From Bartonella sp. MM73XJBT.G (GTDB lineage: Bacteria > Pseudomonadota > Alphaproteobacteria > Rhizobiales > Rhizobiaceae): a stretch of 64,000 bases of DNA. A program made the translations under genes and the position numbers. Location: positions 124,001-188,000 of the forward strand of contig NZ_JAQISW010000002.1 in NCBI RefSeq assembly GCF_028618435.1, in the 5' to 3' direction. Position 1 is the stretch's first letter. Each line of letters opens with the position of its first letter. The notes under the pieces were generated by a model. That model saw only the letters and a list, made by a program, of their open reading frames with translations, was not told the origin of the DNA and searched no databases. This document shows positions 1 through 64,000 of the stretch, in pieces.

Positions 1-625
1 ATTTCCTTTTTTCTTCATCCTCAAGAAGAGAGGTTAAACCACTAATCGGCTCCGATGATTGACGACTGTTTTGTGGACCAACCGCTATTTCAGAACCTTT
101 TCCCGCTTCAAATGCATCAATAATTTCTTCAAGACGCTCAGCTGTAAGATCTTCATAAGTATCCTTGAAAATCATAACCATGGGAGCATTAACACAAGCG
201 CCAAGACACTCTACCTCTTCCCATGATAATGTTCCATCCGGATTAGTAACGAAAGGATCATGATGAATTTTTTTCTGACAAACTTTAATCAATTCATCAG
301 ATCCACGTAACATACAGGGAGTTGTACCACACACTTGAATATGTGCTTTTGTCCCTACAGGTTTAAGTTGAAACTGAGTATAAAAAGTTGCAACCTCTAG
401 AACTCGAATATAAGCCATAGAAAGAATTTGGGCAATATGCTCAATTGCAGCACGCGTAACCCAACCATCTTGCTCTTGTGCACGCATGAGTAATGGAATA
501 ACAGCAGACTGCTCGCGCCCTACAGGATATTTCTCTATGGTATTCTTCACCCATATCTGATTTTCCTTTGTAAAAGAAAACTCTGCGGGCTGTGAGATAT
601 CATCTGCAAGACGGCGCACGGACAT
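1..625 (-). CDS. nuoE: NADH-quinone oxidoreductase subunit E (partial, C-terminus off the left edge)
   Basis: 24-kDa thioredoxin-like subunit of respiratory complex I, on the cytoplasmic arm, carrying a [2Fe-2S] cluster. The reading frame is open from the ATG at 625 to the window edge, about 208 residues. The four expected cluster ligands are visible: C99 and C104 in VCGTTPC, and C140 and C144 in ECLGAC. The start begins MSVRRLADD and overlaps the nuoD stop codon as TAATG, so translation is probably coupled. A low-complexity C-terminal extension follows the ferredoxin domain, as in other alphaproteobacterial NuoE. The end of the protein and the next genes (nuoF onward expected) are outside the window. 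Confidence 0.96.
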   Translation of the reverse strand, partial: MSVRRLADDISQPAEFSFTKENQIWVKNTIEKYPVGREQSAVIPLLMRAQEQDGWVTRAAIEHIAQILSMAYIRVLEVATFYTQFQLKPVGTKAHIQVCGTTPCMLRGSDELIKVCQKKIHHDPFVTNPDGTLSWEEVECLGACVNAPMVMIFKDTYEDLTAERLEEIIDAFEAGKGSEIAVGPQNSRQSSEPISGLTSLLEDEEKRK

Positions 626-1815
626 TAGCGATCAACCTCCCCAAAAACAATATCAATTGAACCCAAAATAGCGGTAGCATCCGCCAACATATGCCCTCTG
701 GTTAAAAAGTCCATAGCCTGAAGATGAGCAAACCCAGGAGCACGCAACTTGACACGATAAGGCTTATTGGTTCCATCAGAAACAAGATAAACTCCAAACT
801 CACCCTTTGGAGCTTCCACAGCAGCATATACCTCACCAGGAGGCGTATGAAAACCTTCTGTATAAAGTTTAAAATGATGAATAAGCGCTTCCATCGAACT
901 TTTCATTTCGCTTCGCTTTGGGGGTACAATTTTACGATCTAAACTCGAAACTGGTCCATTTTTTTCAGTACTAAGCAAACGATTCACGCATTGGCGCATA
1001 ATTTTTGCTGATTGCCGCATCTCTTCCATACGAATCAAATAACGGTCATAACAATCACTATTCTTACCTACAGGAATATCAAATTCCATTTCATCATAAC
1101 ACTCATAAGGTTGGCTCTTACGCAAATCCCATGCTACACCGGCTCCACGAATCATAACCCCAGAAAAACCACGCGCCCAAGCCTCATCAATACTCACCAC
1201 ACCAATATCTACATTACGCTGTTTGAAAATCCGATTTGGTGTTATAAGTGCATCCAGTTTACCCAGAGCAACAAGAAACGGATCAATAAAATTACCAATA
1301 TCCTCAATTAAGGATTCTGGTAAGTCTTGATGCACACCACCGGGGCGAAAATAATTGGCATGAAGACGTGCCCCGCACGCACGTTCATAAAAAATCATCA
1401 ATCTTTCACGTTGTTCAAATCCCCAAAGTGGTGGAGTCAAAGCACCAACATCCATCGCCTGTGTCGTTACGTTAAGCAAATGATTAAGAATACGTCCAAT
1501 TTCAGAAAACAAAACACGTATTAATTGCCCTCGCTTTGGAACTTTAACCCCTAATAATTTTTCAATAGCAAGTACAAAAGCATGCTCTTGGTTCATAGGA
1601 GCAACATAATCTAAACGATCCAGATAAGGGCCAGCTTGAAGATAGGTTTTTGTTTCCATTAATTTTTCGGTACCGCGATGCAATAATCCAATATGCGGAT
1701 CTACACGCTCAACAACTTCACCGTCCAATTCCAAAACCATGCGCAAAACCCCATGCGCTGCAGGATGCTGCGGTCCAAAATTGATATTAAAGTTCCGAAC
1801 ATTGACCTCAGCCAC
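625..1815 (-). CDS. nuoD: NADH-quinone oxidoreductase subunit D
   Basis: 49-kDa subunit of complex I; with NuoB it forms the quinone-binding pocket at the foot of the peripheral arm. The N-terminal signature [10 protein letters not shown] and the family's full length (about 396 residues) are present. I place the start at the GTG at 1815, giving MAEVNVRNF, because an AAGGGG ribosome site lies six bases upstream. A TTG at 1821 would extend it by two residues but abuts that site. NuoC and NuoD are separate genes here, not fused as in E. coli. It lies 120 bp after nuoC, and its stop overlaps the nuoE start. Confidence 0.97.
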
Positions 1816-1935
1816 AATCAACCCCTTGCTTTTCTAAAAAACTTGATATCAAACGTTAACAAAAACTCTCATTATACCTAAAACTGGTATTTTTAAAGAC
1901 CCACACCCTAACCTAAAGATTTATCAGCCCCCATA

Positions 1936-2547
1936 TCATTTCTTGACATCTCCTTTTTCATCACATGGCAAAACATATTGTGCTCCTTCCCAAGGAGAAA
2001 GAAAGTCGAAACTGCGCATCTCTTGTCGCAAAACAACAGGCTCATAAATCACTCTCTTTGCTTCATTATCATAACGACATTCAACAAATCCAGTTACGGG
2101 AAAATCTTTACGTAAAGGATGCCCTTCAAATCCATAATCCGTTAAAATCCGCCTTAAATCGGGATGCCCTGAAAATAAAACCCCGTACATATCGTACGTC
2201 TCACGCTCATACCACTCTGCTCCAGGATAAATAGAACACGCAGAAGCAACAGGAGTATTTTCATCTGTACGAACCTTAACACGTAAACGTAAATTCTCAC
2301 GAGGAGACAATAATTGATAAGAGACATCAAAACGCTTATCGCGAGATGGGTAATCAACTCCACTAATATCCGTAATATTAATAAACTGACAGCGAGAATC
2401 ATCACGAACAAACATTAACACATCTGTAATTGCATCAAGACGCGATATAATCGTTAATTCACCAAATGCAAGAATGGTTTCTTCAAGCTTATCGCCTAAT
2501 TTGTCTTTCAAATAGGTAGAAAGTTCAACCAATGATTCATTCATCAT
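1936..2547 (-). CDS. nuoC: NADH-quinone oxidoreductase subunit C
   Basis: 30-kDa subunit of complex I, peripheral arm, next to NuoD; it carries no cofactor. The protein is 203 residues. The family signature [20 protein letters not shown] lies at about residues 113-133, followed by the GHPLRKDFP segment. Two ATG codons sit in tandem at the start; an AGGGGG ribosome site lies upstream. It follows nuoB by 13 bp. The 120 bp between nuoC and nuoD holds no gene and no clear terminator, so one transcript across the cluster is likely. Confidence 0.96.
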
Positions 2548-2560
2548 AATAATGAACCCC

Positions 2561-3142
2561 CTATCGCTCTATGGAACCCGTACGACGGATTTTTTTCTGC
2601 AGCAATAATATACCGTACAGCAACGCTTCCGCTGTAGGAGGACACCCTGGAACATAAATATCCACAGGCACAATACGATCACACCCACGTACAACTGAAT
2701 AAGAATAATGGTAATATCCACCACCGTTTGCACACGATCCCATAGAGATCACATAACGCGGCTCCGGCATTTGATCATAGACTTTTCTTAGAGCTGGTGC
2801 CATCTTATTTGTTAGAGTACCTGCAACTACCATCACATCTGATTGGCGGGGCGAAGCGCGTGGGGCATACCCAAAGCGCTCATTATCGTAGTGGGGCATG
2901 GAACACTGCATCATTTCAACAGCACAACAAGCTAAGCCAAAACTCATCCACATGAGAGAACCAGTGCGCGCCCAAGTAATCAAAGAATCGGCTGAGGTAA
3001 CTAAAAAACCCTTATCTGATAATTCTGCATTAATATCACAAAAAAACTTATCATCTGATCCTATCAATTCACCGGTATTGGGATCGATGATTCCTTTTGG
3101 TTTTGGAGCTGTAATCGTTGAATTATTAGATATTAATTCCAT
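2561..3142 (-). CDS. nuoB: NADH-quinone oxidoreductase subunit B
   Basis: 20-kDa (PSST-type) subunit of complex I. It holds the terminal [4Fe-4S] cluster N2, which passes electrons to quinone. The 193-residue protein shows all four expected ligands: the tandem C72-C73 in LACCAVEM, C137 in MGSCANGG and C167 in PGCPPT. The N-terminal 45 residues are a variable leader. The start overlaps the last ten bases of nuoA, which is a strong sign of translational coupling. Confidence 0.97.
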
Positions 3143-3498
3143 TCAAGCGCTCCTTTTTTCCATTCATATATAAATCCAATAGTCAAAATCGCTAAAAACA
3201 CAATCATAGACCAAAAGCCAAATATACCTATCGATTCGAATGAAACGGCCCAAGGAAAAAGAAAAGCAACTTCAAGATCAAAAATGATAAACAAAATTGA
3301 AACCAAATAGAAACGAATATCAAACTTCATGCGTGCATCACTAAATGAATTAAATCCACATTCATAAGCCGATAACTTTTCAGGATCGGGAGAACGGTAT
3401 GCTACAATGTACGGTGTAATCAACAAAACCCCAGCAATAACTGCTGAGACAATAATAAAAATCAAAACTGGTAGATAAGAGCTCAATAAATAAGCCAT
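3133..3498 (-). CDS. nuoA: NADH-quinone oxidoreductase subunit A
   Basis: Membrane subunit of complex I near the quinone site. The 121-residue product has three hydrophobic segments (about residues 5-30, 62-84 and 90-110) and the conserved YECGF motif in the loop after the first. I use the ATG at 3498 ([10 protein letters not shown]) because GGAAGAGGG sits just upstream. The longer in-frame start at 3537 would add 13 non-hydrophobic residues without a good ribosome site. It is the first gene of the nuo operon. The roughly 300 bp between it and tRNA-Asp must hold the promoter; a TTGACC at 3556-3561 (minus strand) is the only -35-like element I noticed, and it is weak evidence. Confidence 0.94.
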
Positions 3499-3795
3499 AA
3501 CCCTCTTCCATCGTAACAAAATACCTGAACTTAACACAATGACTCAATATTGCGAGGTCAAACAGATAAATTCAAATAATCGCTCTATTCATTCTACTCA
3601 TAATGCTTAAAAGGTATACAGAGCGATACTTTTCTTATCGGCATAGGTAACGCAGAGCAACGAAAGACGCAAGCCCTATTCTTATAAACCATGTAAAAAG
3701 GAAGAAAAAACATATCCCCCAAAAAGTAGACACTTCACTACCTAATCCATAGCACATGAATATCTTAAAAAGAAATCCCATAAGGAAACAAGAAA

Positions 3796-3872
3796 TGGCG
3801 CGAGTGACGGGGCTCGAACCCGCGACCTCCGGCGTGACAGGCCAGCACTCTAACCAACTGAGCTACACCCGC
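3796..3872 (-). tRNA. tRNA-Asp (anticodon GTC)
   Basis: A 77-base cloverleaf with encoded CCA. Acceptor GCGGGTG pairs with CACTCGC (one G-U), D stem GCTC/GAGT, anticodon stem CTGGC/GCCGG around loop CTGTCAC giving anticodon GTC, and a T arm with GTTCGAGCC. The discriminator is G, as expected for tRNA-Asp. Confidence 0.97.
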
Positions 3873-4044
3873 GCATTCTTTACACCAACTTATTCTTGGT
3901 ACAAGCGGTCGTGTAAGGGGTTCACACGTTTATGTCAAGAAGGATTATGCATTTTTTTAAAAAATTATCAAATACCATCTTTATTCTTGCGTTTAGAAAA
4001 TTTTTTCCTTAAAGAGGGCCCATCCAATTGCTGATCATTGCATT

Positions 4045-4120
4045 GGGCGATTAGCTCAGCTGGTAGAGCGCCTCGTTTACACCGAGGATGTCGGGAGTTC
4101 GAGTCTCTCATCGCCCACCA
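4045..4120 (+). tRNA. tRNA-Val (anticodon TAC)
   Basis: A 76-base cloverleaf with encoded CCA. Acceptor GGGCGAT pairs with ATCGCCC, the discriminator is A, and anticodon stem CCTCG/CGAGG holds loop TTTACAC with anticodon TAC. Its 3' end faces the prophage remnant, the usual geometry for an integration site, but I found no duplicate of its 3' end inside the island. Confidence 0.97.
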
Positions 4121-4249
4121 TATGCTTTCACCTTTTATGTAACTTATTTATTTTTCATATGTTTTTTAGGGTTAGGGGAGCTAGAATAAAGGTGAGGGAA
4201 TAGGATTTTGCAACATGCCTCTCAATTATTGCGAATCAGAACTTCTTTT

Positions 4250-4504
4250 CTAGGTATTTTTTATGAGAACTTTAGAATAAAAAATCTTACGATATTTCTC
4301 TTTTCCTAAATTAAGAGGAAAACTAGTATCATAATTTTTGGCTTTATTTTTTCTACTATAATGATGACTACCTAGAAGAAGATCATTTAAAATTTCTTGC
4401 CATTGAAGATTCGTTCCTGATGTTAAGAGGCTCTCCTGTGCTAAGCTTGTATCACCATTATGATGAGTTTTTAAAAATCTAATTCTATTAGGAATATCAA
4501 ACAT
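4250..4504 (-). CDS. Uncharacterised 84-residue protein at the prophage edge
   Basis: I do not recognise this product. The ORF is 84 residues, begins MFDIPNRIRF, is hydrophilic and basic at its C-terminus, and has no membrane segment or known motif. A good ribosome site (AAGGAAG) precedes the ATG. It starts nine bases after the upstream membrane-protein gene, so it is probably the last gene of the lysis-like cluster. It may itself be a truncated or frame-altered remnant, since neighbours on the island are broken. Confidence 0.45.
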   Translation of the reverse strand: MFDIPNRIRFLKTHHNGDTSLAQESLLTSGTNLQWQEILNDLLLGSHHYSRKNKAKNYDTSFPLNLGKEKYRKIFYSKVLIKNT

Positions 4505-4513
4505 AAATCTTCC

Positions 4514-4732
4514 TTAACTCTTCGTGAGCCACTTTTTAAAGTGTGAGAAGCTATTTTCTATGGCATCGATGAAACGGGACAAATCCATTACAAAGATAAA
4601 GATAATGAAGGTAATCCACCTCATAATGCCTGACATCATCTTTAAGCCTTGATAGGTTTCTATCATCTCGTGAAGCAGCCGTCGTTCTGTTTCCGAAAGG
4701 TTTTTTCCCCGCTTACTTTGATTGCTACTCAT
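4514..4732 (-). CDS. Small single-pass membrane protein, possibly holin-like
   Basis: A 72-residue product with a basic, hydrophilic N-terminus (SKRGKNLSETERR), one hydrophobic segment at about residues 36-54, and a short charged tail. The ATG at 4732 has GGTGG just upstream; a GTG at 4744 would add four residues. The start overlaps the end of the lipoprotein gene. Its place directly after a spanin-type gene pair suggests a role in phage lysis, such as a holin. That is inference from context; size and topology fit, but I recognise no family signature. Confidence 0.5.
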   Translation of the reverse strand: MSSNQSKRGKNLSETERRLLHEMIETYQGLKMMSGIMRWITFIIFIFVMDLSRFIDAIENSFSHFKKWLTKS

Positions 4733-4928
4733 TTTGCCACCCACATAAGCGTGCTCCCTGTTGAGTATGCTTTAAAATATCTCTTGCTAAATTGGGACTG
4801 AGAGCGTTCAGATCTTGCTTGTCTAAATAAATGGGCAACCAACCAACACAAGAAACAGACCTATTGGCCGCACATCCAACGAGACAAAGCAGCACGCACA
4901 CCAGCATCACTTTTTTGATTAATTTCAT
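4725..4928 (-). CDS. Rz1-like outer-membrane spanin lipoprotein (prophage)
   Basis: A 67-residue lipoprotein: basic start MKLIKK, hydrophobic core, then a lipobox LVGC with the modified cysteine at about residue 19. The mature part has the Cys...Trp-Leu-Pro-Ile...Leu...Ile-Leu-Lys-His...Leu-Cys pattern of small phage lysis lipoproteins. It begins inside, and in a different frame from, the coiled-coil gene at 4861-5071, which is the classical overlapping Rz/Rz1 arrangement. Rz1-type proteins join an inner-membrane partner to disrupt the outer membrane during lysis. That partner appears broken here, so this gene is probably non-functional in lysis. Confidence 0.65.
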   Translation of the reverse strand: MKLIKKVMLVCVLLCLVGCAANRSVSCVGWLPIYLDKQDLNALSPNLARDILKHTQQGARLCGWQNE

Positions 4929-5071
4929 TTTCTACCTCAAGGCGTGTTCTCGCTTTCTTTAATGCTGTCTCTGTTTGTTTTTGCCGCTCGCTTTTCTTGC
5001 CAAGCTGAAAAGCTTTGCCTAAAATCATAAAAAAAAACGGCTAAAGCCGCTAACAGAAGAGACAGATTTCT
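4861..5071 (-). pseudogene. Rz-like inner-membrane spanin, frameshifted in a T9 run
   Basis: From an ATG at 5028 the frame encodes 55 residues, a charged coiled coil (GKKSERQKQTETALKKARTR) ending in the typical SRWM tail of phage Rz-like proteins. No membrane anchor is present in that frame. Just upstream, in another frame, lies a perfect anchor (SLLLAALAVFF, 5038-5071). The two join if the nine-T run at 5029-5037 loses one base. No ribosome site precedes the ATG, since the T run abuts it, and I find no clear start codon for the anchor part. I read it as a decayed inner-membrane spanin whose 3' half overlaps the Rz1-like lipoprotein gene. Confidence 0.6.
5029..5049 (-). terminator. Possible rho-independent terminator, or chance hairpin
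   Basis: On the minus strand CGGC-TTTA-GCCG is followed directly by nine T. It would end transcription from the DUF1376 remnant. The same bases encode the membrane anchor of the spanin relic in one frame, so the hairpin may be coincidental. Confidence 0.3.
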
Positions 5072-5950
5072 TTACGGATAAGGTTACGGATTGCCTCTCC
5101 GGTACCACCACGAGTTCTTTGATCTTTTGAAAAGTTTCCATTGTTTCCACCATTGTTGTTTGTGTTTTTTGTTTTTTCTAAATCATCAATCGCCTTGCGT
5201 ACCCAGTTACGCCATTGTTGCTTGCCAATCGATTTTGATTGCATTTGCACCGGCTTTTGAACGCCAGTAGTCACGAAATTTTGCCATTTCGACTTTGATA
5301 CGCTCTGGAGGCAAGCCCTCTGCAAGTGCAAAATCATAATTGGGTTCAAAATCAGCAGGCAATCGACAACCTCGATCAGTGTTAACCTGCTTGGCTTTTT
5401 TCGGAACGTTTTCTTGCTCGTGAATGGGAGGTGGGGGTTCTGATGATGTTGTGTTTTGTTCTGATTGGCTTTGGAGGGTATCAACCTCTGTTGGCTCTTG
5501 AACCAAATCGTTTGTTTCTAAATTTTCAGAATTAATTTCTTTTTTGCTAAAACGATAGTTTTAGTTTTTTTATATATATTCTTATTCTGGTTCTTTATAG
5601 CTTGATTTTGCTTGCGCACCTTTTTACCAGCTTCACTACGAACTTGCGATATGTTGTCTTTTTTATCAGCAAAATCGTTCAGCTCTTCTTCAACGCGCGT
5701 ATTCCACAATCCATTATCTGTCTCAACAAGTTTATCATTCCTCATTAGTATTCAACAATAGCTGCAAATTTTTTCTGCGAACAATAACAAATGCGTGCAA
5801 GCGTTTGAAAGTCTGTTTTAAGTGGTTCTTTTTTTCATACATGCAAACGAGAAGGGTTATATAAACGCCCCGTTGTTCAAGTGTCATTCCATTTGTACCA
5901 CTTATCCAGTCATACAAATAAAATCTTACCCATGGCATACCATTAGACAT
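5050..5950 (-). pseudogene. DUF1376-type (YdaU-like) phage replication protein, several frameshifts
   Basis: One ancestral gene can be read across frames. The N-terminus (MPWVRFYLYDWISGTNGM at the 5950 end) is the DUF1376 signature found beside phage replication genes. It is thrown out of frame at an A7 run near 5830; reading one frame over restores LARICYC and KKFAAIVEY. A lost T near 5751 leads into RNDKLVETDNGLWNTRVEEE. The linker near 5550-5640 is scrambled and carries stops. The C-terminal part (RLPADFEPNYDFALAEGLPP) runs to 5222, where one extra A separates WQAT from WRNWVRKAIDDLEK. The start overlaps the resolvase gene by eight bases. At least four lesions make function very unlikely. 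Confidence 0.75.
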
Positions 5951-6413
5951 GTGTACCCCCCCCTTCTTTCATTAAATATAAAATTGCCAAAGCATCTGCT
6001 TCATTATCATCTTTAGGCGCGCGCCCTTTTGCACAAACCGCTTTAATCATTTCTCCTTTTGAAGCATTACCCTTCCCTGTTGTCGCTTTCTTAATCGTAC
6101 CAACTGGAATACCTTCGTACGGTATCTGATGATGTTCACACCAAGCCGTTAAAGTTGCTAGAAAGCCACCGTAAACATGCGCTGCATCAGTCCCCACATG
6201 CCGGCGTACTTCTTCAAAATACACCGCGTCAATTTCATCAACAGACCTCTTTAGTTCAGAAAGCCACTTCTTAAAGCGCAGATAACGCATACCACCGCCT
6301 TCAAAACGGCGTGATTGAAAATGTTCTGTATCGCTTGTTATGTGACCATCAGCACCGCATATAGCCCAGCCAGTCTTGCTACCTAGATCAAGACAGAGAA
6401 TCGTGTTAGTCAT
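5943..6413 (-). CDS. RuvC-like crossover junction endonuclease (prophage)
   Basis: A 156-residue RNase H-fold resolvase of the RuvC superfamily, expected to cut branched DNA during phage replication or recombination. Visible acidic catalytic candidates are D9 in CLDLGSKTGW, E67/E68 in YFEEVR, and D136/D140 in KDDNEADALAI, with the basic IKKATTGKGNASK segment between them. Length and motif order are complete, so this is one of the few intact genes of the island. It was probably co-transcribed with the now broken DUF1376 gene, with which it overlaps by eight bases. Confidence 0.8.
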   Translation of the reverse strand: MTNTILCLDLGSKTGWAICGADGHITSDTEHFQSRRFEGGGMRYLRFKKWLSELKRSVDEIDAVYFEEVRRHVGTDAAHVYGGFLATLTAWCEHHQIPYEGIPVGTIKKATTGKGNASKGEMIKAVCAKGRAPKDDNEADALAILYLMKEGGGTHV

Positions 6414-6453
6414 TTTAATGTTCCATTAGTTATTTTTTAAATGAGGGGGGGAA

Positions 6454-7096
6454 ATGTTAACGATATTTGAATACTTTTCTACAATATCTCTCGCTGCTAT
6501 TGCTATTCATGCTAGTGTTTCAGTTTGGACAGATATGAAAACGCAAACAACAATCTCTAGGGCCTAAATTACAAATTAATTATACAAAAACGCTAGCAAA
6601 TGTACCTTACGATTCAAATGAAAATCCCACATTCAAAGTAGATTTAACCTTCTACAATCCCACAAAACAAGCAATTAAGATAAATAATATCTGGCTAGAT
6701 CCCCAAAATCCGTTTCAATTTGTTGAAGCTCTCTATCCCAGTCCAAATCACAAAATTATTAAAGAACAAAGCGTCAATATCCCTATAAAACCTAAACACA
6801 TCAATTTAATAGATCCTCAGTTAAAACCGGAACCAGAGAGTACATTTGACCTGTTTAATGTAGAGAGTAAGAAGGAACTTACAATTTTATTGACTATTCA
6901 AGCTATGCAACCAGATATAGTAACTCCTATAAATATTATTGTAGAACATACTTTCTCTAACTATCCCAATAAAACACTTAAAGCTTTTTATTGCATTGGC
7001 TTTTTTCGTTTTTCAGAGACGCAAAGATTGAATTTTTGGGCTAAGATATCCAAGACAGAACGCACTCTATATCGTTCCCTCACTCGCGATGAATAA
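6454..7096 (+). pseudogene. Uncharacterised membrane-anchored protein, one frameshift
   Basis: The ATG at 6454 follows a strong GAGGGGGGG ribosome site and encodes one hydrophobic N-terminal segment (EYFSTISLAAIAIHASVSVW). The frame stops at 6567-6569. A second open stretch with no start codon runs from about 6555 to 7096 (LGPKLQINYTKTLANVPYD onward, about 178 residues). Removing one A from CAAACAACAA near 6545-6552 joins them into a product of about 213 residues. The extracytoplasmic part is a soluble beta-rich-looking domain that I do not recognise. It is divergent from the resolvase gene by 40 bp. Confidence 0.55.
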
Positions 7097-7169
7097 AAGA
7101 TTAAGTAAAGAGTTATACACTAAAAACAAGCTGTAAGGTCTAAGTCTTTAGTTATCTTATTTTCTTCTC

Positions 7170-7259
7170 CTATCTGTTATTGTACCAATGAAAAAATACA
7201 ATAATATTCAAAACCATAATCGATATGGACAGTAATGATATTGCTAAACCGTAATCCAT
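7170..7259 (-). CDS. 29-residue predicted single-pass membrane peptide
   Basis: A very short ORF with an ATG at 7259, two bases after the stop of the broken HTH gene, and an AAGGAAA ribosome site at good spacing inside that gene's end. The peptide is almost wholly hydrophobic (GLAISLLSISIMVLNIIVFF) and ends in HWYNNR. I recognise no family. Coupling to a regulator and the membrane-peptide composition make it a plausible small prophage protein, but 29 residues can arise by chance. Confidence 0.35.
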   Translation of the reverse strand: MDYGLAISLLSISIMVLNIIVFFHWYNNR

Positions 7260-7261
7260 CT

Positions 7262-7529
7262 TTATTTCCTTTCTTCATATTGAGGTTGTACCATCTTATT
7301 TTGTTCACACGGCTTTTCACTCAAACTGAAACCGTTGACAAAAGAAGACGTTGGAGGTGATTGTTTATTCCATAACGCTTCGAGAAGATATGCAACGGCT
7401 CCCCTTGAAAGAACACCATATTTTCCCAACGCCATACTGTTGATATTTGTTGACGCCTAACCGTTCTGCCATTTCTTTCAGAGTTAAATTCAGATTTTTA
7501 CGTAACTGTTTTACTGCTATTTTTCCCAT
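7262..7529 (-). pseudogene. XRE-type HTH regulator, frameshifted
   Basis: The start MGKIAVKQLRKNLNLTLKEM and the following AERLGVN form the first part of a Cro/C1-type helix-turn-helix. The ATG frame then loses homology and stops after 54 residues. One frame over, the protein continues as YGVLSRGAVAYLLEALWNKQ and ends EERK at 7262. A one-base indel near 7464 joins the two into about 89 residues. It is divergent from the intact regulator at 7617, the layout of a phage repressor/Cro switch. Confidence 0.6.
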
Positions 7530-7616
7530 AAAAAATAATATGCATTATGACTACTTAAAAGTCAAGTCGAAATGCATACCGATTATATGCAATATGAATA
7601 TATTAAGGAGATAAAA
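7530..7616. promoter_or_regulatory. Divergent regulatory region between two HTH genes
   Basis: It holds TGCATTATG at 7541-7549 next to the broken HTH gene, further ATGCAT-like words (AAATGCATACC, TATATGCAATATG) and the AAGGAG ribosome site of the rightward gene. The same 9-mer recurs upstream of the next gene at 8140-8148 (inverted) and 8169-8177. I infer operator sites for one of the HTH proteins. Confidence 0.45.
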
Positions 7617-7970
7617 ATGCTTAGTAACACGATAGACCAATCTGCTAGATTAATAAAAGCGCGTTTAGCGCGTGGTTTTAGGAGTGCAAAAGAAGCAGCT
7701 AGATATTTTGGCTGGAACTACTCTAGCTATATACAGCACGAACAAGGATTAAGAGGAATATCACGGGCATCTGCAAAATATGCAAAAGCATTTAGAATTA
7801 GTGAAGGGTGGTTATTAACCGGAGAGGGAGACGGTCCCTCCTTTCCAATCCCCGCGACAAAACAAACCGTTGATGAGCAAATTATTAATCTACTACAAAA
7901 AACAACTCAGCCAGATAAAGAAACAATTCTTCACCTTTTAAATCGCCTGCATGCAAAAGAAAAAAAATAA
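7617..7970 (+). CDS. XRE-family transcriptional regulator (prophage)
   Basis: A 117-residue DNA-binding protein with a Cro/C1-type helix-turn-helix at about residues 10-65 (AKEAARYFGWNYSSYIQHEQ, then SEGWLLTGEG, typical of phage repressors). The C-terminal 50 residues are a short helical tail without a LexA-like peptidase, so induction by RecA-triggered cleavage is not expected. I use the ATG at 7617, preceded by AAGGAG; a start at 7572 would read through the regulatory region. It appears intact while its divergent partner is broken. Confidence 0.75.
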   Translation: MLSNTIDQSARLIKARLARGFRSAKEAARYFGWNYSSYIQHEQGLRGISRASAKYAKAFRISEGWLLTGEGDGPSFPIPATKQTVDEQIINLLQKTTQPDKETILHLLNRLHAKEKK

Positions 7971-8060
7971 AAGCTTTTTTCTTTCATTACTAAATGTAGA
8001 AACCAGCTGCATAATTTTGTTATCTAATTCTATATCACTTTTTATTGTTTTCATAACCAT
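7938..8060 (-). CDS. Possible 40-residue ORF with strong ribosome site
   Basis: ATG at 8060 with AAAGGAGA nearby. The product starts MVMKTIKSDIELDNKIMQLV, is charged and helical at first, then turns to a phenylalanine run and ends inside the 3' end of the convergent HTH gene. No family is recognised, and the poor C-terminus suggests a truncated or spurious gene. Confidence 0.25.
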   Translation of the reverse strand: MVMKTIKSDIELDNKIMQLVSTFSNERKKLLFFFFCMQAI

Positions 8061-8138
8061 TCACTTTCTCCTTTCATGAGAATCGTCATTTAGAAAAAAT
8101 CTTCTTACAAGATTTTTATATCGTTAAAAATAAAATAT

Positions 8139-8179
8139 ACATAATGCATATTTTATTGTTGATATGTATGCATTATGCG
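8139..8179. promoter_or_regulatory. Operator-like inverted 9-mers upstream of the 8243 gene
   Basis: CATAATGCA at 8140-8148 and TGCATTATG at 8169-8177 are exact reverse complements 20 bp apart. They match TGCATTATG at 7541-7549 in the divergent HTH region. Three exact copies in about 640 bp, all in non-coding DNA beside a repressor-type gene, suggest repressor binding sites. Confidence 0.5.
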
Positions 8180-8242
8180 TATTGTATATATTCCATAAAC
8201 CACGCACAAACAATTACCAAGAGGTGTTAGGGAGGAGAAATT

Positions 8243-8616
8243 ATGGAAAATCCAATTCTTATAAATTCTGATGAAATTTTATTAGTTACCTACGATGATG
8301 ATCAAAACATTGCAGAGTCTGGACCACTTGATGAAAGCCAAATTCTAAGCATTGTTGATGAGGGAGATGATGCAATCCAAATCTTTCGTATAAATCCTTC
8401 TGAGAATAGTTGTGAAGACATTTCTGAAGATATCGCGGAATTTTATCTTAGAGAAAGTGAAGAACAGTGTTTCAACGAAAACATATCTCACGACTTTATT
8501 TTACACAGCACAGCATACGGTTTTTTTTAGACGATATAAAACAGCGTGAATATGACGATGCAATGTACGGTTCTTACGAACAACAACACCGTTTGCGTAC
8601 TTGTGATGTGCTTTAA
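8243..8616 (+). pseudogene. Uncharacterised acidic prophage protein, frameshifted in a T8 run
   Basis: The ATG at 8243 follows GGGAGGAG. The first frame gives 95 acidic residues and stops right at a T8 run (8521-8528). Reading one frame over after the run continues LDDIKQREYDDAMYGSYEQQ and ends at 8616, so a T9 ancestor would encode about 124 residues. I recognise no domain; it is rich in Asp and Glu. It sits downstream of the operator-like repeats and before the antirepressor gene, so it belongs to the early control region. Confidence 0.5.
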
Positions 8617-8681
8617 ATTCTGAAGGGCGCATTTAAAAGCGCCCCTTTCATTCATCAAGTCCCGTCAATATGAGGTTCGTA

Positions 8682-9431
8682 ATGGAAAAGCCTATTGCTA
8701 TCCAACAAAATACAATCAAACACGAAACCGTTCAAACGGTCAACGCACGTGAATTGCATGCATTTTTGGAAGTTAATTCCAATTTTAGAGATTGGATTAA
8801 AAATCGTATTAAAGAATATAATTTCCAAGAAAATCAAGATTTTATAATTTTCGCTAAAATTTTAGCGAAATCCTTAAGAGGGCGTCCAAGCATGGAATAC
8901 CACCTTACCTTAGACATGGCAAAAAAACTTTCCATGTTAGAGCGTAACGAAAAAGGTAAAGAAGCCCGTCAATATTTCATTGAATGCGAGCGGCGTGTAA
9001 AACAATTCCCTCAATTAAATCTTGCAAACGCTCTAGAAAATCCTCTCTTTGTGAAAAAACTGCTTTTAGAAAGCGTCACACAATTAGAGACCTTAAAAAG
9101 TGAAGTGGTACCCTTAAACCAAAAGCAGCTGCACTTGAAAGTTTACAGCGCCATGATGGGCTCTTTGGTCTTACAGAAGCCGCGAAAATACTCGAGATGC
9201 AACCAAAACAGTTCATTCAATTTTTACAGAAAAAAGGTTGGGTTTACCGGCGTGCAGCAGGTGGAAATTTACTTCCTTATCAAGACAAAATCCAAAAGCA
9301 ACTGATGGACTGTCCAACCATCACACTTCCAAACCGCCAGTGGAATAGAAAAAGTCATTCCTTGCGCAAAAATCACAGCAAAAGGAATTGGTGTGCTGTC
9401 TCAAGAGCTTAAAAGACAAAGCATGCATTAA
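8682..9431 (+). pseudogene. Phage antirepressor (AntA/AntB plus KilA C-terminal type), two frameshifts
   Basis: Antirepressors counter the phage repressor. The first frame carries an AntA/AntB-type N-terminal domain (VNARELHAFLEVNSNFRDWI, then RRVKQF at about residue 110). After a frameshift near 9115 the sequence continues in another frame as PKAAALESLQRHDGLFGLTE, then AAKILEMQPKQFIQFLQKKG, a KilA C-terminal/ANT domain. A second indel after QLMD near 9311 restores TASGIEKVIPCAKITAKGIG and the end at 9431. I prefer the start at 8682 because GAGG lies upstream; 8670 is the longer option. Rejoined, the protein would be about 250 residues. Confidence 0.7.
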
Positions 9432-9443
9432 GAGGAGGTTATC

Positions 9444-9695
9444 ATGATAAAAAAGAAATACGAATTTACTGATGAGACAACTTGGATATACGGAAATAAG
9501 TTAACTTATCGTATCCGTGCATTGAGAGATTTTGCTTATATCAAAGCTGGTACCTTAGGTGATTTTATTGAAAAGGAAAGAAACTTATCACATGATGGCA
9601 ATTGCTGAATATATGATAATAATGCTGCTGTTTATGATGATGCTGTAGTTTATGACAATGCAGAGTTTTTTGGGAATGCTAAGATTTTTGGTGAT
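9444..9695 (+). pseudogene. Beta-helix repeat protein with in-frame TGA, truncated by fusion to integrase
   Basis: An excellent AGAGGAGG site precedes the ATG at 9444. The frame gives 54 residues and meets TGA at 9606-9608, then continues open with short repeats (IYDNNAAVYDDAVVYDNAEF) of about six residues, typical of left-handed beta-helix folds. A tryptophan is expected at the TGA, as in the earlier TWIYGN unit, so TGG-to-TGA is the likely lesion. The repeats end near 9695, where the same frame runs into integrase sequence, marking a deletion junction. The function is unknown. Confidence 0.5.
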
Positions 9696-10411
9696 CACTC
9701 ATATAAAAGTATAGAAAAACAACATATTCTTGATGCTGTAGACAGAAGGCGTGATACTCCCGCAGCAGCAAGACACTTTTTAACTTCTCTAAACGGTCTT
9801 TTTAATTGGGCGGTTAATAATGCCCTTTTAAATAGAAATCCTGCCTTTAATATAAAAGCACCAAAATCTTTGAACAGAGAGGGATTACTGCCATGGCTAG
9901 AAGAGGACATAGACAGATATTATCACCATTGCTCCCATGGTACACATGAACGTGTATGGATTGACGTCCTTTTGTATACCGGCTTGCGTCGTGGTGATAC
10001 AGTTCGTATCGGCTGGAAAGATGTCAAAGATAATATCATCCATCTTAAAACAGAAAAGAGCCAATTTAAAACAGACGTTTTTTTACCAATTTTACCTGAA
10101 TTAGCAGAAATTCTTAAAATTGGTCCTATTGGTAATGAAACATTCATCTGCGGAAAAAATGGAAATAAACTCGTAAAAGAAAGTTTTGGCAATCTATTTC
10201 GTAAGGCGTATAATGCGGCGGGTATTAAAAAATCAGCGCATGGATTGCGAAAATTAGCGGCCACCCGCGCAGCTAATACCGATGCTACGGTTTCACAAAT
10301 GAAAGCGCTTTTTTTGGCTGGACAGAAGATAAAATGGCATCCCTTTATACCAAAACAGCCGATAGTAAACGCCTTGCAATAGAAGCAATTAAAAAACTTC
10401 AAAAAAACTAA
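9696..10411 (+). pseudogene. Tyrosine-type phage integrase, N-terminus missing and C-terminus frameshifted
   Basis: A site-specific recombinase that would integrate or excise the prophage. The start of the core-binding domain is lost; the remaining part begins SIEKQHILDAVDRRRDTPAA and includes FNWAVNNALLNRNPAF. The catalytic domain shows TGLRRGD (first Arg) and HGLRKLAATR (His, Arg). A seven-T run at 10309-10315 shifts the frame; one frame over restores GWTEDKMASLYTKTADSKR with the nucleophilic Tyr, ending at 10411. The only start codon in the open frame is a TTG at 9870, mid-domain. The gene should be inactive, so the island cannot excise itself through it. Confidence 0.8.
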
Positions 10412-10465
10412 GGCAATGGATAGCAACTACAAATAAAGCAAAGCATTAGAAAATTATGAATAAAA

Positions 10466-10765
10466 TCAAATAGTTGTTTGATTATCATCAGAAACTAGAG
10501 GAGAAATAGGTGGTTGTGCTTGTTGCATTGTTTGCCATAAATTATAGTTTGTTTGCATATCTAACCAAAATTTTGCTTTACTAAAACCAGCCAACTCTAA
10601 TTTAACTGCAAGCTCGGTACTCATAGAAGCATGTCCGTTAATCACTCTTGAGAGAGAAGCTCTTGTCATATGGAGGTGATCAGCTAATTTTTGTATTGAT
10701 AGCCCCATTTCTTCCAAAAAAGCTACTTTTAGAACTTCGCCTGGATGTGCAGGATTATGCATCAT
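10466..10765 (-). CDS. higA: HigA-type antitoxin
   Basis: A 99-residue XRE-family antitoxin of the HigBA type. It binds the HigB toxin and represses its own operon. The start NPAHPGEVLKVAFLEEMGLS and the HTH (IQKLADHLHMTRASLSRVIN) are the family hallmarks, and the frame is intact. It follows the toxin gene by 18 bp with an AAAGGAG ribosome site, in the toxin-first order typical of hig loci. Because the toxin is frameshifted, the antitoxin is effectively an orphan regulator. Confidence 0.85.
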   Translation of the reverse strand: MMHNPAHPGEVLKVAFLEEMGLSIQKLADHLHMTRASLSRVINGHASMSTELAVKLELAGFSKAKFWLDMQTNYNLWQTMQQAQPPISPLVSDDNQTTI

Positions 10766-10783
10766 TTGTTTTTGCTCCTTTCA

Positions 10784-11064
10784 TCAATGGTAGTCTTGAT
10801 AATCAACAAGCTCCACATCTGTTCCTATAAAGCGAAAAGTAACACGCCAATTTCCATTCACCCATATGGAATAGTATTCTGTAAGTTCACCTTTAAGAGG
10901 ATGCATTTTAAAGGCAGGTGCTTTCAACATTTCAGGCGTCGTAGCACTTGTTAAAGCTGTCAAGATAACGCGTAATTTTCTACGTGATCTGGTCGAATCG
11001 CTTTTGTGGAACCTGTTGTATAAAATAATTTTAAGCCCTTATGTTTGAAACTCACAATTGCCAT
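10784..11064 (-). pseudogene. higB: HigB-type toxin, frameshifted
   Basis: HigB toxins are RelE-fold ribosome-dependent mRNA nucleases. From ATG 11064, after GGGGCGG, the frame reads MAIVSFKHKGLKLFYTTGST and then KAIRPDH, exactly the family N-terminus, but ends at a TGA after about 35 residues. From 10984 the next frame continues RKLRVILTALTSATTPEM and on to NGNWRVTFRF and VELVDYQDYH at the end. The joint at 10980-10985 lacks about four bases compared with the usual DHARKLR. All other family motifs are conserved, so the break looks recent. Confidence 0.8.
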
Positions 11065-11075
11065 TACCGCCCCTT

Positions 11076-11098
11076 ATCGTATATCATAACTATACGAT
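11076..11098. promoter_or_regulatory. Palindromic operator candidate of higBA
   Basis: ATCGTATA at 11076-11083 and TATACGAT at 11091-11098 form a perfect 8-bp inverted repeat with a 7-bp spacer. The pair lies 12 bases upstream of the higB start, where HigA-type antitoxins bind to repress their operon. Confidence 0.6.
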
Positions 11099-11203
11099 TA
11101 ATAAAAAATAAGAGTCAAGCAGCCTGCTAGTAAATCCAGTTATCTAGATAAAATGATTGAGAATAAACTATAAAAGGTTTGGGATAGACAGAAAAACAAG
11201 CTA

Positions 11204-11257
11204 ATAAAATCAATAACCATAAAATTCCCTAACCTTTATATAACTTATTGATTTTAT
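11204..11257. repeat. Perfect 13-bp inverted repeat
   Basis: ATAAAATCAATAA at 11204-11216 is exactly repeated in reverse complement at 11245-11257, with 28 bases between. It sits between the hig locus and the integrase remnant. It has no T run after it, so a terminator is unlikely. It could be an arm-type binding site, a small mobile-element edge, or chance in AT-rich DNA. Confidence 0.5.
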
Positions 11258-11275
11258 ATAAACACAGCATCCTCC

Positions 11276-11417
11276 CCATCACAGCTTAAAGTACTTTTAG
11301 GCTGGATAGAAAACAGCATGGCATCATTTTATACACAAAATTTTATACACAAACAACCAATAAAAAACGGCAATAGCATTAATAAAAAACATGAAAAGAC
11401 TCAGGGGGGAGACATAA
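11276..11417 (+). pseudogene. Second integrase C-terminal remnant
   Basis: Only the last 45 or so codons survive: SQLKVLLGWIENSMASFYTQ aligns by eye with SQMKALFGWTEDKMASLYTK of the integrase at 9696-10411, including the catalytic Tyr. A 14-bp tandem duplication follows; removing it gives TTNKKR, matching TADSKR. One frame over comes AIALIKNMKRLRGET and a stop at 11417. The divergence between the two copies points to a different integrase, and so to an older integration event next to tRNA-Arg. Confidence 0.6.
11326..11353. repeat. 14-bp tandem duplication
   Basis: ATTTTATACACAAA occurs twice back to back (11326-11339 and 11340-11353), inside the integrase remnant just after the catalytic Tyr codon. 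The +14 shift breaks the frame, consistent with replication slippage in a gene no longer under selection. Confidence 0.8.
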
Positions 11418-11479
11418 AATAAATTAATAGAATGAAAGGAAAACTCTTGAATACTTCTATCTATTAATTTTCTTAAATA

Positions 11480-11556
<77 letters not shown>

Positions 11557-11602
11557 AAACACCCAACTGATTATTTTCCCAATCTAAAATAGCATCTCTA
11601 AC

Positions 11603-11908
11603 TTAATGTGTCCAAGATTGCTGCCGATTACTGCGAAAATTATCAGAATAAGAAACGGCACGCCGAATCGACATATGTGTTTTTTCTACACGATAAGGGA
11701 TAGCATTCTTGCGTGCAAAAGCAATGGCTTCTTCCTTTCTATTAAATTGGATTCTTACCTGACTATTCATATCAGATGTCGCTGTGTAACCCATAAGAGG
11801 CTCTAGCATTTTTGCTTTTATCGGCTCATACTGTAGAATCCAAAAGCCTGTATTCCCCTTACCTGACTGCATAGCTGTTTTAGCAGGACTATAAATACGT
11901 GCGACCAT
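11603..11908 (-). CDS. NDUFS4-like accessory subunit of complex I (ETC complex I subunit conserved region)
   Basis: A 101-residue homologue of the 18-kDa mitochondrial accessory subunit, found in alphaproteobacteria and expected to bind the peripheral arm of complex I. The family pattern starts at ARIYSPAKTAMQSGKG and continues with FNRKEEAIAFARKNAIPYRV. I place the start at the ATG at 11908 with GGGAAGAGG immediately upstream; the longer frame would begin at a TTG (11932) without such a site. It lies between tRNA-Arg and tRNA-Pro, away from the nuo operon at the other end of the island. Confidence 0.85.
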   Translation of the reverse strand: MVARIYSPAKTAMQSGKGNTGFWILQYEPIKAKMLEPLMGYTATSDMNSQVRIQFNRKEEAIAFARKNAIPYRVEKTHMSIRRAVSYSDNFRSNRQQSWTH

Positions 11909-11997
11909 GCCTCTTCCCTTCAGATTATACAATATTTTAATGATTGCTTTTCACCACACGTACCCAATTGGTTCATCCTCATACACCTCATCAAATA

Positions 11998-12074
11998 TGG
12001 TCGGAGCGATAGGATTCGAACCTACGACCCCCTGATCCCAAATCAGGTGCGCTACCAGACTGCGCTACGCTCCG
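11998..12074 (-). tRNA. tRNA-Pro (anticodon TGG)
   Basis: A 77-base cloverleaf with encoded CCA. Acceptor CGGAGCG pairs with CGCTCCG, anticodon stem CTGAT/ATCAG around loop TTGGGAT with anticodon TGG, T loop GTTCGAATC, discriminator A. Confidence 0.97.
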
Positions 12075-12731
12075 CTATCTAACATCTATTTGATGCACAT
12101 TTCCTAAAATTTTCACAATAGAAGTGCAAGAGAAAAAACGTACTTTTTTTCAATTTTGTTGCATTTCTTTACAAAGAAGAATGTTTTTAAATTTTTTTCT
12201 CCTCAATAACACATTTATTCGCAAAAATAGAATCCGTACAAAAATCTAACCGATGTAAAAAATAATGCACCTCTTATAAGGGTTTCATAATTTTATTCTG
12301 CTTTAAGGAAACTATCCACTGTATCAGAACACATTCTACAGATAGAGTTTAAAAAACGACTTAGATATTACAAAAAAATTTCCTAAAGAAAATATAATAT
12401 TTCCACTGTACTTACTATAAAATCCATCTCTATTAAGCATTTTTCTCCCTTTTCTATTCTTCCAAAGATGAAAAAACTCTCGCTTTTCCTATAATTCAAG
12501 TCCATAAACAATAAACATTTTTTCAAATGCAAAAATATATAGCTTGTAAAAGTGATGAAAAAAATACTCATCCAATAAAATCTCAAAGCCATTTCTTGCA
12601 CGCATGAAAAAGTAAAAATAATATCCTTTACTTTTAACAGATATTAAAAGCAGAAAACTTAAATGACGTGTCCTTCCTTATATTCAAACAATAATAAAAG
12701 GAAGAACATGTAAAGCCATGATAAGAAGTAT
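12075..12731. other. Intergenic region, no supported gene
   Basis: About 650 bp of AT-rich DNA between tRNA-Pro and hdaA. The one ORF inside (12383-12601, minus) is phenylalanine- and lysine-rich, lacks a ribosome site and looks like chance. I see no RNA gene, repeat or clear terminator. Confidence 0.6.
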
Positions 12732-13421
12732 TTACGTTTTTTTTCTATTCAAAACTTCGGCAATCACAGCACGCGTTATTTTTCTTTTTCTTTGTAACGC
12801 CAATTGATCAACAGAATCAATAACATGTTTCAATGAAAATAAAGAACGTTCACAACGGCTGATAAGATAATAAACTGTATCTGGATGTACAATAAGCTGT
12901 CTATCGGAAAAAAGCTTAAAGGCAACAGCTGTTAACAATGCATCATCAGGCTGATTAATTTCAACTAACATCACCGAATTAAGACGACTTTTTAGATCAT
13001 TTAACTTTAGATTCCAAGTAGAAGGGAGTGTTCGTGCCGTCATCAATAAAGTAGCTTGTCGCGCATCAACATTTGTTTGCTTAACACTGTTAATTAAATG
13101 AAAAAGTTCTGTTTCACTAATTTCACCAGAATCAATATCCTCTATTAAAAATGATCTACCTAAAGAAGCCATAGCAACAGCTTGATCAATTTTATTATGC
13201 TGAATCCTAAATGCATTTGCTTTTTGCAGCCATATACTCGAAAAGTGCGTTTTTCCAGCTCCTTCTTTTCCAACCAAAACGGCAATAGGTAAGCGCCAAT
13301 TGGGCCAATGATCAATAAGCTGAAAAGCCATACGATTGCTATCCGTCACGACTAAATCATCAAATTGAAAAATCGGTTCATAAGGAAAATTTAAAGATAA
13401 TTGCGTTTCTCGCCCATTCAT
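12732..13421 (-). CDS. hdaA: DnaA-inactivating AAA+ protein HdaA
   Basis: A 229-residue Hda-family protein. With the DNA-loaded sliding clamp it promotes ATP hydrolysis by DnaA and so prevents re-initiation of replication. The N-terminal QLSLNF at residues 7-12 fits the clamp-binding motif. GKEGAGKT at 51-58 is the Walker A loop, with FLIEDID near 91-97 as the Walker B-like strand, and the arginine-finger helix region follows. The start overlaps the stop of the permease gene by four bases (ATGA), so the two are translationally coupled. Confidence 0.9.
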   Translation of the reverse strand: MNGRETQLSLNFPYEPIFQFDDLVVTDSNRMAFQLIDHWPNWRLPIAVLVGKEGAGKTHFSSIWLQKANAFRIQHNKIDQAVAMASLGRSFLIEDIDSGEISETELFHLINSVKQTNVDARQATLLMTARTLPSTWNLKLNDLKSRLNSVMLVEINQPDDALLTAVAFKLFSDRQLIVHPDTVYYLISRCERSLFSLKHVIDSVDQLALQRKRKITRAVIAEVLNRKKT

Positions 13422-14629
13422 TTTAGCGGCTCCGACTTTCCACTTCGCGAATACATCTGAGAACTAAGATAAGTATGTAGGGCAAAACGAACTAAAACAC
13501 CCACAGCCGCCGCTGCAGGAACAGCAACAAGCATACCAGTAAAACCAAAGAGTGAAGAAAAAGCAAAAAGCGAAAACATCAACCACACGGGATGTAATCC
13601 CACTGATGAACCAACAAGTTTTGGTTGAAGAATATAACCTTCAATAAACTGACCAATTAAAAAAAGTACCATCACAATAATGATTCCCCCCCAATTATTG
13701 GGATAAAACTGGACCCATGCAATCCCAACAGAAAGGAGAAAACCACTCATTGTTCCGATATAAGGAATAAAGCTAATAAGGCCAATAAACATACCAACCA
13801 AAAGACCAAAATTGAGCCCTGCAATCGTTAAACCAATAGCATAATAGCCCCCCAATATGAGGCAAACGGTTCCTTGTCCACGAACAAAGCCTGCTATAGC
13901 TCTGTCCATTTCATGAAAAATACTTCGAACGGTTTCAAGATGATCACGTGGTATTAACGAATCAATTGCTGTCACCATACGTGGCCAATCTAATAACATA
14001 TAAAATGTTACCACAGGTGCCACAACAAATAGACTAACGATATTAACGATAGACTTTCCTGATTTCAAAAGTGAATTCAAAAGAGATGTAATAAAATCAG
14101 AACCTTCTCCTAAAAGCCCTTTAATATTACTCCGTAATTCATTTGGATCACTTCCAAAATAGTGCCTTATCCAATCAAAATCATGTTCAACAAAAAAGGT
14201 TTGAATACGATTAATATAAACAGGTAAGCCATCACTCACAAATTGCTGTATTTGCGAACTAATAATAGGAATCAGAATAACTAAAGCAGCAACAAAGATA
14301 ATAACAATAAATAAGGTAATGAGGACAGTACCAAAAACACGACGAATACCAAACTTTTCAAGCAATTGAACAATGGGATTAAGAAAATAAGCCAACACAA
14401 TTCCTGCTACAAAAGGAAGCAAAATTGATCCAAAAACGAACATAAAAAGAATAAAAAAAATCAGCGCTCCCAGCCAAAAAAAGATTTGTCTTTTCATATT
14501 ATTCGGCAAAGGTAATTGCGTATATGCAGGCACATAAGTCTTATAACGGTTACGGGATGTGTTCTCACTCCCTTTCTTTTTCATAAGTTCCCACGAAGAC
14601 TGTCCATGATTATCTGATATCTTGCTCAT
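13418..14629 (-). CDS. AI-2E (PerM/YdiK-type) family transporter
   Basis: A 403-residue inner-membrane protein of the AI-2E transporter family. Hydrophobic segments lie near residues 48-85, 100-125, 190-212 and in a C-terminal block from about 250 to 385, with the family's central soluble insert between them. The substrate cannot be told from sequence; members transport varied solutes or ions. The N-terminal 45 residues are basic and probably cytoplasmic. The 4-bp overlap with hdaA makes this a two-gene operon, an arrangement also known in other Rhizobiales. It is divergent from purM. Confidence 0.85.
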   Translation of the reverse strand: MSKISDNHGQSSWELMKKKGSENTSRNRYKTYVPAYTQLPLPNNMKRQIFFWLGALIFFILFMFVFGSILLPFVAGIVLAYFLNPIVQLLEKFGIRRVFGTVLITLFIVIIFVAALVILIPIISSQIQQFVSDGLPVYINRIQTFFVEHDFDWIRHYFGSDPNELRSNIKGLLGEGSDFITSLLNSLLKSGKSIVNIVSLFVVAPVVTFYMLLDWPRMVTAIDSLIPRDHLETVRSIFHEMDRAIAGFVRGQGTVCLILGGYYAIGLTIAGLNFGLLVGMFIGLISFIPYIGTMSGFLLSVGIAWVQFYPNNWGGIIIVMVLFLIGQFIEGYILQPKLVGSSVGLHPVWLMFSLFAFSSLFGFTGMLVAVPAAAAVGVLVRFALHTYLSSQMYSRSGKSEPLK

Positions 14630-14788
14630 AAAATATCCTAAAAAAAATTCTTCACAAAAATTATAAACATCTTCAAAATAAGGTACAAGTAAAGTTGCTT
14701 ATTTTCTTTCCAATATCTCTTGCAGAGAAAATTCTATCATGGCATTGAATAATATTAAAACCTGATTTTCCACTAAAGGAAGGCTCCA

Positions 14789-15868
14789 ATGAGCAATCAA
14801 GATCTTACAAATAATAATCTTACCTACGCAAAAGCCGGTGTAAACATCGATATGGGTAATGCTATGGTAGAAAAAATTAAACCCTTTATACGTGCGACAA
14901 AACGAGCCGGAGCAGATGCAGAAATTGGTGGTTTTGGTGGCCTTTTTGATTTAAAAGCAGCCGGGTTTGCAGATCCTATCTTAGTCGCAGCCAATGATGG
15001 AGTGGGAACAAAACTAAAAATTGCCATTGAAGGTGGACACCATAATACTGTTGGTATTGATCTGGTCGCTATGTGTGTCAATGATTTACTTGTACAAGGG
15101 GCGGAACCTCTTTTTTTTCTGGATTATTTTGCAACTGGAAAACTTGATCCTGAACAAGGTGCGGCAATTGTTTCTGGCATTGCAGAAGGATGTAAACAAG
15201 CCGGTGCTGCTCTTATTGGGGGAGAAACCGCAGAAATGCCAGGCATGTATGCAGAAGGTGATTATGATCTAGCAGGTTTTGCTGTAGGCGCATGTGAACG
15301 CAGCATGCTGCTCCCTTCAAAAGACTTGACAGAAGGCGATATTATCCTAGGTCTAAGCGCCTCTGGAATTCATTCCAACGGCTTTTCACTTGTTCGACGA
15401 ATCATTCAACAAAGTCATCTCAAATGGAATGACCCTGCCCCTTTTGCCCCCCAAAACAGCCTTGGTACAGCACTCCTGACACCAACACGCATTTACGTGA
15501 AATCGCTTCTTCCCATCATGCGAGAATACAAAGGAATTAAAGCTCTAGCGCATATTACGGGTGGAGGCTTTCCTGAAAATATTCCACGTGTCATTCCCTC
15601 TTCTCTTTGCGCTGAAATTAATCTTTCTAATATCAATGTTCCCTCCGTATTTTCATGGATTGCCAAACAAGGTAAAATAGAAGAAACAGAAATGTTACGA
15701 ACATTCAATTGTGGTATTGGCATGATCATTATTGTAGCACAGCATACCGTTGAAACAATTACGCAAGCTCTTGAAAAAAATGGAGAGACTGTGACACCTC
15801 TTGGCACTTTAACAAAACGCGAAGATCAAAATAAGGGAATACTTTATAAAGGGGTACTGCATTTATGA
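14789..15868 (+). CDS. purM: Phosphoribosylformylglycinamidine cyclo-ligase (AIR synthetase)
   Basis: Closes the imidazole ring: FGAM plus ATP gives AIR, the fifth step of purine synthesis. The 359-residue protein has the N-terminal [20 protein letters not shown] start, the [14 protein letters not shown] segment, [20 protein letters not shown], and [10 protein letters not shown] in the C-terminal half. AAGGAAGG precedes the ATG. Its stop overlaps the purN start (ATGA), so purMN is a coupled pair. It is divergent from the permease-hdaA operon across about 160 bp. Confidence 0.97.
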
Positions 15869-16476
15869 AAAAACAAATCGTCGTTTTCATATCTGGTAAT
15901 GGGTCCAATATGGTCGCCCTTGCCCAAGCAAGCCAACAAAAGGGATATCCTGCTGAAATCGTCGCAGTTATTTGCGATAATCCACGCGCAAATGGTATTG
16001 AAAAAGCACAAAATCATAACTTACCTATTCATATTATTGATCGTAAAATCTACAACACAAAAGAAGAGCATGAAGAAGGTATTTTCACGATTTTAGATCA
16101 ATATAAACCGGATTTTCTCTGCTTTGCGGGGTATATGCGCCTTATCTCATCGCGTTTTGTAAAACTTTATGAGGGACGAATTTTAAATATTCATCCTTCT
16201 CTTTTACCTTCATTTAAAGGCTTAAACACACATGAAAGAGTTTTACAAGCAGGCGTAAAAATTACAGGTTGCACTATTCATCTTGTTACAGAAGACATGG
16301 ATGCTGGAAAAATCCTTGCCCAAGCAGCTGTTCCGGTCTATCCTGATGATACCTCTGAGTGCTTAGCGCAAAGAGTTCTTAAAGCAGAGCATAAACTCTA
16401 TCCAGAAGCCTTAAAAGCATTTATTGAAGGAAAGAGTGGTATAGCTGATACGCAACAACAACTCTTATCCTTTTAA
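15865..16476 (+). CDS. purN: Phosphoribosylglycinamide formyltransferase
   Basis: Transfers a formyl group from 10-formyl-tetrahydrofolate to GAR, the third step of purine synthesis. The 203-residue protein has the nucleotide-binding start FISGNGSNM. The catalytic set is visible as N108 and H110 in LNIHPSLLP and D146 in DMDAGKI. It overlaps purM by four bases. It is followed by about 275 bp before the convergent cckA gene. There the only structure I see is the palindrome AAACTTTAAAGTTT near 16543-16556, too AT-rich to call a terminator. Confidence 0.97.
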
Positions 16477-16751
16477 GGATATTAGCGATCTATAACATTT
16501 TTTAACGTTGTAAATAGAGTTTATCTTTAGATCTATAATAAAAAACTTTAAAGTTTACCAGGTGAAGTCTATTTCTTCATAAATTCTTGCGTAGAATGTG
16601 CAATCTTCTTTGAGTTTTATTTAAATTTCCAAATCGTTCTTCTTGATTTCGTTTTCTGGACATTACCATGCGCTCTCTATTGATCAAAATACTCTCTATT
16701 TTTCTTAAAAAATCTTAAAACATCAATTTTTTTATTGCATCTATTTTTGTG

Positions 16752-19289
16752 TCATGATGAAAGTGTTTCTTTAACTGTTAGAGCTAACTGTTTGAGTGTA
16801 AAAGGTTTAGATAAAAAACCAAAAACAGCATCTTTGGGAAGATTCTTAGCAAAAGCATCTTTTGCATATCCAGAAACGAAAAGAAACTTGATATCAGGAT
16901 AGTTTTTACGGACTTCCTTCAATAAAGTGGGCCCATCCATTTCTGGCATCACCACATCGGAAACAATAATATCAACAATGCCTTTTTTTTCCTCAAGAAT
17001 AGAAAGGGCTTCCACCCCACTTGCCGCCTCTAAAACTGTATATCCTCTCATTTGAAGAGCTCTTACCCCCCCCATTCTGACCGCATCCTCATCTTCAACC
17101 AATAAAACAGTCGCAGATCCTGTTAAGTCTATATCTTTCTCTTCCTCTTTTTCAATATTTTGAGAAATTTCTCCTTTTATATCTGGGATATAACGGGGTA
17201 GAAAAATATGAAATGTTGCTCCTTCTCCCTCTTTACTTTCACAATAAATATACCCACCACTCTGCTTGATTATTCCATAAACCATGGATAAACCAAGGCC
17301 TGTTCCTTTTCCAACTTCTTTGGTTGTAAAAAAAGGCTCAAACATTTTTTCTTGTATAGCAGCAGATATCCCAGTTCCTGTATCTGAAATAGTCAATTGC
17401 ACATATTCACCAATTGCTAAACCAAAATGATTAAATTCAGCACTTTGTTGTTTTGTAACATTGTTTGTAGCAATCGTAACAATACCTCCATCAAACATGG
17501 CATCACGCGCATTAATAATCAAATTCATAATCACACGCTGGAAAGATGCCTGATCGACTTCAACGCTCCACAAATCTCTTCCATGGATAATTTTTAGCTG
17601 AATATTATTCCCTAAAAGTGGTAAAATCAGATTGCGAATATCTGATAAAAACTCTGTAAAATCAACTTCTTCAGGTCTAAGTGTTTGCTTTCTAGAAAAA
17701 GCGAGTAATTGTTGGACAAGAGCAGCTGCACGATTAGCATTATTTTTAATATTGATCAGATCAGCATGAGCAGGATCAGAGCTACGATGCGTATTTAAAA
17801 GAAGATCACATGACATTAAAATTGCTGTCAAAACATTATTAAAATCATGAGCAATGCCGCCTGCCAATTGTCCAACAGCTTGCATCTTCTGACTTTGCAT
17901 CATTTTATCTTCAAGTGTTTTTTGTTCTGTTGTTTCAATGACAGAGATAATAACTAAATCTTGTAGAGTATCACCATGATAGGGTGGTATAGACATCACA
18001 TGGAGGCGTAAATGGCGTTCTTCATTCTTTTCTAGAACCGTTTCCAAAGAAACAAAATAATTTTTATTGGTCGCAATTTTTTGAAAGGCACGCTCTAACT
18101 GTATACAATCACGACGAGAAATAATATCATAAAAATTGATAGTCTTATCCATAGATTCCGTAAGTGATGAAAAAGCATTATTCATGTGAATCAATTGCCC
18201 CTCCTGATTTACCACAGCTATTGCAAAAGGACTCGCATCAAAATATTCTTCTAATATGCTAGGTAATTTTGATTGATCATCCTCTTCTTTTTTTATTTGT
18301 TGTGGAATAATCACAATACGATAAACGGCTTCCTCCTCTAAGAGAGAAGAAGCAGAAATAAAACAATGAAATATTTTCTCTCCTATCGTCTGTGAATTTA
18401 AACATAATGAAAATCTATAAGGTAAAGAGTAACCTGAGTTTTGATATCTGTTGGTTTGTAAACAAATATCACTCCATGAACTCTTAGCGCCAACGCTCTC
18501 AAATAATGGATCAAAATGATATTGACCAACCGAAAAATTTGCTAAATCAATAGAGAACCATTCAGCAAAAACCGCATTGGCATAAAGAAGTGTACCTTGT
18601 GTATTAATGGATATAAAACCAACAGGAGCTTGATCTAAGTGATTAATCGCCTCTTGAAGGTTAGAGAAAAAAACTTCTCGGGTTTGTTGTAAATGCGAAA
18701 TATCGCTAATGCGCCAAAATAAAAGCTTTTTTTTCTGTTTTGTAATAGGTTGAACAGAGATGTTATACCAAACAGATTTTTTTTGTGTAGAATCGGTAAA
18801 AATTGGTTGCTCTACTCTTAACTCTTCTTGTGCTGAAAGATTATTACAGGCTGCAACTTTTAGGCGATAGGAAAGTGCACCAGCTCCTGGAAGATCAGCA
18901 ATAACCCTATAACAAGACCCTTCAGGCTTATAGGTTAGAATTTTTTGATAGTTTTGATTAGAATAATAAACAAAACCAGAAAGATCAGAGATTACAACTG
19001 CATCATCGCCCTTATTAAAGATGTTAAAATCAAAATCCTCATGCTGCCACGATGCGTGGTACCTTAAAATTCCCATTCCACTTAAAATGAGTGTTGCAAC
19101 ACCGATCGTTGCTAGAATCAAAAAAGATGCTACCACAGCCTTTTGCAAATAACTTTGTGGATAAAAAAAGTCTAAAATGCCCACAGTGAAAAGGAAAACG
19201 AAGATAAAAATAATACCTAAAATCACAACTCTCCGACGCACAGAAAACGAAGACGCTGATCTTTCATTATTCTCAAAATCTTTATCCAT
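16752..19289 (-). CDS. cckA: CckA-type hybrid sensor histidine kinase
   Basis: An 845-residue cell-cycle kinase/phosphatase. In alphaproteobacteria CckA feeds phosphate through ChpT to CtrA and CpdR. Two membrane segments (about 21-43 and 50-75) are followed by PAS-like sensor regions (about 90-200, 210-320 and 345-455). The H-box [11 protein letters not shown] has H481; N593 lies in NARDAM; the ATP lid motifs are DTGTGIS (636-642) and GKGTGLGL (660-667). A C-terminal receiver has D778 in [10 protein letters not shown] and K828. The domain order matches CckA. ChpT, CtrA and DivL are not in the window. Confidence 0.93.
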
Positions 19290-19502
19290 CTCTCTTTGCC
19301 TTAGATTTAACTGTTTCTTATATCAAGAAACTTCCTTTATATTCATTGTTATAAAATATATACTATGATATCATCTTTCTAAGGAAGCTCACTTAATGTT
19401 AAAAAGTTTATTTCTTGTCTTTAAGTGGATCTTTTAAGGGTGTGTTTATAAATTTATCTCAATAAAAAACGGTAGTTTACATACCATAATGGGAGAAAAT
19501 CT

Positions 19503-19979
19503 ATGGTTATCTGGTTATCAGACCAAATAGGTGTATCTGCTGCAAACATAACGATAAGTTTTTTGTTTTTTATAATAACAATCATAGCTCTTATGGTAAT
19601 TATATTGTTTTTACGCCGTTTAAATATGAGAAGGTTCAACACTAATAGAAAAAAAAGTCTATCACGGTTAGCATTATGTGAATCAATTTCTATAGATCGA
19701 ACACGCCGCCTTGTTTTAGTCCGTTGTGATAATAAAGAACATTTACTCCTTATTGGTGGATTAACAGATATGGTTGTAGAATCCGATATTACCAGCACAT
19801 CCAGAACAGAAAAGAGAGAAATCCCCCCCCATCCTATTCCCTCTCTTACAGAAGGAAACGATACGCCAGATAAAGTCTCCTCTTCTTTTACGAATCAAGC
19901 AGTAAAAGATTCAGCCATCACAGCCGAAATTGAAGGGAGGCAAGAGCCATCTTTGTTTATTCCCACCACTCCAAAATAA
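19503..19979 (+). CDS. FliO-like membrane protein
   Basis: A 158-residue protein with one N-terminal membrane segment (about residues 13-38) and a cytoplasmic domain carrying RLALCESISIDRTRRLVLVR and then EHLLLIGG, which resembles the FliO/FliZ (MopB) pattern. The rest is a polar, proline-rich tail. GGGAG lies upstream of the ATG. FliO assists assembly of the flagellar export gate, but no flagellar gene is nearby. Its place between cckA and dksA suggests a conserved alphaproteobacterial locus, with a role that may not be flagellar. The family call is by pattern only. Confidence 0.6.
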   Translation: MVIWLSDQIGVSAANITISFLFFIITIIALMVIILFLRRLNMRRFNTNRKKSLSRLALCESISIDRTRRLVLVRCDNKEHLLLIGGLTDMVVESDITSTSRTEKREIPPHPIPSLTEGNDTPDKVSSSFTNQAVKDSAITAEIEGRQEPSLFIPTTPK

Positions 19980-20039
19980 AATATACAATTTGATTACTCA
20001 CGTAACTTCATTCGTTTATCGTTCTCATGATTTTAATCA

Positions 20040-20456
20040 TCAATCATCACGATAAACTTTTTCACGTCGTTCGTGACGCTCTTGTGCTTCCAGTGACAAA
20101 ACGGCAATCGGCCGAGCCTCAAGACGCTTTATACTAATAGGCTCGCCTGTTTCTTCACAAAAACCATATGTCCCATTATCAATTCGCTCCAAGGCAGCAT
20201 CTATTTTTGCAATAAGTTTCCTTTGACGATCACGAGCACGTAATTCAATTGTACGATCAGTTTCACAAGATGCCCGATCAGTTAAATCTGGTTGACCAAC
20301 ATTCTCTTCTTGCAAATTTTCCAAAGTCTCACGCGCTTCTTTTAAGATATCATTTTTCCAAGAAACCAATTTAGCTCGAAAATACGCCTTCTGACGTTCA
20401 TTCATAAAAGGCTCATCTTCACTAGGGCGATATTGACCATCAATCTCTTCGCTCAT
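20040..20456 (-). CDS. dksA: DksA-type RNA polymerase-binding transcription factor
   Basis: A 138-residue factor that enters the secondary channel of RNA polymerase and works with ppGpp on rRNA and biosynthetic promoters. The coiled-coil tip motif DLTDRA (D57, D60, A62) is intact, followed by IELRARDRQRKLIAKIDAAL. The zinc-finger region retains only C100 of the four usual cysteines: counting with the E. coli spacing, the others are T103, S121 and A124. That reduced finger is known from some alphaproteobacterial DksA proteins. A strong hairpin lies just upstream of the start. Confidence 0.9.
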   Translation of the reverse strand: MSEEIDGQYRPSEDEPFMNERQKAYFRAKLVSWKNDILKEARETLENLQEENVGQPDLTDRASCETDRTIELRARDRQRKLIAKIDAALERIDNGTYGFCEETGEPISIKRLEARPIAVLSLEAQERHERREKVYRDD

Positions 20457-20461
20457 GCAAT

Positions 20462-20492
20462 AAAAAAAACCTCCACATCTGCTCTGTGGGGT
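20462..20492 (-). promoter_or_regulatory. Terminator-like hairpin in the dksA leader
   Basis: On the minus strand, ACCCCACA and TGTGGAGGT pair as eight base pairs with one bulged A around a 7-base loop, followed by eight T and, five bases later, the dksA ATG. The right arm contains GGAGG, the only good ribosome-site-like sequence. The element could end transcription from upstream, or attenuate dksA by termination or by masking its ribosome site. Confidence 0.5.
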
Positions 20493-20771
20493 CTATATAT
20501 TGTGCAATACTCCTCAACACAAGAGTAAAATGTTTTTTCATAACAATCTACAAATATGTTCAAATGCTCTTATTTTATCTTGATTATTTTTTTGTCTAAG
20601 TTTGGACTTTTGATCAAAGATCATCCCAAAATCATCTTTCTCATTTATTGAGAAACCTCAAAAGAAGAAAAATTAAAGTTCAGAACCATCCCCCCTCCTC
20701 CTTCTTCAGTGCACTAAATTTAAATGGAATACCAATGAATCATTTCATCCATGCAAAAAAAATAAAAATCT

Positions 20772-21305
20772 TTATAAAGGCAAAGTGTGATATCCACGCT
20801 TCAAATACATCAAAGCATCTTTTTCTTGACTACGATTGATTGCAACAACTTCACCAATCAATACACAATGGGTTGCATGTTCATGCCAACAAATTAAACG
20901 ACAGTCAAAAGATGCTAAAGCATCTGAAAGACTAGGTGCCCCTGTTTGCAAAGTTCTCCATTGAGCCATATCAAAACGCTCATTTTGTGTAACATTGCAA
21001 CGCCTCGAAAAAATATCTGCTAATGGACGATGTTTTCCTGCCAAGCTATTAACACAAAAAATTCCATTCTCCATAAACACATGATTCTTCATATTATGGC
21101 GCATGAGACAAACAAGAAGAGTTGGAGGATCATCTGATAAAGAGCAACACGCTGAAACAGTCACCCCACGCTTTCCTTTAATGCCATCTGTTGTCACAAT
21201 ATGCACAGCGCCTGCAAAATGGCTCATAGCATCTCGATATTCTTGCGAAGAAACGGTAATATTATCTTGAAGTTCAGGCTTCAAACATGTTTTATGATTC
21301 GACAT
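20772..21305 (-). CDS. Flavin reductase family protein
   Basis: A 177-residue FMN-binding split-barrel protein of the flavin reductase family (HpaC/RutF-like), which uses NAD(P)H to reduce flavin for a partner oxygenase or other acceptor. The typical start is seen in FAGAVHIVTTDGIKGKRGVT and SACCSLSDDPPTLLVC; NGIFCVNSL and the late GEVVAI strand follow. I use the ATG at 21305; a GTG at 21314 is possible. No partner monooxygenase lies next to it, so the substrate is unknown. About 315 bp separate it from dksA on the same strand; apart from the hairpin I see nothing there. Confidence 0.85.
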   Translation of the reverse strand: MSNHKTCLKPELQDNITVSSQEYRDAMSHFAGAVHIVTTDGIKGKRGVTVSACCSLSDDPPTLLVCLMRHNMKNHVFMENGIFCVNSLAGKHRPLADIFSRRCNVTQNERFDMAQWRTLQTGAPSLSDALASFDCRLICWHEHATHCVLIGEVVAINRSQEKDALMYLKRGYHTLPL

Positions 21306-21448
21306 ATCTTTCACTTATCAAACTTTAAAATTTCAAGCGATCTTTGTATAAAAAAATCTATAATACGTATTTTTCTTTTTCGTCATAACACAAAAGATAT
21401 TTGTGTATACACAGCGACATGATAAAACAGCCAATCAAGGAGATTTTT

Positions 21449-22123
21449 ATGCCCCATTCTCATCTCATTTCACCTTCGCTCTTGGCGTCTGATTTTTCTA
21501 AACTTGGGCAAGAAATATTAGATGTTGTTGATGCTGGTGCAGATTGGCTCCATCTCGATATTATGGATGGACACTTTGTTCCTAATATCACCTTTGGCCC
21601 TGAAATCGTCAAGGCTCTGCGTCCATTAACTAAAGCAATATTTGATGTCCACTTGATGATTAAACCGGTTGATCCTTATTTGGAAGCTTTTGCAAAAGCG
21701 GGTGCAGATATTATAACCATTCATGCTGAAGCAAGTCCCCATATTCATCGTTCACTCCAAACAATCAAAGCAATGGGTAAAAAAGCAGGAGTTGCACTCA
21801 ATCCAAGCACTCCTGAACATGTCCTTGAATATTTGCTTGATCAATTAGATCTCATCCTCATCATGACAGTCAATCCCGGCTTTGGTGGACAAAATTTTAT
21901 TCCAGAAATAAAAGATAAAATTAAGCGCGTTAAAAGTATGATTGCAAACCGCCCTATTGATCTTGAAGTTGATGGTGGTATCACCGTTGATACAATTGGA
22001 ATAACTGCAAAAGCTGGTGCAAATGTATTTGTCGCAGGCTCTGCAATTTATAAAAACGGAAACAAAGAGCTTTACAAAACACGCATGAGTGCATTACGCC
22101 AAGCCGCACTTCTCTCACAATAA
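21449..22123 (+). CDS. rpe: Ribulose-phosphate 3-epimerase
   Basis: Interconverts ribulose 5-phosphate and xylulose 5-phosphate in the pentose phosphate pathway, supplying ribose for the purine genes around it. A TIM barrel of 224 residues with SPSLLASDFSKLG at the start, HLDIMDGHFVPNITFG carrying the metal-binding His and Asp, VHLMI, MTVNPGFGGQ, and LEVDGGI with the second catalytic Asp. I use the ATG at 21449 after AAGGAG; the open frame extends upstream to 21401 without a ribosome site. purB follows after ten bases. Confidence 0.97.
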   Translation: MPHSHLISPSLLASDFSKLGQEILDVVDAGADWLHLDIMDGHFVPNITFGPEIVKALRPLTKAIFDVHLMIKPVDPYLEAFAKAGADIITIHAEASPHIHRSLQTIKAMGKKAGVALNPSTPEHVLEYLLDQLDLILIMTVNPGFGGQNFIPEIKDKIKRVKSMIANRPIDLEVDGGITVDTIGITAKAGANVFVAGSAIYKNGNKELYKTRMSALRQAALLSQ

Positions 22124-22133
22124 GGAAAAAATA

Positions 22134-23477
22134 ATGATCGCACGTTATTCCCGCCCTGAAATGGTAGCAATTTGGTCCCCCGAAACGAAATATCGTATTT
22201 GGTTTGAAATTGAAGCCCATGCCTGTGATGCTCTTGCTCAACTGGGAGTTATTCCGAAAGAAGCCGCTAAAGTCATTTGGGAAAAAGGAGCGTCCGCTGA
22301 ATTTGATGTCAATCGTATTGATGAAATTGAAGCCATTACCAAACATGATGTTATTGCTTTTTTAACCCACCTTGCTGAATTCATTGGACCCGAAGCACGT
22401 TTTATCCACCAAGGCATGACATCATCTGATGTTCTTGATACAACGCTGAGCATTCAATTGATGCGTGCGAGTGATATTTTGCTCAAGGATATAGACCAAC
22501 TTCTTGAAGCCTTAAAAAGACGTGCTTTTGAACATAAAGAAACCATTACTATTGGGCGAAGTCATGGCATTCATGCTGAACCAACAACATTTGGAGTCAA
22601 ATTCGCTCTCGCATACGCTGAATTTTTCCGTTGTCGCAAACGCCTTCTTGCAGCACGCGAAGAAATTTCTACTTGTGCGATTTCAGGCGCTGTAGGAACT
22701 TTTGCTAATATCGATCCACGCGTTGAAGAATACGTTGCAAAAGCCTTGAGAATGCGTGCTGAACCCGTTTCCACCCAAGTTATACCACGGGATCGTCATG
22801 CGATGTTTTTTGCAACACTTGGTGTTATTGCGTCCTCTATTGAAAGGTTAGCAATAGAAATACGTCATTTACAGCGAACAGAAGTTCTCGAAGCAGAGGA
22901 ACATTTCTCACCAGGGCAAAAAGGCTCATCAGCAATGCCACATAAACGCAATCCAGTTTTAACAGAAAATTTAACGGGATTAGCCCGTATGGTCAGAGCA
23001 TTTGCACTCCCTGCTATGGAAAATGTAGCACTTTGGCATGAACGCGATATTTCTCATTCATCTGTTGAGCGTTACATTGGCCCTGATGCAACGATTACAC
23101 TTGATTTTGCTCTTTCTCGCCTCACATCCGTCATTGAAAATTTAATTGTCTATCCAGAAAATATGCAAAAAAATCTCAATAAATTCCGAGGTCTTGTTCA
23201 CTCACAACGAGTACTTTTAGCACTCACACAAGCAGGAATCAGCCGCGAAGATTCGTATCGGATTGTACAACGAAATGCGATGAAGGTTTGGGAACAAGGA
23301 AAAGATTTTTTAGAAGAACTGCTCAACGACAAAGATGTTAGCAAAGCTTTAAGTGAGGCAGAGCTTCGAGAAAAATTTGATCTTTCTTACCACACCAAAC
23401 ATATCAACACGATTTTTAAACGTGTTTTTGAACAGCAGGAGAACAACATGGAAAGCCCAAATCTATTCCCTCTATGA
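22134..23477 (+). CDS. purB: Adenylosuccinate lyase
   Basis: Cleaves SAICAR to AICAR and adenylosuccinate to AMP, releasing fumarate. The 447-residue protein shows the fumarase-superfamily signatures: GMTSSDVLDT near residue 86, GRSHGIHAEPTTFG with the catalytic His, and the mobile loop GQKGSSAMPHKRNP with the catalytic Ser. AAGGAAA precedes the ATG at 22134, ten bases after rpe, so the two form an operon. An upstream in-frame start at 22089 would overlap rpe and is unlikely. Confidence 0.97.
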   Translation: MIARYSRPEMVAIWSPETKYRIWFEIEAHACDALAQLGVIPKEAAKVIWEKGASAEFDVNRIDEIEAITKHDVIAFLTHLAEFIGPEARFIHQGMTSSDVLDTTLSIQLMRASDILLKDIDQLLEALKRRAFEHKETITIGRSHGIHAEPTTFGVKFALAYAEFFRCRKRLLAAREEISTCAISGAVGTFANIDPRVEEYVAKALRMRAEPVSTQVIPRDRHAMFFATLGVIASSIERLAIEIRHLQRTEVLEAEEHFSPGQKGSSAMPHKRNPVLTENLTGLARMVRAFALPAMENVALWHERDISHSSVERYIGPDATITLDFALSRLTSVIENLIVYPENMQKNLNKFRGLVHSQRVLLALTQAGISREDSYRIVQRNAMKVWEQGKDFLEELLNDKDVSKALSEAELREKFDLSYHTKHINTIFKRVFEQQENNMESPNLFPL

Positions 23478-23513
23478 TCAAAAAAACTATTGTAACAAAG
23501 AAAATAATAATTC

Positions 23514-24062
23514 ATGAAAGCAAATCAACTCGATATTCTTATTATTCCTGGCTACAAAGGATCTGGTCCTGATCATTGGCAAACACGTTGGGAAAAAAAA
23601 CTGTCGACAGCCCGCCGTATAGAACAAGCCCATTGGTCAAAACCTGTTTGTGACGAGTGGGTTAATGAAGTTAAAACCGCCATTGCACAAGCTCAAAGGC
23701 CCGTTATGATTATTGCTCATTCATTAGGCGTTCCTACCGCACTTCAAGCAACTGTACAAAATGCAGAAAAAATTTGTGGCGCTTTCTTTGTGGCGCCTCC
23801 CGATGTCGCTAATGAAAAAATACGTCCCAAACATTTAATGACATTTGGCCCTTATCATCGTCAAAAGTTACCTTTTCCTTCTATTATCATAGCAAGCCGC
23901 AACGATGAATTTTGTCAATTTTCAGTAGCAGAAAAAATCGCCCATGACTGGGGTTCACTCCTTGTTGATGCTGGCTATTCTGGCCATATTAACGCCGAAT
24001 CTGGACACGGACCTTGGCCAGAAGGGCTTATGGTTCTTTCTCAATTTCTTGCAAAAATCTGA
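23514..24062 (+). CDS. RBBP9/YdeN-family alpha/beta hydrolase
   Basis: A 182-residue small serine hydrolase. The start DILIIPGYKGSGPDHWQTRW is the family signature. The nucleophile elbow AHSLG places Ser at residue 70; an Asp in ASRNDEFC and the His in the late GHINAESGHGPW segment complete a likely triad. The natural substrate of the family is unclear. It lies 36 bp after purB on the same strand and could be the last gene of the rpe-purB operon. About 195 bp with no recognisable element separate it from purC. Confidence 0.85.
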   Translation: MKANQLDILIIPGYKGSGPDHWQTRWEKKLSTARRIEQAHWSKPVCDEWVNEVKTAIAQAQRPVMIIAHSLGVPTALQATVQNAEKICGAFFVAPPDVANEKIRPKHLMTFGPYHRQKLPFPSIIIASRNDEFCQFSVAEKIAHDWGSLLVDAGYSGHINAESGHGPWPEGLMVLSQFLAKI

Positions 24063-24257
24063 TCCAAAACTTGCAGAAATTTGATCTCAAAAAAGGTATC
24101 CTTTTTCTCATTGCTCTGTATCTCTCTCTTTGAGTCGATATACTATGACAAAAATTATAAAAATATCATAGCAATATCATTGAGAATTTCGATCAATTAG
24201 GATACTATCACTTAACTAATGTTATTAAAAACCTCTCAAGATAAATAGAGAATTATA

Positions 24258-25022
24258 ATGAATCGTCGCCACCGTATTTATGAAGGCAAGGCTAAAATTT
24301 TATATGAAGGGCCTGAACCAGGGACTTATATTCAGTTTTTTAAAGATGACGCCACGGCCTTTAATGCAAAAAAACATGAAATTATTGACGGAAAAGGGGT
24401 TTTAAACAACCGAATTTCGGAACATATCTTTAGCCATCTTGGACGTTTGGGAATCCCAACACATTTCATCAAACGCATAAATATGCGCGAACAGCTTATT
24501 AAAGCGGTGGAAATTATTCCATTGGAAGTTGTTGTTCGCAATGTCGCGGCTGGCTCTCTTGCAAAACGTTTAGGACTAGAAGAAGGGACCCCACTTCCGC
24601 AGTCTATCATTGAGTTCTACTATAAAAATGATTCTCTCGATGATCCAATGGTGACAGAAGAACATATCACTGCTTTTGGGTGGGCTGTCCCACAAGAGCT
24701 AGAAGATATCATGCAACTTTCAATTCGTATTAATGATTTTCTTTCTGGGCTTTTTGCCGGTGTCAATATCCAGTTAATTGATTTTAAAATGGAGTTTGGC
24801 CGCCTGTGGCAAGATGAAACAATGCGCATTGTTCTTGCTGATGAAATTTCACCTGATTCTGCACGACTATGGGATATGCAAACACGAGAAAAGATGGATA
24901 AAGACCGTTTTCGTCGTGATATGGGAGGACTTATTAATGCCTATCAAGAGGTTGCCAAACGCCTTGGTATTATGAATGAAAATGAACCAACACGGCCAAG
25001 TGGTCCTGTCTTGGTAAAATAA
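24258..25022 (+). CDS. purC: SAICAR synthetase
   Basis: Phosphoribosylaminoimidazole-succinocarboxamide synthase: joins CAIR and aspartate using ATP. The 254-residue protein starts [16 protein letters not shown], the ATP-binding motif, and has [38 protein letters not shown] and [14 protein letters not shown] in order. It heads the group purC-purS-purQ-purL on the plus strand; purS follows after 88 bp. Confidence 0.97.
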
Positions 25023-25110
25023 GAAAACGAATCAAGATAAAATAATTACTCCCTTCTATCAATACACCTCTCTTCAAAGAAAAGGTTCTTTTAAAAACAG
25101 GAAACAAAAA

Positions 25111-25350
25111 ATGAAAGCACGCATTACAGTTACTTTAAAAGAAAGCGTCCTTGATCCACAAGGAGAAGCAATCGTCGGTGCTTTAAAAAGTTTAGCTTTC
25201 GAAGGTATTCACTCCATTCGTCAAGGAAAAGTTTTTGATATTGTTCTTGATGATCAGCCCTCTGAAATAGCAAAGAAAAAACTTGAGAAGACGTGTGAAG
25301 AATTACTCGCAAATACTGTCATTGAAAATTATACTATCGAACTTCTTTAA
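25111..25350 (+). CDS. purS: FGAM synthetase subunit PurS
   Basis: A 79-residue small subunit that bridges PurL and PurQ and helps pass ammonia between them. The sequence [20 protein letters not shown] and the [10 protein letters not shown] strand are typical. It is 11 bp upstream of purQ, so the two are co-translated. Its presence fits the three-part FGAM synthetase, in contrast to the single large PurL of E. coli. Confidence 0.95.
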
Positions 25351-25361
25351 GTAGAACACCC

Positions 25362-26033
25362 ATGAAAACTGCCATCATTCAACTTCCTGGATTAAATCGC
25401 GACCGAGATATGATTGCAGCATTGCATCATATAACAGGAGTTGAGCCGTTAAAAATTTGGCAAACAGAAACAACAATTCCAGATGTAGATGTTATTATTA
25501 TTCCAGGTGGTTTTTCTTATGGCGACTATTTGCGATGTGGGGCTATTGGAGCGCGAACCCCCGTCTTAAAAGCTCTTCGTGAAAAAGCACAAAAAGGGAT
25601 TACGATAATAGGTGTTTGTAATGGATTTCAAATTTTGTTGGAAGCTGGATTATTACCGGGAACTTTAATGCGTAACGCTTCCTTAAAGTTTGTTTGTCGT
25701 AAAGTCAAACTTGAAGTCGTTAACGCCAAGACAAAGTTTTCTCGATATTATTTTAAAGGACAAATTATTCGTTGTCCTGTTGCCCACCACGATGGAAATT
25801 ACTTTGCTGATAGCGAAACATTAAAACAGATGGAAGATAATGAACAAATTGTTTTTCGCTATACAGAAAATACAAATCCTAACGGTTCGATAAAGGACAT
25901 TGCTGGTATCGTCAATAAGGCTGGTAATATTCTTGGTATGATGCCTCATCCTGAAAACTTTATTGAACCTGCTCATGGAGGGATTGACGGTCGTTTACTT
26001 TTTCAAAGTGCTTTAGAATTAGTCAATAGGTGA
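25362..26033 (+). CDS. purQ: FGAM synthetase glutaminase subunit PurQ
   Basis: Class I glutamine amidotransferase that releases ammonia for FGAM synthesis. The 223-residue protein has [16 protein letters not shown], the nucleophile C86 in GVCNGFQ, and H196 and E198 in MMPHPENF, which complete the triad. About 290 bp lie between it and purL. That gap is longer than expected for an operon, is AT-rich and contains no gene I can support. Confidence 0.97.
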
Positions 26034-26322
26034 TGCTAAAAAATCCTTGTGCTCGATAACTTAAAAAAACAAACGTCTATATCCTTTCTCGTGTTGTAAA
26101 CTTATAAACAGAAATTCTATACAAATAACAATGGATATTATTCTCTCAAAACATAATTATTTAAGATTGTTTTTGGTTTTGAAACCCATCCAACCTAACG
26201 AACGAGATCTTCAGCTTATAGATGAATATTTTTTATTAAACCACATAGTTTTCCATAATCTAAGCTGCTAGATTAAAAAAATTAAAATGCTAAATTTCGA
26301 TTAATTTGACGGGTAAATACTC

Positions 26323-28533
26323 ATGAATCCTTGTAATAACATTATAATTACACCAAAGCTCATTGCACAACACGGCTTAAAAGAGGATGAATATCAACGT
26401 ATCCTGACATTAATCGGAAGAGAACCAACATTTACTGAACTGGGAATTTTTTCTGCAATGTGGAACGAGCATTGTTCCTATAAATCCTCTAAGAAATGGC
26501 TCAAAACGCTTCCCACAGAAGGAAAGTGTGTTATTCAAGGTCCTGGTGAAAATGCTGGTGTTGTTGATATTGGTGAGGGGCAATGTGTTGTTTTCAAAAT
26601 GGAAAGTCATAATCATCCTTCTTATATCGAACCTTATCAAGGGGCTGCGACAGGCGTTGGTGGTATTTTACGTGATGTCTTTACAATGGGTGCCCGTCCT
26701 GTTGCTGCGATGAATGCATTGCGTTTTGGTGCTCCTGATCACCCTCGAACACGCCATCTTGTCTCTGGTGTTGTGTCTGGAATAGGTGGTTACAGCAATT
26801 CTTTTGGTGTTCCAACAGTTGGTGGAGAAGTCAATTTTGATGAGCGCTATAATGGCAATATCCTCGTTAACGCTTTTGTTGCCGGTATTGCAAAGACAGA
26901 TGCTCTTTTTTATTCCAAAGCACAAGGAATCGGACTCCCTGTTGTTTATCTTGGTGCAAAAACAGGGCGCGATGGTGTTGGTGGAGCAACAATGGCTTCT
27001 GCTGAATTTGATGATTCAATCAGTGAAAAACGCCCAACCGTTCAAGTTGGTGATCCTTTTACAGAAAAATGTCTTCTTGAAGCATGTTTAGAGCTCATGG
27101 AACTTGGAGCCGTGGTTGCTATTCAGGACATGGGGGCCGCAGGTCTCACCTCTTCTGCCGTTGAAATGGGTGCAAAGGGAAATCTAGGCATACAGCTTAA
27201 TCTCGATAAAGTTCCCGTTCGTGAAGAAAACATGACAGCCTATGAAATGATGCTTTCTGAAAGTCAAGAGCGCATGCTCATGGTCCTTAAACCAGAGCTA
27301 GAAAAACAAGCAGCAGCAATTTTTCATAAGTGGGGGCTTCATTTTTCCATTATAGGAAAAACCACTGATGATTTACGTTTCCGTGTATTTCATCAAGGAG
27401 AAGAAGTTGTTAATCTTCCCATCAAAGAACTTGGTGATGAAGCACCTGTTTATGATCGTCCTTGGAGTGAACCTGCAAAAAAAACACCTCTGAAAGCAGA
27501 AGACGTCAAAAAAGTTGAGAATCTTGGTGATGTGCTTTTGACTTTATTGAATTCTGCTAATCAAAGTTCACGACGATGGGTTTATGAACAATATGATACG
27601 CTTATCCAAGGAAATAGCCTTATTTGTCCAGGAAGTAACGCAGGCGTTATCCGCGTCAGTAATAAGAGTAAACGAGCTCTTGCTTTTTCTTCTGACGTAA
27701 CACCGCGCTATTGTGAAGCAGACCCTTATGAGGGAGGAAAACAAGCTGTTGCAGAATGCTGGAGAAATATTAGCACGACAGGTGCAACACCACTAGCTGC
27801 GACAGATAATCTCAATTTTGGAAACCCTGAAAAATCTGAAATCATGGGACAACTCGTTTTTGCAATTAAAGGCATCGGAGAAGCTTGCAGAATCCTCGAC
27901 TTCCCTATCGTTTCAGGCAATGTTTCTCTTTACAACGAAACAAATGGAGAAGCTATTCTTCCTACCCCCACAATTGCTGGTGTAGGCCTTCTAAGTGATT
28001 GGTCAAAAATGGTAACAATAAGTGGTATGCAAAATGGAGATAGTATCATTTTAGTGGGAGATTGCGGCTCTCATTTAGGACAATCAATCTATGCACGTGA
28101 CATTTTAAATATTGATGCAGGAGCCCCTCCCCCTGTAGATTTACAACTTGAAAAAAAGCATGGTCAATTTGTCCGCGATGTCATTCATAACGGTTTTATT
28201 CATGCCGCTCATGACATTTCTGATGGAGGACTAGCGATTGCGCTTGCAGAAATGGTCATTAAAGCAGGTAAAGGAATCAAGGTAAAATTAAGCAATAAAT
28301 CTCCCCACCATGCAGAACTTTTTGGAGAAGACCAAGGGCGTTATCTTTTAGCCGTCAAGCCTGATGCTCTCAACAGTCTTAAAGAGCATGCACAAAACCA
28401 TGCCGTTTCTTTAATAGAGCTAGGTCACGTTGAGGGAGATTCCCTTAATATAGATGAGATATTCACACTTTCAGTAAAAAATCTTACACAAGCTTATGAA
28501 AACTGGTTTCCACAGTTTATGGGTGAAGCGTAA
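26323..28533 (+). CDS. purL: FGAM synthetase subunit PurL (small type)
   Basis: Synthetase subunit that converts FGAR to FGAM with ATP and the ammonia from PurQ. At 736 residues it is the short form, lacking the fused glutaminase. Signatures include [49 protein letters not shown], the repeat AIM-like domain with [14 protein letters not shown], and [15 protein letters not shown]. The ribosome site is weak (GACGGG). bolA follows after 60 bp on the same strand. Confidence 0.97.
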
Positions 28534-28593
28534 AAAATTATTCTTTCTCTTAAAACAACTCTTGCAAAAAATGAACGACATAGGAGAATAACG

Positions 28594-28827
28594 ATGGCAA
28601 TGAGTGCCCATACAATTGAAAAGCTTATTCTTGAAGGTATTCCTGATGCTACTGTAACAATTCGTGATCTTGCTGGAGATGGGGAACATTATGCTGCAGA
28701 AGTTATTTCTGAAAGTTTTCGTGGTAAAACCCGTGTTCAGCAACATAAAATGGTCTATGATGCCCTTAAAGGTAATATGGGAAATGAACTTCACGCCTTA
28801 ATGTTACAAACAAATATCCCAAAATAA
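28594..28827 (+). CDS. BolA-family protein
   Basis: A 77-residue BolA/IbaG-type protein. Its partner is usually a monothiol glutaredoxin, together holding a [2Fe-2S] cluster used in iron signalling or cluster delivery. The family loop RDLAGDGEHYAAEVIS and the VQQHKMVYDAL helix are clear. AGGAG lies upstream of the ATG. The glutaredoxin gene follows after 95 bp, which supports a functional pair. Confidence 0.92.
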   Translation: MAMSAHTIEKLILEGIPDATVTIRDLAGDGEHYAAEVISESFRGKTRVQQHKMVYDALKGNMGNELHALMLQTNIPK

Positions 28828-28922
28828 TCTAAAATTTCTTCTTGCATTCATTCATTCAATAAGATTAAAAAATAGTACTAACATTATGCACTTATAAAAA
28901 TCTGAAATATTGAGGGATAAAA

Positions 28923-29255
28923 ATGACCACTATTCGTGATTTTATTGACAACGAAATTAAAGCAAACGACGTCATTTTATTCATGAAAGGAACACCTGAT
29001 GCTCCACAATGTGGTTTTTCAGGGCAGGTTGTTCAAATCCTTAACTATTTAGGATTAAATTATAAAGGGATTAATATTCTGACTTCCGACGAATTGCGTC
29101 AAGAGATCAAAGACTATTCGAATTGGCCAACAATTCCACAGCTTTATATCAAAGGTGAATTTATCGGAGGCTGTGATATTGTTAAAGAAATGTTTCAAAA
29201 CAATGAGTTACAGAAAATTTTGAAAGAAAAGAATATTCCTTGTAATCAGTCATAG
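28923..29255 (+). CDS. grxD: Monothiol glutaredoxin (Grx4 type)
   Basis: A 110-residue monothiol glutaredoxin with active-site CGFS at residues 30-33, in MKGTPDAPQCGFSGQ, and the glutathione-binding WPTIPQLYIKGEFIGGCDI segment. Such proteins carry and hand over [2Fe-2S] clusters and pair with BolA, here encoded directly upstream. GAGGG precedes the ATG. Confidence 0.96.
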   Translation: MTTIRDFIDNEIKANDVILFMKGTPDAPQCGFSGQVVQILNYLGLNYKGINILTSDELRQEIKDYSNWPTIPQLYIKGEFIGGCDIVKEMFQNNELQKILKEKNIPCNQS

Positions 29256-29328
29256 GTATCTTTCATTTTATTCAGACTCTTAAAAAGAGCTGTTTTCAGA
29301 AGAAATTTTTTTATTTCAAGGATGCCAT

Positions 29329-30585
29329 ATGTCATATTCAGTTGATGAACAAACGCATAGTGATGCGATTAGAAAAAAAATTGGTTATAAAGAATTTGTT
29401 ATTCTAATTGCTTCACTCATGGCTATTAACGCTATAGCTGTAGATATCATGTTACCAGCTATGCCCAATATTTTAGAAGGTTTAAATGTTCTCAACGAGA
29501 ATGATCAACATTATATCATTTCGAGTTATCTTATTAGTTATGGTATTGCTCAAATATTTTTTGGTCCAATAAGCGATCGATATGGGCGACGTAAACTTAT
29601 GCTTATTGGGCTTGCTTTTTATTCATTTACAGCGATTGGTTGTGCCTTTGTAACTGATTTTTCTCTCTTACTTATTTTGCGTGTCTTGCAAGGCATTGGA
29701 GGAGCCTCTATGCGCGTTCTTACAGTTTCTGTCGTCCGTGATCTTTACAGTGGTCGTAAAATGGCAGAAGTCATGTCTATTGTTATGATGGTTTTTCTTG
29801 TTGCGCCAATGGTTGGTCCCGCAACAGGACAAATCATTTTACTGCTCGGGCACTGGCAATTTATTTTTGTTTTCATGGCAATGATTAGTTTTGGGTTGAT
29901 GATTTGGATTCTATTTCGCTTGCCTGAAACACTCCATGAACAACGCCCTCTTTCCTTTTTTTCAGTCAGACATAACTTATGGATTGTTGTGACAAATCGT
30001 ACAACACTTTGCTACACACTCGCAACGTCCATCATTTTAGGCTGCATTTTTATTGCTGTTAATACATCACAACAAACCTATGAAGGAATTTATAATTTAG
30101 GCTTTTGGTTTCCGATAGTATTTGCCATCGGTGCTGCATTTCAGGCTTTTTCATCATTCATGAATTCTCAACTTGTCGGACGTCTTGGAATGCGGCGTAT
30201 TGCCCATACGATGCTTTTGCTCTTTTGTGCCACTTCATGCATTTGGTTTATTGGATCTATCTTAGCAGGTGGCGTTCTCCCTTTTCCTTTTTATATGACG
30301 TTATATTGTATATTAATGTTTACCTGCGGTGGTATTATGGCCAATTTCAATACACTTGCTCTCGAATCTGTGGGAGAAATTGCTGGTACAGCCTCTTCTG
30401 TCTCCGGCTTCCTCCAAACATCTATCGGTGCAGGACTGAGCTTTTTTATAGCCCAACAATTTAATGAAACAACCATTCCAAACTCAGCAGGATTTTTCTT
30501 TCTCAGTCTCGTTGCTATCCTTCTTGTCTTATGGGCTGAACGTGGTCATCTCTTTAGGCAATATCATCATAATCCTAACGAATAA
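29329..30585 (+). CDS. Bcr/CflA-type MFS multidrug exporter
   Basis: A 418-residue inner-membrane drug/H+ antiporter of the major facilitator superfamily with about 12 hydrophobic segments. The Bcr/CflA pattern is seen in INAIAVDIMLPAMPNI in the first helix, GPISDRYGRRKLMLIG as the loop 2-3 motif, and LRVLQGIGGASMRV in helix 4. The exact substrate cannot be told. AAGGATG lies close upstream of the ATG. It is separated from grxD by 73 bp. Confidence 0.9.
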   Translation: MSYSVDEQTHSDAIRKKIGYKEFVILIASLMAINAIAVDIMLPAMPNILEGLNVLNENDQHYIISSYLISYGIAQIFFGPISDRYGRRKLMLIGLAFYSFTAIGCAFVTDFSLLLILRVLQGIGGASMRVLTVSVVRDLYSGRKMAEVMSIVMMVFLVAPMVGPATGQIILLLGHWQFIFVFMAMISFGLMIWILFRLPETLHEQRPLSFFSVRHNLWIVVTNRTTLCYTLATSIILGCIFIAVNTSQQTYEGIYNLGFWFPIVFAIGAAFQAFSSFMNSQLVGRLGMRRIAHTMLLLFCATSCIWFIGSILAGGVLPFPFYMTLYCILMFTCGGIMANFNTLALESVGEIAGTASSVSGFLQTSIGAGLSFFIAQQFNETTIPNSAGFFFLSLVAILLVLWAERGHLFRQYHHNPNE

Positions 30586-30610
30586 TCATGCTTAAGAGAA
30601 AATTAATAAA

Positions 30611-30632
30611 ATCTTTCTTGAACAAGAAAGAT
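30611..30632. terminator. Hairpin after the MFS gene, probable terminator
   Basis: ATCTTTCTTG and CAAGAAAGAT form a perfect 10-bp stem around two bases, 25 bp after the MFS stop codon. No strong T run follows on the plus strand; on the minus strand the stem is followed by TTTATTAATT. It could therefore act in either direction between two convergent genes. Confidence 0.5.
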
Positions 30633-31066
30633 ACGCCTTTCACACAAAACAGAATGCCTCCAAATAGGACCCCCTTGATTTAAATATTTGTATATTTTTA
30701 TTTATAGATAATACACTTCTCAAAGCATCAAATCATTTCACGACAGCCTTTATGAATGATATAAACTTTCTATCATTCTCACACTTATGAAGCGTGTAAA
30801 CCTATTGCATTTATATTTCAGTTCCCAATCTTACAACAGCTCTTTGTACTTGAAACAAGTCATAAAAAAATTTAATACTTTTCTTTATAAATTTCTATTT
30901 ACAATAATACCAATTCATTTATGGTGTACAAACAAATCATTTTGATTGTTTCAACATCAAGAAGGTTTAAATAACAAAACCTATAGATATTAGAGCCTCT
31001 TATTTGAGATAAGAATAATATTATTATAAATTAATATATTATCATATAATAAAAACATTCTATTAT
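30633..31066. other. Intergenic region, nothing recognised
   Basis: About 430 bp of AT-rich DNA between the convergent MFS and parC genes. I find no ORF with a ribosome site, no RNA gene and no repeat. Confidence 0.6.
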
Positions 31067-33316
31067 TTAATTGGTAAATTTTCCTGATTTTGGAAATCCT
31101 TTTGGAACCAGACGTCCGACACCCGCACGTGTTCCCATCCATTCAATGAGATCACCAGCTTGACGGTTAAAGATTCGTTCAGCGGTATCCTGCCAACTTA
31201 AGCCTTCTGATAAATTAAAAGTCTTGGCATCAACAATACCACCCTCTTTGTAACGTTGTAAACGAACCCCTTTACCACGATTCATTTCCGGTATTTGTTC
31301 AATAGAAAAAATAAGCATTTTGCGGTTTTCACCAACCACGGCAACATGATCACCATTGACCGAAACACAAAGCTTTACCTTATCAGAAGACTTCACATTC
31401 ATCACTTGCTTTCCTTTTCGTGTATTGGCAATCACTTCTGTAGCAGGAACAATAAAGCCATTGCCCTGAGAGGAAACTAAGAGCAATTTTTCTTCTGCAT
31501 GATGCACAAAAGCTGTAAGAACATCATGCTCATCATCCATATCAACGACAAGACGAATGGGCTCACCATGTCCTCGTCCTCCAGGCAAACTATTTACACC
31601 AAGCGCAAAAAACTTTCCACCAGTACTTATCAGCACAATCTTATCAGTCGTAAATGCAGGAAATGCTAACTTTAAACGGTCTCCTTCTTTAAAAGAAAGC
31701 GCTTTATAGTCGTTCAAATGTCCCTTCAAAGCACGCATCCATCCCTTTTCAGAAATAACAACAGTCACCGGTTCTTTTTCGATCATTGCTTGTTGAATAT
31801 CGTCAAGATCATGTCTTGGCGCTTCTTCAAATGTCGTACGCCTTTTCCCTAAGAGCGTTTCAGGACCAAAAGTATTGCGAACTTTTTTAATTTCTTCTGA
31901 AATCATTTTCCATTGTTTTATAGGAGAACTTAACAAATTCTGTAGTTTTTCTTTTTCAACCTTTAAATTTTCAAATTCTTTACGAATTTCAAATTCCTCA
32001 AGCTTACGTAGAGAGCGCAAACGCATATTAAGAATAGCTTCAGCTTGATTTTCTGTTAATTCAAAACGCTTAATCAACTCCTTTTTCGGCTCATCTTCTT
32101 CACGAATAATCTGAATGACCTCATCGAGATTCAAATAGGCAATAAGATAGCCATGAAGAGTTTCCAATCGGCCATCAATTTGATCAAGCCGATAGTGAGA
32201 ACGTCGAATGAGTACTTCTTGACGATGTGCAAGCCATTGTTGCAAACTTTCTCGCAACGAGAGAACATTGGGTCTTTTTCCCAAAGATAGAACATTAAGA
32301 TTAAGAGGAAACCTTACTTCAAAATCAGTCAATTTAAAAAGGGATTCCATAAGAAGTTCAGGATCAACCGACCGATTTTTAGGAACAAGCACAATGCGGA
32401 TATCTTCTGCTGATTCATCTTGAATATCCTCAAGCATTGGTAAGCGTCGCGCAAGCAACAATTCCGCAGTTTTTTCAATAAGACGTGACTTTTGAATTTG
32501 ATAGGGAATTTCAGTTACAACAATCACATAAGAACCACGGCTACCAGTTTCCTGATGCCAACGTGAACGTAATCGAAAAAAACCCCGCCCTATACGATAA
32601 GATTCCTCAATACTCTTTTTAGCTTCAACCAAAATACCACCGGTTGGGAAATCAGGTCCCAGTACAAATTGATTTAAATCCTCATCACGCGTATCCGGAT
32701 GCGCAATCAAATGCAGCGCCGCATCACAGAGCTCAGCAACATTGTGAGGAGGAATAGATGTTGCCATACCAACAGCAATACCTGAAGAACCATTGGCTAA
32801 AAGATTAGGAAAAGCACCTGGTAGAACAACAGGCTCTTCATCTTCTTCATTATAGGTCAAACGAAAATCAATAGCATTTTCATTAATTCCCTCAAGCAAC
32901 AATGCAGCTACTTCAGTCATGCGTGCTTCGGTATAACGCATAGCCGCAGCATTATCACCATCAATATTACCAAAGTTGCCTTGTCCATCAACCAACGGAT
33001 AACGAACCGCAAAACTTTGAGCCAAACGCACCAAAGCATCATAAATAGAAGCATCTCCATGAGGATGAAATTTTCCCATGACATCACCAACAATCCGCGC
33101 ACATTTCGCATAAGATTGTCCAGGGTTCAGTTTGAGAAGACGCATCGCATGAACAATCCGACGATGGACAGGTTTCAATCCATCACGCACATCAGGCAAT
33201 GCACGATGCGTAATCGTAGAAAGTGCATAAGCTAAATAGCGTTCCTGTAAAGCAGAACGTAATTCTATTGGCTCAATATGTTCATCATCAAAAGGTAAAT
33301 TCATTTTATCAGACAT
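31067..33316 (-). CDS. parC: DNA topoisomerase IV subunit A
   Basis: Breaks and rejoins DNA in topoisomerase IV, which unlinks daughter chromosomes. The 749-residue protein has [18 protein letters not shown], the catalytic Tyr at about 128 in MRYTEARM, and a C-terminal beta-propeller ([28 protein letters not shown]). I call ParC rather than GyrA from its length and from the lack of a GyrA-box-like motif. In the quinolone-binding loop [16 protein letters not shown], Ala89 stands where E. coli ParC has Ser80, while Asp93 fills the Glu84 place. It is alone on its transcript. Confidence 0.93.
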
Positions 33317-34473
33317 AATGTTAGAACAAAAATTCCCACAATAATAAGAAATTATCGTGTAGGATTTATTTAATGAAAACTTTTATGAGTAAACTTTTTT
33401 ATTAAAAGTCAACAACATAAAAATAAACGTTGTAATTAGAACATGAACAGAAAATTATATCAATTTGAAAAATTTATACATATCTCTTCCCTCTTGTTCT
33501 AAACAATATATGAAAATATTTTCATTGTTAAGGAAAGCAACAAGTCTTTTTAAATAAATAAAAATCTAAAAAACTGTGCTATTATTACTAAGCAAACTGG
33601 AGTTACGATATAACTTTTCAAAACGATGTGAAATAAAATTTTATCATTTTTTCGACAACAACAATTTCTTCCAAAAAATATTTTGCACACAGATTATTCT
33701 CAACAAAAATCTTATCGAAAGCTTTACTAAATCCAATGATATAATTTAACGGCTATAAAGAGCTATTCCATCCTTTTAGGGCTAACAAAAGCACCTTTTA
33801 AAAATCATCTTTTAATATAAAGGTGGATTGTATAACAACTTCATCCCGTTTTTCTATGAAAAACTTAAAAAATATTCAAAGCTTATAGAGTGCTTAAGAT
33901 TAAGTTAATAAGAAGCTAAAATGCATTATTTTCATAAACACAAAGAGAGATAATTATCTTTTATAATCTTGTAAAAACTTCAACAAAATACAGATAAGGT
34001 ATTGATATATAAAGATAATTTATTCATTTACAACTTAAAATAAAATCCCAAGTATTCTAAAGTTTTCTCATTTCCAATTTATTCATAATAAATCAATCAC
34101 AATCACTTTCCTGTTTATCACAAAGGAAGGAGCGACTATCTAAGAAAGGAACCAAATACTGAGACCCTTTGCATACAAAAACCACCAGCAATATAAAAAC
34201 CTAGAAAGGAAAATGACGAACTTATCCTTTATGAATAAAGATGGCAATGGCTTTTATATCATTCATGAGGTTTTCAATTATATTCTTTACGAGCGAGCAT
34301 CATAACACAAGATCGACTACATTGAGAGATATTTTTTATAAAAAATGCCTCTTGAAGGATTAATATAATAGCATTTTTTACCTCTCTAAGTCCATAAACA
34401 ACAGATATTCTCTTGAGATGCATCAAAGTTTTGCACTACTGAGAAAGAGACGACAACAATCTATAAATCGATT
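33317..34473. other. Long intergenic region, nothing recognised
   Basis: About 1.16 kb between parC (start side) and aspS (stop side), both on the minus strand. It is very AT-rich with stops in all frames. I see no tRNA, repeat array or gene fragment that I can name. It probably holds the parC promoter next to 33317. Such long gene-free stretches are typical of eroding Bartonella-like genomes. Confidence 0.6.
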
Positions 34474-36267
34474 TTATGAATTATTTTTGTGAGGAGGAGC
34501 CATGCGGATTCCTAAATCACGTAATTGTATAGAAGAAACATCAGATGGCGCACTCATCAAAAGATCAAGTGCCTGTTGATTCATAGGAAATAAAGCAACT
34601 TCACGTAAATTTTTAACACCTTGCAACAGCATAATGATGCGGTCAATTCCCGCAGCCATACCGCCGTGAGGTGGAGCTCCATAATGGAATGCGCGATAAA
34701 GACCACCAAAACGATCTTTCACAACTTCCTTAGAAAGTCCTACAAGTTCAAAAACTTTAATCATCATTTCAGGTAAGTGATTACGAATTCCACCGGATGC
34801 AATCTCATAACCATTACAAACAAGATCATATTGAAAAGCTTTAAGCGTAAGAGGATCTTGACACTCAAGAGCATTTTCTCCTCCTTGAGGCATAGAAAAA
34901 GGATTATGGGCAAAATCAAGCTTTTTCTCATCTTCATTCCACTCAAAAAATGGAAAATCAACAATCCACGCTAAAGAAAAACTCTCTCTATCAACAAGGT
35001 TTAATTCTTCTCCTACCCGTGTGCGAGCTGCTCCAGCAAAAGATGCAAATTTTTTGGGATCTCCAGCTACAAAAAAACAAGCATCACCACTTTCAAGTCC
35101 AAGTTGCACACGAAGCGCTTCAGTTCGCTGTTCACCAATATTTTTGGCAATAGGCCCTGCTCCTTCATATTTTCCTTCCTCTTCACGCCAGAAAATATAA
35201 CCGAGCCCTGGTTGCCCCTCACCTTGTGCCCATACATTCATACGATCACAAAAAGCACGGCTTCCACCCGTTTTAGCCGGAATAGCCCACACTTGTGCAT
35301 TTTCATCATTCGCTAAAATCTGAGCAAAAACTTTGAAACTAGAATTGTAAAAATGCTGAGAAACATCTTCCATAATAATCGGATTACGCAAATCAGGTTT
35401 ATCAGAACCGTATTTCCGCATTGCTTCATCATAAGAAATGCGAGGAAAGTTTTGTGTCACTGTTTTTCCATTTGCAAATTCTTCAAAAATAGAACGCATA
35501 ATAGATTCCATAGTTGTTAAAACATCTTCCTGCTCAACAAAACTCATTTCAACATCTAATTGATAAAATTCACCAGGAAGACGGTCAGCCCGTGGATCCT
35601 CATCTCTAAAACATGGTGCAATTTGAAAATAACGATCAAAACCTGACATCATCAACAACTGTTTATATTGTTGTGGTGCTTGCGGTAGTGCATAAAATTT
35701 TCCCTGATGAACACGACTTGGAACCAAAAAATCACGTGCACCTTCCGGCGATGAGGCTGTCAAAAGCGGTGTTGTGAATTCCGTAAAACCATTATTTTGC
35801 ATAGCCCGTCTCATAGCCGCAATAATTTCAGTCCGACGCATGATATTTTTGTGCATAGTCTCCCGACGCAAATCAAGAAAACGATATTTTAATCGGATAT
35901 CTTCTGGATAATCAGGCTCACCAAAAACCGGTAAAGGAAGCTCTTCAGATTTTGAAAGAATTTCTACCTCTTGTGCAAAAATTTCAATCTCACCTGTTGG
36001 AAGCGTTGCATTAATAACCTCATCAGACCGTGCGCATACCTCCCCATCTACACGAATAACCCATTCAGAACGCACTTTTTCAATAACTTTAAAAGCCGGA
36101 GAAGCTGGATCCGCAACAATTTGTGTGATTCCAAAATGATCACGTAAATCCACAAAAAGAATTCCTCCATGATCACGAACACGATGAACCCATCCCGAAA
36201 GACGAACTTGTGTTCCTACATCACATCTACGAAGGGTCGCACAATGATGACTACGATAACGGTGCAT
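34474..36267 (-). CDS. aspS: Aspartyl-tRNA synthetase
   Basis: Class II synthetase that charges tRNA-Asp. The 597-residue product has the N-terminal OB-fold anticodon-binding domain ([20 protein letters not shown]), motif 2 ([20 protein letters not shown]), a bacterial GAD insertion in the middle, and motif 3 ([14 protein letters not shown]). I place the start at the ATG at 36267 ([14 protein letters not shown]), which matches the family. The open frame runs 36 codons further upstream to 36375 with a hydrophobic leader that does not belong to the protein. It is divergent from rnd. Confidence 0.96.
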
Positions 36268-36401
36268 GTTTTTTTGCCTTTGATTATAATATTCACATGC
36301 GTTACAAACGCTTTTTAATAACCATTTGTCAAGATATGAGAATAAAAACGCGAAAATAAAGTCAATAAAAGACAAATTTAAATTTATTGAATTATAATAG
36401 A

Positions 36402-37556
36402 ATGATGAATCTTATTACACAAACAACAGATCTTGAAATTGCACTTAACACTCTACGTACCTCTGACTTTGTAACAGTTGATACTGAGTTTATCCGCGAA
36501 ACAACTTTTTGGCCTCAACTGTGTTTAATTCAGCTCGCATCACCAGATGTTACAGTTCTCATTGATCCCATAGCGCCAGATATTGATTTACAACCCTTTT
36601 TTGACCTTATGATCAATAAAAAAGTTGTCAAAGTTTTTCATGCTGCTCGCCAAGATATTGAAACAATTTATCATCTTGGAGGTGTTATTCCTTCCCCTCT
36701 CTTCGACACACAAATAGCAGGATCAATTTGTGGATTTGGTGATTCTATCTCCTATGATCAAATTGTACAACGCTGCACAGGACATCATCTTGATAAATCC
36801 TCCCGCTTTACAGACTGGAGTTGTCGCCCGCTGTCTGAAAAACAACTGCTCTATGCCCTTGCTGATGTCACTCATCTAAGAGATGTTTACCTCCTCTTAA
36901 AAAAGAGGTTAGAAAAAAATCAACGTGTTCACTGGATGGACGATGAAATAACAGTCCTTTTGAATCCTAAAACCTATGATATGCCAGAAGATGAAGCATG
37001 GGAAAAGGTGAAAGGAAAAGTTAAAAAACCGCGTGAACTTGCTGTATTACAAAAAATAGCAGCTTGGCGTGAACGTGAAGCACGAAAATACAATATGCCC
37101 CGTCGCCATATCATGAAAGATGAATGTCTTATAGAAATAGCAACCCAACAACCAAAAGATGAAACTGCATTAAAACGATTGCGCAGTCTTAATAAAAATT
37201 GGGATAAACGCTCAATTGCACAATCATTAATTAAAGCTATCCATGAAGGTTTAGAGGTCGACCTTTCTACTTTACCTCCCATCCCCAAACATAGTCCACT
37301 CAATGATACGACAGCCGCTGTTATTGATCTGCTTAAAGTATTATTAAAACTTGTTGCAAACGAAAACAGTATTGCCCCTAAAATTATTGCAACATCTAAT
37401 GATTTAGAAAAAATTGCTAATGGAGGAACGAAGAAAAATATCCCCGCTATGAATGGTTGGCGCTATGAAATATTTGGTCAAAAAGCCGAACAACTCCTAA
37501 AGGGGCAGATAGGTTTTTACTTTAATGATGGAAAAATAAGCACAAAACAGCTTTAA
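36402..37556 (+). CDS. rnd: Ribonuclease D
   Basis: 3'-5' exoribonuclease that trims tRNA precursors. The 384-residue protein has the DEDDy exonuclease domain: [19 protein letters not shown] with the first Asp and Glu, [15 protein letters not shown] with the second Asp, and [11 protein letters not shown] with Tyr and the last Asp. An HRDC domain follows ([20 protein letters not shown]). The start at 36402 (ATG ATG) is preferred over a TTG at 36387; no strong ribosome site is visible for either. Confidence 0.93.
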
Positions 37557-38056
37557 TGGGCATTTCCCCCACATTCTAAGATTTCTATAAAATCTCCTAA
37601 AGAGGGCCCTATTCTATATTACGATGAGCGGAAACTCAAAAGAGAAAAATTTGTAATCGTACTTTATGAAATCAATTTTATTTGAAATAATATAAAAGAA
37701 CTTTTGAGTAAATTTGAAATATTCTCATTTAAAAAATCCTTTACGCTCCTTATTATCTACATCGACTGGTATGCTCATAGGATAACACAAATAGAATAAA
37801 TAAAATCTGCTGCTGACAAATTTAAAAACTTAAATAATAAACGCTTGCTAAAGAGGACAGCTTAATCTTTGTCAGATCAATCAAATAACAACCTTATTTA
37901 AAAAAAATCTAAAAAACACAAAGCTTTTCATAAAAGTTTTAAAAAGAAAAATTCTTAATCAAAATTGCAATCCAATAATTAAAAATGAGTGAGCATAAAA
38001 AACTTAAAATACCTAATCTTTTAAGATCTAAAACGAGAATAAATTAGGAGAAAAAA
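37557..38056. other. Intergenic region, nothing recognised
   Basis: About 500 bp between the convergent rnd and ppx genes. It is AT-rich; I see no gene, RNA or convincing terminator hairpin. Confidence 0.6.
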
Positions 38057-39574
38057 TCAAGAAACTTCAAAAGCAAGAGGTTGATTTATTATTTTTGATA
38101 ACTTCTTTAATCGTCCAAGAGGACGTTCTCCTAATAATCCAGCATAATTTTTTGGAATCTGCAAAACAATATGATCTTCTTTTTTAAGCCACAATAAATG
38201 AGGTAAAATCCCTGCAACAGAAGCGCTAAACAGATGAGCAATACGCATGGTTTCACCAAGAATACGTGCTTTCTCAATGAGATTTTGCTTTGCTAATTGA
38301 AAAATAGGAAGAGATTCTTTATCAATCAGTACACTGGTATTGCGAAAAAAAACAGCAAGCGCTGCATAAAGGCGCCCTTCATGAGAAATTCCCGGGTAAG
38401 ACCCTAATGCTATCTGATTGGCTGCTTCATTACCCCGATAATCTGGATGTATACGCCAACCAATATCAGCAAGAAGACAAGCCGCTTGACGATAACGGCA
38501 TTCATTCTCAGTTTCTGAAATTCCAAAAACATCAAAGGCATTCGTCGTAAAATTAATAAGCTCTTCTGCTTGTTTTGGGGAACGTGCCCGTAAAATAGCC
38601 ATTTCTGTACAGGCAGCAATGAGAGGGTCTGAAAGTCGAATCGCCTGTGGCAAGCGTGAATAAAGAAAACCTTCACGAACGCCAGCACCAGAAAAGATTA
38701 TCTTTTCAAACTCCATACACTGAATGAGTTCAATAAGGACAATTGCCCCATACGATAAAAGTTTCCGACGATTCTGTGAAACCGCCGCAATCCCCCTCAT
38801 ATTATCAATATTGCCGCTTGCTACAAAACGTAAAAAACTCTCCATTTCCATGGCATCAACTTCATAGCCATGCATAACAGGGAGTCGATAATGTTTCATT
38901 GCCATATGGAGTTTCGCCAAATTACGCCATGTCCCCCCTACTGCATAAAAATGACGTGCCATACCTTTACACGGACGTGAGACAGAAGATTTATAAAATT
39001 GCTCATGTACAATTTTTGCAGCAACAGCACTATCATTATTTGACATATACTGTAGTCGTAAACCACCCAATGGAAGCGTTATCCCTTCACCGACATCAGA
39101 ATGATCAATATCAATAAGTTCTAGACTTCCACCCCCAAGATCTCCAGAAATACCCTTTGGCTGATAAAAAGTAGAAACAACCCCATAGGCTGAATACATC
39201 GCTTCTTCACTTCCTGAAAGCAGATATATTTTATTTTGTATAATATCTTCAGCACTTTGAATAAACGTGACACCATTTTTTGCATCTCGTGCTGCTGCTG
39301 TTGCTAAAGTATAGACCTCATCAGCTCCAATTTGTCGACAAAGCGTACGAAATCGCTTGAGCGTTTGCAACGCCAATTTCATCGCTTTTTCTTCTAAAAA
39401 TCCCGTTCTTGCTACACCATGACCGAGACCACAAAGGATCTTTTCATTAAACAAAACCGTTGGTGAGCGAACAAGCCCCTCATAAATAACCAACCGAACA
39501 GAATTTGATCCAATGTCAATAACAGCAACAGGCTTACGCCCTTTTAACCGGCCTTGAGCATCTCTATATGTCAT
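38057..39574 (-). CDS. ppx: Exopolyphosphatase (Ppx/GppA family)
   Basis: Hydrolyses terminal phosphates of polyphosphate or pppGpp. The 505-residue protein has the actin-like ATPase-fold start AVIDIGSNSVRLVIYEG, the second phosphate loop SGDLGGGSLELIDID, and a C-terminal HD-like helical domain of about 190 residues. It starts six bases after ppk ends, so ppk-ppx is an operon encoding synthesis and breakdown of polyphosphate together. The two activities cannot be told apart by sequence alone, but the neighbour favours polyphosphate. Confidence 0.93.
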   Translation of the reverse strand: MTYRDAQGRLKGRKPVAVIDIGSNSVRLVIYEGLVRSPTVLFNEKILCGLGHGVARTGFLEEKAMKLALQTLKRFRTLCRQIGADEVYTLATAAARDAKNGVTFIQSAEDIIQNKIYLLSGSEEAMYSAYGVVSTFYQPKGISGDLGGGSLELIDIDHSDVGEGITLPLGGLRLQYMSNNDSAVAAKIVHEQFYKSSVSRPCKGMARHFYAVGGTWRNLAKLHMAMKHYRLPVMHGYEVDAMEMESFLRFVASGNIDNMRGIAAVSQNRRKLLSYGAIVLIELIQCMEFEKIIFSGAGVREGFLYSRLPQAIRLSDPLIAACTEMAILRARSPKQAEELINFTTNAFDVFGISETENECRYRQAACLLADIGWRIHPDYRGNEAANQIALGSYPGISHEGRLYAALAVFFRNTSVLIDKESLPIFQLAKQNLIEKARILGETMRIAHLFSASVAGILPHLLWLKKEDHIVLQIPKNYAGLLGERPLGRLKKLSKIINQPLAFEVS

Positions 39575-39580
39575 TGGATT

Positions 39581-41764
39581 TCAGTCTTTATAGATTTCAG
39601 CTCGTTGCCGGTGCAATGCAACCAAGCGTGAAATGGAAGATTCAAAAGACTCATTCTCCCCCGCGAAACCTGTATTGGCCATAAAATACTCCTGCGCATT
39701 AAACGGACTTTCACCTCTCTGCGGTGTGATACGTTTTGATGTTCCATCCTTGAGTATATCAAAGCTTTGTTGATTATCAATGAGATTAGCCACCATAATT
39801 TGTAAAAGAATCTGCCGCCGCACTATTTTATTAAAAACAGGAACCAATATTTCAACACGGTAGTTTAGATTACGAGGCATCATATCAGCAGAGCCTAAGT
39901 AAACAAGTGCATTTTCGTTAGGCAAATCTTGACCATTCCCAAAACAAAAAATACGACTATGTTCAAGAAAACGCCCAACGATTGATTTTACACGAATATT
40001 ATCCGAAATTCCTGGAATACGAGGACGTAAACAACATATCCCCCGCACAACCAAATCAATCTGTACCCCTGCTTGACTAGCTCGATATAAAGCATCAATA
40101 ATTTCAGGATCAACCAATGCATTTACTTTCATCCAAATAGCAGCAAACTTTCCTTGTTGGGCATGAGCAATTTCTTCTTCAATATGTTGAAGAATACGAC
40201 CACGCAAAGTTAAGGGTGAAAACGCAATCTTCATTGTTTCATGTGGACGCTCATATTGCGCAATATAATTGAACAATAACACAACATCATGAGCGATATC
40301 ATCGTTCGTGGAAAAAAAAGAAAGATCTGTATAAGTTTTAGCATTAACGGGATGATAATTTCCTGTTCCAAGATGAACATAAGAACAAAGACGTTTTCCT
40401 TCACGTCTCACAACCAGAGACATCTTGGCATGTGTTTTTAAGGTAATAAAACCAAAAATAACTTGAACTCCAGCACATTCAAGATCCCGTGCCCAACGAA
40501 TATTTGCTTCCTCATCAAAACGTGCTTTAAGTTCTACCAAAGCAGTCACAGACTTTCCCCGTTTAGCAGCTTCAATCAAAGCACTAACAATTGGGCTATC
40601 ATTTGATGTGCGATAAAGTGTTTGTTTGATTTCCACAACATCAGGATCGTGGGCAGCTTGACGTAAAAATTGGACAACAACATCAAATGTTTCATAAGGG
40701 TGGTGAATCACAATATCATTTTCACGAATAGCCGCAAAACAATCCCCATTATGTTTACGAAGAGATTCCGGAACACGAGGAATATAGGGGATAAATTTGA
40801 GCTCATCACGGGGAATAGAAACAATTTCTGAAACCATATTAAGTGCCAAAAGCCCATCAAGAACATGAATACAGTTATCAGGAACAGCAAGACAATTCGC
40901 TATAAATTGGCGTAAATTCTCTGGCATTTTTGCGTCAAATTCAACACGAATAACCTGCCCACGCCGCCGCCTTTTAAGTGCCTTTTCAAAAAAATGAACA
41001 AGATCCTCCGCTTCTTCTTCTACTTCAATATCGCTATCACGAATCACTCTAAATATACCAATTTCATTAATCTCATAGTGAGGAAATAGATATTTGATAA
41101 AAAGATAAATAACATCTTCAGATGCAATAAAACGAAAATCATGCCCTTCTTCTTGAGGAAGAAGAATAAAACGCCTCAAAAGCTTTGAAATGGGCAATAA
41201 AACTGTACATGTGTATTGATCTGCCTCTTCGGACAATTGAAACGCAAGACAAAGCCCTAAATTAGGGATAAAGGGAAAAGGATGTGTGGAATCAACAGGC
41301 AAAGGTTTTAAAACAGGCAAAATTGTATCAAGAAAATATTTTTCAAGCCATGATTTTTCAATTTCTGAAAGATCATCAGAACAAATAATTTCAATATTAT
41401 TCTTTTTTAATTCACCACGTAAAACATTCAATTCCTGTAATTGATGAGCCTGCAACTGTGAAGTCTCAGCTAACACAACATCAAGTTGTTCCTGTGGAGT
41501 ATACCCATCTGCACTGCACGCTGTAATATGAGCACGAATTTGAGCTACAAGACCAGCAACACGAACCATAAAAAACTCATCAAGATTTGTTGCTGAAATC
41601 GAAAGAAATTGTAAGCGTTCTAATAAAGGATGTTTCGAATTAGCCGCTTCCATCAAAACACGATTATTAAATTGTAGCCATGAAAACTCTCGATTAATAA
41701 ACCGCACCGGATTTTTCATTGTTATATCCGATATAGAAATTTTATCTACCACCCTCTGTTCCAT
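39581..41764 (-). CDS. ppk: Polyphosphate kinase 1
   Basis: Reversibly builds polyphosphate from the gamma phosphate of ATP. The 727-residue protein has the N-terminal [16 protein letters not shown] segment, the head domain, and two phospholipase-D-like catalytic halves: [14 protein letters not shown] with the phosphorylated His candidate, and [12 protein letters not shown] with the second His. Length and motifs match PPK1. It is followed by ppx and faces the NDUFS6-like gene across about 325 bp. Confidence 0.96.
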
Positions 41765-42089
41765 ATATGCTCATTAATCTTATTTTATACTTTCTAAAAT
41801 CCTTGATAAAATACCGCACATAACACTCTATAATATGTTATCATTTTCATAATACATCAATGTCTCATTTTTATTATTATGTTTCCATTTAATATTTAAA
41901 AATACTTAGAAACAAGTTACATACGCAAAGTGCTAAACACATGACAATTATTCTATATAGCATAAAAGAAGAGCACTTTTCCTTAAAAAGAATCTTGCAT
42001 TATTATAAGCATTATTACAAACTCACGCTTGTAAAATAGAAGAGCCTTATCATAGCTGATGAAACAATTTATTCTGGAGTTTATACACC
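41765..42089. other. Divergent intergenic region, nothing specific
   Basis: About 325 bp separating ppk (minus) and the zinc-protein gene (plus). It must carry both promoters, but I see no clear operator or RNA element. No phosphate-regulon-type repeat was noticed. Confidence 0.5.
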
Positions 42090-42338
42090 ATGGCTGATCA
42101 TAACATCCCCCATTTCCAAAATGATCTTGGATATAAAATAATTGAAATTGGTGTGAAAGAATTTATGTGTGTAGGGGCGACACAACCATTCGATCATCCC
42201 CATATCTTTATCGATATGGGAGCAGCAGATGAGAAAATCTGCCCTTATTGCTCAACCCTTTATCGTTATGTTTCTTCACTCTCCTACGATCAAACAAACC
42301 CAACAGGATGTCTATATCATCCAGAAGATCTAGTATAA
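42090..42338 (+). CDS. NDUFS6-like zinc-finger protein (zf-CHCC)
   Basis: An 82-residue homologue of the 13-kDa zinc-binding accessory subunit of complex I, found in alphaproteobacteria and mitochondria. The metal ligands are visible: C27, a His in FDHPHIF (36 or 38), C51 and C54 in KICPYCSTLY. It probably binds the peripheral arm of complex I and helps its assembly. It is not linked to the nuo operon here; an FAD monooxygenase gene follows after 46 bp. Confidence 0.88.
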   Translation: MADHNIPHFQNDLGYKIIEIGVKEFMCVGATQPFDHPHIFIDMGAADEKICPYCSTLYRYVSSLSYDQTNPTGCLYHPEDLV

Positions 42339-42384
42339 TGCGTTATCGGGCTTTTGACCACTCTTTTAGTTTTGCTTATTTAAT

Positions 42385-43632
42385 ATGAAATCATTTGTGG
42401 AGAAATCACCCATCATCGTTGGAGGAGGAATTGCTGGTTTAAGCACTGCTTTAGCACTTGCTCATAAAGGAATTGCAAGCACCATTCTCGAAAAGTGTAA
42501 GCAACTTGAAACGATAGGTGCTGGTATTCAACTCACTCCAAATGCAACGTCTATTTTTGCTCACTGGAACCTTCTTAACAAACTCACTGAAGTCGCAATA
42601 ATCCCAGATTTTCTTGCGTTAAAAGATGGAATATCTTTAAAAACACGTCTACATGCTCATCTTATCAATCTAACAGAAAAATATTGGAAAGCCCCTTATA
42701 TGACCATTCATCGTGCGGCTTTACAAAAAATTTTATATAATGCAGTAATTGAAAACCCTCTCATTAAATACAAAGCAGGCGAAACAATCATATCTTCTAC
42801 CCACTCTGCAACCAACATTAAAATAACGACAATAAAAGCAGATACAGCAACAAAACAGCTTTATTCAACGCCCCTCCTGATCGGGTGTGATGGCGTTTGG
42901 TCAACATTACGGCAACAATCTCCTTTTCATGAAAAAGCAAATTTTAGTGGCTTTATTGCTTGGCGTGCAACAATAGCATCTGATAATCTTCCCCAAAACT
43001 TTCGTTCTTCGTTGCAAAATACGAAGACAATCACAGCGTGGATGGGCCCCAACAATCATCTTGTTGTCTATCCCCTTCAGTCATCAGAAAAAATTTTTAA
43101 TTTTGTTGCCATCACGAATGGAGAAAGTTCAAAAGAAGGATGGGCCCATAAAGGAGATAAAGAAAAACTCAAATCTCTTTTTAAAGGTTGGAATTCAAAA
43201 ATATTACAAATCTTTGATCATATTGATGAATGGAGATATTGGCCGCTCTTTCACATGAAACGAAATCGTTTTCTAGGCTTAGAGAGACAAGTATTTGTTG
43301 GCGATTGTGCGCATGCAGCTTTACCTTTTGCAGCGCAAGGGGCTGCTATGGCAATCGAAGATGCTGCAACATTAGCAGAAGTACTTTCATTGAAAGATCT
43401 TTCATTAACAAAAGCACTTTTGCTTTACGAAGCAACACGTATCCCCCGCATCACAGCAGTCAAAAAACGTGGAGATTTTAATATGTTAGCTTATCATGCA
43501 ATCGGCCCCATAGCAATAGCCCGTAATCTCATGATGAAAATTCGTACACCTGAGAGCATTATGTCAAGCCTCCATTGGCTTTATATGTATGATGCGATGA
43601 ATTCCATAAAAAGTAATGATAAAAATTTATAA
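42385..43632 (+). CDS. FAD-dependent monooxygenase (salicylate hydroxylase/UbiH-like)
   Basis: A 415-residue group A flavoprotein hydroxylase. The Rossmann motif GGGIAGLSTALALAHKG binds FAD, LIGCDGVWSTLR is the DG motif, and FVGDCAHAALPFAAQGAAMA is the second FAD motif. The substrate is not clear; it resembles both 3-hydroxybenzoate/salicylate-type and ubiquinone-type hydroxylases. In a host-restricted genome a ubiquinone or cofactor role is more plausible than aromatic catabolism, but that is inference. It is convergent with dnaE. Confidence 0.85.
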   Translation: MKSFVEKSPIIVGGGIAGLSTALALAHKGIASTILEKCKQLETIGAGIQLTPNATSIFAHWNLLNKLTEVAIIPDFLALKDGISLKTRLHAHLINLTEKYWKAPYMTIHRAALQKILYNAVIENPLIKYKAGETIISSTHSATNIKITTIKADTATKQLYSTPLLIGCDGVWSTLRQQSPFHEKANFSGFIAWRATIASDNLPQNFRSSLQNTKTITAWMGPNNHLVVYPLQSSEKIFNFVAITNGESSKEGWAHKGDKEKLKSLFKGWNSKILQIFDHIDEWRYWPLFHMKRNRFLGLERQVFVGDCAHAALPFAAQGAAMAIEDAATLAEVLSLKDLSLTKALLLYEATRIPRITAVKKRGDFNMLAYHAIGPIAIARNLMMKIRTPESIMSSLHWLYMYDAMNSIKSNDKNL

Positions 43633-43821
43633 AATTCTTTCAATACTTTGAATATTACCAAAGAAAGAGACTTTTTGACTTTATGACACTAAAAGTCCAT
43701 CATAATTTACCCAAATAAAAGCAAGATCTTTCGAAATCACCTATCTGATTTTTAAAGCTCAACTTTCAACTTTTCCAAAAGCAAAAAAATTCCCCCAATA
43801 GCCTCTATCTTTAATCTCATT

Positions 43822-46800
43822 TTAACTCAATTCCACATCGACAATACCCTGAATTAATTTCATAGCATTTGCAACATGTGAATTGACCTTATATCGCTTT
43901 GGAAGTGCAATTTCCACTTCTCGCAATCCATCTTCTTGAATTAAAATAAGCCCAACCTCTCCATGTCCCCCAAGCTTTAAATTTTGTTCAATTTGTGGAA
44001 GCATATCAACTGTTTTTATAAAAAGACGCATCATTTTATGCTGCTGTAATGCTTCCTTTTCCAAAGACTGAATTGTCTCAATTCGCAAACTAATCCCTTC
44101 AGAGCGATTTTCTGCGCTCACCGTAATAATAAAAGATTTTCCAGGTTCTAACATCTCCTCATAATCCGAAAGTACTTCAGAAAAGAGAATAGCCTCATAT
44201 TGTCCACTTGTATCAGAAAAATGAATAATTCCCATTTTTTTACCAGACTTTGTTTTACGTATACTTTTTGCTACAACGGTTCCAGCAAGCCGTGCAGCCG
44301 TTGCTCCTCCTTTAACAGCATTGGCAAAATTACTCCAAGTCTGAACACGTTTTTTGGTGAGAATAGCTTGATATTCATCCAATGGATGAGCAGAAAAGTA
44401 AAAGCCTATTGCTTGAAATTCTCTATAAAGTTTCTCAGCTAACAACCAAGGAGTCGTTTGGGATAAAATTAATGGTTCTTTTAATCCGCCTTCCATTCCA
44501 AATATATCAAACTGCCCACTAGAATTATCATCGAGAATACGAAGTGCCCGCGCATGAAGTGTTCCAAGATTGGCTAATAAAACCTCACGTGTAATATTAA
44601 AGCAATCAAAAGCACCAGCACAAACTAAACTTTCCATTGCACGCTTATTAACAATACGAAGATCAACACGTGCACAAAAATCTTCCAAATCCTTAAAAAT
44701 CTTATTTCCACGACAAGTGACGATATGATCGACAACTGTTTCTCCCACCCCTTTAATGGCAGCAAGAGAATAATAAATACAATTATCAGCAACCTCAAAA
44801 ATACGATGAGATGTTTGTATAGAAGGTGCAATAACTTCAATACCCAGCCTTAATGCCTCACGCCGAAAATCATTGAGCTTATCGGTATTCATCATATCAT
44901 GCGTCATTGAAGCAGCTAAAAACTCAACGGGATAATTGGCTTTCATATAAGCTGTTTGATAAGAAACAATTGCATAAGCAGCAGCATGCGATTTATTAAA
45001 TCCATAATCAGCAAATTTCGCTAAAAGATCAAAGATAATATCAGCTTGCTCTTTATCAACTCCACCAGCAACGGCTCCATTGACAAAACGTGTACGCTGT
45101 TTTTGCATTTCTGCATGAATTTTTTTTCCCATAGCACGACGTAATAAATCAGCTTCTCCAAGCGAATAACCAGCCAGCACCTGAGCAATCTGCATCACCT
45201 GTTCTTGATAAACTATAACACCTTGTGTTTCTTTAATCAGATGATCTATTTTAGGATGAATAGAAGCAATTTCCTCTTCCCCGTGTTTGCGTGCATTATA
45301 GGTTGGAATATTCTCCATGGGACCAGGACGATAAAGCGCAACCAGCGCAATAATATCTTCAATACAATCTGGCTTCATTCCAATCAGCGCTTTGCGCATG
45401 CCAGAACTTTCCACCTGAAACACACCAACCGTTTCACCCCTCGCCATCATAGCATAGGTTTCTTCATCATTCAGAGGGATATTTGACAAATCTATTTTGA
45501 TCCCTTGTCTAGCAACAAAGTCAACGGCCATTTTTAAAACAGTAAGCGTTTTTAACCCAAGAAAATCAAACTTTACCAGCCCTGCCTGTTCAACATATTT
45601 CATGTTAAATTGTGTAACAGGCATATCAGAACGAGGATCACGATACATTGGGACAAGCTCCCAAAGCGGACGATCTCCGATAACAATCCCTGCAGCATGA
45701 GTGGAAGCGTGACGATAAAGTCCCTCCAACTGAAGTGCTATATCTAATGCGCGTCCAATGAGCGGATCTTTTTTCTTTTCCTCTTCAAATTTAGGTTCAT
45801 CCTTAATCGCATCCGCTAATTCTACCTGACTTCCTGGCGTTGCAGGAATTAATTTTGTAAGATAGTCTACCTGACGATAAGGAACTTCTAAAACACGCCC
45901 TACATCACGTAAAACTGCACGGGCTTGCAACTTACCAAAGGTAATAATTTGAGCAACTTGATCACGTCCATATTTTTTTTGAACATATTGAATAACTTCT
46001 TCACGCCGCTCTTGACAAAAATCGATATCAAAATCTGGCATCGAAATACGATCTGGATTGAGAAAACGTTCAAAGAGAAGAGAAAAACGCAATGGATCAA
46101 CATCGGTAATCGTCAATGCATAAGCAACAAGTGAACCAGCACCAGAACCCCGCCCTGGACCAACAGGAATATCATGAATCTTCGCCCATTTTATGAAATC
46201 TGAAACGATAAGAAAATATCCAGAAAATTGCATACGCGTAATAACTGAGACCTCATAATCAAGCCTCTGTTCATAATCTGCGATCGTATACCCTTCAGCC
46301 AATCCAATTGTTTCAAGTCGCATCTTCAAACCACTTTTAGCTTGATTTAATAACTCACTATCTTCTGCTTCTAAAGTAACTTCTGAACTAGCAGATTGTT
46401 CTATAAAACGAGGCAATATCGGTTTTCGAAGAGGCGTGGCAATATGACAACGCAATGCAATTTCAACACTATTTTCTAAAGCTTCTGGAAGATCAGAAAA
46501 CAGTGCAACCATTTCATCTTGTGATTTCAAATAATGATCTGGGGTTACCCGTTTGCGATCTGGATTAGAGACGATTTGTCCTTCTGAAACAGCCATTAAC
46601 GCATCATGGGCTTCATACCCTTCCCTATTCAGAAAAAAAGCTTCATTCGTTGCAACAAGAGGAACTTCATGCGCATAGGCTAATTCAATAAGATCTGCTT
46701 CTACCCCTTTGTCATAAGAGCCATGCCGTTGTAATTCCACATAAAGACGGTCAGAAAAAGTTTTTTTCAAATAAATTAAGCGCTCAACAGCGCGTTCTTT

Positions 46801-47316
46801 TTTTTCTTCTGCCAAGGAAAGATTAATAGGTCCTCCCTTACCGCCCGTTAAAGCGATTATGCCTTCACTGTGTGCCGCCAACCAATCAGCTTTAATATGA
46901 GGAGGATCAGTATCACATTTATCAAGATAAGCACGGCTTACAAGACGAACCAAATGAGCATAACCGGTTTTACTAGCAGCCAACAGAACGATCGAACAAA
47001 AATCAAAAGCATTCTGTCCTTTAACCAAACGTGAATGATTATTTTCATCACAAAAATCAATGGTAAGCTGACAACCAATAATAGGTTGAATCCCATGAGA
47101 AAGACAATACTGCGAAAATTCCAAAGCCCCAAATAAATTATTGGTATCACTAATAGCAACCGCTGGAGCATGATCTGAAATCGCCTGTTGAATAATTTGC
47201 GGGATTTTTAAAGCCCCTTCAAGCAAAGAATAAGCTGAATGCACTCTTAAATGAATAAAGCGAGGAAGAGAATTTTTGTCTTTTTGCAGTTTATTTTTAT
47301 CTTTGATCACTCTCAC
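43822..47316 (-). CDS. dnaE: DNA polymerase III subunit alpha
   Basis: Replicative polymerase, 1164 residues. An N-terminal PHP domain (FIHLRVHSAYSLLEGALKIP) is followed by the palm with PDFDIDFCQERREEV as the catalytic Asp motif, GRGSGAGSLVAYAL, the fingers (HASTHAAGIVIGDRPL), the tandem helix-hairpin-helix region near 810-880, and the OB fold (ARLAGTVVAKSIRKTKSGKK). The start is GTG at 47316. It is a single gene without the alternative polymerase genes imuB and dnaE2 nearby. It is divergent from recG. Confidence 0.96.
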   Translation of the reverse strand: MRVIKDKNKLQKDKNSLPRFIHLRVHSAYSLLEGALKIPQIIQQAISDHAPAVAISDTNNLFGALEFSQYCLSHGIQPIIGCQLTIDFCDENNHSRLVKGQNAFDFCSIVLLAASKTGYAHLVRLVSRAYLDKCDTDPPHIKADWLAAHSEGIIALTGGKGGPINLSLAEEKKERAVERLIYLKKTFSDRLYVELQRHGSYDKGVEADLIELAYAHEVPLVATNEAFFLNREGYEAHDALMAVSEGQIVSNPDRKRVTPDHYLKSQDEMVALFSDLPEALENSVEIALRCHIATPLRKPILPRFIEQSASSEVTLEAEDSELLNQAKSGLKMRLETIGLAEGYTIADYEQRLDYEVSVITRMQFSGYFLIVSDFIKWAKIHDIPVGPGRGSGAGSLVAYALTITDVDPLRFSLLFERFLNPDRISMPDFDIDFCQERREEVIQYVQKKYGRDQVAQIITFGKLQARAVLRDVGRVLEVPYRQVDYLTKLIPATPGSQVELADAIKDEPKFEEEKKKDPLIGRALDIALQLEGLYRHASTHAAGIVIGDRPLWELVPMYRDPRSDMPVTQFNMKYVEQAGLVKFDFLGLKTLTVLKMAVDFVARQGIKIDLSNIPLNDEETYAMMARGETVGVFQVESSGMRKALIGMKPDCIEDIIALVALYRPGPMENIPTYNARKHGEEEIASIHPKIDHLIKETQGVIVYQEQVMQIAQVLAGYSLGEADLLRRAMGKKIHAEMQKQRTRFVNGAVAGGVDKEQADIIFDLLAKFADYGFNKSHAAAYAIVSYQTAYMKANYPVEFLAASMTHDMMNTDKLNDFRREALRLGIEVIAPSIQTSHRIFEVADNCIYYSLAAIKGVGETVVDHIVTCRGNKIFKDLEDFCARVDLRIVNKRAMESLVCAGAFDCFNITREVLLANLGTLHARALRILDDNSSGQFDIFGMEGGLKEPLILSQTTPWLLAEKLYREFQAIGFYFSAHPLDEYQAILTKKRVQTWSNFANAVKGGATAARLAGTVVAKSIRKTKSGKKMGIIHFSDTSGQYEAILFSEVLSDYEEMLEPGKSFIITVSAENRSEGISLRIETIQSLEKEALQQHKMMRLFIKTVDMLPQIEQNLKLGGHGEVGLILIQEDGLREVEIALPKRYKVNSHVANAMKLIQGIVDVELS

Positions 47317-47688
47317 AATTTCCTATTACAAACTAAATGCAAAACAGCACCCCTTAAAGAAAAAATTTCACATTAACATAACGTTAAAGCTATAAATTTA
47401 TCATCCCACATAGGAAAACATCCCAATTTTACTGATCTTTATAAGAGAGTTCCATCAAGAAAAGACCTCTATTCACAGCAAATAAACGCCTAAAATAAAA
47501 AGAAGAAAAATATACCTCATATAAGCCCTTTAATTTTAGTATTCTTTTATTGTATTTCTCATTAAATATTCATTTTTCTTCCTAACACTCAATAAAGTTA
47601 ATAAAACAATTTTCTCTTTATGAATTTATCCCCAAAAAAGCTCTTCTAAAGGTCTAGAAAAAACAAAAAGAGCAGGTTAAATTTCCTC
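47317..47688. other. Divergent intergenic region between dnaE and recG
   Basis: About 370 bp, AT-rich, must hold the promoters of both replication/repair genes. I did not recognise a LexA-type box or other operator. Confidence 0.5.
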
Positions 47689-49797
47689 ATGCCTCCAAGT
47701 CTTCTTACCCCTCTTTTTAATTCTATTCGAACCCTTTCTGGTATTACACCTAAAGTCTATGGCTTACTGACAAAACTTTTAAATATTAATCCAACACAAC
47801 GTGAAGCAACCCTTATTGATCTTCTTCAATTGATGCCCCATTCTGTTATAGACCGCAGAATGCGTCCCAGCATTGCTCATGCAAAAGAAGGAGAGACTGT
47901 TACGCTAGAAATTGTCATTGATCAACACCAGCCTCCACCCCGTGGTCATAATCGAATTCCCTATCGTGTTATTGCCCATGATCAAACAGGAAAAATAAAT
48001 TTAGTCTTTTTTCATGCTCAGCCTCTTTGGCTCAAAAAACAACTCTCTGAAGGAAAAAAAGTCATTGTATCAGGAAAAGTTGAATGGTTTAATGGGCAAC
48101 TTTCAATGGCCCATCCCGACCATATAATCCCGAGCGAACAATCAAATCAGATTCCTCTCATTGAACCTGTTTACCCCTCTACCGCCGGACTCGCCCCAAA
48201 GACGTTAAGACGTGCTATACAAAACGCTCTCGATTTTATTCCTCTTCTTCCAGAATGGATAGATGAAAATGTTAAAAAACAGCAAAATTTTTCTTCCTTT
48301 TCTGTTGCTTTACGCCGTATCCATGCCCCTATTAATCCCGATGATCTAGCTCTAGAAAGTACAGCACGTAAACGTCTTGCCTATGATGAACTCCTCGCTT
48401 GCCAATTGGCGCTAGGTCTTGTGCGTTTGAAAACCAAATCTCTTGTTGGAATTCCTCGACCATCAAAGGAAATTTATACGAAAAAATTGCTTAATGTTCT
48501 CCCCTTTCAGCTCACAAAGGGACAGATAAAAGCAGTGGAAGACATTGCCAATGATCTTTCTTCACCAGAACCGATGCTAAGATTACTTCAAGGCGATGTA
48601 GGCGCAGGAAAAACAGTCGTGGCACTGATGGCAATGGCACAAATTGCTGAAAATTCAGGGCAATCAGCTTTAATGGCCCCCACAGAAGTGCTTGCTCGGC
48701 AACATTTTGCCACCATTGCCCCTCTTGCCGAAAAGATAGGCTTACAAACAACACTTTTAACAGGACGAGAAAAAGGAAAATTGCGGACAAATATTTTGAA
48801 TGATATTTTGTCAGGTCAAGTTTCTATTGTCATTGGAACCCATGCTCTTATACAAGACAGCGTTACTTATAACAATCTCGCCTTAACCATTATCGATGAA
48901 CAACACCGTTTTGGTGTGCATCAACGTATTGCCCTTACAGAAAAAGGCAATAAACCGGATATGCTGGTCATGACCGCCACGCCCATTCCCCGCACACTTG
49001 TCTTAACAGCTTTTGGTGACATGGATGTATCCAAAATTACAGAAAAACCAATGGGACGACAACCCATTACAACAGCAATGCTTTCTTTAAAACGTATGCA
49101 TGAACTTATAGAACGAATCGCAATTGCACTCGAAAAAGAAGAAAAACTCTATTGGATTTGTCCTTTAGTGGAGGAATCGACAGCTCTTGATCTCACTTCA
49201 ATTGAAAATCGTTTTGCGTTTCTTCATGAGCGCTTTGGAGCACGTGTTGGGATGATCCATGGTAAAATGTCTACAGCAGAAAAAGAAGCAGCTATGGCAT
49301 CTTTTAAATGCGGAAATACACGTATTTTAGTTGCAACGACCGTCATTGAAGTAGGCGTGGATATTCCAGATGCTTCGATTATTATCATCGAACATGCAGA
49401 ACATTTTGGCCTTTCACAATTGCACCAATTGCGTGGACGTGTAGGACGAGGCGATAAAAAATCTTCCTGTATTTTGCTCTATAAAGATCCACTCACCAAA
49501 ACAGCGGCAAAACGCCTGAATATTATCCGCAATACAGAAGATGGTTTTGAAATTGCCGAAGAAGATTGGCGCTTGCGAGGCGAAGGAGAACTTTTAGGAA
49601 CAAAACAATCTGGAGTTCCTGAATTTCATATAGCAAATCTTGCTGTTCACAGTGATCTTTTGTCAATAGCAAGAAAGGACGCACGCTTATTTTTACAACG
49701 TGATCCTCATCTTTCTTCTGAGCAAGGACAAGCTTTACGGTTACTCCTTTATCTTTTCGGACACAACAACGCTACACGCCTCTTACGAGCAGGATAA
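47689..49797 (+). CDS. recG: ATP-dependent DNA helicase RecG
   Basis: Branch-migrating helicase that regresses stalled forks. The 702-residue protein has the N-terminal wedge/OB domain (RIPYRVIAHDQTGKINLVFF), Walker A GDVGAGKTVVALMAMAQ, DEQH in IIDEQHRFGVHQR, TATPIPRTL as motif III, and the LHQLRGRVGRGDKKSSC motif VI. Length and motifs match the family. It is followed by about 400 bp with no gene before the convergent glmS. Confidence 0.96.
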   Translation: MPPSLLTPLFNSIRTLSGITPKVYGLLTKLLNINPTQREATLIDLLQLMPHSVIDRRMRPSIAHAKEGETVTLEIVIDQHQPPPRGHNRIPYRVIAHDQTGKINLVFFHAQPLWLKKQLSEGKKVIVSGKVEWFNGQLSMAHPDHIIPSEQSNQIPLIEPVYPSTAGLAPKTLRRAIQNALDFIPLLPEWIDENVKKQQNFSSFSVALRRIHAPINPDDLALESTARKRLAYDELLACQLALGLVRLKTKSLVGIPRPSKEIYTKKLLNVLPFQLTKGQIKAVEDIANDLSSPEPMLRLLQGDVGAGKTVVALMAMAQIAENSGQSALMAPTEVLARQHFATIAPLAEKIGLQTTLLTGREKGKLRTNILNDILSGQVSIVIGTHALIQDSVTYNNLALTIIDEQHRFGVHQRIALTEKGNKPDMLVMTATPIPRTLVLTAFGDMDVSKITEKPMGRQPITTAMLSLKRMHELIERIAIALEKEEKLYWICPLVEESTALDLTSIENRFAFLHERFGARVGMIHGKMSTAEKEAAMASFKCGNTRILVATTVIEVGVDIPDASIIIIEHAEHFGLSQLHQLRGRVGRGDKKSSCILLYKDPLTKTAAKRLNIIRNTEDGFEIAEEDWRLRGEGELLGTKQSGVPEFHIANLAVHSDLLSIARKDARLFLQRDPHLSSEQGQALRLLLYLFGHNNATRLLRAG

Positions 49798-50199
49798 TGA
49801 TAGAAAAGAACCTTTGGTAAAAAATAAAAATACTTCCCATGCAAATAGGCTACTCTTTCTTAGGATCATTCATAAATGATCTAACACACTCCCTACAGCA
49901 TTTATGCTTCATGAAAGAATCAAAAATCAACAGCAGCATCTTCTCTCACAATCTGGATGACTCTTGCATTAAAGGAAGAGAAGCATAATATGTCCTTTTG
50001 AACTTCGTCTTCATACATCTAATCCATTTTTTGATCGTTTAAGAAAATATTTTTTATTCTTTTATTAAGGATTTGGAATGAAAAATCCTATCTTTGGTAT
50101 TTTCTTTCAACTGAGAAAAATGGAAGAAGAAATTATCATTATAAATCAATTTATTACACATGATTATTTTCTTAAAGTTCAGAAATATACAATCTATTT
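49798..50199. other. Intergenic region, nothing recognised
   Basis: About 400 bp between convergent recG and glmS. It is AT-rich; I see no gene, RNA or strong terminator. Confidence 0.6.
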
Positions 50200-52023
50200 T
50201 TATTCAACGGTGACTGATTTTGCTAAATTACGCGGTTGATCAACATCTGTTCCTAATAAAACAGCCGTATGATAAGCGATTAACTGAATGGGGAGCGCAT
50301 AAATAATAGGAGCAATAAATTCTGGAACAACGGGCAAAGTAATCGTTGATAAAGTCTTAAGAGAAGCTGATTCTGCTCCTTTTTTATCGGTTATCAAAAT
50401 AATACGACCATTGCGCGCTCCTACTTCTTGCATATTAGACAAAGTTTTTTCAAACCAGCGATCATAAGGAGCTACAACAATAACGGGGATTGTCTCATCC
50501 ACCAGTGCAATTGGTCCATGCTTCAACTCTCCCGCCGCATAACCTTCAGCATGAATATAAGAAAGCTCTTTCAGTTTAAGGGCTCCCTCCAAAGCAATCG
50601 GATAAGAAGTTCCACGTCCCAGATAAAGAACACTTTTTGCATTCACCAAATCACGACAAAGAGCTTCAATTTTTCCTTCTAATTTTAAGACCTCATTTAA
50701 AATACGAGGAACTTCTGCCAATTGTTGAACCAGTTTCTGTTCCATTTGAACCGTGAGAGAGCCACGTTGTTTAGCGGCGCTAAGTGCGAGTGAAGCAAGT
50801 GTTGCCAATTGACAGGTAAAAGCTTTTGTTGAAGCAACACCAATTTCTGGTCCGGCTAGTGTTGGGAAAATAAAATCAGCCTCTCTTGCCATTGTGGATT
50901 GCTCAACATTCACAATTGTTGCTGTTTTTACACCCCGCTCACGACAATAACGTAAAGAAGCTAATGTATCTGCTGTTTCACCAGATTGAGAAACAAACAG
51001 CGATAACGCATCAGAGGTTATAGGAGGCTCACGATAACGAAACTCCGAAGCAACATCATTGTCAACACTTAAAGCGGCGTATTTTTCAAACCAATAGCGT
51101 GCAACTAAAGTTGAATAATAAGCCGTTCCACAACTCGCAAAAAGCAGTTGATGAATATTTTTCCAATCAATCAAATTTTCAAAAGATCGAACGGTATAAT
51201 TTCCAAGATCAAGATAATGCGCCAAATTATGAGAAATCACTTCAGGTTGTTCAAACATTTCCTTGTGCATAAAATGACGATGATTACCCTTAGAAATCAA
51301 TAAAGCCCCTTCAAGTAATGTTGTCATAGAACGTTTTACCGGTTGATTGTCTCCATCATAAATTGTGACGCCTTCTCGTGTGAGAACAGCCCAATCTCCA
51401 TCTTCCAAATAGCTAATATGATCAACGAATGGAGCCAAAGAAATAGCATCTGATCCCACAAAAAATTCATCTTTTCCATAACCAATTGCCAACGGTGGAC
51501 CAGACCGAGCCGCAATCATAAGGTTATCTTCACCTTCGAAAATAAGAGCAAGTGCAAAAGCCCCCTGCAGCCTTTTCCAACTGGTACACATAGCTTCTTG
51601 CGGAGAAAGACCACTTTTTAATGCACGCGTTATTAAATGTGCAATAACTTCCGTATCCGTCTCTGTTTCAAAGATATAACCATCTTCGATGAGTTCTTTT
51701 TGCAATTCTACAAAATTTTCAATAATACCATTATGCACAACCGCAAGCTTTTCGGTTATATGGGGATGTGCATTGCGTTCAACAGCAACGCCATGTGTTG
51801 CCCAACGGGTATGCCCAATCCCTAAATTTCCCTTCAGGGGTGTTTTTTTTAATTTTTCTTCTAAATGAACAAGCTTACCCTCAGCACGTACACGATAAAG
51901 ATGCCCATTATAAACTGTTGCCACCCCAGATGAATCATACCCTCTGTATTCAAGACGTTTTAACCCCTCAAGCAAAGAAGATGCAACACAGCTCTTTCCA
52001 AGAATTCCAATAATTCCACACAT
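50200..52023 (-). CDS. glmS: Glutamine-fructose-6-phosphate aminotransferase
   Basis: Makes glucosamine 6-phosphate for the cell wall and lipid A. The 607-residue protein has the N-terminal nucleophile Cys2 in MCGIIGILGK, the glutaminase motifs GIGHTRWATHG and HNGIIENF, and two SIS domains (FASCGTAYYSTLVARYWFE, SQSGETADTLASLRY). The C-terminal DQPRNLAKSVTVE is the family end. It is about 170 bp after glmU on the same strand. No glmS ribozyme is expected or seen in this phylum. Confidence 0.97.
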   Translation of the reverse strand: MCGIIGILGKSCVASSLLEGLKRLEYRGYDSSGVATVYNGHLYRVRAEGKLVHLEEKLKKTPLKGNLGIGHTRWATHGVAVERNAHPHITEKLAVVHNGIIENFVELQKELIEDGYIFETETDTEVIAHLITRALKSGLSPQEAMCTSWKRLQGAFALALIFEGEDNLMIAARSGPPLAIGYGKDEFFVGSDAISLAPFVDHISYLEDGDWAVLTREGVTIYDGDNQPVKRSMTTLLEGALLISKGNHRHFMHKEMFEQPEVISHNLAHYLDLGNYTVRSFENLIDWKNIHQLLFASCGTAYYSTLVARYWFEKYAALSVDNDVASEFRYREPPITSDALSLFVSQSGETADTLASLRYCRERGVKTATIVNVEQSTMAREADFIFPTLAGPEIGVASTKAFTCQLATLASLALSAAKQRGSLTVQMEQKLVQQLAEVPRILNEVLKLEGKIEALCRDLVNAKSVLYLGRGTSYPIALEGALKLKELSYIHAEGYAAGELKHGPIALVDETIPVIVVAPYDRWFEKTLSNMQEVGARNGRIILITDKKGAESASLKTLSTITLPVVPEFIAPIIYALPIQLIAYHTAVLLGTDVDQPRNLAKSVTVE

Positions 52024-52196
52024 TCAAAAGCTCCAACCCATATATCTTAAGGATTTAAATCTCATAAAACAATCTAACAGCCTTTATTTAAACGATAAAT
52101 AATAAAATAATTTAAACATGGAGTACGGCAATCTTTAAGAATAATGCTCCTCTCCATCGTTAGATCGTACAAAACAAAGAAATAAACTGAAAATGG

Positions 52197-53561
52197 TCAC
52201 TTTTTCTGTTTGTTTTTTGACAAGTTGTTCTCTAACAAACGCGCCCGAAATTTTGTTGCATAGCCTTCTTTTATAACCTGTCGTGCACGCCCAAAAGCCA
52301 TACTGTTCATAGAAATATTTTCAGTAATAACACTTCCTGAAGCAACATAAGAACCATCCCCTATCACCAATGGAGAAACAAGCGCCGTATTAGACCCAAC
52401 AAAAGCATGATCACCAATCGTAGTTTTATATTTGTTAAATCCGTCATAATTGCATGTAATCGTACCGGCCCCAATATTAGTATGTTCACCAATTTCGGCA
52501 TCACCAATATAACTTAAATGATTAATTTTAGAAAATTCTCCTACCTTAGCTTGTTTGATTTCACAAAAATTTCCAATCTTTACGGATTTAGCCAACTCTG
52601 TTCCAGGACGCAAACGTGCATAGGGACCAATCTGTGCATCTTGACCCACCACAGCACCTTCGAGATAACTAAATGCATGAATCACAGCACCAGATTGTAC
52701 TTTCACGCCCAATCCAAAATAAACATTTGGTTCTATAACCACCCCCGGTTCAATTTCTGTATCATAAGAAAAATAGACTGTTTCTGGTTTTAAGAGTATA
52801 ACACCTGATAACATTAAATCACGCGCTTTACGTTTTTGCCACAAAGAATCAGCCTCAGAAAGCTCAAAACCGTTGTTAATTCCTACAATATTTTCAAAAG
52901 GAACTTCAACAACACGTACATCTAATCCTTCACGGGAAGCAAGAGAAGCAATATCGGTTAAGTAATATTCCTTTTTCATATTGTTATTATCAACCTTCTC
53001 TAAAAGAGGAAGTGCATGTTTTCCACGTATAGCGAGTATTCCCCCATTGCAAAAAGAAATCTTTTTTTCTTCATTGCTCGCATCTTTTTCTTCAACAATT
53101 GCGATCAATTGACCATTTTTCTCGAGAAGGCGCCCATAACCTGTTGGATCTTGAGTATGAAAACCTGCAAAAACAACATCTGCTCCATCAGCAAGCTGTG
53201 CACGCATTTGACGCAAAGAATCTTGCTGAATGAGAGGCGTATCCCCAAAAACAATGAGAATATCATCCACTCCCTTTTGCAAAGCTAAACGAGCTGATAA
53301 AACAGCATGCGCCGTTCCTAAACGCTCTTTTTGCTCAAAAATCATCACATCTTTTACAAATGACTGAACAATATGTACAACCTCTTGAGCACCAAATCCC
53401 ACAATGACAGCCAATTGTGAAGATCCTGCCAATTCTATTTGTTTTAGAACATGGCATATAAGAGGCAATCCAGCAATTTTATGAAGCACCTTAGGGAGAG
53501 ACGACTTCATACGCGTTCCCTCACCTGCAGCAAGAACAATAGAAAGACAACTTCTAACCAT
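52197..53561 (-). CDS. glmU: Bifunctional GlmU (glucosamine-1-P acetyltransferase / GlcNAc-1-P uridyltransferase)
   Basis: Makes UDP-N-acetylglucosamine for peptidoglycan and lipid A. The 454-residue protein has the pyrophosphorylase start [26 protein letters not shown], the hinge near residue 230, and a left-handed beta-helix acetyltransferase half ending in [10 protein letters not shown]-type turns (visible as [20 protein letters not shown]). It is 14 bp after ccdA and upstream of glmS, so the two hexosamine genes are likely co-expressed. Confidence 0.97.
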
Positions 53562-53575
53562 AAAAACACATAAAA

Positions 53576-54385
53576 CTAACGAGAAAATCCAAAAAAGTTC
53601 ATAATATCGTAGAAACGAATATCTTCAACATAACTCAATGAAGGGTAATGTTCTAAAAGCCAAAACGAAAGGTCCTGCATAGAGCCTGTTAAAAACAAAA
53701 TTCCAGTAAGAATAAGAAAAACACCAATAATTTTTTCAACTTTCCCTAAATGAATACGAAAAGCTGCTAAAAACCGCATAAAACGACTGGAAAATAAAGC
53801 AGCCAATACAAAAGGAACAGCAAGACCTAATGCATAAACTGCTAATAGAATAGCGCCCTCACCAACAGTTTCTTTTGTTCCAGCAAGCGTTATAATAGGC
53901 CCTAAAATGGGGCCAATACACGGTGTCCAACCAAAGGCAAAAGCTAACCCAATAACATAAGCTCCTAAAGGACCAGCAGGTGTTTTATGAGTCTGAAAAC
54001 GCGCTTCACGAAATAAAAACGAAATTTTGAAAAGCCCTAAAAAATTTAAACCAAAAATAATAATGATTACCCCAGCAGCAAGTGCAAACCAATCACGATA
54101 ATAACCAATGAATTTACCAATTGTACTTGCACTAGCACCTAAAGCAACAAAAACAGTGGTAAACCCAAGAACAAAAGCGATAACAGAAGACAATAAAGCC
54201 CACCGTATAAAGACTTTCTCATCACGTTTTTCTGACCGAAAATCATCAATACCAATCCCGGCCATATAGCATAAGTAAGGAGGAACTAATGGCAAAACAC
54301 ATGGCGACAAAAAAGAGAGAGCCCCCGCAAAAAATACACCAACTGTTGAAATTTCAATCAAAACGCACACCCCATCTTTCATCAC
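53576..54385 (-). CDS. ccdA: CcdA-type cytochrome c biogenesis/thiol-transfer membrane protein
   Basis: A six-helix inner-membrane protein that carries reducing power from cytoplasmic thioredoxin to the periplasm for haem attachment. The signature [20 protein letters not shown] holds the first Cys, and [14 protein letters not shown] holds the second. At 269 residues it is slightly longer than the core family at the N-terminus. The true start may lie at a TTG within the first 12 codons, since no clear ribosome site precedes the first ATG. It sits between a periplasmic unknown and glmU. Confidence 0.9.
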
Positions 54386-54407
54386 GGTTTAGTTCTATGA
54401 ACAACGA

Positions 54408-55391
54408 TCAATCTATATCTTCATCAATTCGTTGCATATTTTGTTCATTCGCCACCACGCTTATATCTTCATCATGACCAGAAACGACAGAAAAAACCTT
54501 TTGATAAATTTTATCTTTATTTTTAGCAATGGCAATATACTCTCCCTCGGCTAATACGAGTGAAACATAAGCCCCAACTGTTTCATAAACAATATCACCA
54601 GAATCATTAGCAAGAGACCAACTTGTATCTGCAAGCGCTTCTCCTCCTTCTTGTCGTACCAGTTTTAATACAATTTGAGCGGCCTGATGTTCAAGAGTAA
54701 CTTCCGTTATTTTACCAGCCTCTACTTGAATATCCGAACGCACCGTCGCATTAATGGAGCCATAATGAGAAGCAACATGGTAGCGGCCAGCTTTTAAACG
54801 CACAACAGATTGAGGTTTAACGTTTGATAAAATTATCCCCGTATCATCATTTTCTTTTTCATCCTCATAGATCGTGAAACGTAATTCCTTTCTATTGATT
54901 TCACCATTGAGCAGTGTCGCATTTAAAATAAGTCCACCTGCCTCAAGATAAAAACTTTTCACAAGACTCTGCCCATTTTCTAGACGAATATAGCGCACAG
55001 CACTCATATGACCAAATGAAACATGAACAAGGTAGCTTCCTGATTCGAGATCAAAACGCGCACTTCCCCCCTTATAGCTTGCCACTAATGGTAATTTATT
55101 ATCAATCCCTAAAATAGGGGCATAAACCCGCCACACAAGCCCTTTTTCAATATCTTGACGGCTATTTGTTAATCGAGCATTCAAAATGAGTTGTGCTTGA
55201 GATGCTAAACTCTCTTTTTCCTGCTCTTGGGGCTTTAGAATGAAACTCCGTGATGGTCCCTGCTGCTGATCTACTCCTTCTTCACAAAAAGCATAGTGGC
55301 TCCAGATCAATAAAGTAAGCACCACGCATAACCGCACACATCGGTGCACTGTTTTTATAAGATTAGCCATTTTTACATTGTTGACCAACAT
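54408..55391 (-). CDS. Uncharacterised exported protein
   Basis: I recognise no named function. The N-terminus has a basic stretch and a hydrophobic core (CVVLTLLIWSHYAFC, about residues 22-36), so it is exported and may be cleaved near the FCEE sequence. The rest is predicted as beta-sandwich repeats: three similar units share a Gly/Tyr pattern (ESGSYLVHVSFGHMSAVRYI, KAGRYHVASHYGSINATVRS, AEGEYIAIAKNKDKIYQKVF). The start is uncertain: ATG at 55391 is used; TTG at 55412 and ATG at 55370 are alternatives. It lies between erpA-like and ccdA with gaps of about 20 bp, so it is part of that operon. Confidence 0.65.
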   Translation of the reverse strand: MLVNNVKMANLIKTVHRCVRLCVVLTLLIWSHYAFCEEGVDQQQGPSRSFILKPQEQEKESLASQAQLILNARLTNSRQDIEKGLVWRVYAPILGIDNKLPLVASYKGGSARFDLESGSYLVHVSFGHMSAVRYIRLENGQSLVKSFYLEAGGLILNATLLNGEINRKELRFTIYEDEKENDDTGIILSNVKPQSVVRLKAGRYHVASHYGSINATVRSDIQVEAGKITEVTLEHQAAQIVLKLVRQEGGEALADTSWSLANDSGDIVYETVGAYVSLVLAEGEYIAIAKNKDKIYQKVFSVVSGHDEDISVVANEQNMQRIDEDID

Positions 55392-55431
55392 GATATTTTT
55401 TTCAAGAAACAATATAACAAAGTCCCCACTC

Positions 55432-55755
55432 TCAAATTGAAAAACTTACACCACAACCACATGATGAAACAGCATTGGGATTATGAATCTGAAAAGACTG
55501 CCCCATAAGATCATCAACAAAATCAATCTCAGCTCCTTCCATGAAGGGAATCGATAGTGAATCAATAAGTACAATTGCCCCATCTTTTTTGAAAACGAGG
55601 TCATCTTTACCCATTTCAGAAACCAAATCATATTTATAAGAAAAACCAGAACACCCCCCTCCTTCAACAGAAATACGTAAGGCTATTTTATCGGGTTCAC
55701 GCAAAAGTATCTGTACAATTTGCTGAGCAGCAGCATCTGAAATTTTCACATTCAT
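55432..55755 (-). CDS. erpA: A-type iron-sulfur cluster assembly protein (ErpA/IscA-like)
   Basis: A 107-residue A-type carrier that receives Fe-S clusters from a scaffold and passes them to enzymes. The three ligand cysteines are present: C35 in GGGCSGF, and C99 and C101 in SSCGCGVSFS. It heads the minus-strand run erpA-unknown-ccdA-glmU-glmS and is divergent from dgt. ErpA and IscA cannot be fully separated by sequence alone; no isc genes are near. Confidence 0.93.
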   Translation of the reverse strand: MNVKISDAAAQQIVQILLREPDKIALRISVEGGGCSGFSYKYDLVSEMGKDDLVFKKDGAIVLIDSLSIPFMEGAEIDFVDDLMGQSFQIHNPNAVSSCGCGVSFSI

Positions 55756-55866
55756 TTTATATATCCTTGCATTAAACCACCAAGAAAGAGTATCTCACAC
55801 TATTAAAGAGAAAATTTATTCATCATAAACCACTCTCAATTTTAAGATGATAATGGACAGCTTGCA

Positions 55867-57069
55867 ATGGATATAGGCACGATCAACTTCAATTACCAAT
55901 CTCGAGCGCTCTACAGTGCTCACCCGCAAACAAGCCGTGGCCGATTATTCCATGAAATGATGAGCTCTACACGTTCACCCTTTCAACGAGATAGAGATCG
56001 TATTATCCATTCTAATGCATTTCGACGTCTTAAACATAAAACGCAAGTTTTTATTGCAGATGAAAGCGATCATTATCGTACCCGCCTTACCCATTCCATA
56101 GAGGTTTCCCAAATTGCACGAACCCTTGCTCGGGCTCTGTATCTTGATGAAGATCTTGCCGAAGCCATTGCTCTTGTACATGATTTTGGGCACACACCCT
56201 TTGGCCATGCAGGAGAAGAAGCTCTCAATGAAGCCATGGCTCATTATGGCGGCTTCGACCATAATGCACAAGCCTTACGTATTGTTACAAAACTAGAACA
56301 GCGCTATGCAAATTTTGATGGACTTAACCTTACATGGGAAACCCTCGAAGGACTTGTAAAGCATAACGGGCCTCTTTTAGGTCCTCACGCGAAGAATAAA
56401 GAAGTTCCCACCGACATTTTACAATACAATGCAAAGCAAGATCTTGCACTCGATTGTTTTGCAGGACTAGAAGCGCAATGTGCTGCGATTGCAGATGATA
56501 TCGCATACAATGCCCATGATATTGATGATGGTTTACGATCGCAATTTTTAACCCTCGATCAATTTGAACAAGTTTCACTAACAGCAGCCATCTTAAAAGA
56601 TATAACCGATGAGCATCCCCATCTCGACCAAGCACGACGCAGTTACACACTTGTACGAAGACAAATCACAACCATGGTCGAAGATGTTATCAAACAATCA
56701 CATAAAAACTTAGCACGCATCAAACCAACCAGTATAAACGATATTTACCAAGCAAAACAAACTATTGTTACCTTTTCACCATCAATGACCGTTTACGAAA
56801 AAGAACTAAAAAACTTTCTTTTTAAAAATCTTTATTATCACGAACAAGTTCTTAGTCGTCGCAATACAGCAAAATGCATTGTACAAAAATTATTCAATTG
56901 TTATTATGAAAATCCAAATACAATGCCTGAAAGTTGGTGCAAAAAAACAGTGCACTTAAAAAATCAAGAGTTAGCACGTCTGATTGCTGACTTTCTTTCA
57001 GGGATGACTGATCATTATGCTTTACGTGAATATCACCGTTTATTTGACCATACAGATCATTTCGTTTAA
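55867..57069 (+). CDS. dgt: dGTPase-like HD-domain nucleotide triphosphohydrolase
   Basis: Hydrolyses deoxynucleoside triphosphates to nucleosides and triphosphate, which tunes dNTP pools. The 400-residue protein starts with [20 protein letters not shown]. The HD domain is clear: [20 protein letters not shown] has the first His, [19 protein letters not shown] has the HD pair, and [16 protein letters not shown] follows. argS starts 30 bp downstream on the same strand, a linkage common in alphaproteobacteria. Confidence 0.93.
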
Positions 57070-57099
57070 TGGCTTTTAGCATCATTATGGAAGCTCAAT

Positions 57100-58857
57100 A
57101 TGAACATCTTTAAAAACTTCGAAAAAAAAATTAAAAAATCAATTGAATTATCTGATATAAAAGAAAAAAGTAGAGAAGATCTAGATTTAACAAAAATCAC
57201 CGTTGATCCCCCACGTGATCCCTCCCATGGTCATTTATCAACCAATGCTGCTATGGTGCTTGCAAAATCTATTGGGATGGGGCCCCGCGCTCTTGCCGAT
57301 AAAATCATAGAACTGCTTAAAAATGATTCCTCTATCGAGAATATTGATGTTGCCGGTCCTGGTTTTATCAACATCAAGCTTACAAAATTATTTTGGCAAG
57401 ATGCTGTAAAATCCATGCTTGAATTAGGTCTTTCTTATGGTCGCATCCCTATAGGACAAGGAAAACGTGTCAATGTTGAATATGTCTCAGCAAATCCGAC
57501 GGGCCCTATGCATGTAGGACACTGTCGCGGAGCTGTTGTTGGGGATGTTCTCTCTAATTTGCTACAATTTACGGGCTATAACATCACGAAAGAATATTAT
57601 ATCAATGATGCTGGTCAACAAATCGAAGTCCTCGCTCACTCCGTACTGTTGCGCTATCGTGAAGCTCTTGGACAAAAAATTAATGAAATTCCAGAGGGGC
57701 TCTATCCTGGAGAGTACTTGATACCATTAGGTCAATCATTGGCTCAAGAGTTTGGTGATCAACTCCTCATCATGGATAAAGATAAAGCCTTATCTATTGT
57801 GAAAGAACAGGCAATTCAGGCAATGATGTTCATGATTCGCGAAGATTTGGCGGCTCTTAATATTTATCATGATATCTTTTTTTCTGAGCGAATGCTTTAC
57901 GCAGATAATGCCCGCGCTATTCGTAACACCATTAACGACCTCACTTTAAATGGTTATATCTATAAAGGAAAACTCCCCCCTCCCAAAGGACAAAATATAG
58001 AAGATTGGGAACCAAGCGAACAAACTTTGTTTCGTTCAACAAATGTTGGTGATGACCAAGACCGTGTTTTGATTAAATCCGATGGTTCTTACACTTATTT
58101 TGCTGCTGATGTTGCTTATTTTCGGGATAAATTTAATCGTCATTTTGATGAAATGATTTATATTTTAGGTGCAGACCATGCTGGCTATGTAAAGCGACTA
58201 GAAGCCATGGCAAAAGCAATTTCTGGGGATAAAGCCAGACTAAGTGTTTTCTTATGTCAATTGGTAAAACTCTTTCGCAATGGTCAACCTGTGCGCATGT
58301 CAAAAAGAGCAGGATCATTTGTCACTCTAAGAGATGTTGTTGAGGAAGTTGGTCGTGATCCAGTGCGTTTTATGATGTTATACCGCAAATGCGAAGCTCC
58401 TCTTGATTTTGATTTTGCAAAAGTAACAGAACAATCAAAAGATAACCCTATCTTTTACGTACAATATGCAAGTGCACGTTGTCACTCAGTCTTTCGTCAA
58501 GCACAAGAAGTGCTTCATATTGAGAGTTTTTCAGAGGACATATTGATCCCCCATCTTCATCGACTAACAGATGACAATGAAATATTATTAATACGCAAAC
58601 TTTCTGAATATCCGCGTATCATTGAACAAGCGGTCATTCATAAAGAACCCCATCGATTAGCGTTTTATCTTTATGATCTTGCCTCCTGCTTTCACACACA
58701 TTGGAATAAAGGGAGCGAAAATCTCAATTTACGCTTTATTCAGCCTAATGATAAAGAGTTATCCTTTGCAAGATTGGGCTTGATACAAGCTGTTATCAAT
58801 ATTTTATCATCAGGACTTAGCATCATAGGAGTCGAGGCCCCAATAGAAATGCGTTGA
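57100..58857 (+). CDS. argS: Arginyl-tRNA synthetase
   Basis: Class I synthetase that charges tRNA-Arg, one of which lies in this window. The 585-residue protein has the N-terminal additional domain, the HIGH motif as HVGH in [16 protein letters not shown], the KMSK-like loop as RMSKRAG, and a C-terminal helical anticodon-binding domain. It is in the dgt-argS-SPOR gene order, with about 150 bp to the SPOR gene. Confidence 0.97.
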
Positions 58858-59008
58858 AAAAGTTCTATAAATACATACAATAGATACTTTATTGGTAAAC
58901 TTTTTCATGTATCCTTGCATGAGAGGGGGAAAATTTATAATTTTAATATAACAAATCAAAATTAACCATTGATTGCACGTGAGTGCAAATCATTATGTGA
59001 GAAAAGCT

Positions 59009-61534
59009 ATGAGCGATAACGATCGCAAAAATCCGCACGAAACAAAACACGATCATGAACACCATGATCCTTTAGAAAGACTTACGCGCATTTTTAATCC
59101 GACCAAACAAAGCGGAAACCAAAATGAGCACTCTTCTTTACAGACAGATCGCTCGACATCTCATTCCAAAACATCATCCCCTGATGATGATTTTGATTTG
59201 TCTTTCCTAGAAGAAGAACTTGAAAATAATTTAACACACGACTTACCGTTTGATGATCAAAAAAAGCAATGGAACTTGCATGCAACCAGCGACGCAAGAG
59301 CCTCAGATATTGCACAAACTGATTCTTTCAACCATTCAAAACAAAATAATTTATCTGAAGAAAAATATTCTTCACCGACCAGTCATGATGAAGAACAAAT
59401 TTTAGACGCGCTTTCTCCATTACCAATCCAAAAGAATCACCAAAAGAATCAATTGTCTCAACAGAAAAAAACAGCAACAAGTGCTCATTCTTTTTTTGAA
59501 AAAAGAAATTTTATCTCACAATCAGAATCAGAAAATTTCTTTTTTAATGAATCTGAAAGACTCGAAAATAAGAAAGATGAGACAGAAACTGTTGAAAGAA
59601 CCAATCGTTTTTCACAAACGACCTCACAACAACCTGAGACTTCGAATGTACAAAAAACTTATGATGATAATCAAAACTTCTATGATCCTTCCAGAAACCA
59701 TCCCTATAACATTTCAGCGGATCAAGAAAATTTACCCCAAAAAAATTATACGGATGTTTCCTCTTCTCCGGAAGCAAATAAGTCTTTTTCATCTTCTAAC
59801 CTTGTGTCAGAAAGACAAAACACAGCAAAAAATCAGACAACAAGTGGCTTCTCCTCCCCTTTGGATTCAACACACGTTGACAGACAATCTTATTTAGAGG
59901 GATCTTCACAAGAAGATCATACAAACAATTATCCCCATTTTTTTGAAGAAAATCCTTCACAACAAGAAGCTTACAGTGAAAAAGTTCCAACATATAATGA
60001 AGCTCAAACCCAATACATCAATAAGCCTGAAAATGTCTCTAACCCAAACAGAGAAATTTCATATAACCAAAATAATTTAGACGAGTTTTTTTCCTCATCA
60101 AAACCTCTTAATACAAAACAAACAGAGAGCTTTTTTGCCCATAACTATACACACAGAGATACTCCCCCACCCAATGTTGATACTTATAAATTTTCGGAAG
60201 AAATCGTAGAAAAAACTGGTCCTATTATGGTTCCAGAAGTCCCGTATGAAGCCCCAGAATATGATGTACCAACAGGTGGTTTGGAAGAAGAATTTGCAGA
60301 TGTACTCAATGTAGGACATGTTCCAACAGATAATTTTTCTCAAAAACAACAGAAAAATGAAACTTTCAACGAAGTTTTTCATCAAACTATGCAAAATTCA
60401 AAAGAAGGGATTTATATAAATTCTAAAGAGCAAAATGCCGACTATTTTTCTGATGCCAATATCGAATATAATTCTCCCTCTTTGAGTGAGAATTCACTAT
60501 ACACAGGGTCAGATGGAATCCCTACGCCTCCATCAGCACCTCCTCCCCTTAAAAGTTCTATTTTGAGTAAAGTTTTCATCAAAGGTATTTTTCTTCTTAT
60601 TTTAGTAGCCATTGGGTTTACTGGTTATTATTATTTTTTCATGTCATCACAGAAAAATGAAGAAAGGGTCATTATCCACGCTGATAATACACCTTTTAAA
60701 TTCAAACCAGAAACAACTGAAACGAAAAATGATGTTGCCCATAATTTAGATGTCTATAAACAAACAACTGGGCAGAATGACAAACAAGAAAATACACAAC
60801 AATTTCTTATCGATAGCTCTGAGCAACCTGATAACTTAGAGGGATTAAATCCAGAAGAGTCTCCAAATGTTTCATCATCTTCTTCGACTAAATCTGATGT
60901 TGAGGATGCAGTCACTGAAGCTATCCATCATACTATTCCAACGCAAGAAGTAAAAACCGTTATTGTCAATCAAGATGGTACAATTACACTGGCTCCTGTA
61001 CATCAAACAGAGAGTAAAACTGCTGCTCAATCCATTGATCAAATTCCTGACGATCTTCAAGAGTCATCCGCTGTTTTGTCGCATAATTCCGATAAAAAAG
61101 ACCAAGAAAGTGATTATGATCTCAAAAATAATATTGATAAAATAATCGCTGAAAATACTTCTGATGCGAATATTGAGAATATTGAAGAAAAATTTATCCC
61201 AATTCCTTCCCATGCAGAGAGAAATGCAGAAGTCGAAACGCACACCGCCACTCGCCCCACATCAGAAAATAGAGTTTTACCACAAAATTCAGAGAGTTAT
61301 TATGTACAACTTTCCTCTCAACCAACGCATGAGTTAGCTAGAGATTCTTTGAAAAATATGAAATCCAAATTTGGATTCATTATCGGGTCTCGTCCTTTAA
61401 ATATTCAGTCGGCTTTTATACCAGGAAAAGGAACCTATTACCGTGTCCGTATTCAAACGCAGAACCGTGATGAAGCTATAATCCTTTGTGAAACCATTAA
61501 AAATTCTGGTGGAAATTGCTTCGTAACACGCTAA
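59009..61534 (+). CDS. Large SPOR-domain inner-membrane protein
   Basis: An 841-residue protein from the ATG at 59009; the longer frame starts at a TTG at 58973. The first 520 or so residues are hydrophilic, very rich in Asn, Ser, Gln and Glu, and almost surely disordered in the cytoplasm. One membrane segment (IFLLILVAIGFTGYYYFFM, about residues 537-556) follows. The periplasmic part ends with a SPOR domain over the last 75 residues (ESYYVQLSSQPTHELARDSL, GTYYRVRIQTQNRDEAIILC). SPOR domains bind denuded peptidoglycan glycans at the division site, so it is likely a septal protein. The disordered part is unusually long. Confidence 0.85.
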   Translation: MSDNDRKNPHETKHDHEHHDPLERLTRIFNPTKQSGNQNEHSSLQTDRSTSHSKTSSPDDDFDLSFLEEELENNLTHDLPFDDQKKQWNLHATSDARASDIAQTDSFNHSKQNNLSEEKYSSPTSHDEEQILDALSPLPIQKNHQKNQLSQQKKTATSAHSFFEKRNFISQSESENFFFNESERLENKKDETETVERTNRFSQTTSQQPETSNVQKTYDDNQNFYDPSRNHPYNISADQENLPQKNYTDVSSSPEANKSFSSSNLVSERQNTAKNQTTSGFSSPLDSTHVDRQSYLEGSSQEDHTNNYPHFFEENPSQQEAYSEKVPTYNEAQTQYINKPENVSNPNREISYNQNNLDEFFSSSKPLNTKQTESFFAHNYTHRDTPPPNVDTYKFSEEIVEKTGPIMVPEVPYEAPEYDVPTGGLEEEFADVLNVGHVPTDNFSQKQQKNETFNEVFHQTMQNSKEGIYINSKEQNADYFSDANIEYNSPSLSENSLYTGSDGIPTPPSAPPPLKSSILSKVFIKGIFLLILVAIGFTGYYYFFMSSQKNEERVIIHADNTPFKFKPETTETKNDVAHNLDVYKQTTGQNDKQENTQQFLIDSSEQPDNLEGLNPEESPNVSSSSSTKSDVEDAVTEAIHHTIPTQEVKTVIVNQDGTITLAPVHQTESKTAAQSIDQIPDDLQESSAVLSHNSDKKDQESDYDLKNNIDKIIAENTSDANIENIEEKFIPIPSHAERNAEVETHTATRPTSENRVLPQNSESYYVQLSSQPTHELARDSLKNMKSKFGFIIGSRPLNIQSAFIPGKGTYYRVRIQTQNRDEAIILCETIKNSGGNCFVTR

Positions 61535-61537
61535 ACC

Positions 61538-61572
61538 AATCATGTAACGGTTGTTAAAACCGTTACATGATT
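61538..61572. terminator. Strong bidirectional terminator hairpin
   Basis: AATCATGTAACGGTT and AACCGTTACATGATT form a perfect 15-bp stem with a 5-base loop. It starts three bases after the SPOR stop codon and is followed by TATTTC. On the other strand the flank is A/T-rich too. It separates the SPOR gene from the convergent small membrane-protein gene. Confidence 0.8.
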
Positions 61573-61705
61573 TATTTCAATGATTTATCAGAAACTTCAG
61601 AAATTAAAATCATCTCCATCTTTTTGGTTTATGTATTTACCTCAACTTTATTCTTTAATCTGCATCAATTTTCGCCTTATTTAAAAGATTATGTTTCAAA
61701 AAAAA

Positions 61706-61981
61706 TCACTGCGTACTCTTATAGGTATAAGGTACAGGAGGGGTTGAATTTAAATCTTTTTGAGGCGTTGTTATGCTCTGACTTGTTTGTGGAGTATTAT
61801 AATGTGAACTATGTTCAGGAGGTCTTGCAAAAAAAGATCCTAAAAAACCAAAAACAAACCAAATAATAACCAGAGCAAGAAGAATAGCAAAAATACCCTT
61901 AGCGATTGAAACACGCTGTTCATGATCTTTTCTTTCTTCAGCCATACGTTCTTCATATGTGTGATAATTTTTATCAATCAT
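61706..61981 (-). CDS. Small single-pass membrane protein, uncharacterised
   Basis: A 91-residue product with a charged N-terminus (NYHTYEERMAEERKDHEQRV), one membrane segment at about residues 28-50 and a Pro/Thr/Ser-rich extracytoplasmic tail. AAGGAAT precedes the ATG. I recognise no family. The plus-strand ORF over the same bases (61567-61866) has less support, since it starts within the terminator hairpin and lacks a ribosome site. Confidence 0.65.
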   Translation of the reverse strand: MIDKNYHTYEERMAEERKDHEQRVSIAKGIFAILLALVIIWFVFGFLGSFFARPPEHSSHYNTPQTSQSITTPQKDLNSTPPVPYTYKSTQ

Positions 61982-62292
61982 AGTGGATTCCTTTTCTCAA
62001 TCCCCTTAACCTTAAAATTTTTAGAAAATATGCATATATGAAATCATTCAGATACTTATTTTGAGAAAACGATAAAGAAAGATAAAGGTTCCAGATACCT
62101 TTATTAAAGTGAGGAAAGAGAACCGAGAATAGAATTAAAATATCTACCATAACCTTTGAACGCTATAATAAAACCCTTTGCGTTCTACAATAAAACATTG
62201 ACACAAAGGATTTGCTAATAATAGAGTTATGAGCGAAATATCTCGTTATTTTTATTAAATAAAAAATAAAACAGTCTCAAAAGGTTTTTCTT
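61982..62292. other. Divergent intergenic region before ilvE
   Basis: About 310 bp, AT-rich. It should hold the promoters of ilvE and of the small membrane-protein gene. I recognise no leader-peptide attenuator or riboswitch; TTTGCGTTCTA/AACGCTATAA-like near-repeats at 62155-62195 are too weak to call. Confidence 0.5.
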
Positions 62293-63399
62293 ATGAAATC
62301 TCCCATATCATCACTTCCCTTTACAATAGAAAAGAACCCATCACCTCTATCAGAAAAAAAACGTGAAGAAATTTTAAAAAGTCCCGGTTTTGGTCAATTC
62401 TTTACAGACCATATGTGCACTATTCAGTGGACAGAAGACAAAGGCTGGCATAACGCCGTTATTTCTCAATACAAAGCTTTAGAAATTAACCCTGCAAGTA
62501 CCGTTTTGCATTATGGACAGGAGATTTTTGAGGGTTTAAAAGCATATCGTGCAAAAGATGGACGCATCTTGCTCTTCCGTCCTGATGCTAATGCACAAAG
62601 ATTTATAGAGTCAGCACACCGGTTAGCGATGCCAGAATTACCAAAAGATATTTTTCTGGATGCCGTTCATCAATTAGTAAAAATTGATCAAAAGTGGGTT
62701 TCTGATCATCCTAACGTAAGCCTCTACATTCGTCCATTTATGTTTGGTAATGAAAACTTTTTGGGCGTTCGCCCTTCTCAAGAATATCTTTTTTGTATCA
62801 TAGCCTCTCCAGTTGAATCCTATTTCAAAGGAGAGGAAAAGTCTGTCAGCGTCTGGATTGAAACAGAGTATAGTCGTGCAGGTCCAGGAGGAACAGGTGC
62901 TGCTAAATGTGGTGGAAACTATGCAGCCAGCTTACTTGCACAAAAAAGTGCGATTGAAAACAATTGTAGCCAAGTGCTCTTCCTTGATATGGTTGAACAT
63001 ACATGGATTGAAGAACTTGGCGGTATGAATGTCTGCTTTATTATGGACAATAATACACTCGTAACCCCTCCCCTTAATGGAACAATCCTTCCGGGAATAA
63101 CACGTCATTCAATTTTACAGTTGGCTAAACAAATGGGATTAACGATAGAAGAGCGTCCTTATTCTTTTGCATCGCTTCAAGAAGATGTAAAGAGTGGACA
63201 ACTTAAAGAAGTTTTTGCTTGTGGTACAGCTGCCGTTGTCACATCAATCGGCCGTTTTAGATATAAAGGAGGAGAATTTATTATTGGAAATGAAACAGTT
63301 GGAGAAGTCACAAAGCAACTTCAAGCACAATTGGTTGGTCTTCAAAAAGGAAATATAGAAGATAAAAATGGCTGGGTTTATTCTGTCCAGCTCTCATAA
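62293..63399 (+). CDS. ilvE: Branched-chain amino acid aminotransferase
   Basis: PLP enzyme that makes or breaks down leucine, isoleucine and valine by transamination. The 368-residue protein is of the longer (eukaryote-like) class. The PLP lysine is K205 in GTGAAKCGGNYAASLL, and HYGQEIFEGLKAYR and GTAAVVTSIGRFRY are family motifs. No other branched-chain biosynthesis gene is nearby, so it may serve to balance amino-acid and keto-acid pools. A hairpin follows the gene. Confidence 0.95.
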   Translation: MKSPISSLPFTIEKNPSPLSEKKREEILKSPGFGQFFTDHMCTIQWTEDKGWHNAVISQYKALEINPASTVLHYGQEIFEGLKAYRAKDGRILLFRPDANAQRFIESAHRLAMPELPKDIFLDAVHQLVKIDQKWVSDHPNVSLYIRPFMFGNENFLGVRPSQEYLFCIIASPVESYFKGEEKSVSVWIETEYSRAGPGGTGAAKCGGNYAASLLAQKSAIENNCSQVLFLDMVEHTWIEELGGMNVCFIMDNNTLVTPPLNGTILPGITRHSILQLAKQMGLTIEERPYSFASLQEDVKSGQLKEVFACGTAAVVTSIGRFRYKGGEFIIGNETVGEVTKQLQAQLVGLQKGNIEDKNGWVYSVQLS

Positions 63400-63427
63400 T
63401 AAGACGATATTCTCATATCTATAAAGG

Positions 63428-63459
63428 CTTCCATGAAGATATATCGGCCTTCATGGAAG
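63428..63459. terminator. Hairpin between convergent ilvE and glpX
   Basis: CTTCCATGAAG at 63428-63438 and CTTCATGGAAG at 63449-63459 form a perfect 11-bp stem with a 10-base loop, 28 bp after the ilvE stop. The T run TATTTTTTAG comes about 24 bases later, so termination is probable but not certain. The position between two convergent genes supports a shared terminator. Confidence 0.6.
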
Positions 63460-63513
63460 TGTTCGTGCTAAAAGTAATCTCTCTATTTTTTAGGGATGAC
63501 AAAAAGGAAAACA

Positions 63514-64000
63514 TTAATCAAATTTCGAATGATCTCTATGCTTTGCTTTAATATTGCGAACTGTCCCCGTATGAGAACGCATTACAAGAGTTTCCGTTTG
63601 AATGTAGCGAGGCGTGAATTTAACACCAGACAGCATGTTACCATCTGTCACCCCTGTCGCTGAGAACAAAACGTCACCCTTTGCCATTTCTTCCATTGTA
63701 TAAACCTTATTGGGATCACTAATCCCCATTTTGGCTGCACGAGCAATTTTCTCTTCTGTATCAAGCAACAAACGACCTTGCATCTGTCCTCCAATGCAGC
63801 GTAAAGCAGCAGACGCTAAAACACCCTCTGGAGCACCACCAATTCCCATATAAATATCAATACCTGTTTCTTCTGGATCAGTTGTATCAATAACAGCAGC
63901 AACATCTCCATCACCAATCAAGCGAATCGATGCCCCTGTCTTTCGCACTTGCTCAATCAGTTTTTCATGACGAGGCCTATCCATAATACAAACAGTAATC
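63514..64000 (-). CDS. glpX: Class II fructose-1,6-bisphosphatase (partial, N-terminus off the right edge)
   Basis: GlpX-type phosphatase of gluconeogenesis. Only the last 162 or so residues are present. The visible part starts ITVCIMDRPRHEKLI, has GDGDVAAVIDT and YMGIGGAPEGVLASAALRC, the typical binding segments, and ends in a short basic tail (RNIKAKHRDHSKFD). The frame is open up to the window edge beyond the internal ATG at 63984, so the true start lies to the right. It converges on ilvE. Confidence 0.93.
   Translation of the reverse strand, partial: ITVCIMDRPRHEKLIEQVRKTGASIRLIGDGDVAAVIDTTDPEETGIDIYMGIGGAPEGVLASAALRCIGGQMQGRLLLDTEEKIARAAKMGISDPNKVYTMEEMAKGDVLFSATGVTDGNMLSGVKFTPRYIQTETLVMRSHTGTVRNIKAKHRDHSKFD

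Follow-up and report, generated by a model that had tools for sequence, protein, structure and literature searches.

The window, by which we mean the whole 64,000-nt stretch of Bartonella DNA that was analysed, was found to contain on its minus strand, read 5′ to 3′, a RuvC-like gene, a frame-broken primosomal gene, a spanin remnant and a third small gene. We read the region as a small prophage remnant located between tRNA-Val and tRNA-Arg. Its features are the following (window positions):

4514–4744, minus: third cassette gene, open, with a product of 76 aa in which a single hydrophobic stretch was recognised by eye; overlaps the end of the o-spanin gene
4725–4928, minus: o-spanin (Rz1-like lipoprotein), 67 aa, open frame, lipobox LVGC; matches phrog_1275 (Rz-like spanin, E 1.1e-12)
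4861–5028, minus: i-spanin remnant, periplasmic coiled-coil part, 55-aa frame; matches phrog_1026 (Rz-like spanin, E 3.3e-7)
5029–5037, minus: T9 run, as against T7 or T8 in 88 of the 93 open copies
5029–5051, minus: terminator-like hairpin and U-tract (T2), AGCGGC-TTTA-GCCGTT followed by T; consensus scan (5051–5036), same site in 72 of 87 open cassettes
5029–5069, minus: i-spanin remnant, anchor part SLLLAALAVFF in the other frame, without ATG, GTG or TTG start; nearest open copy L002
5070–5073, minus: deletion junction, AAAG, from comparison with primosomal homologues and spanin copies
5050–5950, minus: primosomal protein gene (PF07120/phrog_3992 type; profile matches) in several frame-broken pieces, 3′ end cut by the junction
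5943–6413, minus: RuvC-like resolvase gene, belonging to this prophage remnant as well; phrog_159, E 1.8e-31
7572–7970, plus: repressor-like part
8670–9305, plus: AntA-type antirepressor
9870–10382, plus: integrase part
11480–11556: tRNA-Arg

Attachment-site repeats were sought between the tRNA genes (4100–11500) and none that was credible was found; the sole candidate, an AT-rich pair of 22-nt direct repeats, was not accepted.

An earlier note, made from the sequence alone, had described a coiled-coil frame ending in SRWM, a lipoprotein gene starting inside it in another frame, and a membrane anchor in the third frame just before a T9 run. All three were present as described: the coiled-coil frame (coiled-coil-like by eye), the lipoprotein gene and the anchor SLLLAALAVFF, with the T9 run at 5037–5029. 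Their assignment to an Rz/Rz1-type pair was borne out by PHROGs, in which both frames matched Rz-like spanin profiles, and phrog_1026 and phrog_1275 also matched the open pair of a related locus, L149. In Pfam, no match above cut-offs was obtained for either spanin, and searches of phage records gave weak matches alone (o-spanin best E 0.05, 12 records; i-spanin one match, E 1).

In such pairs, a complex of i-spanin and o-spanin spans the periplasm and disrupts the outer membrane (PMC6139136). The o-spanin lipobox is given there as [LVI][ASTVI][GAS]C and the classes of spanin gene overlap are defined; the LVGC of the window o-spanin conforms to this motif, and its G18 and C19 were invariant in nine aligned copies. 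In the relatives, the o-spanin starts 160 nt after the i-spanin start and in the +1 frame, and the two genes overlap by 68 nt in L149. This is the organization of the overlapped class (phage P2 type; PMC6139136), which has the same anchor and periplasmic helix in the i-spanin and the same +1-frame lipobox protein overlapping and outreaching the i-spanin; in the Bartonella relatives an endolysin adjoins. Thus, of the lambda-type overlap proposed earlier, the gene overlap itself stood, but not the embedded form of lambda Rz/Rz1, as the Bartonella o-spanin reaches past the i-spanin. Compared to the overlapped class, the window copy lacks a start and an endolysin, whereas most Bartonella relatives additionally contain a terminator-like hairpin inside the i-spanin gene and a third overlapping small-protein gene.

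Matches to the o-spanin with E 2.1e-20 or better were present in 55 of 71 Bartonella genomes; 14 of the remaining genomes had weak matches alone (E 5.2e-5 to 0.065) and two had none. When named genome contigs were scanned, 134 relatives were confirmed, from which 79 distinct loci, all titled Bartonella, were kept. In total, 153 sites in 143 loci gave 104 distinct copies with sufficient flanking sequence, the window included, after exclusion of fragments and of copies without flank. An i-spanin with a start, a hydrophobic anchor and a length of at least 65 was found in 93 of the 104, though not in the window, and is 75 codons long as a rule when open; an o-spanin 60 or more residues long was found in 100. 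An endolysin match upstream of the i-spanin was likewise present in 100 copies, nearly always at most 8 nt away, the primosomal gene taking this place in the window. A match to the third gene was found near the o-spanin in 88 copies. In L149, the order is endolysin, i-spanin, o-spanin, third gene, and neighbours overlap pairwise (L149 positions):

14195–14176, minus: leader terminator-like hairpin and U-tract, directly before a GGAGG stretch
13494–14183: endolysin; PF00959, E 1e-50
13270–13497: i-spanin; phrog_1026
13134–13337: o-spanin; phrog_1275
12923–13153: third gene, overlapping the preceding cassette gene

The genome that carries the window contained eight o-spanin matches, namely the window copy, five further full-length copies and two fragments at contig ends. 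The five full-length o-spanins were 62–91% identical, and all five had open i- and o-spanin frames.

The nearest open copy to that of the window was found in L002 (88.5% identity over 235 nt), with a T run one base shorter. The window i-spanin is without a start because its 5′ end has been replaced by the end of the primosomal gene. All nine primosomal homologues compared matched the window down to 5070–5074 and then diverged, and the spanin copies matched it from about 5070–5073 onward. The AAAG at 5070–5073 occurs at the same place in the spanin copies and in two of the nine primosomal homologues (L158 and L161), the others sharing less; the junction may contain a microhomology, of 4 nt at most. 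With up to two mismatches allowed, the junction was found in one of the 71 genus genomes, the window's own, and an exact search of viral contigs gave none. These sequence comparisons show a deletion in which the primosomal gene, an early gene, became fused to the i-spanin near its codon 6 and the endolysin was lost. Among the matches listed, the primosomal gene and the spanin lay on one contig and strand, with the spanin downstream, in 17 placements, at a distance of 19.9–30.3 kb in ten (nine genomes) and of 37–60 kb in seven. Judged from this spacing, the deletion probably removed about 20–30 kb or more, endolysin included.

The proposal of the earlier note that a one-base change had disabled the cassette was therefore correct in part: the frame is broken at the T9 run, but about five codons have been lost as well, along with the start codon. 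The coiled-coil frame is in frame with the relatives and aligns to their 75-aa open i-spanins, but it has no ATG until the T run ends and is thus left without the membrane anchor. Together, the primosomal fusion and the extra T mean that no anchored i-spanin can be made from the window copy, which is a pseudogene of the two-component spanin family rather than a working member of it. The ninth T could be a sequencing or assembly error. Comparison of the window and L002 o-spanins over codons 24–60 showed four synonymous and two non-synonymous changes; in these small counts there was no clear relaxation, and the decay may therefore be recent.

A pair that still works, with its i-spanin restored through slippage at T9 or through an alternative start, would fit with the o-spanin and third gene frames, which are still open, and with a CTG codon present in the anchor frame, and T9 is in principle a slippery length. 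However, the anchor frame contains no ATG, GTG or TTG in the interval from its upstream stop to the T run, so that slippage would have nothing to join, and slippage rescue was ruled out for this reason. Furthermore, no endolysin match adjoins the window pair, the primosomal gene is fragmented by frame breaks, and the genome has five other copies with both frames open. Rescue in any form is thus considered extremely improbable.

The T8 form, which the earlier note had suggested looking for in related strains, was found in open relatives. The longest T run among the 93 open copies was T7 in 62 and T8 in 26, was shorter or absent in five, and was never T9. Eleven copies, the window included, were disrupted; in six of them (L001, L023, L050, L073, L078 and L137) the T run had an indel of one base. 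One copy had an indel beside the run (L067), and indels in an A-rich stretch near the start were seen in L047, L091 and also L050, while L027 and L028 had 5′ ends without homology. Homopolymers are thus a usual site of failure, as is expected in decaying genes. These six copies could alternatively reflect a phase-variation switch in which one-base changes in the T run turn the spanin, and thereby lysis, on and off, particularly as the T-run indel was the only gap in the compared stretch in five of the six and no other lesion was noted in L073 and L137. Such a switch is nevertheless very unlikely: 93 of the 104 distinct copies are open, most runs are just 7–8 long, and both dead prophages and certain assemblies can be expected to show indels in homopolymers. 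In addition, several of the copies concerned carry further damage, i.e., a stop in the anchor frame (L023), a shortened o-spanin (L078), two further missing bases (L050) and the lost start of the window.

In most open copies, the T run was located directly 3′ of an inverted repeat, e.g., GCGGC-TTTA-GCCGC or ACGGC-TATA-GCCGT. A terminator-like site ending at nt 48–58 of the i-spanin was detected in 72 of 87 distinct open 75-codon cassettes, with a GC-rich though short stem, a short loop and a U-tract directly after it on the sense strand; the stem-alone energy was −4.5 to −6.1 kcal/mol. Across −300 to +750, or the part of this stretch available at each locus (masked bases read as A), it was the only 10-nt bin with at least four of the 87 cassettes, and the antisense strand had none. 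The 15 cassettes without the site mostly have a variant anchor sequence, and the cassette does therefore not need the hairpin. A consensus scan found the i-spanin hairpin in the window, in L149 and in both copies of L129. The total number of terminator-like sites exceeded that in shuffles for L149 (10 vs. 2.6), but not for the window (2 vs. 1.9) or L129 (16 vs. 14.0). From its position, the T run looks like the U-tract of an intrinsic-terminator-like hairpin written in the anchor codons of the i-spanin, which would account for its presence.

Conservation at the nucleotide level beyond what coding needs was found at this site. In 28 representatives less than 88% identical, compared with synonymous shuffles using the codon usage of 624 ORFs from named Bartonella loci, the mean hairpin energy was −5.98 kcal/mol vs. 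−3.14 (sd 0.44) and the mean T run 7.25 vs. 5.78 (sd 0.27), neither observed value being reached in 400 shuffles; since the copies are related, these comparisons overstate independence. For single copies, hairpin p-values were 0.02–0.23 where the hairpin was present and 1 in the four representatives without it. On a tree built without the hairpin, third-position parsimony changes averaged 3.0 in codons 14–19 and 10.0 elsewhere in the i-spanin, codon 20 (five changes) being left out of both means; no other gene was noticed over codons 14–19. In the 75 of 93 open copies that fit the codon pattern, phenylalanine was encoded in the T run by TTT 138 times and by TTC once, compared to 138 and 40 times elsewhere in the gene. 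The results give good evidence of nucleotide-level constraint at the hairpin.

Evidence for a real stem at this site was moderate. On the tree, pairs 39–52 and 43–48 each kept pairing in seven of eight inferred changes (14 of 16 together), compared to three of 15 for the other three stem pairs. In column shuffles 82.1% of cells paired vs. 85.7% observed, and the covariation score of the structure (0.279) was equalled when it was slid by +3 columns (0.286). This mixed pairing evidence and the modest single-copy p-values would fit a hairpin and T run that are a by-product of coding Ala-Ala-Leu-Ala-Phe-Phe, or an RNA element acting in translation, with no transcription stop. Ala-rich stretches readily give GC palindromes, and the hairpin could be covered by a ribosome that initiates at the i-spanin. 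This explanation deserves some weight but appears unlikely, as it would have to accommodate a hairpin and a T run that each lie beyond all 400 shuffles across the representatives, a roughly threefold lower third-position change at the hairpin codons, a pair-keeping double change made through two amino-acid changes in two of 87 copies, and a U-tract that directly follows the hairpin on the sense strand only.

A second terminator-like hairpin was found in the leader of the endolysin. The endolysin start could be placed in 79 cassettes, of which 60 contained the leader hairpin, stronger than the i-spanin site; in 58 of these 60 it ends 17–24 nt before the start codon. Energies ranged from −4.0 to −16.6 kcal/mol, with 50 at −8 or lower. 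The 19 cassettes without it include some with a different sequence upstream of the endolysin and some with weakened forms. By eye, the leader hairpins showed many paired changes between copies. In L149, the leader U-tract is followed by ATGGAGGATTGAG and then by the start ATG of the endolysin; a promoter hardly fits in this short gap, and we infer that the endolysin is probably reached by readthrough.

A C-terminal hydrophobic stretch was seen in 87 of 88 ORFs upstream of spanin copies, the only listed one below the hydrophobic threshold being the primosomal fusion of the window; the L149 endolysin is a PF00959 phage lysozyme. The same succession of an endolysin with a C-terminal hydrophobic stretch and overlapped spanin genes occurs in the Enc34-type lysis module (PMC8943055). 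In Enc34, however, the catalytic domain is PHA02564, described as having no recognisable similarity to other types, in contrast to the PF00959 lysozyme of Bartonella, and a holin-like gene comes first, whereas the one upstream gene tested in L149 gave no holin match. The third cassette gene gave no convincing family match in profile searches and is a candidate holin or lysis regulator.

Taken as a whole, it is probable that the window holds the decayed lysis end of a prophage, with the lesions described above and a T run that is the U-tract of a terminator-like hairpin with a proposed gating role. In the open relatives, the endolysin, i-spanin, o-spanin and small membrane protein are encoded in tight overlap. 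The endolysin would cut the wall, after which, as is established for two-component spanins and as we infer for Bartonella, the i-spanin in the inner membrane and the o-spanin in the outer would together disrupt the outer membrane. The i-spanin hairpin and the stronger site before the endolysin would limit transcription of the spanin genes, and of the endolysin, until readthrough, antitermination or a closely following ribosome let the polymerase pass both sites. In the window, neither gating nor lysis can work with no start, no anchor in frame and no endolysin.

A more specific version, which we put forward tentatively and as rather doubtful, is that the two sites act as serial terminators gating lysis stepwise, one before the endolysin and one in the i-spanin anchor codons, with an antiterminator or a ribosome carrying the polymerase through. 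As part of this proposal, one set of nucleotides would serve at once as codons of a transmembrane helix and as a transcription stop. Antiterminator control of lysis genes has its model in lambda Q. The nearest worked-out parallel is found in Pseudomonas aeruginosa, where AlpA lets the polymerase bypass intrinsic terminators located before the alpBCDE lysis genes, bypass being needed (PMC7969949); compared to the AlpA system as described there, one of the Bartonella terminator-like sites lies inside a coding region.

A 2024 study, in whose text the terms spanin, endolysin, holin and terminator do not appear, reported that intact prophages of Bartonella and Brucella in its data were devoid of lysis genes, and called for detailed sequence analysis to decide between true absence and misidentification (PMC11080155). 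The strong spanin matches in 55 of 71 genomes and the lysozyme beside 100 of 104 copies show that these cassettes are present in Bartonella and, for this genus only, favour misidentification. Among the titles listed from the open-licence literature, none was on Bartonella spanins, on this cassette or on a terminator inside a spanin gene. The broken pair of the window is itself ordinary prophage decay; more worth pursuing are the hairpin within the i-spanin gene and the widespread occurrence of the cassette. If the hairpin is a working terminator, the phage would set the order and dose of its lysis proteins by a stop inside a coding sequence, and this would explain the retention in the gene of a homopolymer that is the site of breakage in some copies.

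Two further observations concern copy number and arrangement. The highest number of spanin matches in one genome was 15 (G027), and multiplication of prophages or of the cassette therefore seems common in Bartonella. The viral contig L129 contains two opposite-facing spanin cassettes about 4 kb apart (about 9880–10207 and 14103–14598), each with the hairpin.
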